From contig JAMQPH010000877.1 of NCBI GenBank assembly GCA_023717605.1, positions 1 to 34,185 on the forward strand: a DNA stretch of 34,185 bases, read 5' to 3'. Below the pieces are notes generated by a model. It saw nothing but the letters and a program-made list of their open reading frames with translations. It was not told the origin of the DNA and did no database searches. A program made the translations under genes and the position numbers. The stretch is from Pyrinomonadaceae bacterium (GTDB taxonomy: Bacteria; Acidobacteriota; Blastocatellia; Pyrinomonadales; Pyrinomonadaceae). Positions 1 through 34,185 of the stretch are shown here, piece after piece; positions within the stretch are counted from its first letter, which is position 1; each line of letters begins with the position of its first letter.

Positions 1-1
1 C

Positions 2-2449
2 TTCGAAATGATGAGCCAGGTAATGCTCGCGCGTGAGTTTGTTCCCAATACGCCCTGTCTGGTTAATGCCGGCAAAGCTAATGGACAACTGGCTGCGTGC
101 TTTGTGCTTGATGTTCCAGACTCGATCACCGGCATCATGGACCACGCTAAGGCTGCCGCGACTATTCATCAGACCGGCGGCGGCACCGGAATGACGTATG
201 AATTCCTCCGTCCCTCTGGTGCGTTGGTTGGCTCGACGCGCGGCGTCGCCTCAGGCCCTGTTTCTTTCATGAATATTGTCAATCAGGTGACTGATGTGGT
301 TAAGCAGGGAGGTGTTCGCCGCGGCGCAAACATGGGAATGATACGAGTCACGCATCCTGACGTGCTGCGCTTTATTCATGCCAAGAACGATCAGCACTCA
401 CTAACCAACTTCAACATATCCGTCAATGTCACCGACAAGTTCCTCAGAGCTGTGGACAACAACGAGTGGTTTCAGCTCGAGTTCAACAGCGAGTCGTGGA
501 ATGACTCGATCTATGATCCGGTGCGAGACGGCGACTATGTTGTCTACCGGAGTGCTGATGGCTCAACTCTGACTTTCCCGGACAAGAAATCGTATGTGAA
601 TGCGGATCTCTCCAAATGCACTATTGAAGAACCGCCGCGTCCGGGAATGGTGTTCGCGCCCGACATATGGAATCGTATCGTTGCCAGCGCACACAAGTAT
701 GCCGAGCCGGGTATTGCTTTCATCGACGAGGTGAATCGTCATAACCACATGATGAAGTCGATGGGGCCGATTTATTCATGCAATCCCTGCGGTGAACAGT
801 TTCTTCATTTTTCAAACTCCTGCAATCTCGGCTCGATTGATTTGGCGAAGTTCTATGACGCTGAGCATCGCGTTGATTGGGATCGGCTCCGGGAAGTTAC
901 TCATCTTTGCACCAGGTTTCTCGACGATGTAATCGATACCTGCGCCTGGCCGCTCCCGGAGATTAACGACGTAGTCAGTCGCACCCGGCCCGTCGGCCTT
1001 GGAATCATGGGCTTTGCCGACCTCTGTTTGAATCTCAAAATCACCTATGGATCGCCAGCATCCATTTACCTGATGGATGAGATGATGGGCTTCATTCGCC
1101 GTGAGTCGTGGATCGCCAGCATCAGAATCGGAGCTGAGAAAGGGACGTTCCCGGAGTTTGAGCCGAACCGCGAGGCTTATGAGGACTTCCTCTACAATCA
1201 GATCGGCATCCCCCGCGATGTTCCGCTAACGCCGCGTAACTACGAAGTCACTACCATCGCACCCACCGGAACGATTTCCCTTGTTGCGGAAACCTCTTCT
1301 GGCATCGAACCGAATTTTTCATGGGCCTATGTGCGCAAAGATACGCTGGGCACGCGCACCTATGTACACACGCTGGCGGCGCAGGCTCTGGGAATTGATG
1401 TTGACCAAACCGACCAGGAGTCGATCGATGCCGCCGCCGCTTACGTATGTGAGCACGAAAGCGACCTGCCACCGTACTTTATCTCGGCGATGAATATCAG
1501 CGCTGAACAACACATTCATGTGCTGGCGGCGGCCCAGCGCAATGTCGATAACAGCGTCTCGAAGACCTGCAACGGCGCGGTGGATGACACTGTCGAGTCG
1601 GTGGACAGACTCTATCGGTTAGGACGCCAGCTGGGTTGCAAAGCGGTCAGTTATTATCGCGATGGCTCCCGCGAAAATCAGGTGCTCACGTCAATGAAGG
1701 CCCCAGATATGGATGCGAAGAGCGAGACCGCCTGCAACACCGAAGCGACCTCGGAAGTCCTTGACGCGCCGCCCGCAAGCCACGCCGATGCGGCGTACGT
1801 CGTTGCTATCGATCCGGAAGCGGAAGGCCTAGCTCGAGCTGAAGCCGGAGCATTGGTAAGGGAACAGGCCGACGATGAAGCTAAGGCGCAAGCAGAAAGC
1901 GTAGCGAGACTGCGGTCCGAAGATGGAATTACCGCGCCGGAACTGACGGCGATTCGTATCGAGCGTCCGCGCGAGCTAAGCGGCGCCACCTGGCAGATTC
2001 CTTTTGACGGTCAGAATCTCTACGTTACGGTCAATCACGATACCCGCATGATCCAGGAAGTGTTCGCCACCGGACCGATCAGCGGAGGTGTAGGACTTCT
2101 CGCATCGAAGATGCTACGTGGGGGCTTCGATGCCGCGGAAGTGGCTTACAGTCTTAACAAGGTTACCGGCACCCACGCGGTTTGGTTCAACGAGCGTCTA
2201 CTGACCTCGCCCGAACAGGCCGTCGCGGAGTGCATCATGATCACAAACCGCCGTTTGCAAACTCTCCCCGATTCGGCGCGGGCTCTCGGAAAGCAACAGG
2301 CGCAGGCCAATGCACAAGTGCCGACTACGCCGGTCACCGGCGCCATCATGTCGACGATGATTGGCATCTGTCCCGAGTGCAAAGGCCAGCTCGAACATGC
2401 CAGTGGCTGTGATTTCTGTCGCGATTGTGGTTATTCAAAGTGTAAGTAA
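2..2449 (+). CDS. nrdJ: Adenosylcobalamin-dependent ribonucleotide reductase (class II), 5'-truncated by the window
   Basis: Reduces ribonucleotides to deoxyribonucleotides using an adenosylcobalamin-generated thiyl radical; cytoplasmic. The frame is open to the left edge, so the N-terminus is missing. Numbering from the Met at base 8: the finger-loop motif NPCGE puts the thiyl Cys at 261 with Asn259 and Glu263. The redox Cys pair is Cys31 (in QLAACF) and Cys272 (in SCNLGS). The 11-residue gap between 261 and 272 equals that of C408/C419 in the Lactobacillus leichmannii enzyme. PTGTISL and a C-terminal SYYRDGSR follow. An Ala/Glu-rich linker (about 565-640) leads to a TSCPD-like domain (about 655-760) and a terminal Cys-rich zinc ribbon (CPEC...CDFCRDCG), thought in this family to re-reduce the active site. 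A Rho-independent terminator follows 30 bp after the stop, so the gene ends its transcription unit. Confidence 0.96.
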
Positions 2450-2478
2450 AGTTGTCAGGCTGGTGTGCTCCACAAGGG

Positions 2479-2513
2479 AACCGCTGCGCGTGCTTCGCGG
2501 CGGTTTCTTTTTG
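2479..2513 (+). terminator. Rho-independent terminator of nrdJ
   Basis: AACCGC-T-GCG (2479-2488) pairs with CGC-G-GCGGTT (2496-2505) as a 10-bp stem including one T-G wobble and a 7-nt loop. A T-rich tract TTTCTTTTT follows at once. It lies 30 bp past the nrdJ stop. Confidence 0.85.
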
Positions 2514-2650
2514 TTCGAGCGTCAATGTGATCGATCTTAAGATACTATGCCAGTTATCTCGCTTGCCTTAGGCCACACGACATAACGGCAAAACTTCCTC
2601 AACGATATTGCCTACTACTGCAAAAGCGTCGTTCGCACTACCCGGGCGGC

Positions 2651-3109
2651 TCAATCAAGATGGGCGATCGAAATTGCTATTGCCAGGAGCAGGGCCCCCA
2701 CACCGATGCCGACGCCGATGGCGATATTTCTGGCAGTCGAATGACCTCTGTTTTCTTCGACCTTCGCGACGTCCGCGTACCGAATCGTGGTCGGCGCATC
2801 AGTTTTCCGATCGCGAATCACGAAGTTGTCTTCCCCAGCCTGGGCAATGTAACCCTTTGTTTTAGATCCGTCCTTGAGTCTGATAGTGGCCTTTGCTTTG
2901 GACCCAACTCCCAGCTTGGCAATCTTGATCTTGATCTTTTCTACTGTTGCCGCCTGCGGGTCGGCTTGTTGGGCAGTTGCCGGCTTAATAGTGGCGGCGA
3001 GTTCTCCCGCCGCAGTTGGTTGGTAAGCCTGTTGGGCTGCCACTGGCTCAGCAATAGTACTCAGGAGGAGCAGGCAGGACAGTGCACAACATAGATTTAT
3101 TTTCAGCAT
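2651..3109 (-). CDS. Secreted or membrane-tethered small protein of unknown function
   Basis: 152 aa. A Sec signal peptide is clear: LKINLCC start, hydrophobic LSCLLLLSTIA, cleavage likely after PVAAQ around residue 26. A basic, beta-rich middle (about 58-122) has the pattern KATIRLKDGSKTKGYI...FVIRDRK...TTIRYADVAKVE, the look of a small Sm-like beta-barrel. The C-terminus is one Gly/Ala-rich transmembrane helix (about 128-149, GVGIGVGALLLAIAIS). GAGGGAAA lies just before the ATG as a possible ribosome site. It stands alone, facing away from msrB. I recognise the layout as common in Acidobacteria but know no function. An open frame on the opposite strand (2660-3094) has no start signal and is judged a shadow. 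Confidence 0.8.
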   Translation of the reverse strand: MLKINLCCALSCLLLLSTIAEPVAAQQAYQPTAAGELAATIKPATAQQADPQAATVEKIKIKIAKLGVGSKAKATIRLKDGSKTKGYIAQAGEDNFVIRDRKTDAPTTIRYADVAKVEENRGHSTARNIAIGVGIGVGALLLAIAISIAHLD

Positions 3110-3506
3110 TATGGTTTCCCTCGATTCGTGCCGCGATGGCTCAGTTGCAGCCCAACCTGAACCGATTACGGCGGTCTCCGTTTCAAGCCAAGGCTAAAGA
3201 CGGTGCGGGCAACTGCAACGATGGTGCCACGTTCGTTGATTCAAGATGTAGACGCCAAAAGGGCAGAGATTGATCAGTCGGGCTAGTCCATTAGTGGCGG
3301 AAATATTTCGGATGCAACAAGCATCTGACACTTCAACGAGACTAAAGGGGTCCGTGAGGAAGCGAGGCGGAGCCCACGCGCAGTAAAGACTCGAGGGACG
3401 AAAAGCCCGGATTTGCGAGCGGCTCTTCCTGACTAAACATCCAGCAGGCTACGTGGTAGCGTAATTTTATTCACAGATGGTCATCTTCAGTATTGAGGTC
3501 TTTACC
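3110..3506. other. Intergenic region between divergent genes; possible structured msrB leader
   Basis: About 400 bases without a credible gene. It should hold the promoters of the secreted protein (leftward) and of msrB (rightward), but no clean -35/-10 pair stands out. Bases 3340-3465 look structured: GGGACGAAAAGCC occurs near 3395, and GCTAC-GTG-GTAGC (3448-3460) is a small hairpin followed by the AT-rich ATTTTATTC about 40 bp before the msrB start. I could not fit a known riboswitch family. Confidence 0.35.
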
Positions 3507-4022
3507 GTGAATAGACGTTCCTTTCTTTCATCAGGCATCGCGCTGACAGGATTGACAGCTCTTTCAAGCCTGCCTGTTGTTTCCACCTCTTTCGGGCAAG
3601 ATACGAGCAAGAGCAAGGTTTCTAAAGGAGTTAGAAAAGTGACCAAAACAGACGCCGAATGGAAAAGTATCCTTACTCCCGAGCAGTATCACGTGATGCG
3701 GAAGAAGGGAACTGAGGCACCCTACTCAAGTCCGCTCAATGAAAGTCACGAGCAGGGCGTCTTTGAATGCGCTGGTTGCGGGCTACCCTTGTTCAGCTCA
3801 AAGGCTAAGTTTGATTCAGGCACTGGGTGGCCCAGTTTCTGGAAACCGATTGCCAAGGAGAATGTCGTCGAAGAAGTGGATAACAGCTTGGCAGCAACCC
3901 GTACGGAAGTACTCTGCGCGAGATGCGAGGCGCATCTGGGACACGTTTTTGAAGATGGGCCAGAACCAACGGGCTTGCGCTACTGCATGAACGGTGTGGC
4001 TCTGAAGTTTGTGAAAAAATAA
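3507..4022 (+). CDS. msrB: Peptide-methionine (R)-S-oxide reductase, Tat-exported
   Basis: Reduces methionine-R-sulfoxide in proteins. The GTG start at 3507 is preferred over an ATG at 3477: GAGG lies 8 bp upstream, and the N-terminus then begins VNRRSFLSS, a twin-arginine signal followed by a hydrophobic stretch ([13 protein letters not shown]), implying export to the periplasm. The MsrB fold follows: zinc ligands CAGC and CARC, the GTGWPSF loop, LGHVFEDGP, and the resolving motif RYCMNG with catalytic Cys160 (Cys170 from the upstream ATG). An extra linker (about 30-45) separates the signal from the domain. It is a lone gene, convergent with the ABM gene, and they share a terminator hairpin. 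Family identification is secure; export is inferred from the signal. Confidence 0.94.
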
Positions 4023-4071
4023 TTGTATAGCCCAATCAGATCTCACGCCGCATTCAAACGGCCTGCAGAAA

Positions 4072-4095
4072 AAGAGGGCGGATGTCCGCCCTCTT
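4072..4095 (-). terminator. Hairpin terminator between convergent genes
   Basis: A perfect 11-bp inverted repeat (4072-4082 with 4085-4095, AAGAGGGCGGA and its complement; physically a 9-bp stem with a small loop). On the minus strand it is followed by a T-run (CTTTTTC), so it best terminates the leftward ABM gene. It lies 50 bp past msrB and may also stop that transcript. Confidence 0.8.
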
Positions 4096-4117
4096 GAGAC
4101 TAGAAAATCCGTCTACT

Positions 4118-4438
4118 CTACGCTGTCTTCGCGGCAGCGAGCTTGTGAAGGGTTGACGTGGCAAGCTCAGCGGTCCCAACTCTGGGAGCTCCCTTCACCA
4201 GGTTGCTGAGGGTCTTCAAAACCTCAGGATATCCTGACTCATTGTAAGCGTCCGCCGACTCTTTCGTGTCCCAGAAGCTAATCGCAATAGCTTCCGAGCG
4301 ATCAGGGGCGACAAAAGTGAGCTCATCGCGAAATCCCTTCTGTTTGCGCAGCAGCGGGATAATCTTGCCCTCAACGATGTCGGTAAATTCGGCGGCGGTA
4401 TTGGGCTTTAGTTCCATTATGACGTGACGTGTGAACAT
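4118..4438 (-). CDS. Antibiotic biosynthesis monooxygenase (ABM)-domain protein
   Basis: 106 aa from the ATG at 4438, chosen because AGGAG lies 7 bp upstream on the minus strand; a longer frame to 4567 would read through the inverted-repeat leader. The sequence MFTRHVIMELKPN...FTDIVEGKIIPLLRKQKGF...ISFWDTKESADAY is typical of the dimeric alpha-beta-barrel (ABM) superfamily, with one full domain and no extra parts. Members include quinol and heme-degrading monooxygenases and many stress proteins, so the substrate cannot be given. Its leader is an inverted near-copy of the leader of the divergent gene at 4728, which suggests the two are controlled together. It ends 22 bp before a strong hairpin terminator. 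Confidence 0.85.
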   Translation of the reverse strand: MFTRHVIMELKPNTAAEFTDIVEGKIIPLLRKQKGFRDELTFVAPDRSEAIAISFWDTKESADAYNESGYPEVLKTLSNLVKGAPRVGTAELATSTLHKLAAAKTA

Positions 4439-4453
4439 AGTTGCTCCTTTGAT

Positions 4454-4710
4454 TATTGAGCTGTTGACTTCAGGTGATCTGGAAGATCCCAGAGGAGCTG
4501 AGAAGGGAGTAAGCTGGACTCGTTTCGCTGCGTACCCTATCACGCGTCCACGCGTTTGCCTAATCAAGTGAGTATTGTTGATCCAAGATATATCCTATAC
4601 TTGACATATACCATCTCTTAGCGTAAGATGGCTTTCGAACCGAGTCGCAGCTTGCTCTCTTCTCAGCTCCTCTGGGATCTTCCAGATCACCTGAAACCCA
4701 CAGCTCAATT
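4454..4710. repeat. Long inverted repeat: two near-identical gene leaders in divergent orientation
   Basis: Left arm 4454-4526, right arm about 4638-4710. The arms align over about 73 bases with a few mismatches and two single-base gaps. A 37-base core is perfect (4469-4505 against 4659-4695). Each arm ends about 16 bases before a start codon (4438 leftward, 4728 rightward), so each lies in the 5' untranslated region of its gene. The core holds the palindrome GATCTTCCAGATC. About 110 bases of non-repeated DNA between the arms carry the rightward promoter. Confidence 0.9.
4601..4629 (+). promoter_or_regulatory. Sigma-70 type promoter with shared upstream element
   Basis: TTGACA (4601-4606), 17-bp spacer, TAAGAT (4624-4629). 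The -35 overlaps a 40-base element (4571-4610) that recurs at 7968-8007 with 34/40 identity; within its last 27 bases only two differ. The element has CAAG at 4584 and CTTG at 4600, a possible half-site pair. It would drive the small genes at 4728 and 5005. Confidence 0.7.
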
Positions 4711-4727
4711 ACCAAGAAACTAAAGCA

Positions 4728-4988
4728 ATGACTATGAAACAGCTAGATTGGTGCTGCGTTACGGTCATCGTCGACGAGGACACTACCGAGCTTTTCCAGA
4801 TGCCGGCGCCCGATGAAGATGCAGAGCAGCAACCTGCGTTTCAGGTAACCAAATCGACGGCGGATTTGGTCTCTCAGGATTTCGCTCGATACGAGCCCAG
4901 CTTGCAACGCATGGTCCACGATTGGCGTAAGTCCAAAGAGCAAGTAATGCAAGACAAGAGAACACGGAAACCAGCCCCAACCGCATGA
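4728..4988 (+). CDS. Small hypothetical protein
   Basis: 86 aa, acidic in the middle and basic at the end, with no signal peptide or transmembrane segment. The first third reads as a beta strand (DWCCVTVIVDEDTTELFQMP) and the remainder as a charged helix (LVSQDFARYEPSLQRMVHDWRKSKEQVM). I do not recognise the family. Support for a real gene comes from context: a good promoter at 4601-4629, a leader shared with the divergent ABM gene that ends 17 bases before the ATG, and a second small frame following after 16 bp. There is no strong ribosome site, only AACTAAAG. Confidence 0.6.
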   Translation: MTMKQLDWCCVTVIVDEDTTELFQMPAPDEDAEQQPAFQVTKSTADLVSQDFARYEPSLQRMVHDWRKSKEQVMQDKRTRKPAPTA

Positions 4989-5004
4989 GCAGGCGTAGAA
5001 CCTT

Positions 5005-5262
5005 ATGAGCAAACCAAAGCTTGTCAGTCGAGACACAAGACATTATCTGGTCAAGCGTCCGAATCAAATCCTTGGTAGCGGATTGAGTTGGAATCAGGTG
5101 CAGGCCGAACTGCGGGAAAAAGGCACTGAAGCAGATGAAGCCATGCTATTCAGAGGCATTACGACCGATGACGGTACTGAGTACCGTGATAGATACGCGG
5201 ATAGCCGTACTCAGATCACCGAGCATCGTGCAGAGGAACCCGGAGAGCGAGTGCTTGATTAA
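5005..5262 (+). CDS. Small hypothetical protein
   Basis: 85 aa, highly charged and soluble, 16 bp after the preceding small gene and probably in the same transcript. It has a short predicted helix (WNQVQAELREKGTEADEAML) and a hydrophilic tail rich in Arg, Asp and Glu. I recognise no domain. A second frame (5135-5389) overlaps its 3' half; it is less credible because it lacks a start signal and its composition is random-looking. Moderate confidence that this is expressed. Confidence 0.45.
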   Translation: MSKPKLVSRDTRHYLVKRPNQILGSGLSWNQVQAELREKGTEADEAMLFRGITTDDGTEYRDRYADSRTQITEHRAEEPGERVLD

Positions 5263-5389
5263 GGGAACGTATTACCGTTTCTTCGAGAACAGGATAACGA
5301 GCGATTTCCGCCCAGAGACCTCTAGTCGCCAATCTCTATCGGGACAAATCCAACTAACGATATCCGATCGCTATCGACGACCAAATTGA

Positions 5390-7345
5390 TCAGGGTTGCG
5401 TTTTAGCTAGGTTCGCGATGGCTGCAATTAACTCGTTCGGCTCCACTGGTTTCGACACAAACATATTGAATCCAGCAAACAAGGCGCGCGTGCGGTCCTC
5501 GACTCGCACATACGCGGTTAGTGCCACCGCCGGAGTGTTCTTGAGATTTTCAATAGCTCTTAGCTTATCAATGAGCGAGTATCCATCCTCTCCCGGCATA
5601 GCCAGATCAGACACAACTACATCGGGCGTATACCACTCAAGCAGTTCAAACGCCTCCGTGACCGACGCGGCGGTTTGTACGTTGGCCCTGAGCCCGCTAA
5701 GCATCGTCGCTAGTATTTGAAGATTATCTCTATCATCGTCTACCAGCAGCACGCGGACATCTTCCAGGCAATTAACAGGTTCAGCGAGTCGCCGGGAATC
5801 CTGAGGCGACCAGGAATTCTCCGACCTCTGGTTACCCGTCTTTGCTGGTATTTTATTAACCGCGAGAGGAAGCCTGATCGTGAACGTAGCGCCTTCTCCC
5901 AATCCGGCACTGTCGGCTTGGACGCTGCCCCCATGAAGCTCAACCAAGTGCCTTACGATTGCGAGGCCCAGGCCAAGACCGCCGTGAGCGCGCGTGGAGG
6001 TGGAATCTGCTTGACGGAAGCGGTCAAAGATGAAAGGGAGAAAATCCGAGCTGATGCCTTGCCCCGTGTCACTTACACAGACCTGGAGAGCTGCGTTGGC
6101 TCGCTCGACTCGAACTTCAACCCTGCCTCCTGAAGGGGTGAATTTGATCGCGTTAGCCAGGAGGTTCCATACCACCTGCTGCAAGCGGCTGGAATCACCC
6201 ACGGTATGACGAACCGAAGGATCGAGTGTCACCTCTAATTGAATGTGTTTTGAATCGGCAGCCAACTGCACGGAGTCAATCGCCGAATTGATGACCGAGG
6301 CCAGATCAACTGGTCCCATGTTGAGTCGAAGGCGGCCCGTGATCACGCGCGACACATCCAGAATATCCTCTATCAGTTGTGCCTGTGACTTTGCATTGCG
6401 GTCGATCGTTTCGAATGCGCGCACCATCGTTGCTTGATCGAGCCTGCCGCTACGAAGCATATGCGACCAGCCCATGATGGCATTAAGCGGAGTGCGAAGT
6501 TCATGCGAGACCGTGGCCAGAAACTCGTCCTTCATGCGATTGGCACTTTCCGCCTCCGCCCGGGCCATCTGTTCGCGAAACAGCGAAGCCCGTAGTTCTT
6601 CCTGAACTTCTTCACGTTGCTTGATTTCAGCTTGCAGCGTTTTTGCCTTCTGCTGTAACTGGACAATTGCCCGGACGCGGTCGTCGTGGTTAACCAAATC
6701 GGCGTAACTCTCGGCCGGAATTACGCGGGAGTGGGCAGTACAAACGCCCGCGAGCGGTTCTACAAATTTCTCACCGCTAAAACCGTTCATTGGATAGGCG
6801 CAGAATAGGGAAAAGGAATAGTTCTTCTGCAGATCGTTCCATAGTTCTTCCAACCGGATGGCGGCTGAATAGTTGCCCTCCGCCCAAAGGAGCGCAACCA
6901 TCTCGCCGAATGCTCTTACACAATTGCGGCCATCCCTAACCCTCTCGATCATCTTTCCAATAACCTGGGTGAAGCGCCTCGGCTCAGGCGATCCGTCCAC
7001 CATAAACTTCGAGAGAGTCTCCGCCGCATCCAGTGAAACGTATTGACCGCGCGCCTTTGCGCTGATTAAGTCCAACCCGTTAGCCTGCAATAGCTCGTCG
7101 AGACCTTCTCGGTGAGCACTGGTCGCTACAACCAAAGCACCATCACCCGAGTTAATGGCCGTGCCAATGAAACCGCTTAGCGAGCTCAGCAGAAAACCGT
7201 CCGCATCGTAGAACTGAACAAAGTGCTCAGAACCACTCATCCCGCGCCAATCCATTTGCGGCGCAAGGTTCCACGTGCTGACGTCATCAGGGTTGCCGTG
7301 AAAAATCTCGGAGACACCGTTCTCGTCATGGTTTGGGTTGATCAA
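5390..7345 (-). CDS. Hybrid sensor histidine kinase/response regulator with MEDS (DcmR-like) sensory domain
   Basis: About 651 aa from a TTG at 7345, chosen because GGGAGG (7351-7356) sits 5 bp upstream; the frame is open to a GTG at 7408 without a ribosome site. Numbering below is from 7408. Residues about 58-230 match the MEDS domain (SEHFVQFYD...GALVVATSAHREGL...GNYSAAIRLEELWNDL...LFCAYP), a cytoplasmic sensory module found in DcmR and in kinases. A coiled coil follows (about 245-290), then HisKA with phospho-accepting His302 in SHELRTP, and a complete HATPase domain (NAIKF, DTGQGI, GGLGLGL). The C-terminal receiver domain has VDDD near its start and phospho-acceptor Asp601 in SDLAMPG. No transmembrane helix, so the kinase is cytosolic. 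No DNA-binding output regulator is adjacent; the small Cro/CI gene upstream is a candidate only by position. Confidence 0.93.
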   Translation of the reverse strand: MINPNHDENGVSEIFHGNPDDVSTWNLAPQMDWRGMSGSEHFVQFYDADGFLLSSLSGFIGTAINSGDGALVVATSAHREGLDELLQANGLDLISAKARGQYVSLDAAETLSKFMVDGSPEPRRFTQVIGKMIERVRDGRNCVRAFGEMVALLWAEGNYSAAIRLEELWNDLQKNYSFSLFCAYPMNGFSGEKFVEPLAGVCTAHSRVIPAESYADLVNHDDRVRAIVQLQQKAKTLQAEIKQREEVQEELRASLFREQMARAEAESANRMKDEFLATVSHELRTPLNAIMGWSHMLRSGRLDQATMVRAFETIDRNAKSQAQLIEDILDVSRVITGRLRLNMGPVDLASVINSAIDSVQLAADSKHIQLEVTLDPSVRHTVGDSSRLQQVVWNLLANAIKFTPSGGRVEVRVERANAALQVCVSDTGQGISSDFLPFIFDRFRQADSTSTRAHGGLGLGLAIVRHLVELHGGSVQADSAGLGEGATFTIRLPLAVNKIPAKTGNQRSENSWSPQDSRRLAEPVNCLEDVRVLLVDDDRDNLQILATMLSGLRANVQTAASVTEAFELLEWYTPDVVVSDLAMPGEDGYSLIDKLRAIENLKNTPAVALTAYVRVEDRTRALFAGFNMFVSKPVEPNELIAAIANLAKTQP

Positions 7346-7630
7346 GAGAGCCTCCCTCGGAGTACTTGTGGAATTATCGTCAAATCGCACCTGGCATTGC
7401 CGAAGCACAGGCCACCCTTGGGCGTCGGCGCATTACTCACTTTTAGGGGGTTGATTCGGCCCTCGGCTGGTACTTCCGACTGGCGCTTCGCTGAAAGGGG
7501 GACAACGCACGGTATTCTACGCAGCTTCTGCTTTGAAATCCAGCGGCGGCAGCCAGCCGAGAGATCTACTCTTTTTGTGTTCGACCAGCACGCACTGACC
7601 TAATCGCAATGAGGTGCACTTAGTCTTTAT

Positions 7631-7930
7631 TTAGATAGCCCGTTTGGGCCGACGGGCATGACCAGCAGATAAAAGACCCACGGTTACTGTTGCTTGCCTT
7701 TTTGTGCTGCGGTTCTTGCGACTCTGCGTTTCGTTGACGAACGTGAGGAGATCGCCGGGTTGGCAGCGAAGCACGAGGCACATTTTCTCCAGGGTCTCGA
7801 AATTGATTCCGAGCGCTTTTCCTTTCTTGAAACGCCAGAGCGTGGTATGGCTGATTCCCGTTTCCTTAGCCAACCAGTAGAAGGTTCGCCCCTGCGCCTC
7901 CAGTAGCTGGTCGACTCGAATTTCAATCAT
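7631..7930 (-). CDS. Small Cro/CI (XRE) family helix-turn-helix regulator
   Basis: 99 aa. An HTH_XRE domain fills residues 1-65: IEIRVDQLLEAQGRTFYWLAKETGISHTTLWRFKKGKA, then NFETLEKMCLVLRCQPGDLL, the typical five-helix arrangement. A basic tail follows (SRKNRSTKRQ). AGGAGGG-like purines (GGAGGGCAG) lie 5-8 bp before the ATG. Upstream DNA holds the regulator's own probable promoter (7950-7978) and a 40-base element (7968-8007) that recurs in the promoter at 4.6 kb. Autoregulation and control of both loci is an inference from that layout. The gene reads in the same direction as the hybrid kinase and precedes it by about 290 bp. Confidence 0.85.
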   Translation of the reverse strand: MIEIRVDQLLEAQGRTFYWLAKETGISHTTLWRFKKGKALGINFETLEKMCLVLRCQPGDLLTFVNETQSRKNRSTKRQATVTVGLLSAGHARRPKRAI

Positions 7931-7949
7931 AGTCTGCCCTCCGTGGAAC

Positions 7950-7978
7950 TATTTACCACATGCGAGCAATATTGTCTA
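7950..7978 (-). promoter_or_regulatory. Probable promoter of the Cro/CI regulator
   Basis: On the minus strand TAGACA (7978-7973), 17-bp spacer, TAAATA (7955-7950), 20 bp before the ATG. The -35 lies inside the 40-base element shared with the 4.6 kb locus, so a protein bound there could occlude it. Confidence 0.45.
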
Positions 7979-7997
7979 TACAAGATATATTCTGTAC

Positions 7998-8026
7998 TTG
8001 ACATATAAGCGCGGCCAGCGTAGGGT
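7998..8026 (+). promoter_or_regulatory. Rightward promoter overlapping the shared 40-base element
   Basis: TTGACA (7998-8003), 17-bp spacer, TAGGGT (8021-8026). Same position of the element relative to the -35 as at 4601-4629. The -10 is weak. It faces the small-gene island starting at 8394 and is divergent from the regulator's own promoter. Confidence 0.55.
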
Positions 8027-8393
8027 AAGGTTGCGGATGGGCGGCAGCTTAGGGTTTGAGCACAGTTTTTTCACTGGGAATGAGGAAGGCGGATTGAACG
8101 TGTTCGACCTTCACGTTACTGAAGAGACCCGGGTTCAGACGATCCATGTTATACTTTCTGAGCTGACTGGCTGTTCTCAAGAAACGTACTCTCGACATCA
8201 GGATTAGCGCGAAACGCACCTCTCCTTGTGCCGTCTGTTGTTTTTGCAAAAAACGCGACTAGTGCCAAGGAATCCTGATGCTCGCACGCACACCAATACA
8301 ATTCGACTTGGGCGGAAACGCACCTACCAGGCTGCAGCGCGCTCAGAACCTTTCCGCAAGCGTCAGCGTGCGAAGAAGAGAGCGCTCTGGGAA
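8027..8393 (+). other. Long untranslated stretch ahead of the small-gene island
   Basis: About 370 bases with no gene I can support. Short open frames on both strands (for example 8049-8249 minus) lack ribosome sites. The motif GAAACGCACCT occurs twice (near 8211 and 8315). If the promoter at 7998 is used, this would be a long leader for the gene at 8394, or that gene starts further upstream in the same frame (open from 8226). Confidence 0.3.
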
Positions 8394-8726
8394 ATGGTAA
8401 TTAACACTCTGTATGCCATGCAGCGTGCCAATGGTGACTGGTTCGCGCTTGATGACCACGGCAAGTTTCGCGTGCCAATCTTTCACAGCATCCGCGAGGC
8501 CATGATAGCTCGGTCGCGTGACACCGGGATGGAATGCTTTAAACCGGTGGTGTTGGATGAGGCTGCGTTTGTGAAACTTACAACCACGGATGAAGGAAAG
8601 GCTTGCTTCTGGCTTGTAGGCGATCCTTCTATCAATCTGAGCCGCGGTCGTGCGCTAGATCACGCTCAGCTCGCTCTAGTAATGCACAATGGTAACGGAC
8701 GACCGAAGGATAATGCAGTCGAATGA
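8394..8726 (+). CDS. Hypothetical protein
   Basis: 110 aa from the ATG at 8394; the frame is open back to 8226, but that extension is Arg-rich and unlike a conserved domain. The body has a compact, conserved-looking order: MQRANGDWFALDDHGKFRVPIF, a helix (SIREAMIARSRDTGMECF), then KPVVLDEAAFVKL...ACFWLVGDPS and LDHAQLALVM. It is soluble, with no signal peptide. I recognise no named domain. It leads the run of short rightward genes that ends at 9507. Confidence 0.65.
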   Translation: MVINTLYAMQRANGDWFALDDHGKFRVPIFHSIREAMIARSRDTGMECFKPVVLDEAAFVKLTTTDEGKACFWLVGDPSINLSRGRALDHAQLALVMHNGNGRPKDNAVE

Positions 8727-8904
8727 TGATTTGGTCATGCCGCAACTGTGGAACGATAATGCGCCTTTGGGCAGTAAGGTGCCCGAATTGCCGGAGCTCA
8801 GCTATCAGTTTGTTGCAAATAGGCGTCGTGGTTGGACTTGGAGTTCCGGCAGTGTATCTACTGCTCGGGCTGTTGTAGTAATCGCCTGTGACGGCATGGG
8901 CTAA
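8713..8904 (+). CDS. Possible very small hypothetical protein
   Basis: 63 aa, overlapping the 3' end of the preceding gene by 14 bp in another frame, an arrangement that would suit translational coupling. The sequence (LWNDNAPLGSKVPELPELSYQFVANRRRGWTWSSGS) resembles nothing I know. No ribosome site is visible. It may be a chance frame. Confidence 0.3.
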   Translation: MQSNDDLVMPQLWNDNAPLGSKVPELPELSYQFVANRRRGWTWSSGSVSTARAVVVIACDGMG

Positions 8905-8945
8905 CTTTATTCATGAGGACCGAGAAGGACCGAGAAGTAAACACT

Positions 8946-9239
8946 ATGGCTGTAACACACAAAGCTACGAGAAATGATTTCAGCGATGTTGCCAACGAAG
9001 GGGTGTGGCCGGGAATTGATTCGAGGTTTCGGCTAATTATCGTAGCCGGCTTGAGAACGAAGCAATTACTGCATGGGTCAAAGCCACGCATCGAGACTGA
9101 TCCGCTGAAACGAAGAAACACCACTATTGCGCTCGAGGAAGTGAAGCGAGGGTTGGTGCCCTTCACTGTCCCGGCTATGAAGGCCAACGACGGAGGCTTT
9201 GATCGACCCTTGAGTGGAAAGTCACAATCGATAGCGTAA
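8946..9239 (+). CDS. RNA polymerase omega subunit homologue (RpoZ-like)
   Basis: About 97 aa from the ATG at 8946 (108 aa from an ATG at 8913). The central part reads GIDSRFRLIIVAGLRTKQL, then PRIETD...KRRNTTIALEEVKRGLVPFTV, which matches the omega fold: the conserved R-F/Y-x-L-V/I-x-V-A-x-x-R-x-x-Q-L helix and the T-x-I-A-L-x-E-V/I-x-x-G motif. Omega binds the beta-prime C-terminus, helps assemble RNA polymerase and in many bacteria forms part of a ppGpp site. The usual bacterial rpoZ sits beside gmk; here the neighbours are short unknown genes and a Cro/CI regulator, so this is more likely an additional omega than the housekeeping copy. That needs the rest of the genome to settle. Confidence 0.82.
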   Translation: MAVTHKATRNDFSDVANEGVWPGIDSRFRLIIVAGLRTKQLLHGSKPRIETDPLKRRNTTIALEEVKRGLVPFTVPAMKANDGGFDRPLSGKSQSIA

Positions 9240-9258
9240 ACCGACCGAAAGCGACCAC

Positions 9259-9507
9259 ATGACGATGAACGGACTACGAGTCTATATCAAGCCCAATGGA
9301 ACCGATCTTCGCAACAGTCACGAGGTCTTCTATAGCCGGCGTGGGAATGGCCCCTACTATCGCTGGCTTTATGAGGAGAATGCTGCCCAATGGCGCGTCT
9401 CGCGGGTTATCTCAGCAGACTTCACACCGCAGTCACTAGCTATGGCCAGTTGGAAGGCCGTGCCGGTAGCTCTGCAAACCAGGTTAGGTGAACACTACCT
9501 GGAATAG
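9259..9507 (+). CDS. Small hypothetical protein
   Basis: 82 aa, 19 bp after the omega homologue and likely co-transcribed. The sequence is rich in aromatic residues: EVFYSRRGNGPYYRWLYEE, AQWRVSRV, then SLAMASWKAVPVALQTRLGEHYLE. The W-x-V/A-P-x-x-L-Q-x-R-L-x-E-H-Y ending looks conserved, and I have the impression of similar small proteins in Acidobacteria, but no function is known to me. No signal or membrane segment. A second ATG two codons in (9265) is an equally good start. Confidence 0.65.
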   Translation: MTMNGLRVYIKPNGTDLRNSHEVFYSRRGNGPYYRWLYEENAAQWRVSRVISADFTPQSLAMASWKAVPVALQTRLGEHYLE

Positions 9508-9561
9508 GGTAGAAACCTGACAGCATTGACGCCAACTAAAACAAGATAAGGAAGACGACTA

Positions 9562-10413
9562 TTGGTGACCGAGTCCACAATCAGTCCCGCTAAACAACAA
9601 AACTCGCCTAAACTTTCTCAGCTGAATTGGACCCACAGCTTTCTTGTCGTTAGCTTACATGCCGGCGGTCTCCTGGGGTTGTGGTTCTGGCCTCGGCCAG
9701 TTGACCTGGTCTTGTTTCTGGGCCTGTATCTGGCGACGACCTTCGCTATAGGCATCGGCTACCACCGTCTGCTCACGCATCGGGGCTTTGTGTCGCCTCG
9801 TTGGCTAAGACGCCTGCTCGCGTGGATGGGCGCCGCCGCATTGCAAGGAGGACCGGCGCGTTGGGCGGCGATTCACCGTCGTCACCACCAGATGGCCGAC
9901 AAACATGGCGATCCTCATTCACCACTGATGGGATTTCTACACGCGCACGTGGGATGGGTGATGACTCGCGACGCAAAAGAGGGAAGCGATTACCGGGAGA
10001 TTGTCCCTGACGTATCCGGAAGCGATCCCTGGTTGCGGGTCCTTGATTACAAGGTTCTGTTCGTTATGCCCTGGGTGCTTACTGCGCTGTTTTGTTTCGC
10101 GGTCGCGGGCTGGCGTGGTGTGTTATGGGGAACCGTGCTCAGAACCTTGACCTTGTGGCACTTGACCTGGTGCATTAATAGCGTGTGCCATGTCCTGGGA
10201 AAACGCCCGAATATGACTCGAGACGAGAGCCGGAACGTCTGGTGGCTGGGACTCTTAACGCTCGGAGAAGGCTGGCACAACAACCATCACGCGCGGCCGG
10301 CGGCTGCAGTGCACGGCTGGCGTTGGTATCAGATCGACGTCTCAGGATACGTGATTCGACTGTTGGCCCGGCTGGGCCTGATCCGGAACGTCGTGAGAGA
10401 ACCTCAGATCTAG
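9562..10413 (+). CDS. Membrane fatty-acid (acyl-CoA delta-9 type) desaturase
   Basis: 283 aa; TTG at 9562 or GTG at 9565, with AAGGAAG (9548-9554) at proper spacing. An integral-membrane di-iron enzyme that would introduce a cis double bond into saturated acyl chains. The three histidine boxes are present in order: HRLLTH (about 70), HRRHH (about 107) and HNNHH near residue 242, which with an upstream His in the LTWCINSVCH region supply the di-iron ligands. Hydrophobic segments at about 28-65 and 165-195 fit the usual four-helix layout. It is paralogous to the desaturase at 20185, with all boxes shared. It is convergent with the MarC-type gene. Confidence 0.92.
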   Translation: MVTESTISPAKQQNSPKLSQLNWTHSFLVVSLHAGGLLGLWFWPRPVDLVLFLGLYLATTFAIGIGYHRLLTHRGFVSPRWLRRLLAWMGAAALQGGPARWAAIHRRHHQMADKHGDPHSPLMGFLHAHVGWVMTRDAKEGSDYREIVPDVSGSDPWLRVLDYKVLFVMPWVLTALFCFAVAGWRGVLWGTVLRTLTLWHLTWCINSVCHVLGKRPNMTRDESRNVWWLGLLTLGEGWHNNHHARPAAAVHGWRWYQIDVSGYVIRLLARLGLIRNVVREPQI

Positions 10414-10460
10414 CCGGCCACGCCGTTCCTGTTTGGAACAATCCAACATCGCTTTGGCCT

Positions 10461-11105
10461 TCAGCGAGACATGAGCGAAGTGTAGTACCCGCTAACGCCG
10501 TTTAAAACGTACTGTACAGCCAGCGCTGCCAAAACGATTCCCATTACCCGCGTGGCAATGTGCACGCCACCCTCACCTAGTAGCGCGATGAGCCGGGCTC
10601 CCAGATACAAAGAAATAAAAGTTACCAAAAACACCAGGGCGGTCGCCAACGCGACGGCAAACAACCGGCGCGGATCGCTGTTGACTTGCGAAGTGAGCAG
10701 CAGAATCGTGGCGATCAGACCCGGACCTGAGAGCATCGGAATTGCCAACGGGAAGACTGAGATGTCTTGCCCCATCGAACCGCGTTCTCTACCGTCGGGG
10801 GCTTGCAGGCCACCACGTTGTCCGAACAACATCGGCATTGCAGTGGCGAAAAGAAGGACGCCGCCACTAATAGCAAAGGCGTACACTGTGACGCCGAGGT
10901 AGGAGAGTACCGCGCGGCCTGCGAGCAGGAAGAAGAGCGCGACTCCGAAAGCTATCAGTACTGCTCGAGTCAGAATCTTGCGCCGCCGCGCCGGCTCTTC
11001 ACCCTTAGTAAGAGCAACGAAGATAGGCACGACTCCCGGCGGGTCGACCACGACCAGCAGAGTGACAAAAGCTGCCAGCCCAAATCGCATTAGATCCTGA
11101 TCCAT
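10461..11105 (-). CDS. MarC/UPF0056 family integral membrane protein
   Basis: 214 aa with six hydrophobic segments (about 8-28, 42-62, 66-90, 115-138, 148-170, 180-202). The family signature is clear: LLVVVDPPGVVPIFVALT in the first helix and PLAIPMLSGPGLIATILLL in the fourth. MarC proteins are inner-membrane proteins often annotated as putative amino-acid or antibiotic transporters; the original link of E. coli marC to multiple antibiotic resistance was not upheld, so substrate is unknown. The loop at 93-112 is charged (RGGLQAPDGRERGS). It stands alone, divergent from the PQQ dehydrogenase gene. Confidence 0.92.
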   Translation of the reverse strand: MDQDLMRFGLAAFVTLLVVVDPPGVVPIFVALTKGEEPARRRKILTRAVLIAFGVALFFLLAGRAVLSYLGVTVYAFAISGGVLLFATAMPMLFGQRGGLQAPDGRERGSMGQDISVFPLAIPMLSGPGLIATILLLTSQVNSDPRRLFAVALATALVFLVTFISLYLGARLIALLGEGGVHIATRVMGIVLAALAVQYVLNGVSGYYTSLMSR

Positions 11106-11292
11106 CTGAAGTCTCCGGCCACGACAATAAACTGCCGTCCCAGGTTGTGCAAACCTATCTCATCATAGGGTTTTAAAGGCCAGCGGAGTAGTGGCCTGAT
11201 TAAATGTCTTTCTACGCGGAGCTTCATGAGCTACACTGATCCAGTCTCCTGCCCCCCCTCAACCAACACCCGATATCAAGAACGGAAGGTGT

Positions 11293-13698
11293 ATGAAGTC
11301 ACGTGTTCATGTTGTGTGGGTTCTTCTGGGCGCTTGCCTGTTCGCGACCCTGCTAACGGGGGCCGCAGGCCCGACCGTAATGGAGACGGCCATTGCCCAG
11401 TCGTCCGAATTGCCTTCGCTCTTATTGGCGTCTCCAATTAGCGGGCTGACGCAGCCGGTCAGCATCACGCACGCAGCCGACGGTAGCGGGCGGATCTTTG
11501 TCGCCCAGCAGAACGGGCAAATCCGCATCATCAGAAACGGGACACTGTCTTCGACGCCGTTCCTCAATATCAGTACACGGATCTCGACGGGCGGCGAACG
11601 TGGCCTCCTGGGACTCGCTTTTCCTCCCGGCTTTGCGACCAAGCAATACTTCTACGTCAACTACACCAATCCAGCCGGCAACATTGTGATCGCCCGCTAC
11701 CGAGTTAGTGTGGGTAACGCCGACATTGCTGACTTCAACAGTGAACAAATCGTCCTGGGCGTCGACCATCCGACGCACGCGAATCACAATGGCGGACAGC
11801 TGGCCTTCAGTCCGCTAGACGGCTTCCTCTACATTGGCACAGGTGATGGGGGGTCGGGCGGCGATCCGGATAATCGCGGGCAGGACCGCAACAACCTCCT
11901 CGGAAAGATTCTGCGTATCGATGTCGAGACAGGAAGTCCCACAACCTACACCGTGCCCCCGAGCAATCCGTTTGTAGGAACAGGATTTCGACCTGAAATA
12001 TGGGCTTGGGGAATGCGAAACCCGTGGCGTTTTTCGTTCGACCGCCAGACAAGTGATCTTTTCGTCGCCGACGTGGGTCAGGGCAATTGGGAGGAAGTAA
12101 ATTTTCAGCCGGCCGCGAGCACCGGCGGTGAGAATTACGGCTGGCGGATCATGGAAGGTTTCCACTGCTTCAATCCATTAACCAACTGCAACATGACAGG
12201 ATTGACGCTTCCCGTCACCGAGTATGGCCACGGTCTGGGATGTTCGGTTACGGGTGGGTATGTGTATCGGGGAACGACATACCCGCGCATGCAGGGTTTG
12301 TTTTTTTACGGCGACTTCTGCTCGGGACGAATCTGGGGATTACGGCAAGTGAGCGGAGCCTGGCAAGCCACCGAACTGCTCGACACCAGCATTGGCATTT
12401 CTACTTTCGGCGAAGATGAACAGGGAAACCTCTACGTCGCAAACTACAATAACGGCACCATCTTCAGTGTAACCGACAACGCACCCGCGCCAACTCCAAC
12501 TCCGACCCCTTCACCGACCCCGATCACTTCAACCGTGCAGTTCAACTCTGCGCAATTTCAAGTCATAGAGGACTGCACAAGCGTGATTGTCGGTGTCACT
12601 CGAACCGGGGCAACGGGTGCAGCTCAAACAGTCGGATACATAACCAACGAGAACTCAGCCAACCAAGAGTCCGATTTTACTCACGCTGAAGGTACCCTGG
12701 TGTTTGGTCCCGGCGAAACAGAGAAGACCTTCGCCGTGCTCATCACCGATGATGCTTACGCTGAAGGCACGGAGAACCTGACTGTGGAGTTGAGGAATCC
12801 GGCCGGCGGGACAAGTCTCGGCAACCAGAGTATGGTACCGCTCGTTATCACCGATGATGAGACGGTTAACGGAACCACAAACCCGATTGATGACAACACA
12901 ACTTTCGCAGCTCAGCACTACCATGATTTTCTGAACCGTCAGTCGGACCCTCAAGGCCTGGCGTTCTGGACAGGCCAGCTTCAGCTATGCGGTTCAGACC
13001 CAGTCTGTCTCACGGACCGCCGTGAAAATGTTTCCGCGGCCTTTTTCCTTTCCATAGAATTTCAAAGCACGGGCTTCCTCGTGGTCCGTACATACAAGGC
13101 TTCGTTCACCGACAGTACCGCGCGCCCGCGCGGACTACCGCGTTACAGCGAGTTCCTACGCGACACTCAGGAAGTTGGTAGAGACGTTGTCGTTGGGCAG
13201 GTGAATTGGGAACAGCAACTTGCCGCTAACATGCTCAGCTTTGCCAGAACCTGGGTGCAGCGTGCCGACTTCGTCGCCAGTTTTCCCACCAGCATGCCGG
13301 CGGCTGCATATGTGGACGGCTTGTTTGCGAATTTGCAGGTCGTTCCGACTACGGCCGAGCGCAATGCAGCCATCGCCGAGTTCACTCCCGGCGACGTGAA
13401 CGGACGGGCTGATGCCCTGTTGTCCGTGATCAATAGCGGTTCGGTTTATGACCGGCAGTACAACCAGGCATTCGTGCTGATGCAATACATCGGCTACTTG
13501 AGACGAAATCCGAATGACGCGCCCGACACGAGCTACGCGGGGTTTGACTTCTGGCTTAACAAACTGAACCAGCACAGCCTGCCCGGCGAGGACGTGCGCA
13601 TTGATTCGGTTGCGCTGGGTCGCGTCAAGCGCGCTGAGATGATCAAGGCTTTTCTCGTGTCGGTCGAATTCCGTGAACGCTTCTGGCGGAGTCAGTAA
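11293..13698 (+). CDS. Secreted PQQ-dependent sugar dehydrogenase-like protein with Calx-beta and DUF4214 domains
   Basis: 801 aa; GGAAGG lies just before the ATG. Signal peptide at 1-35 (VVWVLLGACLFATLLTGAAG...IAQSS). Residues about 42-395 form a six-bladed soluble glucose/sorbosone dehydrogenase propeller: GLTQPVSITHAADGSGR, GERGLLGLAFPPGF, HNGGQLAFSP, YIGTGDGG, RNPWRFSFD, GENYGWR. HNGGQ carries the His that acts as base in soluble glucose dehydrogenase. A Thr/Pro linker (TPTPTPSPTP, about 398-408) leads to a Calx-beta domain (about 412-525, ITDDAYAEGTE, probable calcium binding). Then come DUF4214-type helical repeats (about 535-801, YHDFLNRQSDPQGLAFWTGQL and YLRRNPNDAPD...FDFWLNKL). Probably extracellular; the C-terminal half may anchor or bind polymers. 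PQQ binding is inferred from homology. Confidence 0.92.
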   Translation: MKSRVHVVWVLLGACLFATLLTGAAGPTVMETAIAQSSELPSLLLASPISGLTQPVSITHAADGSGRIFVAQQNGQIRIIRNGTLSSTPFLNISTRISTGGERGLLGLAFPPGFATKQYFYVNYTNPAGNIVIARYRVSVGNADIADFNSEQIVLGVDHPTHANHNGGQLAFSPLDGFLYIGTGDGGSGGDPDNRGQDRNNLLGKILRIDVETGSPTTYTVPPSNPFVGTGFRPEIWAWGMRNPWRFSFDRQTSDLFVADVGQGNWEEVNFQPAASTGGENYGWRIMEGFHCFNPLTNCNMTGLTLPVTEYGHGLGCSVTGGYVYRGTTYPRMQGLFFYGDFCSGRIWGLRQVSGAWQATELLDTSIGISTFGEDEQGNLYVANYNNGTIFSVTDNAPAPTPTPTPSPTPITSTVQFNSAQFQVIEDCTSVIVGVTRTGATGAAQTVGYITNENSANQESDFTHAEGTLVFGPGETEKTFAVLITDDAYAEGTENLTVELRNPAGGTSLGNQSMVPLVITDDETVNGTTNPIDDNTTFAAQHYHDFLNRQSDPQGLAFWTGQLQLCGSDPVCLTDRRENVSAAFFLSIEFQSTGFLVVRTYKASFTDSTARPRGLPRYSEFLRDTQEVGRDVVVGQVNWEQQLAANMLSFARTWVQRADFVASFPTSMPAAAYVDGLFANLQVVPTTAERNAAIAEFTPGDVNGRADALLSVINSGSVYDRQYNQAFVLMQYIGYLRRNPNDAPDTSYAGFDFWLNKLNQHSLPGEDVRIDSVALGRVKRAEMIKAFLVSVEFRERFWRSQ

Positions 13699-13791
13699 GA
13701 CTGGTGTTGGGGTTAACTGGAGCCAGTCCGAAATCTAACCTCGGATTTACTCGGACAACAAATCTGAAACAACCGTTCAATCCGTAAGCAT

Positions 13792-14256
13792 ATGTCAAAA
13801 GCTGAGGCGGTCTATAGGAAAATGGCAACCGAGTGGTCCGATAGGGATACAACAACCCACCAGGACCACGTTATTGCGCATGTGATAGGCGCAACCGTGC
13901 TCGGCCATTTCATTCACGATCTGGCCTTGTATGTGCTGCTCGATATCGGATTCATTTGGACGATCTATCTGGACGGCGAAATGGGTTTACTGCCGCACCC
14001 AGTAACGGTTGGCGAGTTGGATGCCGACGAAGACAAACGATCAGAGATTCAAGTTGACATCGAGCTGCTACTCCGCGAAGGACTTCGCGCCGAAGGACTA
14101 AGACAGCTTACTCCTGCGCCGGTGCATTGTCTGATCGAAGAAGTTACGTTTCACACCAGGGGCGATGAACGAAGGCTGTTGATTGCAGGCGAGGAAGACA
14201 GCTTGACAGTGGATACATCATTGAGTACCGGTGAGATAAAGGTTCAAGGGGTCTAA
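13792..14256 (+). CDS. Hypothetical protein
   Basis: 154 aa, soluble, acidic, with no signal peptide. The N-terminal half is histidine-rich and hydrophobic (HQDHVIAHVIGATVLGHFIHDLALYVLLDIGFIWTIYLDGEMGL could be a packed helix pair); the C-terminal half is charged with a final beta hairpin (RRLLIAGEEDSLTVDTS). I do not recognise a named family. The ATG has no clear ribosome site. It ends about 140 bp before a strong hairpin. The end-to-end open frame and protein-like composition support a real gene. Confidence 0.65.
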   Translation: MSKAEAVYRKMATEWSDRDTTTHQDHVIAHVIGATVLGHFIHDLALYVLLDIGFIWTIYLDGEMGLLPHPVTVGELDADEDKRSEIQVDIELLLREGLRAEGLRQLTPAPVHCLIEEVTFHTRGDERRLLIAGEEDSLTVDTSLSTGEIKVQGV

Positions 14257-14398
14257 AAATACTTCGAAAGGGAACCCTCTGGGCGTGCAAAATTGAGGGG
14301 CGGGGCTCAAGACAAATGCGTTGTAGGGTGTCACTCCGGGAGCGCGCCCTTTCCGCAGTAACTTGGGAGGCCCACAGAGTTGACGCGCCACAATTACT

Positions 14399-14436
14399 AG
14401 CGCCGCAGTTCCTGAGAACTGCGGCGCTGCTTGTTT
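14399..14436 (+). terminator. Strong hairpin terminator between convergent genes
   Basis: A perfect 13-bp stem (14399-14411 with 14416-14428) and a 4-nt loop CTGA, followed on the plus strand by GCTTGTTTTG. It separates the hypothetical gene ending at 14256 from the leftward BON gene ending at 14453 and probably serves both. Confidence 0.8.
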
Positions 14437-14452
14437 TGAGCTGGAGGAGTAA

Positions 14453-15034
14453 TCAGCCGCTAACGATGATCTGATTGTCGACTTGCTTTACGCCCTTGAC
14501 GTTGCGGACCATCTTTTCAAACTGCGATTTAAGGCCCTCGCTCTTTACAGTTCCAATCAACGTTGCTTTGCCATCTAGTACCGAGACTGTGATCCCCAAT
14601 GGCCCGAACGTGGGATCTTCCAGAATCTTCTTGTCTATCTCAATCTGGATCGCGGCATCATTTGAACCGCTTGAGGTTGAGCTACCCGCTCCGGGCTGAG
14701 TGACGATAATCGGCGCTTGCTGCGGTGCCGGCGGCGCCTGCTGAATAATTACGGGCGGTTGCTGCGCAGGCTGCTGCACAATGGTGGTTGGTGGCGGTGC
14801 GGTTTGCTGGGCCGCGAGATTGTCGTTCGCGGTTTCGATTGTTTGGCCGCTCATCAGAAACAACACAAGTATCGTGACCAGGGCAACTCCCAGCACCACG
14901 ATCACGCCTACTGTTGCTCCTGAGACGCCTTCGCGATCAGGCCCTCTGACTGCTTCTGTTTGTGTGACTTCACGCCGGGCCGTAGGTGTTTCAACGACTA
15001 CTCTACTTCTTTTTGACTCTGCTTCGTAAGCCAT
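14453..15034 (-). CDS. Membrane-anchored BON-domain protein
   Basis: 193 aa; AGGAGGAAG precedes the ATG. The N-terminus (1-38) is cytosolic and charged, followed by one transmembrane helix (about 40-62, GATVGVIVVLGVALVTILVLFLM). A Gln/Pro/Ala-rich linker (75-120, QQPAQQPPVIIQQAPPAPQQ) then carries a single BON domain to the exterior (about 128-193: AIQIEIDKKILEDPTFGPLGITVSV...GKATLIGTV...VKGVKQVDNQIIV). BON domains bind phospholipid or assist envelope proteins (OsmY, Kbp). The role is probably envelope maintenance; nothing in the context narrows it. Confidence 0.88.
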   Translation of the reverse strand: MAYEAESKRSRVVVETPTARREVTQTEAVRGPDREGVSGATVGVIVVLGVALVTILVLFLMSGQTIETANDNLAAQQTAPPPTTIVQQPAQQPPVIIQQAPPAPQQAPIIVTQPGAGSSTSSGSNDAAIQIEIDKKILEDPTFGPLGITVSVLDGKATLIGTVKSEGLKSQFEKMVRNVKGVKQVDNQIIVSG

Positions 15035-15321
15035 CTGCTTCCTCCTATGATTGAGTCCGGTCCAGACCAGACCTCTTGAACATTCAGTTCGGAACTCGAC
15101 TATCTAATTTGAATACTCGTACTAGTGTGACGATGAGCAATCGGCATTCCCGCTGCCAGAAAGTTGCTCTTACTTCCAGGGAATGTATAAACGCTTCAGG
15201 ATTTTGAGAGATTTGAGTGGAGAGATCATTAAGGTTACCGGCACCGGCTTTGGGCATCCGTATGATTTCGATTCTCCCTCGTCAGGGGTCCGGGGTCAGA
15301 TTGAGACACCCTCCAAGCGGC

Positions 15322-15501
15322 GTAAATCGTGAATCGTAAATCGTAAATCGTAGATCTTGGGCGAGAACTGAACGGGACTTATGTCCGGCGATGTCTCTTC
15401 GAACGTTCTTACTGTTGGTAGCCTGAACCTGGCGAGCGCGGCGGCCATTCGGGCGTTCCGATTTCCCATTTACGATTCACGATTTACGATTTACGCTATT
15501 C
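15322..15501. repeat. Inverted pair of heptamer arrays ahead of the deacetylase gene
   Basis: Left array 15322-15356: five 7-base units GTAAATC, GTGAATC, GTAAATC, GTAAATC, GTAGATC. Right array 15467-15501 is the complement pattern: CATTTAC, GATTCAC, GATTTAC, GATTTAC, GCTATTC. It ends three bases before the ATG at 15505. About 110 bases lie between. This fills much of the 470-bp gap 15035-15504. Outside the arrays the gap shows only GGGGTCC-GGGGTCA near 15290 and, near 15060-15120, the presumed promoter of the BON gene. Confidence 0.9.
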
Positions 15502-15504
15502 ACG

Positions 15505-16449
15505 ATGACTACAGCAATCGTTTACCACCCTGTGTTCCAGGAGCATGACACCGGACCCGGTCATCCAGAGTCTCCCTCACGTTACACAGTGGTGATGAAC
15601 GCGCTGCGTGGAGACACTGAACTCTGGCCCAGGCTGCTTGAGACTCAGGCGAGGGAAGCACCACGTGGGGATGTTCAGGCGTGCCATACTCCGCAGCATT
15701 ACAAGGCTGTGGAGCGGGCTGTGAGCGAAGGCGTTGGTTACCTGGACGCCGACACAGTGGTTTCCATGCGCTCGATGGATGCAGCTCTGCGCGGCGCGGG
15801 AGCGGCTTGTCAGGCAATCGACCTGGTTATGAGTGGCGAAGCAACCAATGCCTTTGTTCCGGTGCGCCCTCCTGGTCATCACGCCACAGCTGAGCGCTCG
15901 ATGGGCTTCTGTCTCTTCAACAATGTCGCTGTGGCGGCTCGATACGCGCAAAACCATTATGCAGAGATCGAGCGGGTGGCGATTGTCGATTGGGATGTGC
16001 ATCACGGGAACGGTACGCAGGGTATTTTCTATGACGACCCAGCCGTCTTCTTCTTTTCAATGCATCAATATCCCTGGTACCCGGGGACTGGCTCGCGCGG
16101 CGAAACTGGCGTTGGCCGGGGGAAGAACTACACGCTGAATGTTCCAGTGAAAGCCCAAACGCGGGCCGGAGAACAGAGACGAATGTTCGACGCGGCGCTT
16201 GATGAGATAGCCTCGAAGTTCAAACCTGACCTCGTGATTTTGTCCGCGGGTTTTGATTCACACCAGGGCGACCCGCTGGGTCAACTGCTGCTCGAAGACG
16301 TGGACTTCATTGCGATGACACAGGCAGTGAAGCAATGGGCGGGCGACACCTGTAAGGGGCGGGTCGTTTCGTGCCTGGAAGGCGGGTACAACCTGCACAC
16401 GCTTGGTCAAACGGTACTCGCGCACGTTGCTGCACTGTATCGAGACTAG
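15505..16449 (+). CDS. Histone deacetylase-family (AcuC/acetylpolyamine-type) zinc deacetylase
   Basis: 314 aa, the usual length for bacterial HDAC-like enzymes. Catalytic elements: the His pair at 125-126 in RPPGHH, the zinc ligands Asp164 and His166 in [11 protein letters not shown], and the third ligand Asp251 in SAGFDSH. CLEGGYN near 290 and the substrate-side GTGSRGE loop are also present. Substrates in the family include acetyl-lysine, acetylpolyamines and small amides; none can be chosen from sequence. It is cytosolic. The start is unusual: the heptamer array runs to within three bases of the ATG and no ribosome-binding purine run is visible, so translation may depend on a leaderless or weak start. 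Confidence 0.93.
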
Positions 16450-16707
16450 CAGTCAGGACGCTGACACGATTCCCGTCTCGCCAGACCCGGATAAAAGTTT
16501 GAATAGAAGCGTTGCGGTGGAGTAAACTCTGGCGCACTTAGACCGTTTCGGGACGCGATGCCTGAGGGGTTAGGTTGAGAGCCGCTACAAAGTTCTGGCC
16601 ACTCTTGAACCAGCCAATCGTTAAGCCGTAAGACAAGCTAGTGTCACCGCTCCCAAACCCACAGAGGGCAGACACCTCAGTTTCGTCCTTCCAGGAGAAA
16701 AAGCGTC

Positions 16708-17007
16708 ATGCCAGACCTTGAAATCACGTGCACGGAATGTGGAAACCCCTTCCCGTTCACCGAACGCGAACAGGAGTATTACAAAGAACGTAATCTGACT
16801 CACCCAAAACGATGCAAGCCCTGCCGAGATGCGCGTCGAGCAAACTTTGGCGGCTCAAGAGGGCCAGGCGGAGAGCGGCAGCGATTCGACATCACCTGCG
16901 ATCAATGCGGAAAAGCGGACACCGTACCGTTCAAGCCATCCAGCGGCCGACCGGTGCTCTGTGGCGAATGTTTTAGTGCAAGTCGAGCAAGTCAGCAGGG
17001 AACATAG
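16708..17007 (+). CDS. Double zinc-ribbon protein (zf-trcl plus CxxC-x17-CxxC)
   Basis: 99 aa; AGGAG lies about 10 bp before the ATG. Two zinc modules are visible: CTEC with CKPC 24 residues on (residues 8-39, the probable zinc-ribbon domain with FTEREQEYY), and CDQC...CGEC with exactly 17 residues between (about 64-88), the CxxC-x17-CxxC signature. A Gly/Arg-rich linker (GGSRGPGGERQR) joins them and suggests nucleic-acid contact. The function is unknown; such proteins are widespread in Acidobacteria and Chloroflexi. It stands alone, with about 258 bp upstream in which I see no clear motif. Confidence 0.88.
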   Translation: MPDLEITCTECGNPFPFTEREQEYYKERNLTHPKRCKPCRDARRANFGGSRGPGGERQRFDITCDQCGKADTVPFKPSSGRPVLCGECFSASRASQQGT

Positions 17008-17153
17008 CTGGATTTCGATATCAGAACAGCCAGCCGGAAGTCTCCCGAGCAATTGTTACTGGCACGTGCGCTCGCTTGGAATAAAAAAAGGTTTACGCAG
17101 CAAGCAATTTCCTTAGAGGGATTTCTGCGCCTTTCATGCAGTAAGATTTTGCA

Positions 17154-17948
17154 ATGGGCTACCAAACGATTCAACTCGAAATGCATGGCGTTGTTTGCGT
17201 GCTAACTCTAAATAGGCCGGAGTCATTAAATGCGCTGACTCTGGAGGTTGGTAATGAGTTCAAGGCGGCAGTAGCCGATGCTCGCCGGAGAGGTGCAAGA
17301 GCCGTAGTATTGACCGGAGCGGGGAGGGCATTTTGCGCTGGCGGCGATCTTCGAGAAATGCAGAAGATTGCACAACAGGAAGGGAAGGTCGAAGCATTCT
17401 TCGACGAACCGTTGCGCGCGCTTAATGAATGCCTGTTGTTGATCCGGCAGACACCGCTGCCGTTTATCGCAGCAGTTAATGGCGCCGCTTCGGGGGGTGG
17501 TTGTAATTTCGCCTTGGCGTGTGATCTGGTGGTAGCCGGGGAAAGCGCGCGATTCAATCAAGCTTTTATCAAGGTGGGCTTGTCTCCCGATTGTGGAGGC
17601 ACATTCATCTTGCCGCGTTTGGTTGGGTGGCGCCGCGCCACCGAACTGTTGATGACGGGAGAAGTGGTTACAGCGCAACGGGCATTTGAAATGGGAATGA
17701 TAAATGCCGTCGTTCCCGACGCAGAGTTAATGTCGCAGGTGATGGTGATAGCAGAAAAGCTGGCCGGTGCACCGACGGCGGCCATTGGAAAAATTAAGGA
17801 GTTATTGGAGGCAAGCGCGACGAATGAATATGGCGGGCAGTTGGAGTTGGAGAGAAAGGCACAGATTCAATCTGGACAGACAAAGGATTTCAGAGAGGGC
17901 GTCGCGGCATTTATTGAGAAGAGGCCACCGAAATTTGTAGGCGGCTAG
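17154..17948 (+). CDS. Enoyl-CoA hydratase/isomerase family protein, PaaG-like
   Basis: 264 aa, full-length crotonase fold: LNRPESLNALT, AFCAGGDLREM (oxyanion hole), and NGAASGGGCNFALACDLV. The first crotonase Glu is absent (GGGCN in place of the Glu-bearing loop), while Asp146 in LSPDCGGT sits where PaaG-type isomerases carry their catalytic Asp. This favours an isomerase such as 1,2-epoxyphenylacetyl-CoA or delta3-delta2-enoyl-CoA isomerase rather than a hydratase. No other phenylacetate genes are nearby, so the pathway is open. It is followed by a hairpin terminator. Start at the ATG at 17154; no strong ribosome site. Confidence 0.9.
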   Translation: MGYQTIQLEMHGVVCVLTLNRPESLNALTLEVGNEFKAAVADARRRGARAVVLTGAGRAFCAGGDLREMQKIAQQEGKVEAFFDEPLRALNECLLLIRQTPLPFIAAVNGAASGGGCNFALACDLVVAGESARFNQAFIKVGLSPDCGGTFILPRLVGWRRATELLMTGEVVTAQRAFEMGMINAVVPDAELMSQVMVIAEKLAGAPTAAIGKIKELLEASATNEYGGQLELERKAQIQSGQTKDFREGVAAFIEKRPPKFVGG

Positions 17949-17974
17949 GATTCGGAATAGTTCTCAAGACTTGC

Positions 17975-18009
17975 GAGCCGCTAAAGTAGTTTGGCGGCTC
18001 TTTCAATTT
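17975..18009 (+). terminator. Rho-independent terminator of the crotonase gene
   Basis: GAGCCGC (17975-17981) pairs with GCGGCTC (17994-18000) around a 12-nt loop, followed by TTTCAATTT. It lies 27 bp after the stop codon. Confidence 0.75.
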
Positions 18010-18110
18010 GGTGTCAGGTGTCGGGTGCCAGGTGCCGTAGGAGAAACTCAAACCGGACAGACGAAGGTAGGCTACACACCCCTGGCACCTGATACCCGGC
18101 ACCCGACACC
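18010..18110. repeat. Inverted pair of heptamer arrays ahead of the MFS gene
   Basis: Left array 18010-18037: GGTGTCA, GGTGTCG, GGTGCCA, GGTGCCG. Right array 18083-18110: TGGCACC, TGATACC, CGGCACC, CGACACC, the complement pattern. The right array ends nine bases before the MFS start at 18120; the left begins right after the crotonase terminator. The two can fold back across a 45-base loop. Confidence 0.9.
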
Positions 18111-18119
18111 TGTATTCTT

Positions 18120-19457
18120 ATGGCCTCGTTAACTTACATACAGCTCGTGCGCAGCAATCGTTCATTCAGGCGATTGCTGGCCGGGCAAGTGATTTCAGAG
18201 CTGGGTAACTGGTTCAACTTCATTGCCACGTTAGGACTGGTGCGTTTGGTTTCGCATGGGGCCGCTGAGGTTACGACCATCCTGTTGGTGGCGAGGCTGC
18301 TTCCTTTCACACTCTTTGCGCCGCTTGCCGGAGCATTCGTCGACCGTTGGTCTCGCCGCACGGTGATGATTGTTTCCGACGTCGCAAGGGTCCTTGTCGC
18401 TTTAAGCATGCTGCTGGTGCGCCGGCCTGAGGACCTTTGGATCGCGTATGTCTCGACTGTAGTCCTTTCTTTCTTCGGTGCTTTTTTCGAAGCCGCGAAA
18501 AATGCCGCTGTCCCAAGCATCGCGGGTGAACGTGATCTGTTGGCAGGAAATGCACTGATGTTTTCGTCGCGGTTCTTGCTGATGGCTTTTGGCGCGGCTC
18601 TCGGTGGCTGGACCGCAGCGAGCGTGGGCTACCAGGCAGCCTTCGTCGTCAATGCCATATCGTTTGTTGTCTCGGCTTACTCAATTTGGTTGATTCCTGA
18701 TCGGGAAACAAGACACTACGAAGTGACTGGCGCGCCGAGCCCTGAGATGCGCCGGCCCAGTTACTGGTCAGATATTCGGGAGGGTTGGTCATACATTCTG
18801 AGCCATGCACCGGTCGCGGTGATTTTGGGGATCAATATCCTTTGGGCCACCGGTGGTGGAGCGATCAATCTGATCTCCGATCGTCTGGGCGGGCTAGTGT
18901 TCGCGGGCGAGCGGGGAATCAGCGGCGACGGGGCAGTGGCGGCACTCTATTTCGCAGCTGGCGTGGGATTGTTCCTGGGAATGATGATCGCACGGCGCGT
19001 TGGCGCTTACCTCGAGGTCGCCGGGCAGACGGTGAGTTTCATCGGGTGGGCTTTGGTCGTGCAGGGTCTGATCTTCGCGCTGATTGGAGTGATGCCGACT
19101 CTCTGGCTAGCCTGTCTGTTGCTTTTCATTTCCCGTGCCCTGTTGGCTGCGGAGTTTGCTGTCCAAGAAACTCTGCTGATGCGGCTGGTGCCCGACAACC
19201 TGCGCGGTCGCGTGTCGACTACAGACCGCGCGAGCGAACTACTCATCTGGAGTTTCTCTACAGCAGTTGCCGGTTGGTCGCTTCGGGCCATCACTCCGCG
19301 TACCCTGACCGTCATTTCAGGGTTGCTCTCGGCAAGCTCGGGTGTGGTTTGGTTAGCGCTGTTCGCTTCGCGTCGAGTCCGGCTTCCGCGAAGATTTGCG
19401 CCGGGGCGAGACTCTGGTAAATCGAGCGCGGTTCCTGTTCCTTCAGAGCTCCCCTGA
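18120..19457 (+). CDS. MFS transporter, EntS/MFS_3-like exporter
   Basis: 445 aa with about 12 hydrophobic segments and a hydrophilic break near residues 200-220 (DRETRHYEVTGAPSPEMRRPS). The loop after helix 2 reads AGAFVDRWSRRTVMIVSDVARVLVAL, the G-x-x-x-D-R-x-x-R-R motif of the major facilitator superfamily. A second, weaker copy is seen in the C-terminal half (RLVPDNLRGRVSTTDRASELL), a hallmark of the MFS_3/EntS group that exports siderophores, drugs or macrolides. The substrate is unknown. No ribosome site: the heptamer array fills that position. It is followed by an unrelated leftward gene. Confidence 0.88.
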   Translation: MASLTYIQLVRSNRSFRRLLAGQVISELGNWFNFIATLGLVRLVSHGAAEVTTILLVARLLPFTLFAPLAGAFVDRWSRRTVMIVSDVARVLVALSMLLVRRPEDLWIAYVSTVVLSFFGAFFEAAKNAAVPSIAGERDLLAGNALMFSSRFLLMAFGAALGGWTAASVGYQAAFVVNAISFVVSAYSIWLIPDRETRHYEVTGAPSPEMRRPSYWSDIREGWSYILSHAPVAVILGINILWATGGGAINLISDRLGGLVFAGERGISGDGAVAALYFAAGVGLFLGMMIARRVGAYLEVAGQTVSFIGWALVVQGLIFALIGVMPTLWLACLLLFISRALLAAEFAVQETLLMRLVPDNLRGRVSTTDRASELLIWSFSTAVAGWSLRAITPRTLTVISGLLSASSGVVWLALFASRRVRLPRRFAPGRDSGKSSAVPVPSELP

Positions 19458-19528
19458 GCGAGGGAAGTACCTTTGCTGGTTAGATTCCTGGTGGGTGGAT
19501 GTAAAACGGTGGTATTCCAGACTGGCTT

Positions 19529-19885
19529 TCAGGCCTCAGCTCGGGAATGAATAAGTCTGCGGATACGATCCGCGAACAGCACATCGATTTTCTTAGGTTC
19601 GATAACTGCGGTAACTTCTCCCGGACCCCACATGGGATGGATCATTACCTGGCCCGTGCGATAGGTGCGGGACATGTCATAAGGTTCACTCTGAACTGAT
19701 TTGGAGCGGGATCCGGTGAGCTTAGCGCCACTCGAAAAAGAACTACGGGTGCCACATTTCGGGCAAGTCACGCGCGAGATCAACCCGCGTTTGGTAACCG
19801 AAGCGACTACATGGCCGCGCTCTTCGCCGCACACCGCACATAATTTCTCTACGCGATCCCCAATCGCGTAAGTCGGTTTCTCCAT
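19529..19885 (-). CDS. Zinc-ribbon protein with C-terminal Tudor/SH3-like domain
   Basis: 118 aa; AAGGGGG sits 4 bp before the ATG. The N-terminal part has two Cys pairs, CAVC (about residues 16-19) and CPKC (about 41-44), forming a zinc ribbon with GHVVASV between. A Ser-rich linker (45-68) leads to YRTGQVMIHPMWGPGEVTAVIEPKKIDVLFADRIRRLIHSRA, a small beta-barrel like the DUF3553/UvrD C-terminal Tudor-like and CarD-type RNA polymerase-interacting domains (G-x-x-V-x-H-P-x-x-G-x-G-x-V). This suggests a role in transcription or repair, by analogy only. A short heptamer array lies 20-48 bp upstream. Confidence 0.75.
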   Translation of the reverse strand: MEKPTYAIGDRVEKLCAVCGEERGHVVASVTKRGLISRVTCPKCGTRSSFSSGAKLTGSRSKSVQSEPYDMSRTYRTGQVMIHPMWGPGEVTAVIEPKKIDVLFADRIRRLIHSRAEA

Positions 19886-19905
19886 AAGCCCCCTTAAGAA
19901 CAGCA

Positions 19906-19933
19906 GTAAATCGTGAATAGCGAATCGTTAGTT
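19906..19933. repeat. Short degenerate heptamer array upstream of the zinc-ribbon/Tudor gene
   Basis: Units GTAAATC, GTGAATA, GCGAATC, GTTAGTT. It is the same family as the 15.3 kb arrays, sharing CGCTATTCACGAT on one strand with the right array near 15495. No inverted partner was found in the 19886-20184 gap; the rest of that gap, with a pyrimidine-rich stretch at 20040-20090, shows no gene. Confidence 0.7.
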
Positions 19934-20184
19934 GATGCCTGAGAGAAGGAGTAAACGGCAGTAATAATGCCATGATCTCAGTTAGCCATGCAAGTTTTCG
20001 AGAATTGGACATGGCCCACTTATCGCCCTCACTCTTGCTGTTTTACCTTCACCCTAACTTCTTTATCCATAACCCTTATCCCGCTTACAGAACTATTACA
20101 AACGCCTCGGTCTTAACTTGCTAGGATGGCTGCAGCGGTTGGCATCGAATGTTTGCGACCAAACTTTTGGGCTTGGAGTGACTC

Positions 20185-21093
20185 ATGAGCACGACAATAG
20201 GAACGATGAACAAAGCGGATAATCAGTTACGCAATCATCAGCAGCAGGGAAGCCTCAACTGGAACACTACAGTCTTCATGGTGATCTTTCACTTGGGAGC
20301 AATAGCAGCGCTCTTCATGTTCAGTTGGCCGGCATTGGTGGCAACACTTGTGCTGTGGTGGGTTTCGGGAAGCCTGGGGATTGGGATGGGCTTTCATCGG
20401 CTACTTACACATCGCGGGTACAAGACCCCCAAAGCGGTCGAATACTTTTTAACCTTCTGTGGGTTACTTGCCTTGGAAGGTGGAGCCATCAACTGGGTAG
20501 TCACGCACCGCATTCATCACGCCCACACCGATATTCCCGGTGATCCGCACACACCGCGCGATGGACGTTGGTGGGCCCACATGGGATGGATTCTCCGCGG
20601 CACCGCACAACAACATGAGAAGAGCTTAATGTACCGCTACGCGCCCGACTTGATGAAAGACCCAGTCCACGTTTGGATGAATCACCTGTATTTTGTGCCG
20701 CTAATTATCGCCGGCATTGTCCTGCTTGCCTTAGGCGGCTGGTCGGCATTGTTTTGGGGCGTCTTCCTGCGAGTTACCGTCGGTCTGCACTTCACCTGGC
20801 TGGTAAACTCTGCAACTCACCTCTGGGGCAGCCGACGGTTCGCCACCAATGATGATTCAACTAATAGCTGGTGGGTAGCGCTGGTTTCTTTTGGAGAAGG
20901 CTGGCACAACAATCATCACGCTCATCCGCGAGCCGCCAGACACGGCCTAAAATGGTATGAGATTGACATCAACTGGTATGGCATTCGAGTGATGCAGTTG
21001 CTCGGTCTGGCCAGAGGAATCCGGCTGATTAGCAAAGAAAAAATAGCTGAGGCCGAGAACTCTGCGTCTAGAGAGTTGAGAAAAGCCGCGTAG
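20185..21093 (+). CDS. Membrane fatty-acid (acyl-CoA delta-9 type) desaturase
   Basis: 302 aa; GGAG 8 bp before the ATG. The same di-iron desaturase family as the gene at 9562, with boxes HRLLTH (about 73), HRIHHAH (about 110), and HNNHHAHPRAARHG (about 249). GDPHTPRDGRWWAHMGW and NSATHLWG are characteristic of delta-9 acyl-CoA/lipid desaturases. Hydrophobic segments lie at about 28-62, 85-105 and 165-205. The tail is longer and charged (EKIAEAENSASRELRKAA). Two paralogues in one window suggests fine control of membrane fluidity or different chain specificity; the sequence cannot say which. An inverted heptamer array begins three bases after the stop. Confidence 0.94.
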   Translation: MSTTIGTMNKADNQLRNHQQQGSLNWNTTVFMVIFHLGAIAALFMFSWPALVATLVLWWVSGSLGIGMGFHRLLTHRGYKTPKAVEYFLTFCGLLALEGGAINWVVTHRIHHAHTDIPGDPHTPRDGRWWAHMGWILRGTAQQHEKSLMYRYAPDLMKDPVHVWMNHLYFVPLIIAGIVLLALGGWSALFWGVFLRVTVGLHFTWLVNSATHLWGSRRFATNDDSTNSWWVALVSFGEGWHNNHHAHPRAARHGLKWYEIDINWYGIRVMQLLGLARGIRLISKEKIAEAENSASRELRKAA

Positions 21094-21096
21094 ACA

Positions 21097-21203
21097 GCAG
21101 TAGGCAGACGGCAGTAGGCAGTAGGCAGTAGGCAGTGGACCTCACGGTTTGCTGCCTTTGTCATTTTCCTGCCTCCTGCATCTGCCGTCTGCCTCCTACT
21201 TCC
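21097..21203. repeat. Inverted heptamer arrays between the desaturase and the sensor kinase
   Basis: Left array 21097-21138: six units GCAGTAG, GCAGACG, GCAGTAG, GCAGTAG, GCAGTAG, GCAGTGG, starting three bases after the desaturase stop. Right array 21170-21203 is the degenerate complement: TGCCTCC, TGCATC, TGCCGTC, TGCCTCC, TACTTCC. It ends 31 bases before the kinase ATG at 21235. A 31-base loop lies between. Confidence 0.88.
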
Positions 21204-21234
21204 TGTCCCTCCTAACTGGCCGTACAATGGGCCC

Positions 21235-22134
21235 ATGCCTGTAGTCGGACGCCGCAAATCAATAGCCTTCTTCATCACCTTAGGCGCTTGTCTGGTGGCG
21301 CTGGCTGTTGCTCTCAATGTGGGCTGGATTCTCATCAGCTGGCGGCAAGCCGCCCTCCTGGTCTTTGGCATTGTCTTCTTTACGGTGATCATTGTGGGCC
21401 TGGTGCTTAACACCACCTTCCTGATACGTGAGATCAGGCGCAACGAACAGCACGATGCCTTTATCAATGCCGTGACTCATGAGCTCAAGACACCACTGGC
21501 TTCGATCCGCCTCTACCTGGAAACCCTGAAGACGCGGAAACTGGACGAGACACAGCGACAAAGCTTTTACGAGATCATGCTCGCGGATAGTGACCGGCTC
21601 CTGCACACCGTCGAGCAAGTCTTGCGAGCCGGACAAGCGGGAGACAAGCGGCGCCGACTGAGTCCAACGATTATTGACCTGGGAGAAATGGTGCGCGAGT
21701 GTCTGGAGTTGACGCGCGTCCAATATAACCTGGCGCCGGAGTCGCTGAAGTTAGACGAGTCGATGAATGGCGACCGCGCGCGCGTGGCTGGGGACGCACA
21801 CGAGTTACGTGCCGCGGTCTCCAACCTGCTCGATAACGCCATTAAGTACTCGGATAAGGACGTCCTTATTTCGGTTGAAGTGGCGGCGCTTGATGAGAAG
21901 CGCGTGGCCGTGCGCATTGCCGATCGCGGCATTGGTATCCCACACGCCCAATTGAAACGGATCTTCAAACGCTTCCATCGTGCGCCGGGACTTTTCATGG
22001 CCCGCGTGAAAGGGACCGGTTTGGGCCTTTTCATCGTTCACTCTATCGTCAAGAGACACGGTGGCCGGGTCTTCGCGGAAAGCGAAGGGGTCGGCCAGGG
22101 CAGCACTTTTACGATTCAACTCCCGAGAGCCTGA
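21235..22134 (+). CDS. Two-transmembrane sensor histidine kinase
   Basis: 299 aa. Two hydrophobic helices at about 10-32 and 40-62 with almost no periplasmic loop, so it probably senses the membrane or works with a partner. HisKA with phospho-accepting His82 in THELKTP, then a complete HATPase: SNLLDNAIKYS (N-box), ADRGIGIP (G1), FKRFHRA (F-box) and GTGLGLFIV (G2). It is followed after three bases by the OmpR-type regulator, its obvious partner; the two form an operon. No ribosome site is clear at the ATG; heptamer repeats occupy the upstream region. Confidence 0.94.
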   Translation: MPVVGRRKSIAFFITLGACLVALAVALNVGWILISWRQAALLVFGIVFFTVIIVGLVLNTTFLIREIRRNEQHDAFINAVTHELKTPLASIRLYLETLKTRKLDETQRQSFYEIMLADSDRLLHTVEQVLRAGQAGDKRRRLSPTIIDLGEMVRECLELTRVQYNLAPESLKLDESMNGDRARVAGDAHELRAAVSNLLDNAIKYSDKDVLISVEVAALDEKRVAVRIADRGIGIPHAQLKRIFKRFHRAPGLFMARVKGTGLGLFIVHSIVKRHGGRVFAESEGVGQGSTFTIQLPRA

Positions 22135-22137
22135 TGC

Positions 22138-22908
22138 ATGAGTAGTGTACTGGTCGTTGAAGATGAGCAACACCTGGCCGACGGGCTGCGTTTTAACCTG
22201 GAAGCCGAAGGATATACGGTCGACACGGTCAGTAACGGCGAAGCGGCCCTCTCGCTTTTGTTGGAAGGTGAGCAGCCCTTCGACGTTATAGTGTTGGACG
22301 TGATGCTGCCTGGTAAGGACGGATTCACCGTGGCCTCCGAGCTGCGGGCGTCGGGAAAGTTTGTGCCCGTGCTGATGCTCACGGCGCGTGGGCGTCCCGA
22401 GGATGTGCTGCGCGGTTTTGAATCCGGAGCCGACGACTACCTTCCCAAACCATTCGAACTCTCCGTATTCATGGCCCGTCTCAACGCGTTGCTGCGCCGG
22501 CGCGAATGGTTTCATAGAGACCAGGCCGAAACCAATCGCGAGGCGAGCGAACCCTTTGCAGACGAGGTTGACGGCGGCCCTGTCGACGAGGTGTTTGAGA
22601 TTGACGGCAAGACGATCGACCTCGGCGCTCTGGAGCTGCGCACACCCACTCAAACCGTGCGACTGACTCTAATGGAAGTTCAGTTGTTGCGTTACTTGAT
22701 TAGGCACGAGGGCAAAGTGATTTCGCGGAAGGCGATGCTCGAAGATGTTTGGGGCGTGCACGAAGACACGGACACTCGGGCTATCGACAACTTCATCGTG
22801 CGCCTGCGCAAGTACCTCGAAGACGAGCCCACCCGTCCCCGCCATCTGCTGACTGTCAGAGGTGTTGGTTACCGCTTCGTCGCCGGCCCCGGCGACGCAA
22901 ACCTTTGA
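22138..22908 (+). CDS. OmpR/PhoB-family response regulator
   Basis: 256 aa. The receiver domain (1-120) has the acidic pair Glu8-Asp9, phospho-acceptor Asp54 in VIVLDVMLPG, the Thr of LMLTARG, and Lys in YLPKPF. A 45-residue acidic linker (125-170) joins it to a winged-helix DNA-binding domain (about 172-254: LRTPTQTVRLTLMEVQLLRYL, ISRKAMLEDVWG, RAIDNFIVRLRKYLEDEP, TVRGVGYRF). The start is 3 bp past the kinase stop. Target genes are unknown; the nearby desaturase makes membrane-state control an idea worth testing. It is followed within 20 bp by the MITE-like element. Confidence 0.95.
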   Translation: MSSVLVVEDEQHLADGLRFNLEAEGYTVDTVSNGEAALSLLLEGEQPFDVIVLDVMLPGKDGFTVASELRASGKFVPVLMLTARGRPEDVLRGFESGADDYLPKPFELSVFMARLNALLRRREWFHRDQAETNREASEPFADEVDGGPVDEVFEIDGKTIDLGALELRTPTQTVRLTLMEVQLLRYLIRHEGKVISRKAMLEDVWGVHEDTDTRAIDNFIVRLRKYLEDEPTRPRHLLTVRGVGYRFVAGPGDANL

Positions 22909-22927
22909 GCTGGACTCTAAACTTACC

Positions 22928-23240
22928 TAGTGTCCTGTTTCTAGAAGTTCGCGACAAAATGGTAGAGGTGCACGCGCCCAGAACCATTTGCGGTAGCCAA
23001 TGGATCCCAGCACTCAACTCGAGCAGGAAACGGTCTCAGAACCATTTTGCGTAGCCAAAGGATTCCACTCAGCGCTCATGATCATAGACCGCCGTTACGA
23101 GGAAACGGTGTGTGTCTGGTTACGAAGGATTGTGTGACTGCTGCTGGGCTGAGTGCTTGGATCCATTGGCTACCGCAAATGGTTCTGTGCACTGTACGCT
23201 TCGACTAAGTTGTTATAAGAACTTTAGAGAGAGGACACTA
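22928..23240. mobile_element. MITE-like element, about 309 bp, TA-flanked
   Basis: The ends are inverted: GTGTCCT at 22930 and AGGACAC ending at 23238, with similarity extending about 21 bases inward (CTAGAAGTTC against its near-complement). Both ends are flanked by TA (22928-22929, 23239-23240), as with IS630/Tc1-mariner type insertions. There is no transposase. Inside are a 40-base inverted repeat (22979-23018 with 23148-23187, 38/40 identical) and a third, degenerate direct copy at 23037-23072. It fills nearly all of the gap between two convergent genes. Confidence 0.75.
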
Positions 23241-23254
23241 GCCGACTTCCTTCT

Positions 23255-25060
23255 TCAACTTTTACTCTTGGGCTTCGGCGGCGGTGGGGGTGGCCTCTTG
23301 CTGAGGCAGGTTTCGACGAGTGCGAGCGTGGTTAAGGCGCGGAGTGATTTGTCCGCGAGGTTGGCTGCCTGATATAGGACGCCATCAAAGTCTTCTTTTC
23401 CTACTTCCCGAAACGCATCCTCAGGGCTGAGTCCCGACGTGGGGAACCCCGTATAAAAGCCGAAGCCCTTGCCTTCGACTTTGATTTGAACATACTCACT
23501 CGAGAGGTCAGGTCCTTCGAGGCGGTTGATACATGAGACGGCATTACCTAGTAATTCGATCGATCGATTCTCATCGATTTTGCTGAAGAGATGGGCCAGA
23601 CCCAACAAGGCACGCGCGGTCACGATTGTGCTCGGCGCCTTTTTCGCAGCGGCTGACACTTCTTCGAGCGTCTCGCGGGCGCGACCTTGATCCTCCGTCT
23701 GTTTCAGAAATTCTTCGGCGATCGTCAAATAAAGATAGGCCCGGCGATCAATCTCCGGAACTTTCTCCGCCAGCTTTCGAGCTTCATCGAGTTTTTTATC
23801 TTTGATGGCTGCCTGGGCGCGCAAGAAATACATTAATCCAACCACCTGATCTCGAAGATTCGAATCTGAGATCTTGTCTGCTGCGCGCAGCACGTGGTCA
23901 AGGTCCTCGGTGCGATCACGAAGTACCGCGAAAGCAAGTCCCCTCTCGCGCGCGGCGGGATTGGTCTCTTTTTCTGCGGCTTCCACCTGCTCGTCAAATG
24001 ACAATACCCGGCGATTCTGGGAATCGATAATTCCGCCCACGCGCTCTTGCGAACTTTGCGGTAGTGACGGAAAGAGGTTCCCTCTCGCTTGTGATACAGC
24101 CGCAGACATGTCGGGCAGAGCGATCTGAATTTGCTTCTCCAATTTCGTAAGCGCCAGCCACATCTGCGCTGAATCTGACAATCCCCTGGCACCGGGAACT
24201 TCCTCACGGGGAGCACTGAGAGTGGATTGCGCCCTCGCCAGGAGCTTTTGGACGAATAATCGTTCCAAACGGGGATTGGGAGCAAAGCGCTCTGGAAGAC
24301 GGTAGGTGGTCCATGCCGGCATTTCCCCTACTTCACGAACATTTGCAAATGGATAGGACGAAAGGTAGAGAAATTCTTCCATTGGCTTGGAAGCGTAAGC
24401 AGCCAATGCCTCTTCGTAGAATTGATCAGATAGAGCGTTGTTAACTTCAGCGAGCTTAAAAAGAAAAATCGGGAGGTACAAAGAAGCGGAGTAACGCAGG
24501 CTGCTCCTGGCAAAATTCAGCGCGCCCGCCTGATCCGGCAGCAATCCTGAGGCAATCATCAGCAACTCTTGATTCGTTCTTCTCGAATCCTCTGGATCGG
24601 GGACTTCCTCTTTTTTCGCCTCTCGTGCTTCATCATCAAGCGTTTGATCCGATAGTCTTCGGGCCCAGGCTAGATCCCGTTTGCCAATGGCTAAGATTAC
24701 GTCGTAACGCTGATCAGGTATTTCAACAAGTCCGAGGTCTTCTCTGCGAATCGCATTGCGTTTATCCTTGAGATCCTGCGTGGCAAGGTCAAAGGCCTCT
24801 ACAAAAGCCGCCCGAGCTTTCGCATTTTCGTGCGGCCACAAGAGATCTGCAGCGCGAATTAATACCCTGATTCTTTTAACTGGGTCGTCAAACGCCTTCG
24901 TAAGCGCAATCTGTTCCTGAACCATTTGAACTGCGCTGTCATGGCCGCAAAGGGAGGAGACGGGGTTTCCCGGCTTCTTCTGGGCCAGGGCCGAGCACGC
25001 CAGGAGGGTCATCAATGAGATGGCGGGAAGTAATCGGGACAGTTGACCTGTCGTAGTCAT
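23255..25060 (-). CDS. Secreted helical-repeat protein of unknown function
   Basis: 601 aa with a signal peptide (LLPAISLMTLLACSALAQ, cleavage near residue 26). The mature part is almost entirely alpha-helical with TPR-like pairs, for example AKARAAFVEAFDLATQDL, ALNFARSSLRYSASL, DKKLDEARKLAEKVPEIDRRAYLYLTIAEEFLK and ARALLGLAHLFSKI. No catalytic motif is seen. The C-terminus is Pro/Lys-rich (KRPPPPPPKPKSKS) and ends 15 bases from the MITE. Proteins of this type are common in Acidobacteria and have no assigned role. The start follows the D12-like gene by 12 bp, so the two are probably one operon. Confidence 0.85.
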   Translation of the reverse strand: MTTTGQLSRLLPAISLMTLLACSALAQKKPGNPVSSLCGHDSAVQMVQEQIALTKAFDDPVKRIRVLIRAADLLWPHENAKARAAFVEAFDLATQDLKDKRNAIRREDLGLVEIPDQRYDVILAIGKRDLAWARRLSDQTLDDEAREAKKEEVPDPEDSRRTNQELLMIASGLLPDQAGALNFARSSLRYSASLYLPIFLFKLAEVNNALSDQFYEEALAAYASKPMEEFLYLSSYPFANVREVGEMPAWTTYRLPERFAPNPRLERLFVQKLLARAQSTLSAPREEVPGARGLSDSAQMWLALTKLEKQIQIALPDMSAAVSQARGNLFPSLPQSSQERVGGIIDSQNRRVLSFDEQVEAAEKETNPAARERGLAFAVLRDRTEDLDHVLRAADKISDSNLRDQVVGLMYFLRAQAAIKDKKLDEARKLAEKVPEIDRRAYLYLTIAEEFLKQTEDQGRARETLEEVSAAAKKAPSTIVTARALLGLAHLFSKIDENRSIELLGNAVSCINRLEGPDLSSEYVQIKVEGKGFGFYTGFPTSGLSPEDAFREVGKEDFDGVLYQAANLADKSLRALTTLALVETCLSKRPPPPPPKPKSKS

Positions 25061-25072
25061 AAGACCGCAGGT

Positions 25073-26026
25073 TCACGAATTGCCTGCCGTGATAATCGAG
25101 GCCCGCACGCCCAGCAGATCAGAAAAGTCCTTGGTGTAGATGGCGTTGACTTTTCGGATCCTGCCCACAGTCTCGACCAGTTCCTCGCTCGAGATGAAAC
25201 CGTTTTCGGTTTGGGCGATAGCCCAGATTGGAATGTGTGAGGCTGTCCTCAACAAGTCTTCTACGAACCCCAGATACTGCTGTTTGCTCTGTACTGGAGC
25301 TCCCAGCTTGCCCGCTTGCTGCTGTTTGAAGGTCGTCCAGAAATCATCACCGCCACGCAACCACTCTTCTCGCCAACCGGAAAGCGTTTCTCGAGACGGC
25401 TCCGACTGCAAGACCGGCGAAGGCAACCTGAGGAACAGCAGGTCAGTATGTTGGCGCTCGGCGACAAACAAGCGCACATCCTGATTCGTGCTCAGGTTGC
25501 GCATTGAATTGTCATAAGGTGAGGGCAGCACCTTAATCAGTTGCCGAAAGATCTTCGACAGAGACAGCGGCTGGCGCAACACTCGGGTCTCCTTATCAAA
25601 CGAAAGTGCGTAGTCGCCAACCATCATTCCCAGGGTCAAGGCTGTCGCCCGTTTATATTCCGAGTCGAGCCGCTCGGCGTTGAAACGCACATTGTCCAGC
25701 CACCAGGCATCAGTCTCATTAAACCACTTGGACATGGCGGGATTATCCAGCTTGTCGCGAGGCACGTAGGCATCGTGAAGGACGATCGACAGATCACTCT
25801 CCGTTAAGCGATCCGCAAAGTTTTCCACGAGTGCGATCGCCTTTGTGAACGACCAGATCATGGGATCGTTTGCGGCCACGCGAACTTTCCAGCGCTTCAG
25901 ATTGAGCGAGAGGTGTGGCTCACCAGTGAACGGGAGGGCGGCCGAGGTGAATTTTAGGCGCCGCAGCACGCCCAATTCAAAGGCCAGCCAGCCGCTGGAA
26001 AATGTGCCTGAATCTGAATACACCAT
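25073..26026 (-). CDS. Degenerate D12-class DNA adenine methyltransferase homologue
   Basis: 317 aa from the ATG at 26026, which lies just downstream of a repeat array; a frame to 26080 would translate the array. The order of motifs follows D12 (Dam-like) methyltransferases: LPFTGEPHLSLNLKR (32-46) in the place of the SAM-binding DPFAGSGxVSLxLKR, then VRVAANDPMIW (48-58), matching the usual V-x-A/S-N-D, and ALVEN. A DWWxDNVRFN-type middle and RQPLS follow. DLLFLRLPSP (195-204) stands where active enzymes have D/A-DLLYLDPPY. IPIWAIAQ..NGFISSEELVE (about 267-290) matches the typical downstream strand. Both the SAM glycines and DPPY are lost, so methylation is unlikely. It is probably a structural or binding pseudoenzyme. 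Confidence 0.65.
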   Translation of the reverse strand: MVYSDSGTFSSGWLAFELGVLRRLKFTSAALPFTGEPHLSLNLKRWKVRVAANDPMIWSFTKAIALVENFADRLTESDLSIVLHDAYVPRDKLDNPAMSKWFNETDAWWLDNVRFNAERLDSEYKRATALTLGMMVGDYALSFDKETRVLRQPLSLSKIFRQLIKVLPSPYDNSMRNLSTNQDVRLFVAERQHTDLLFLRLPSPVLQSEPSRETLSGWREEWLRGGDDFWTTFKQQQAGKLGAPVQSKQQYLGFVEDLLRTASHIPIWAIAQTENGFISSEELVETVGRIRKVNAIYTKDFSDLLGVRASIITAGNS

Positions 26027-26035
26027 AGTAACTAG

Positions 26036-26069
26036 CGAGACGGGGAGACGGGGTGAAACGGGGACACGG
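26036..26069. repeat. Short 8-base tandem array upstream of the D12-like gene
   Basis: Units CGAGACGG, GGAGACGG, GGTGAAACGG (two extra bases), GGACACGG on the plus strand. It ends nine bases from the ATG at 26026, on the 5' side of the gene. It is the 8-base counterpart of the heptamer arrays at 15.3, 18.0 and 21.1 kb. Confidence 0.75.
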
Positions 26070-26117
26070 AAATGATACAACGTTTGCTTTATGTGTCACC
26101 GTACCTCGTCGTGTTCG

Positions 26118-26756
26118 TCACGTTAATGCCTCCGTTCTCGCAACCTGAGTAGTTTCGGCAAAGGAGTCTAACTCCTGCAGGTGGTCGAGCGACAGAAACA
26201 GACTTACGATCATCGGATCGAATTCTATCCCTGCCCATTCAATGATATGTTGGCGCGCCTCGGATGTGGTCAGGGCCGGACGAAACGGACGCCCATCAGT
26301 TAAGGCCGAGTAAGAATCGGCAAGACGCAGAATTCGGGCGGCCAGCGGAATCTCCTCGCCTCTGAGAGCGTCTGGATAGCCGCAACCATTCCACCACTCG
26401 TGGTGCCAGCGGATCAGCAACTGCGCGGCCCGACTTGCTCCCGCCCGCGAGGCTTCTTGCTCGCCAATCACGGGATGTCGCGACAGGTCGATTCGCTCTT
26501 CTTCGGTGAGCGCATCGGGTCGCGAAATGTAGTCTCGTTCCATCGCCGTCTCACCCATGTCGTGGAGCAGGGCAGCCACGCGTAGTGATCGTCGGTCTTC
26601 ACCTCCAACATGGAGCAGCTTTGCGATCTCGTCCGCGATTGCCGCAATGCGAACGGAATGGGGGTTTTCATACCGTTCAAACAGATCGCTAACCGCGGCT
26701 AGCCGCAAAAATGCTTCGATGGCAATTGTGTCAATATTGGTTGAAGTAGCCGACAT
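26118..26756 (-). CDS. HD-GYP domain protein (candidate cyclic-di-GMP phosphodiesterase)
   Basis: 212 aa, almost wholly one HD-GYP domain. Visible: ENPHSVRIA (first His), LLHDMGE (HD pair), LSRHPVIGE, then WHHEWWNGCGYPDALRGEEIPLAARILRLADSYSAL, which holds the HHE and GYP motifs, and DGRPFRPALT. The metal ligands of active HD-GYP enzymes appear kept. No receiver or other sensory domain is fused, so input must come from a partner. The preceding gene (DUF4388-J-TPR) ends only 9 bp upstream, and co-transcription is likely. Hydrolysis of cyclic di-GMP is the known family role; here it is inferred. Confidence 0.9.
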   Translation of the reverse strand: MSATSTNIDTIAIEAFLRLAAVSDLFERYENPHSVRIAAIADEIAKLLHVGGEDRRSLRVAALLHDMGETAMERDYISRPDALTEEERIDLSRHPVIGEQEASRAGASRAAQLLIRWHHEWWNGCGYPDALRGEEIPLAARILRLADSYSALTDGRPFRPALTTSEARQHIIEWAGIEFDPMIVSLFLSLDHLQELDSFAETTQVARTEALT

Positions 26757-26765
26757 ATGATCCAG

Positions 26766-28367
26766 TTACCGGGTCGCGCGATTCGCTTCCAGCTTCGCCA
26801 TTAGTTTGCGGGCTGCCGGGTTATTCGGTTCGAGGGACATTGCGCGCTCGAGCTCTCCTTCCGCGCGCTTGAAAAAGCCAAGGTCGAAATACAACTCGGC
26901 GAGCATTACCCGATAGGAAGCGCTATCAGGATCGAGCTTGATCGCTGCCTGAAGTTCACCCTCGGCGAGGCGGCGCGTCTCTTCGCCCGCGGCCAGCGCG
27001 GAGCCATAGTAAGCTCGATAACGCGCTTCCTGAGGCATTGCGCGCGCGGCCGCCGAGAGCTTTGTGACTGCCAACTTTGGCTGGCTCTGCTGGAGAGCAG
27101 CATATCCTTCCTTAAAGTTGTTCTCGGCACGCTCCGACTCACTTCCAGCAACATGCGCAGGCCCTGCGTCCGAAGCGCTGGTTCGGTCAGCTTCTTTGAC
27201 GACTTTCTTAGGAGCGGACTGGGCGAACTGACGGGACTTTTCCAAAGCCGCGAGTTTAGCGTCATAGCCTGAACGCCGTCGTGCATCCATGAGGGTTTCG
27301 TAGGCCTGCGTGATTCGCGCAAATGCCGATTCGATGCTTGCGTGGAGCGTCGAAGATATCTGCAGGTGGAATTTGTCGGGATGGTAAAGTCTGGCCAGAG
27401 CGTAGTAGCTGTTCTTTATTCTCTCAGGGGGCGCGGTGGAAATGACGTTCAATACTTCGTAGTGATTGCTGGCGCCGTCAAGCCTCGCAAGGAATGCATC
27501 TAGATCAGCTTTCTGGGTTTCCTCGGATGCTTCAACCGGACTCGGAAGCGAATCCGGGGTCGGCGGGGGAGCTGATCGAGCTTGGCTGGCCGCGGCTCGT
27601 TTTCTTGCCTGCAACAGATTCGGTTTCAGGCTTCGTTCAATAAAGCCACCAAGAACAAGACCATAGAGGGTCCTCATCGCTTCCAGTTCGCCCAGGCCGC
27701 TCAGGGCAATCAGTTCGCTTAGCGTGATTGGGCTGTCTACACGCGAGATCACGAAGCCTTCAGCCGGCAAGAGGCCATTGAAATCGGGTAAGCTGCCGGC
27801 AGGTGAGATCAGTTCTTCATCAGAAGGAAACCGCGAGGCGATCAAGTCAACCTCCATCCTGCGGGTAGCTTCCAGTAGAAGCCCCGGGGTATCGAGTGTC
27901 ACCCGGATAGAGTCTCCGAGAAGGCTGCGGTCGTCGAACTCCCACGTGCCTTTGGCCCAAAGCAAAGCCACGCGGAGGATGTCGGCCACCTGCCTGGTAA
28001 AGACAGGTTCCAGGGTTGGTCGATCGATTACGCCTTTGTTGATCAGCGCAGCGGCCAGCGTCACGTCTGAACGATTGCCTGAGGCTGAGAGCTCATGTTC
28101 AGGAACAAGTCCTTGCTTCTTGAGATACTCCTTGAGGCGCAATTCCCGCAGATTTGAAGCTGCGTAGATGATCTGACCCTTTTCGAAATAAACCGCGGCC
28201 TTGACGCTCTCATGCTCAAGCCGCACTGTGCCCGAGAGGTCTTTCAAGCAGATCTCATGCACTAGTTCGGCAAGCGGTCGATCACTTAATTGGCCTTTCA
28301 TCAGTGGTTGCGAGACGATCCGGTGAAACTCCAAAAGGGGTGCGTGCGAGTTTCGCGAAAGCATCAT
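26766..28367 (-). CDS. DUF4388 (PATAN)-J domain-TPR fusion protein
   Basis: 533 aa from 28367; an ATG at 28301 (MKGQLSDRPLAELVHEI) is an equally likely start because the DUF4388 domain begins there. Domains: DUF4388 about 22-130 (GTVRLEHESVKAAVYFEKGQIIYAAS); a winged-helix-like segment about 200-250; a Pro/Ser linker (266-285); a J domain about 300-370 with the HPD motif in LYHPDKFH, the tripeptide that stimulates DnaK ATPase; and TPR repeats about 420-533. DUF4388 proteins occur in signalling clusters of Acidobacteria, Myxobacteria and cyanobacteria. It could recruit a chaperone to a signalling complex. It lies divergent from the degenerate kinase and 9 bp before the HD-GYP gene. Confidence 0.88.
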   Translation of the reverse strand: MMLSRNSHAPLLEFHRIVSQPLMKGQLSDRPLAELVHEICLKDLSGTVRLEHESVKAAVYFEKGQIIYAASNLRELRLKEYLKKQGLVPEHELSASGNRSDVTLAAALINKGVIDRPTLEPVFTRQVADILRVALLWAKGTWEFDDRSLLGDSIRVTLDTPGLLLEATRRMEVDLIASRFPSDEELISPAGSLPDFNGLLPAEGFVISRVDSPITLSELIALSGLGELEAMRTLYGLVLGGFIERSLKPNLLQARKRAAASQARSAPPPTPDSLPSPVEASEETQKADLDAFLARLDGASNHYEVLNVISTAPPERIKNSYYALARLYHPDKFHLQISSTLHASIESAFARITQAYETLMDARRRSGYDAKLAALEKSRQFAQSAPKKVVKEADRTSASDAGPAHVAGSESERAENNFKEGYAALQQSQPKLAVTKLSAAARAMPQEARYRAYYGSALAAGEETRRLAEGELQAAIKLDPDSASYRVMLAELYFDLGFFKRAEGELERAMSLEPNNPAARKLMAKLEANRATR

Positions 28368-28400
28368 AGCGCACGAATCAGTAAAAAAAGAAGCAGGGCT

Positions 28401-28429
28401 TTGACACCCGTCCCATGGGGCTCTATATT
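28401..28429 (+). promoter_or_regulatory. Strong sigma-70 promoter of the 28506 operon
   Basis: TTGACA (28401-28406), 17-bp spacer, TATATT (28424-28429). Perfect -35 and a near-consensus -10. It gives a leader of about 70 bases to the ATG at 28506. It probably drives the kinase-like, GNAT and M20 genes. Confidence 0.8.
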
Positions 28430-28505
28430 GATGACCCCAATCAATTTAAGTCATTTGTACGCGAGATCGTTAGCCTCAGTCGGATAACGAAATGTTGGTA
28501 ATCTT

Positions 28506-29360
28506 ATGGGTCAGCTACTCGGTAATAACCAGATTCAGACCGAGACCACCGAACGCAATGAGGCTGGGGGCGAGTCGGAACCGAAGTCTGATGCCAATCA
28601 AACAGTTGAGCACCTGATCGAACAACTGAAGTTGCGAAGTGCTGAGCTGGAAGCTGCCAACCGTGAGCTGCGCCGCATTTCACATTATCGTTCCCTGTTC
28701 CTGGCACGAATGTCTCACGAGCTGCGTACACCTCTCACATCAATTCTTGGTTTCAGCGAAATTCTGCTGGAGCAGGAAGAGCTGACTGCGACGCAGAGCC
28801 GGTTTTGTAAAAAAATTCAGGATTCGGGAATTCAACTTCAAACCAGTCTGAATCAGCTGGTAGACCTTTCGCGGTTGGAAGGGGAGCATCCGGAGGTATT
28901 TCTACAGGAGTTTTCAGTGCGCGAAGTGCTGCGCGAGTCGTGTGCAGCAGTGGCCCGCCCGGCTCAAATGAACCAGGTACGACTAGAATATGATCTCGCG
29001 CCTGAGGTAACGACTGTCGTATCTGACCACGGGAAATTGCGCCAGATCCTCTACAATTTTCTGGGCTGGGCGGTAAGCCGCTGTAGCTCTGGGCAACTAG
29101 TTAGTGTTTACGTTGATTTGATTGATAAGACGCTGATCCGGATCCGGATCGATGACAGCGGCGAGCATCTGGCGGATCTGTCGCGCGTGTTTGATCCGGA
29201 AGGTCCTTCAGGCGGGCGTGAGGCAACTGTGAACGAGCTTGGCATAATCATCAGTCGCCGTCTGATTGATCTAATCAATGGTAACGTAACGCTTCAGAAT
29301 CGCGACGCCGGCGGCTTGCGAGTACTCATTCAGCTACCGGCACGTCCTATGAAGGGTTAG
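28506..29360 (+). CDS. Histidine kinase-like protein with degenerate ATP-binding domain
   Basis: 284 aa, no transmembrane helix. A coiled-coil lead-in (about 32-60, VEHLIEQLKLRSAELEAANREL) is followed by HisKA with His71 in MSHELRTPLTSILGFSE, and DLSRLEGEHPE closing the dimerisation domain. The ATPase part is eroded. The N-box reads LYNFLGWAVSRC, with Trp188 where the Mg-chelating Asn (as in L-x-N-A-x-K) should be. The G1 box is DDSGEHL instead of D-x-G-x-G. The GTGLGL box is replaced by NELGIII. It may dimerise and accept phosphate but should not autophosphorylate. It is separated from the GNAT gene by 9 bp and shares its transcript. Confidence 0.85.
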   Translation: MGQLLGNNQIQTETTERNEAGGESEPKSDANQTVEHLIEQLKLRSAELEAANRELRRISHYRSLFLARMSHELRTPLTSILGFSEILLEQEELTATQSRFCKKIQDSGIQLQTSLNQLVDLSRLEGEHPEVFLQEFSVREVLRESCAAVARPAQMNQVRLEYDLAPEVTTVVSDHGKLRQILYNFLGWAVSRCSSGQLVSVYVDLIDKTLIRIRIDDSGEHLADLSRVFDPEGPSGGREATVNELGIIISRRLIDLINGNVTLQNRDAGGLRVLIQLPARPMKG

Positions 29361-29369
29361 CATCGGTGC

Positions 29370-30131
29370 ATGGAAGAGATCGCCATCCGTGAATGCGTGA
29401 CGGTTGAGGAGCTCGATCAGTGTGTGAAATTGCAGCGCGAGGTCTTCGGACTCCCTGATCTGGAGATTTCGCCGCGCCGTCATTTAATCGTGTCGCGTCA
29501 GGCTGGCGGTTGGACCATAGGGGCGTTTACGAACCACTCTTCCGACCGCATCGTCGGCTTTGTACATCATCTGGTGGCTCTACGGGGCGAGGATGAAATC
29601 ATTGGCTACTCGCATATGATGGCCGTGCATAAGGACTATCAGAATCTGGGACTCGGTGCGCGGCTGAAATGGGCGCAGCGGGAGCGAGCACTTGCCGAAG
29701 GCCGGCGCTTTATTAAGTGGACGTGGGAACCAATGCAGGCCCGCAACGCGCATTTCAATCTAAACCGTCTCGGCGTGGTCGTGCGGACTTATGGTGAGAA
29801 CTTTTATGGCACCGACTACATCACGGATCCTGAGCAACCTTTCGGGGCGAAAGGACTTCCCAGCGACCGTCTCTTTGCTGAATGGGAGCTTTCCTCGCCA
29901 CGGGTCGTGGACCTGGCCGGTGGAGGCGAGCCCGCTCCTCCGCTAGGTCAGGTTGCAGCCATTGAGATTCCCGCGGACTGGATCGGCCTAATCAAACGAG
30001 ATGTGAGCCTGGCGAAACAGGAACAGTTGCGGGTTCGCCGAGAATTCGAGCGAGCCTTCTCAGCGGGCCTCGTATGCGCTGGATTCGACCGTTCAGCCGC
30101 ACATCCCCGGTATCTGCTCTATAACTTATAG
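29370..30131 (+). CDS. Predicted GNAT-superfamily acetyltransferase (COG3375-like)
   Basis: 253 aa, 9 bp after the kinase-like gene. A GNAT fold is indicated by IRECVTVEELDQCVKLQREVF at the start, beta strands IVGFVHHLVAL and SHMMAVHKDY, and the acetyl-CoA loop QNLGLGARLK (Q-x-x-G-x-G). WTWEPMQARNAHFNLNRLGV is characteristic of the COG3375 group. The C-terminal 70 residues (IEIPADWIGLIKRDVSLAKQEQLRVRREFERAF) extend beyond the core fold. Substrate unknown. Its stop at 30131 touches the next gene, so the two are translationally coupled. Confidence 0.88.
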   Translation: MEEIAIRECVTVEELDQCVKLQREVFGLPDLEISPRRHLIVSRQAGGWTIGAFTNHSSDRIVGFVHHLVALRGEDEIIGYSHMMAVHKDYQNLGLGARLKWAQRERALAEGRRFIKWTWEPMQARNAHFNLNRLGVVVRTYGENFYGTDYITDPEQPFGAKGLPSDRLFAEWELSSPRVVDLAGGGEPAPPLGQVAAIEIPADWIGLIKRDVSLAKQEQLRVRREFERAFSAGLVCAGFDRSAAHPRYLLYNL

Positions 30132-30137
30132 GTGATC

Positions 30138-33625
<3,488 letters not shown>

Positions 33626-33699
33626 GATGGTCGAACAGAATCCCTTGGATGCAAATTGTTGTGACAGACGGGGATGTCCACTTACCAAATGGAGACTCT

Positions 33700-34137
33700 A
33701 TGGCAACGTCGGAAGACACGAATAAAAAACTAGAACTGCTCTATACCCTTTTCTGCGACGACGTTCGCCTCGAGGTTGGTAACAAGCTCTCCTTCATGGG
33801 TGTGTTTCAGAACATAATGGTCCAGCAATTACCTGTTTCACTGATCAAGTTTGCCGTGGTCAACCACTGGCGCGGCGAAGGCGTTCACCTGTCAGAAGTG
33901 CGCATCCTGACGACTGATCGCAAGCACCCGGTGGTCGCCTCCCAGCCTACGCGTTTCGAAATCACGGCGGGAGGTTTTGCCGACAACATCAGTTTCTTCG
34001 TTAACGTAACCTTTCCTGCGGCCGGGCAGTACTGGGTGCAAACACTGATTGACTCAAATCTCTTTGACGAGCAGCCGTTGACTGTTTCGGATGGTCGCGA
34101 GGCGCAAACTGAGAGTGCTTCGGAAGCAGTCAACTAA
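33700..34137 (+). CDS. DUF6941-like hypothetical protein
   Basis: 145 aa from the ATG at 33700, chosen because GGAG lies 5 bp upstream; a longer frame (33649) has no ribosome site. The core is beta-rich: LLYTLFCDDVRLEVGNKLSFMGVFQNI, then LIKFAVVNHWRGEGVHLSEVRIL and FFVNVTFPAAGQYWVQTLIDSN, an immunoglobulin-like pattern. CDDVRxExGxKLSFMGVF is the motif I associate with the DUF6941 family, seen in Acidobacteria and other environmental bacteria; no function is known. No signal peptide. It starts about 75 bp after ligA. Confidence 0.78.
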   Translation: MATSEDTNKKLELLYTLFCDDVRLEVGNKLSFMGVFQNIMVQQLPVSLIKFAVVNHWRGEGVHLSEVRILTTDRKHPVVASQPTRFEITAGGFADNISFFVNVTFPAAGQYWVQTLIDSNLFDEQPLTVSDGREAQTESASEAVN

Positions 34138-34185
34138 TCTCGGAATGGGAGAGTGGCCTAATTCTGTAGGGGTGTCCCTCCGTGG

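Follow-up and report, generated by a model that had tools for sequence, protein, structure and literature searches.

The inverted repeat that lies between two divergent genes of a Pyrinomonadaceae bacterium is probably a pair of copies of one structured 5' leader RNA, which would act post-transcriptionally on a stress-type regulon. The leader itself is a dispersed element of Acidobacteriota, class Blastocatellia, standing before unrelated genes, and 120 distinct copies of it were gathered from 61 genomes. In soil bacteria that have received little study, it links RNA-binding and STAS proteins and Hsp20 with an accessory chaperonin operon; to our knowledge, it is uncommon for a shared leader to gather many unrelated genes into a single post-transcriptional regulon.

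The window, by which we mean the whole analysed stretch of 34,185 nucleotides, contains inverted arms at 4449-4516 and 4648-4715 that are 68 nt long, 90% complementary and 131 nt apart according to a repeat search, with a longest exact inverted core of 37 nt (4469-4505 and 4659-4695). The original prediction, which described inverted copies with a perfect 37-base core, was right about the core, and its coordinates (4454-4710) agree with the repeat arms to within about ten bases. A covariance model of the family recognises both copies end to end, copy 1 on the minus strand (4526 to 4448, 98.3 bits) and copy 2 on the plus strand (4637 to 4716, 93.8 bits), matches that are given by construction because both copies are in its seed alignment. 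The model gives 12 further rows in the window at E values up to 10: a pair at E 0.1 that is antisense to the same hairpin, and others of which the strongest has E 1.3. From the end of the model copy to the start codon there are 9 nt in the ABM-like gene and 11 nt in the 86-aa gene. Since each arm is the sense-oriented 5' UTR of its own gene, both transcripts are predicted to start with a near-identical sequence of about 79 nt. The genes and leaders concerned, with their neighbours, are as follows.

4118-4438, minus strand: ABM-like gene, 106 aa (Pfam ABM, E 0.00019, just under the curated cut-off)
4448-4526, minus strand, reading 4526 to 4448: leader RNA copy 1, 5' UTR of the ABM-like gene (repeat search, covariance model)
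4637-4716, plus strand: leader RNA copy 2, 5' UTR of the 86-aa gene (repeat search, covariance model)
4728-4988, plus strand: 86-aa gene, with a homologue that has its own leader in locus L037
5005-5262, plus strand: 85-aa gene, directly after the 86-aa gene in the window and in L037
8-2449: ribonucleotide reductase, window neighbour
3477-4022: SelR-domain protein, window neighbour
5390-7408: MEDS sensor histidine kinase with receiver domain, window neighbour

The three neighbours are ordinary, and the products of the 86-aa and 85-aa genes (4728-4988 and 5005-5262) have no match in Pfam, NCBIfam or PHROGs. The two proteins behind the arms were called unrelated in the original prediction, rightly so, and both nonetheless belong to a larger set of leader-linked genes. 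The palindrome GATCTTCCAGATC, to which it also drew attention, is indeed present in both arms but proved incidental; we rejected it as a working palindrome, for it is found in only 11 of the 120 family copies. The pairing that the leader family keeps is TCTGG/CCAGA around a six-base loop.

When the right arm was used as a DNA query, a third copy appeared in the same genome (G000), on contig C88. The gene behind it is homologous to the ABM-like gene, and its product is 58% identical to the window protein. The sign by which the repeat was to be dismissed, its presence only here and absence from close relatives, is contradicted by DNA matches to the leader in 24 of the 59 genomes of the relatives set and by the class-wide result of the covariance model (57 of 162 genomes, up to 6 places in each, E<=0.001). 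For this model the element was aligned from 42 copies, which as its seed match it by construction, and the model was then carried into the wider searches. It finds three good copies in the window's own genome (the next row has E 0.93), the leader in 49 of 119 genomes of the family (E<=0.01), and in 12 of 396 genomes sampled across the phylum, one of which (G331) lies outside the class. The own genome is included in all these numbers, and, as sets of over 40 genomes were searched with stricter filters and only part of the candidates was scored, the leader counts in them are lower bounds. The genome search for the repeat and the genes downstream, proposed along with the original prediction, shows that it recurs before many unrelated genes.

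Matches to one exact leader pattern among named genomes comprise 12 stretches, all of them from Acidobacteriota MAGs (seven Pyrinomonadaceae, two Blastocatellia and three named only Acidobacteria). One exact pattern has no match in viral contigs, on which ground a phage origin was rejected. The copy outside the class, L092 of G331, is a 56-bit leader with an ABM-like gene, and it is possible that the two were transferred together. Further divergent leader pairs with other genes are seen in L071 (1501 minus, 2083 plus), L107 (2486 minus, 2986 plus) and L069 (1501 minus, 2950 plus), so that the arrangement of the window recurs. In one locus, L123 of G156, three leader-like copies that all point the same way lie inside 1.4 kb, and the weakest of them scores 34 bits.

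The 120 copies derive from 126 starting rows. Before the count, five rows were set aside: L061 and L106:3520, which show L044 and L030 a second time, and three weak rows of 17-22 bits (L098:556, L125:2250 and L110:1062). L099 was then removed, since its first ~120 nt are identical to those of L042:3159, while weak copies down to 26 bits were retained. For the genes behind the leaders, open frames within 450 nt were clustered on the sense side alone, with the direction control run separately. The nearest labelled gene is GroES in 17 copies, STAS in 17, ABM in 15 and RRM in 11; eight smaller clusters account for 26 copies and 34 have no labelled cluster. In the control, matches to these four families within 700 nt fall downstream on the sense strand in 70 cases and downstream antisense in one, with five divergent and two same-strand matches upstream. 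At E 0.01 or better, 11 of 20 scanned representatives fall into a Pfam family, and the names met among representatives are Cpn10, STAS, ABM, RRM_1, CarD, fasciclin, fatty acid desaturase and DUF4440, ABM being below the cut-off and hence a weak label. Pfam also names three of the 34 unlabelled genes, HSP20 (L111), NusG (L119) and a BipA GTPase (L152), the last of which stands behind a 26-bit copy. Behind the leader of contig C88 the row of genes reads ABM-like, groES, groEL and RRM, where the ABM-like protein has no Pfam match at E 0.01. As regards the history of the leaders, the nearest copy in another genome precedes the same gene in 41 of 60 copies of the four main classes, which indicates that leaders are partly inherited with the gene and partly exchanged or held alike.

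A -10-like TANNNT at -15 to -9 from the element is present in 103 of the 120 copies (in 200 shuffles the count averaged 18.6 and never exceeded 31), and TTGAC stands at the right distance in 88. Reading by eye the copies without TTGAC, we recognise at least two further kinds of promoter, one of the form GATTAGG..GTGATARaGT, which includes that of the window's ABM-like gene, and another, CTATACAG..ATATAGT, in about six copies. The G of GAACCGAG is where most of the transcripts would be expected to start. The placement of the -10 together with the several promoter types indicates that the element starts at the predicted start of the transcript under several promoters, which in the window are the following.

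4534-4565, minus strand: promoter region of the ABM-like gene, of the other type, with GATTAGG (4565-4559) and -10 TAGGGT (4539-4534)
4601-4629, plus strand: predicted sigma-70-type promoter TTGACA-17-TAAGAT of copy 2

The leader looks untranslated, given the scarcity of AUG, which occurs within the first 70 nt in seven of 120 leaders against 55% of shuffles. No terminator-like site is present within 4300-5000 of the window, a T5 run follows hairpin 2 in only eight of 120 copies, and transcription attenuation was rejected on these two grounds. The original prediction left two choices, of which the shared leader RNA element gains support from the sense-side excess (70 matches against 8), the -10 in 103 of 120 copies and the variety of promoter types, while the duplicated operator is not favoured by an element that is sense-sided, behind the -10 and under several types of promoter.

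The family consensus is GAAcCGAGucCAGCUuACUCccUUC-UCAGcuccUCUGGAAUCnnCCAGAucacCUGA-n5-ACAGCUC, and the fold that we predict from the family for copy 2 has the following parts.

4637-4662, plus strand: hairpin 1, with GAA..UUC outside and GAGU (4642-4645) paired with GCUC (4654-4657)
4649-4652, plus strand: AGCU loop of hairpin 1
4663-4694, plus strand: hairpin 2, with outer UCAG/CUGA, UCUGG (4671-4675) paired with CCAGA (4682-4686) and loop GAUCUU
4702-4705, plus strand: AGCU tail, proposed pseudoknot partner of the AGCU loop of hairpin 1

Mutual information, computed on a MAFFT alignment of all 120 copies with no structure assumed, gives its top score to pair 39-50 of inner hairpin 2, and places 41-48 3rd, 5-27 4th, 31-58 6th and 38-51 10th, with non-helix pairs interspersed; the pairs 16-70 and 17-69, which join the AGCU loop of hairpin 1 to the AGCU tail, come 15th and 17th. 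When whole stacks are ranked by covariation, inner hairpin 2 is 2 of 2628, outer hairpin 1 is 10 of 2926, inner hairpin 1 is 45 of 2775 and outer hairpin 2, where no double change occurs, is 257 of 2775. The pseudoknot ranks 5 of 2775, a rank that is non-independent because the pseudoknot was chosen after the covariation table had been seen. With column pair 12-20 and the pseudoknot omitted, the 15 hairpin pairs together reach 8.01, and none of twelve slid versions exceeds 0.88. The complete 5-pair inner stem is found by a simple scan in 92 of the 120 copies, and the cells of inner hairpin 2 contain 26 G-U against 13 A-C; A-C mismatches exceed G-U in three of the five helices. About 65 nt are conserved, mostly not symmetric, and the letters of the loops and the tail (GCU, AGC and the A of AAUC) show roughly the same conservation as the stems.

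The covariance check suggested earlier thus has a divided outcome, with helix-level support for two hairpins and no single base pair significant under a phylogenetic null that keeps column rates (best E 3.6). In the 42-copy alignment three of six slid versions reach or exceed the covariation score of the structure, 0.073; there the true register alone pairs well, in 95% of cells against 28-47%. RNAalifold on the 42 copies gave different pairs, and for 10 of 11 copies the folding energy does not stand out from shuffles by more than 2 sd. A swap test of loop and tail was negative in the 53 variant copies, where 1747 of 2000 swaps do as well; over all 113 parsed copies (seven of the 120 could not be parsed) the number is 102 of 1000 swaps. 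Taken together, hairpin 2 is likely to be real and hairpin 1 is probable, and the loop-tail AGCU pseudoknot is offered as a suggestion.

Many leader copies also have in common an AT-rich block over the -35; one of its sites in the window faces a small regulator gene.

4588-4610, plus strand: AT-rich promoter box ATATATYCTRYAYTTGACATATA of the 86-aa gene, overlapping the -35
7631-7930, minus strand: small Cro/C1-type HTH_26 regulator, which the box at 7985 faces
7985-8007, plus strand: third promoter box of the own genome, with no leader behind it

With up to 3 mismatches allowed, the box pattern ATATATYCTRYACTTGACATATA has three matches in the own genome (7.4 Mb) and the reversed control has none; the sites lie before the leader of the 86-aa gene, before the C88 leader, and at 7985-8007. 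A slightly wider pattern gives 33 matches, spread over 14 of the 16 genomes of the genus, and none in the control; by hand comparison a leader stands 25-26 nt after 22 of these boxes and at 41 nt after one (G012 C140), and 10 have none. Box and leader thus combine freely, as box with leader, box alone, or leader with other promoters. Homologues of the HTH_26 gene stand divergently upstream of 27 of the 120 leaders, in 23 genomes and 11 genera, at a distance of 102-131 nt save for one row at 33, where the match starts inside the gene, and the leaders beside them precede STAS, GroES, ABM, RRM and other genes. As the gene adjoins leaderless boxes too (at 7985 in the window and in L037), the box is suggested to be its site, and the HTH_26 protein likely binds there, as judged from this gene neighbourhood. 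There is perhaps an operator as well, whose candidate site is upstream of the leader, in the promoter box, and not in the repeat.

A strongly palindromic box was considered and rejected, the excess over mononucleotide shuffles being modest: the mean is 10.0 of 16 against 8.5 in the 27 copies next to HTH_26 genes, and 8.5 against 8.0 in 50 other copies. Compared with solved structures, the HTH_26 protein has as its sole matches 13-14 residues, to entries named Cake. The genes after the leaderless box, at 8394-10413, encode a 110-aa protein, an Rpb6/omega-like protein, an 82-aa protein and a fatty acid desaturase; by eye, look-alikes of some of them sit behind a leader elsewhere (L116, L104 and L040, and for the desaturase L120 and L138).

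It might be argued that the repeat serves a dimeric regulator as its DNA operator, placed downstream of the start site, and that what is conserved is a dyad and no RNA fold. Hairpin 2 has a core that is at once a DNA dyad, in which paired changes would look the same, CIRCE is in other bacteria an operator close to the start site, the HTH_26 gene recurs beside 27 of 120 copies, and the excess of A-C over G-U outside inner hairpin 2 and the pseudoknot is unexplained by RNA pairing. We nevertheless find an operator improbable: most of the ~65 conserved nucleotides are without symmetry, the element keeps a single orientation just behind the predicted -10 of several promoter types, inner hairpin 2 varies by G-U rather than A-C, the loop-tail pairs rank among the first stacks (5 of 2775), and the HTH_26 gene beside leaderless boxes suggests that the box is its site. 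There is hardly any room for a recent functionless inversion-duplication within the window, although two near-identical inverted arms only 131 nt apart might invite it. The arms are 0.917 alike, while the closest copy to the left arm (0.931) precedes groES in G006 and that to the right arm (0.944) precedes RRM in G007, so that each arm is closer to a copy before another gene in another genome than to its partner; with the matches in relatives and across the class, this led us to reject a local duplication.

The main rival to a common trans factor is a mere 5'-end stabiliser, a hairpin that would need neither ligand nor partner to protect stress mRNAs against 5'-end-dependent decay. It agrees with a hairpin 1 that starts at the predicted +1 and with distances from element to open frame that run from under 10 to over 400 nt, so that direct ribosome control need not apply to every copy; the conservation of the loop and tail letters (GCU, AGC, the A of AAUC) beyond the need of a mere stem speaks against it, and we regard it as rather unlikely, if less so than the other alternatives. 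An RNA thermometer, in which the leader would mask the ribosome binding site and melt with heat, suits a gene set that includes groES and hsp20. Pairing of the ribosome site with CUCC is predicted at 0.57-0.89 for the window's ABM-like copy, four ABM copies and one STAS copy, and over 44 copies with a site the latter is predicted to pair with something at a mean of 0.68. Pairing with the CUCC region, however, averages 0.13 over these 44 and exceeds 0.5 in six, and the groES frame begins 49-214 nt past the element in 15 of 19 copies. General masking of the ribosome site was rejected accordingly and a thermometer seems doubtful, much as the operator does; by the predicted pairing, the CUCC region perhaps masks the site as an extra control in the five ABM copies and the STAS one.

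We return to the leader RNA. Its fixed place and orientation behind unlike promoters, the avoidance of AUG and the compensated or G-U changes of the main stem argue that it acts on the mRNA and not on DNA, and that one sequence precedes so many genes is most simply explained by a common trans factor. We propose that each copy begins where transcription of its gene is predicted to start, and that the RNA would fold into hairpin 1 at the extreme 5' end and hairpin 2 with a conserved AAUC/GAUC loop, to which the loop-tail AGCU pseudoknot is perhaps added. A factor common to the cell would bind this fold and set jointly the translation or life-time of all these mRNAs, which encode the chaperonin operon, Hsp20, RRM RNA-binding proteins, STAS and ABM-like proteins and a desaturase, genes of a putative stress type. 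Transcription of many of the same operons would be set separately by the AT-rich promoter box, with the small HTH_26 regulator encoded beside some boxes as its likely binder. Going further, we tentatively entertain a phylum-specific global post-transcriptional control, in which the pseudoknotted leader, swapped as a module between promoters and genes, would act atop the HTH_26/box switch through a single factor (an RNA-binding protein, a small RNA or a metabolite) that sets translation or decay of the regulon. The leader is directly testable, as the covariance model is ready and candidate partners can be named, HTH_26 for the promoter box and an RNA-binding factor for the leader.

Set against known systems the leader family is probably new, being in none of the libraries searched. 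Rfam gives no match in the window at the gathering threshold, and at a permissive setting 26 loci yield three rows, mir-1197 (L029), tRNA (L139) and Acido-Lenti-1 (L128), all outside the leader; the L128 row (937-968), Acido-Lenti-1-like and under the gathering score, is next to a leader copy. In the open-licence literature no leader RNA of Blastocatellia or Pyrinomonadaceae was found among the best-ranked matches, nothing on Blastocatellia riboswitches, and none on such an element for Acidobacteria leader RNA. A riboswitch expression platform is not apparent either, with no terminator-like site in 4300-5000 and no general masking of the ribosome site predicted. For an aptamer-like fold, as a riboswitch would have, the signs are mixed: conserved loop and tail letters and covarying helices on one side, no significant single pair and a negative swap test on the other. 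FourU thermometers lie in 5' leaders of heat-shock genes and, as ROSE elements do, mask the ribosome binding site in a hairpin, whereas in our leader masking is predicted in six of 44 copies. ROSE-type RNA thermometers are 5' leaders of heat-shock genes that act post-transcriptionally (PMC12857270, PMC11342760, PMC11182007). Acido-1 and Acido-Lenti-1 (RF01686, RF01687) are structured RNAs named from Acidobacteria and given as not cis-regulatory (PMC2864571). In the window and the 26 loci, neither model matches the leader. The cspA-type cold-shock leaders are similar in that one conserved 5' leader from +1 is common to several stress genes, but belong to another gene set and another phylum; the comparison was made through Rfam.

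As to the trans factor, RbpB of Bacteroides is described as a global RNA-binding protein (PMC11697453). RbpB-like RRM proteins are a candidate kind of factor, and RRM genes themselves carry the leader in 11 copies. RRM is present in 159 of 162 class genomes and has no match in G009, which has three leaders, so that its presence does not single it out; RRM as a factor confined to leader genomes was rejected on these data. NusG paralogues (RfaH/LoaP) are recruited by a short leader signal of long operons, and one leader copy (L119) precedes a NusG/RfaH-like gene.

The comparison with CIRCE, a 27-bp DNA operator with an inverted repeat near the start of the groESL transcript that controls chaperonin genes with HrcA, can be made within a single genome. 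The own genome has three groES loci, on C44, C88 and C150 (L165, L166 and L167). The CIRCE pattern TTAGCACTC-N9-GAGTGCTAA is found with 1 mismatch at L165 and in a CIRCE-like form with 3 mismatches at L167, and not at up to 4 mismatches in the stretch scanned at L166, the C88 groES with the leader. HrcA occurs in 148 of 162 class genomes, from which it follows that the leader does not simply replace it, and a substitute for lost HrcA/CIRCE was rejected; CIRCE-like sites of up to 3 mismatches are counted in 134 of the 162, a soft number because a reversed control pattern also matches in most genomes. CIRCE or CIRCE-like sites at two groES loci and the leader at the third, without CIRCE, suggest a split of labour in this genome between CIRCE-type sites and the leader.
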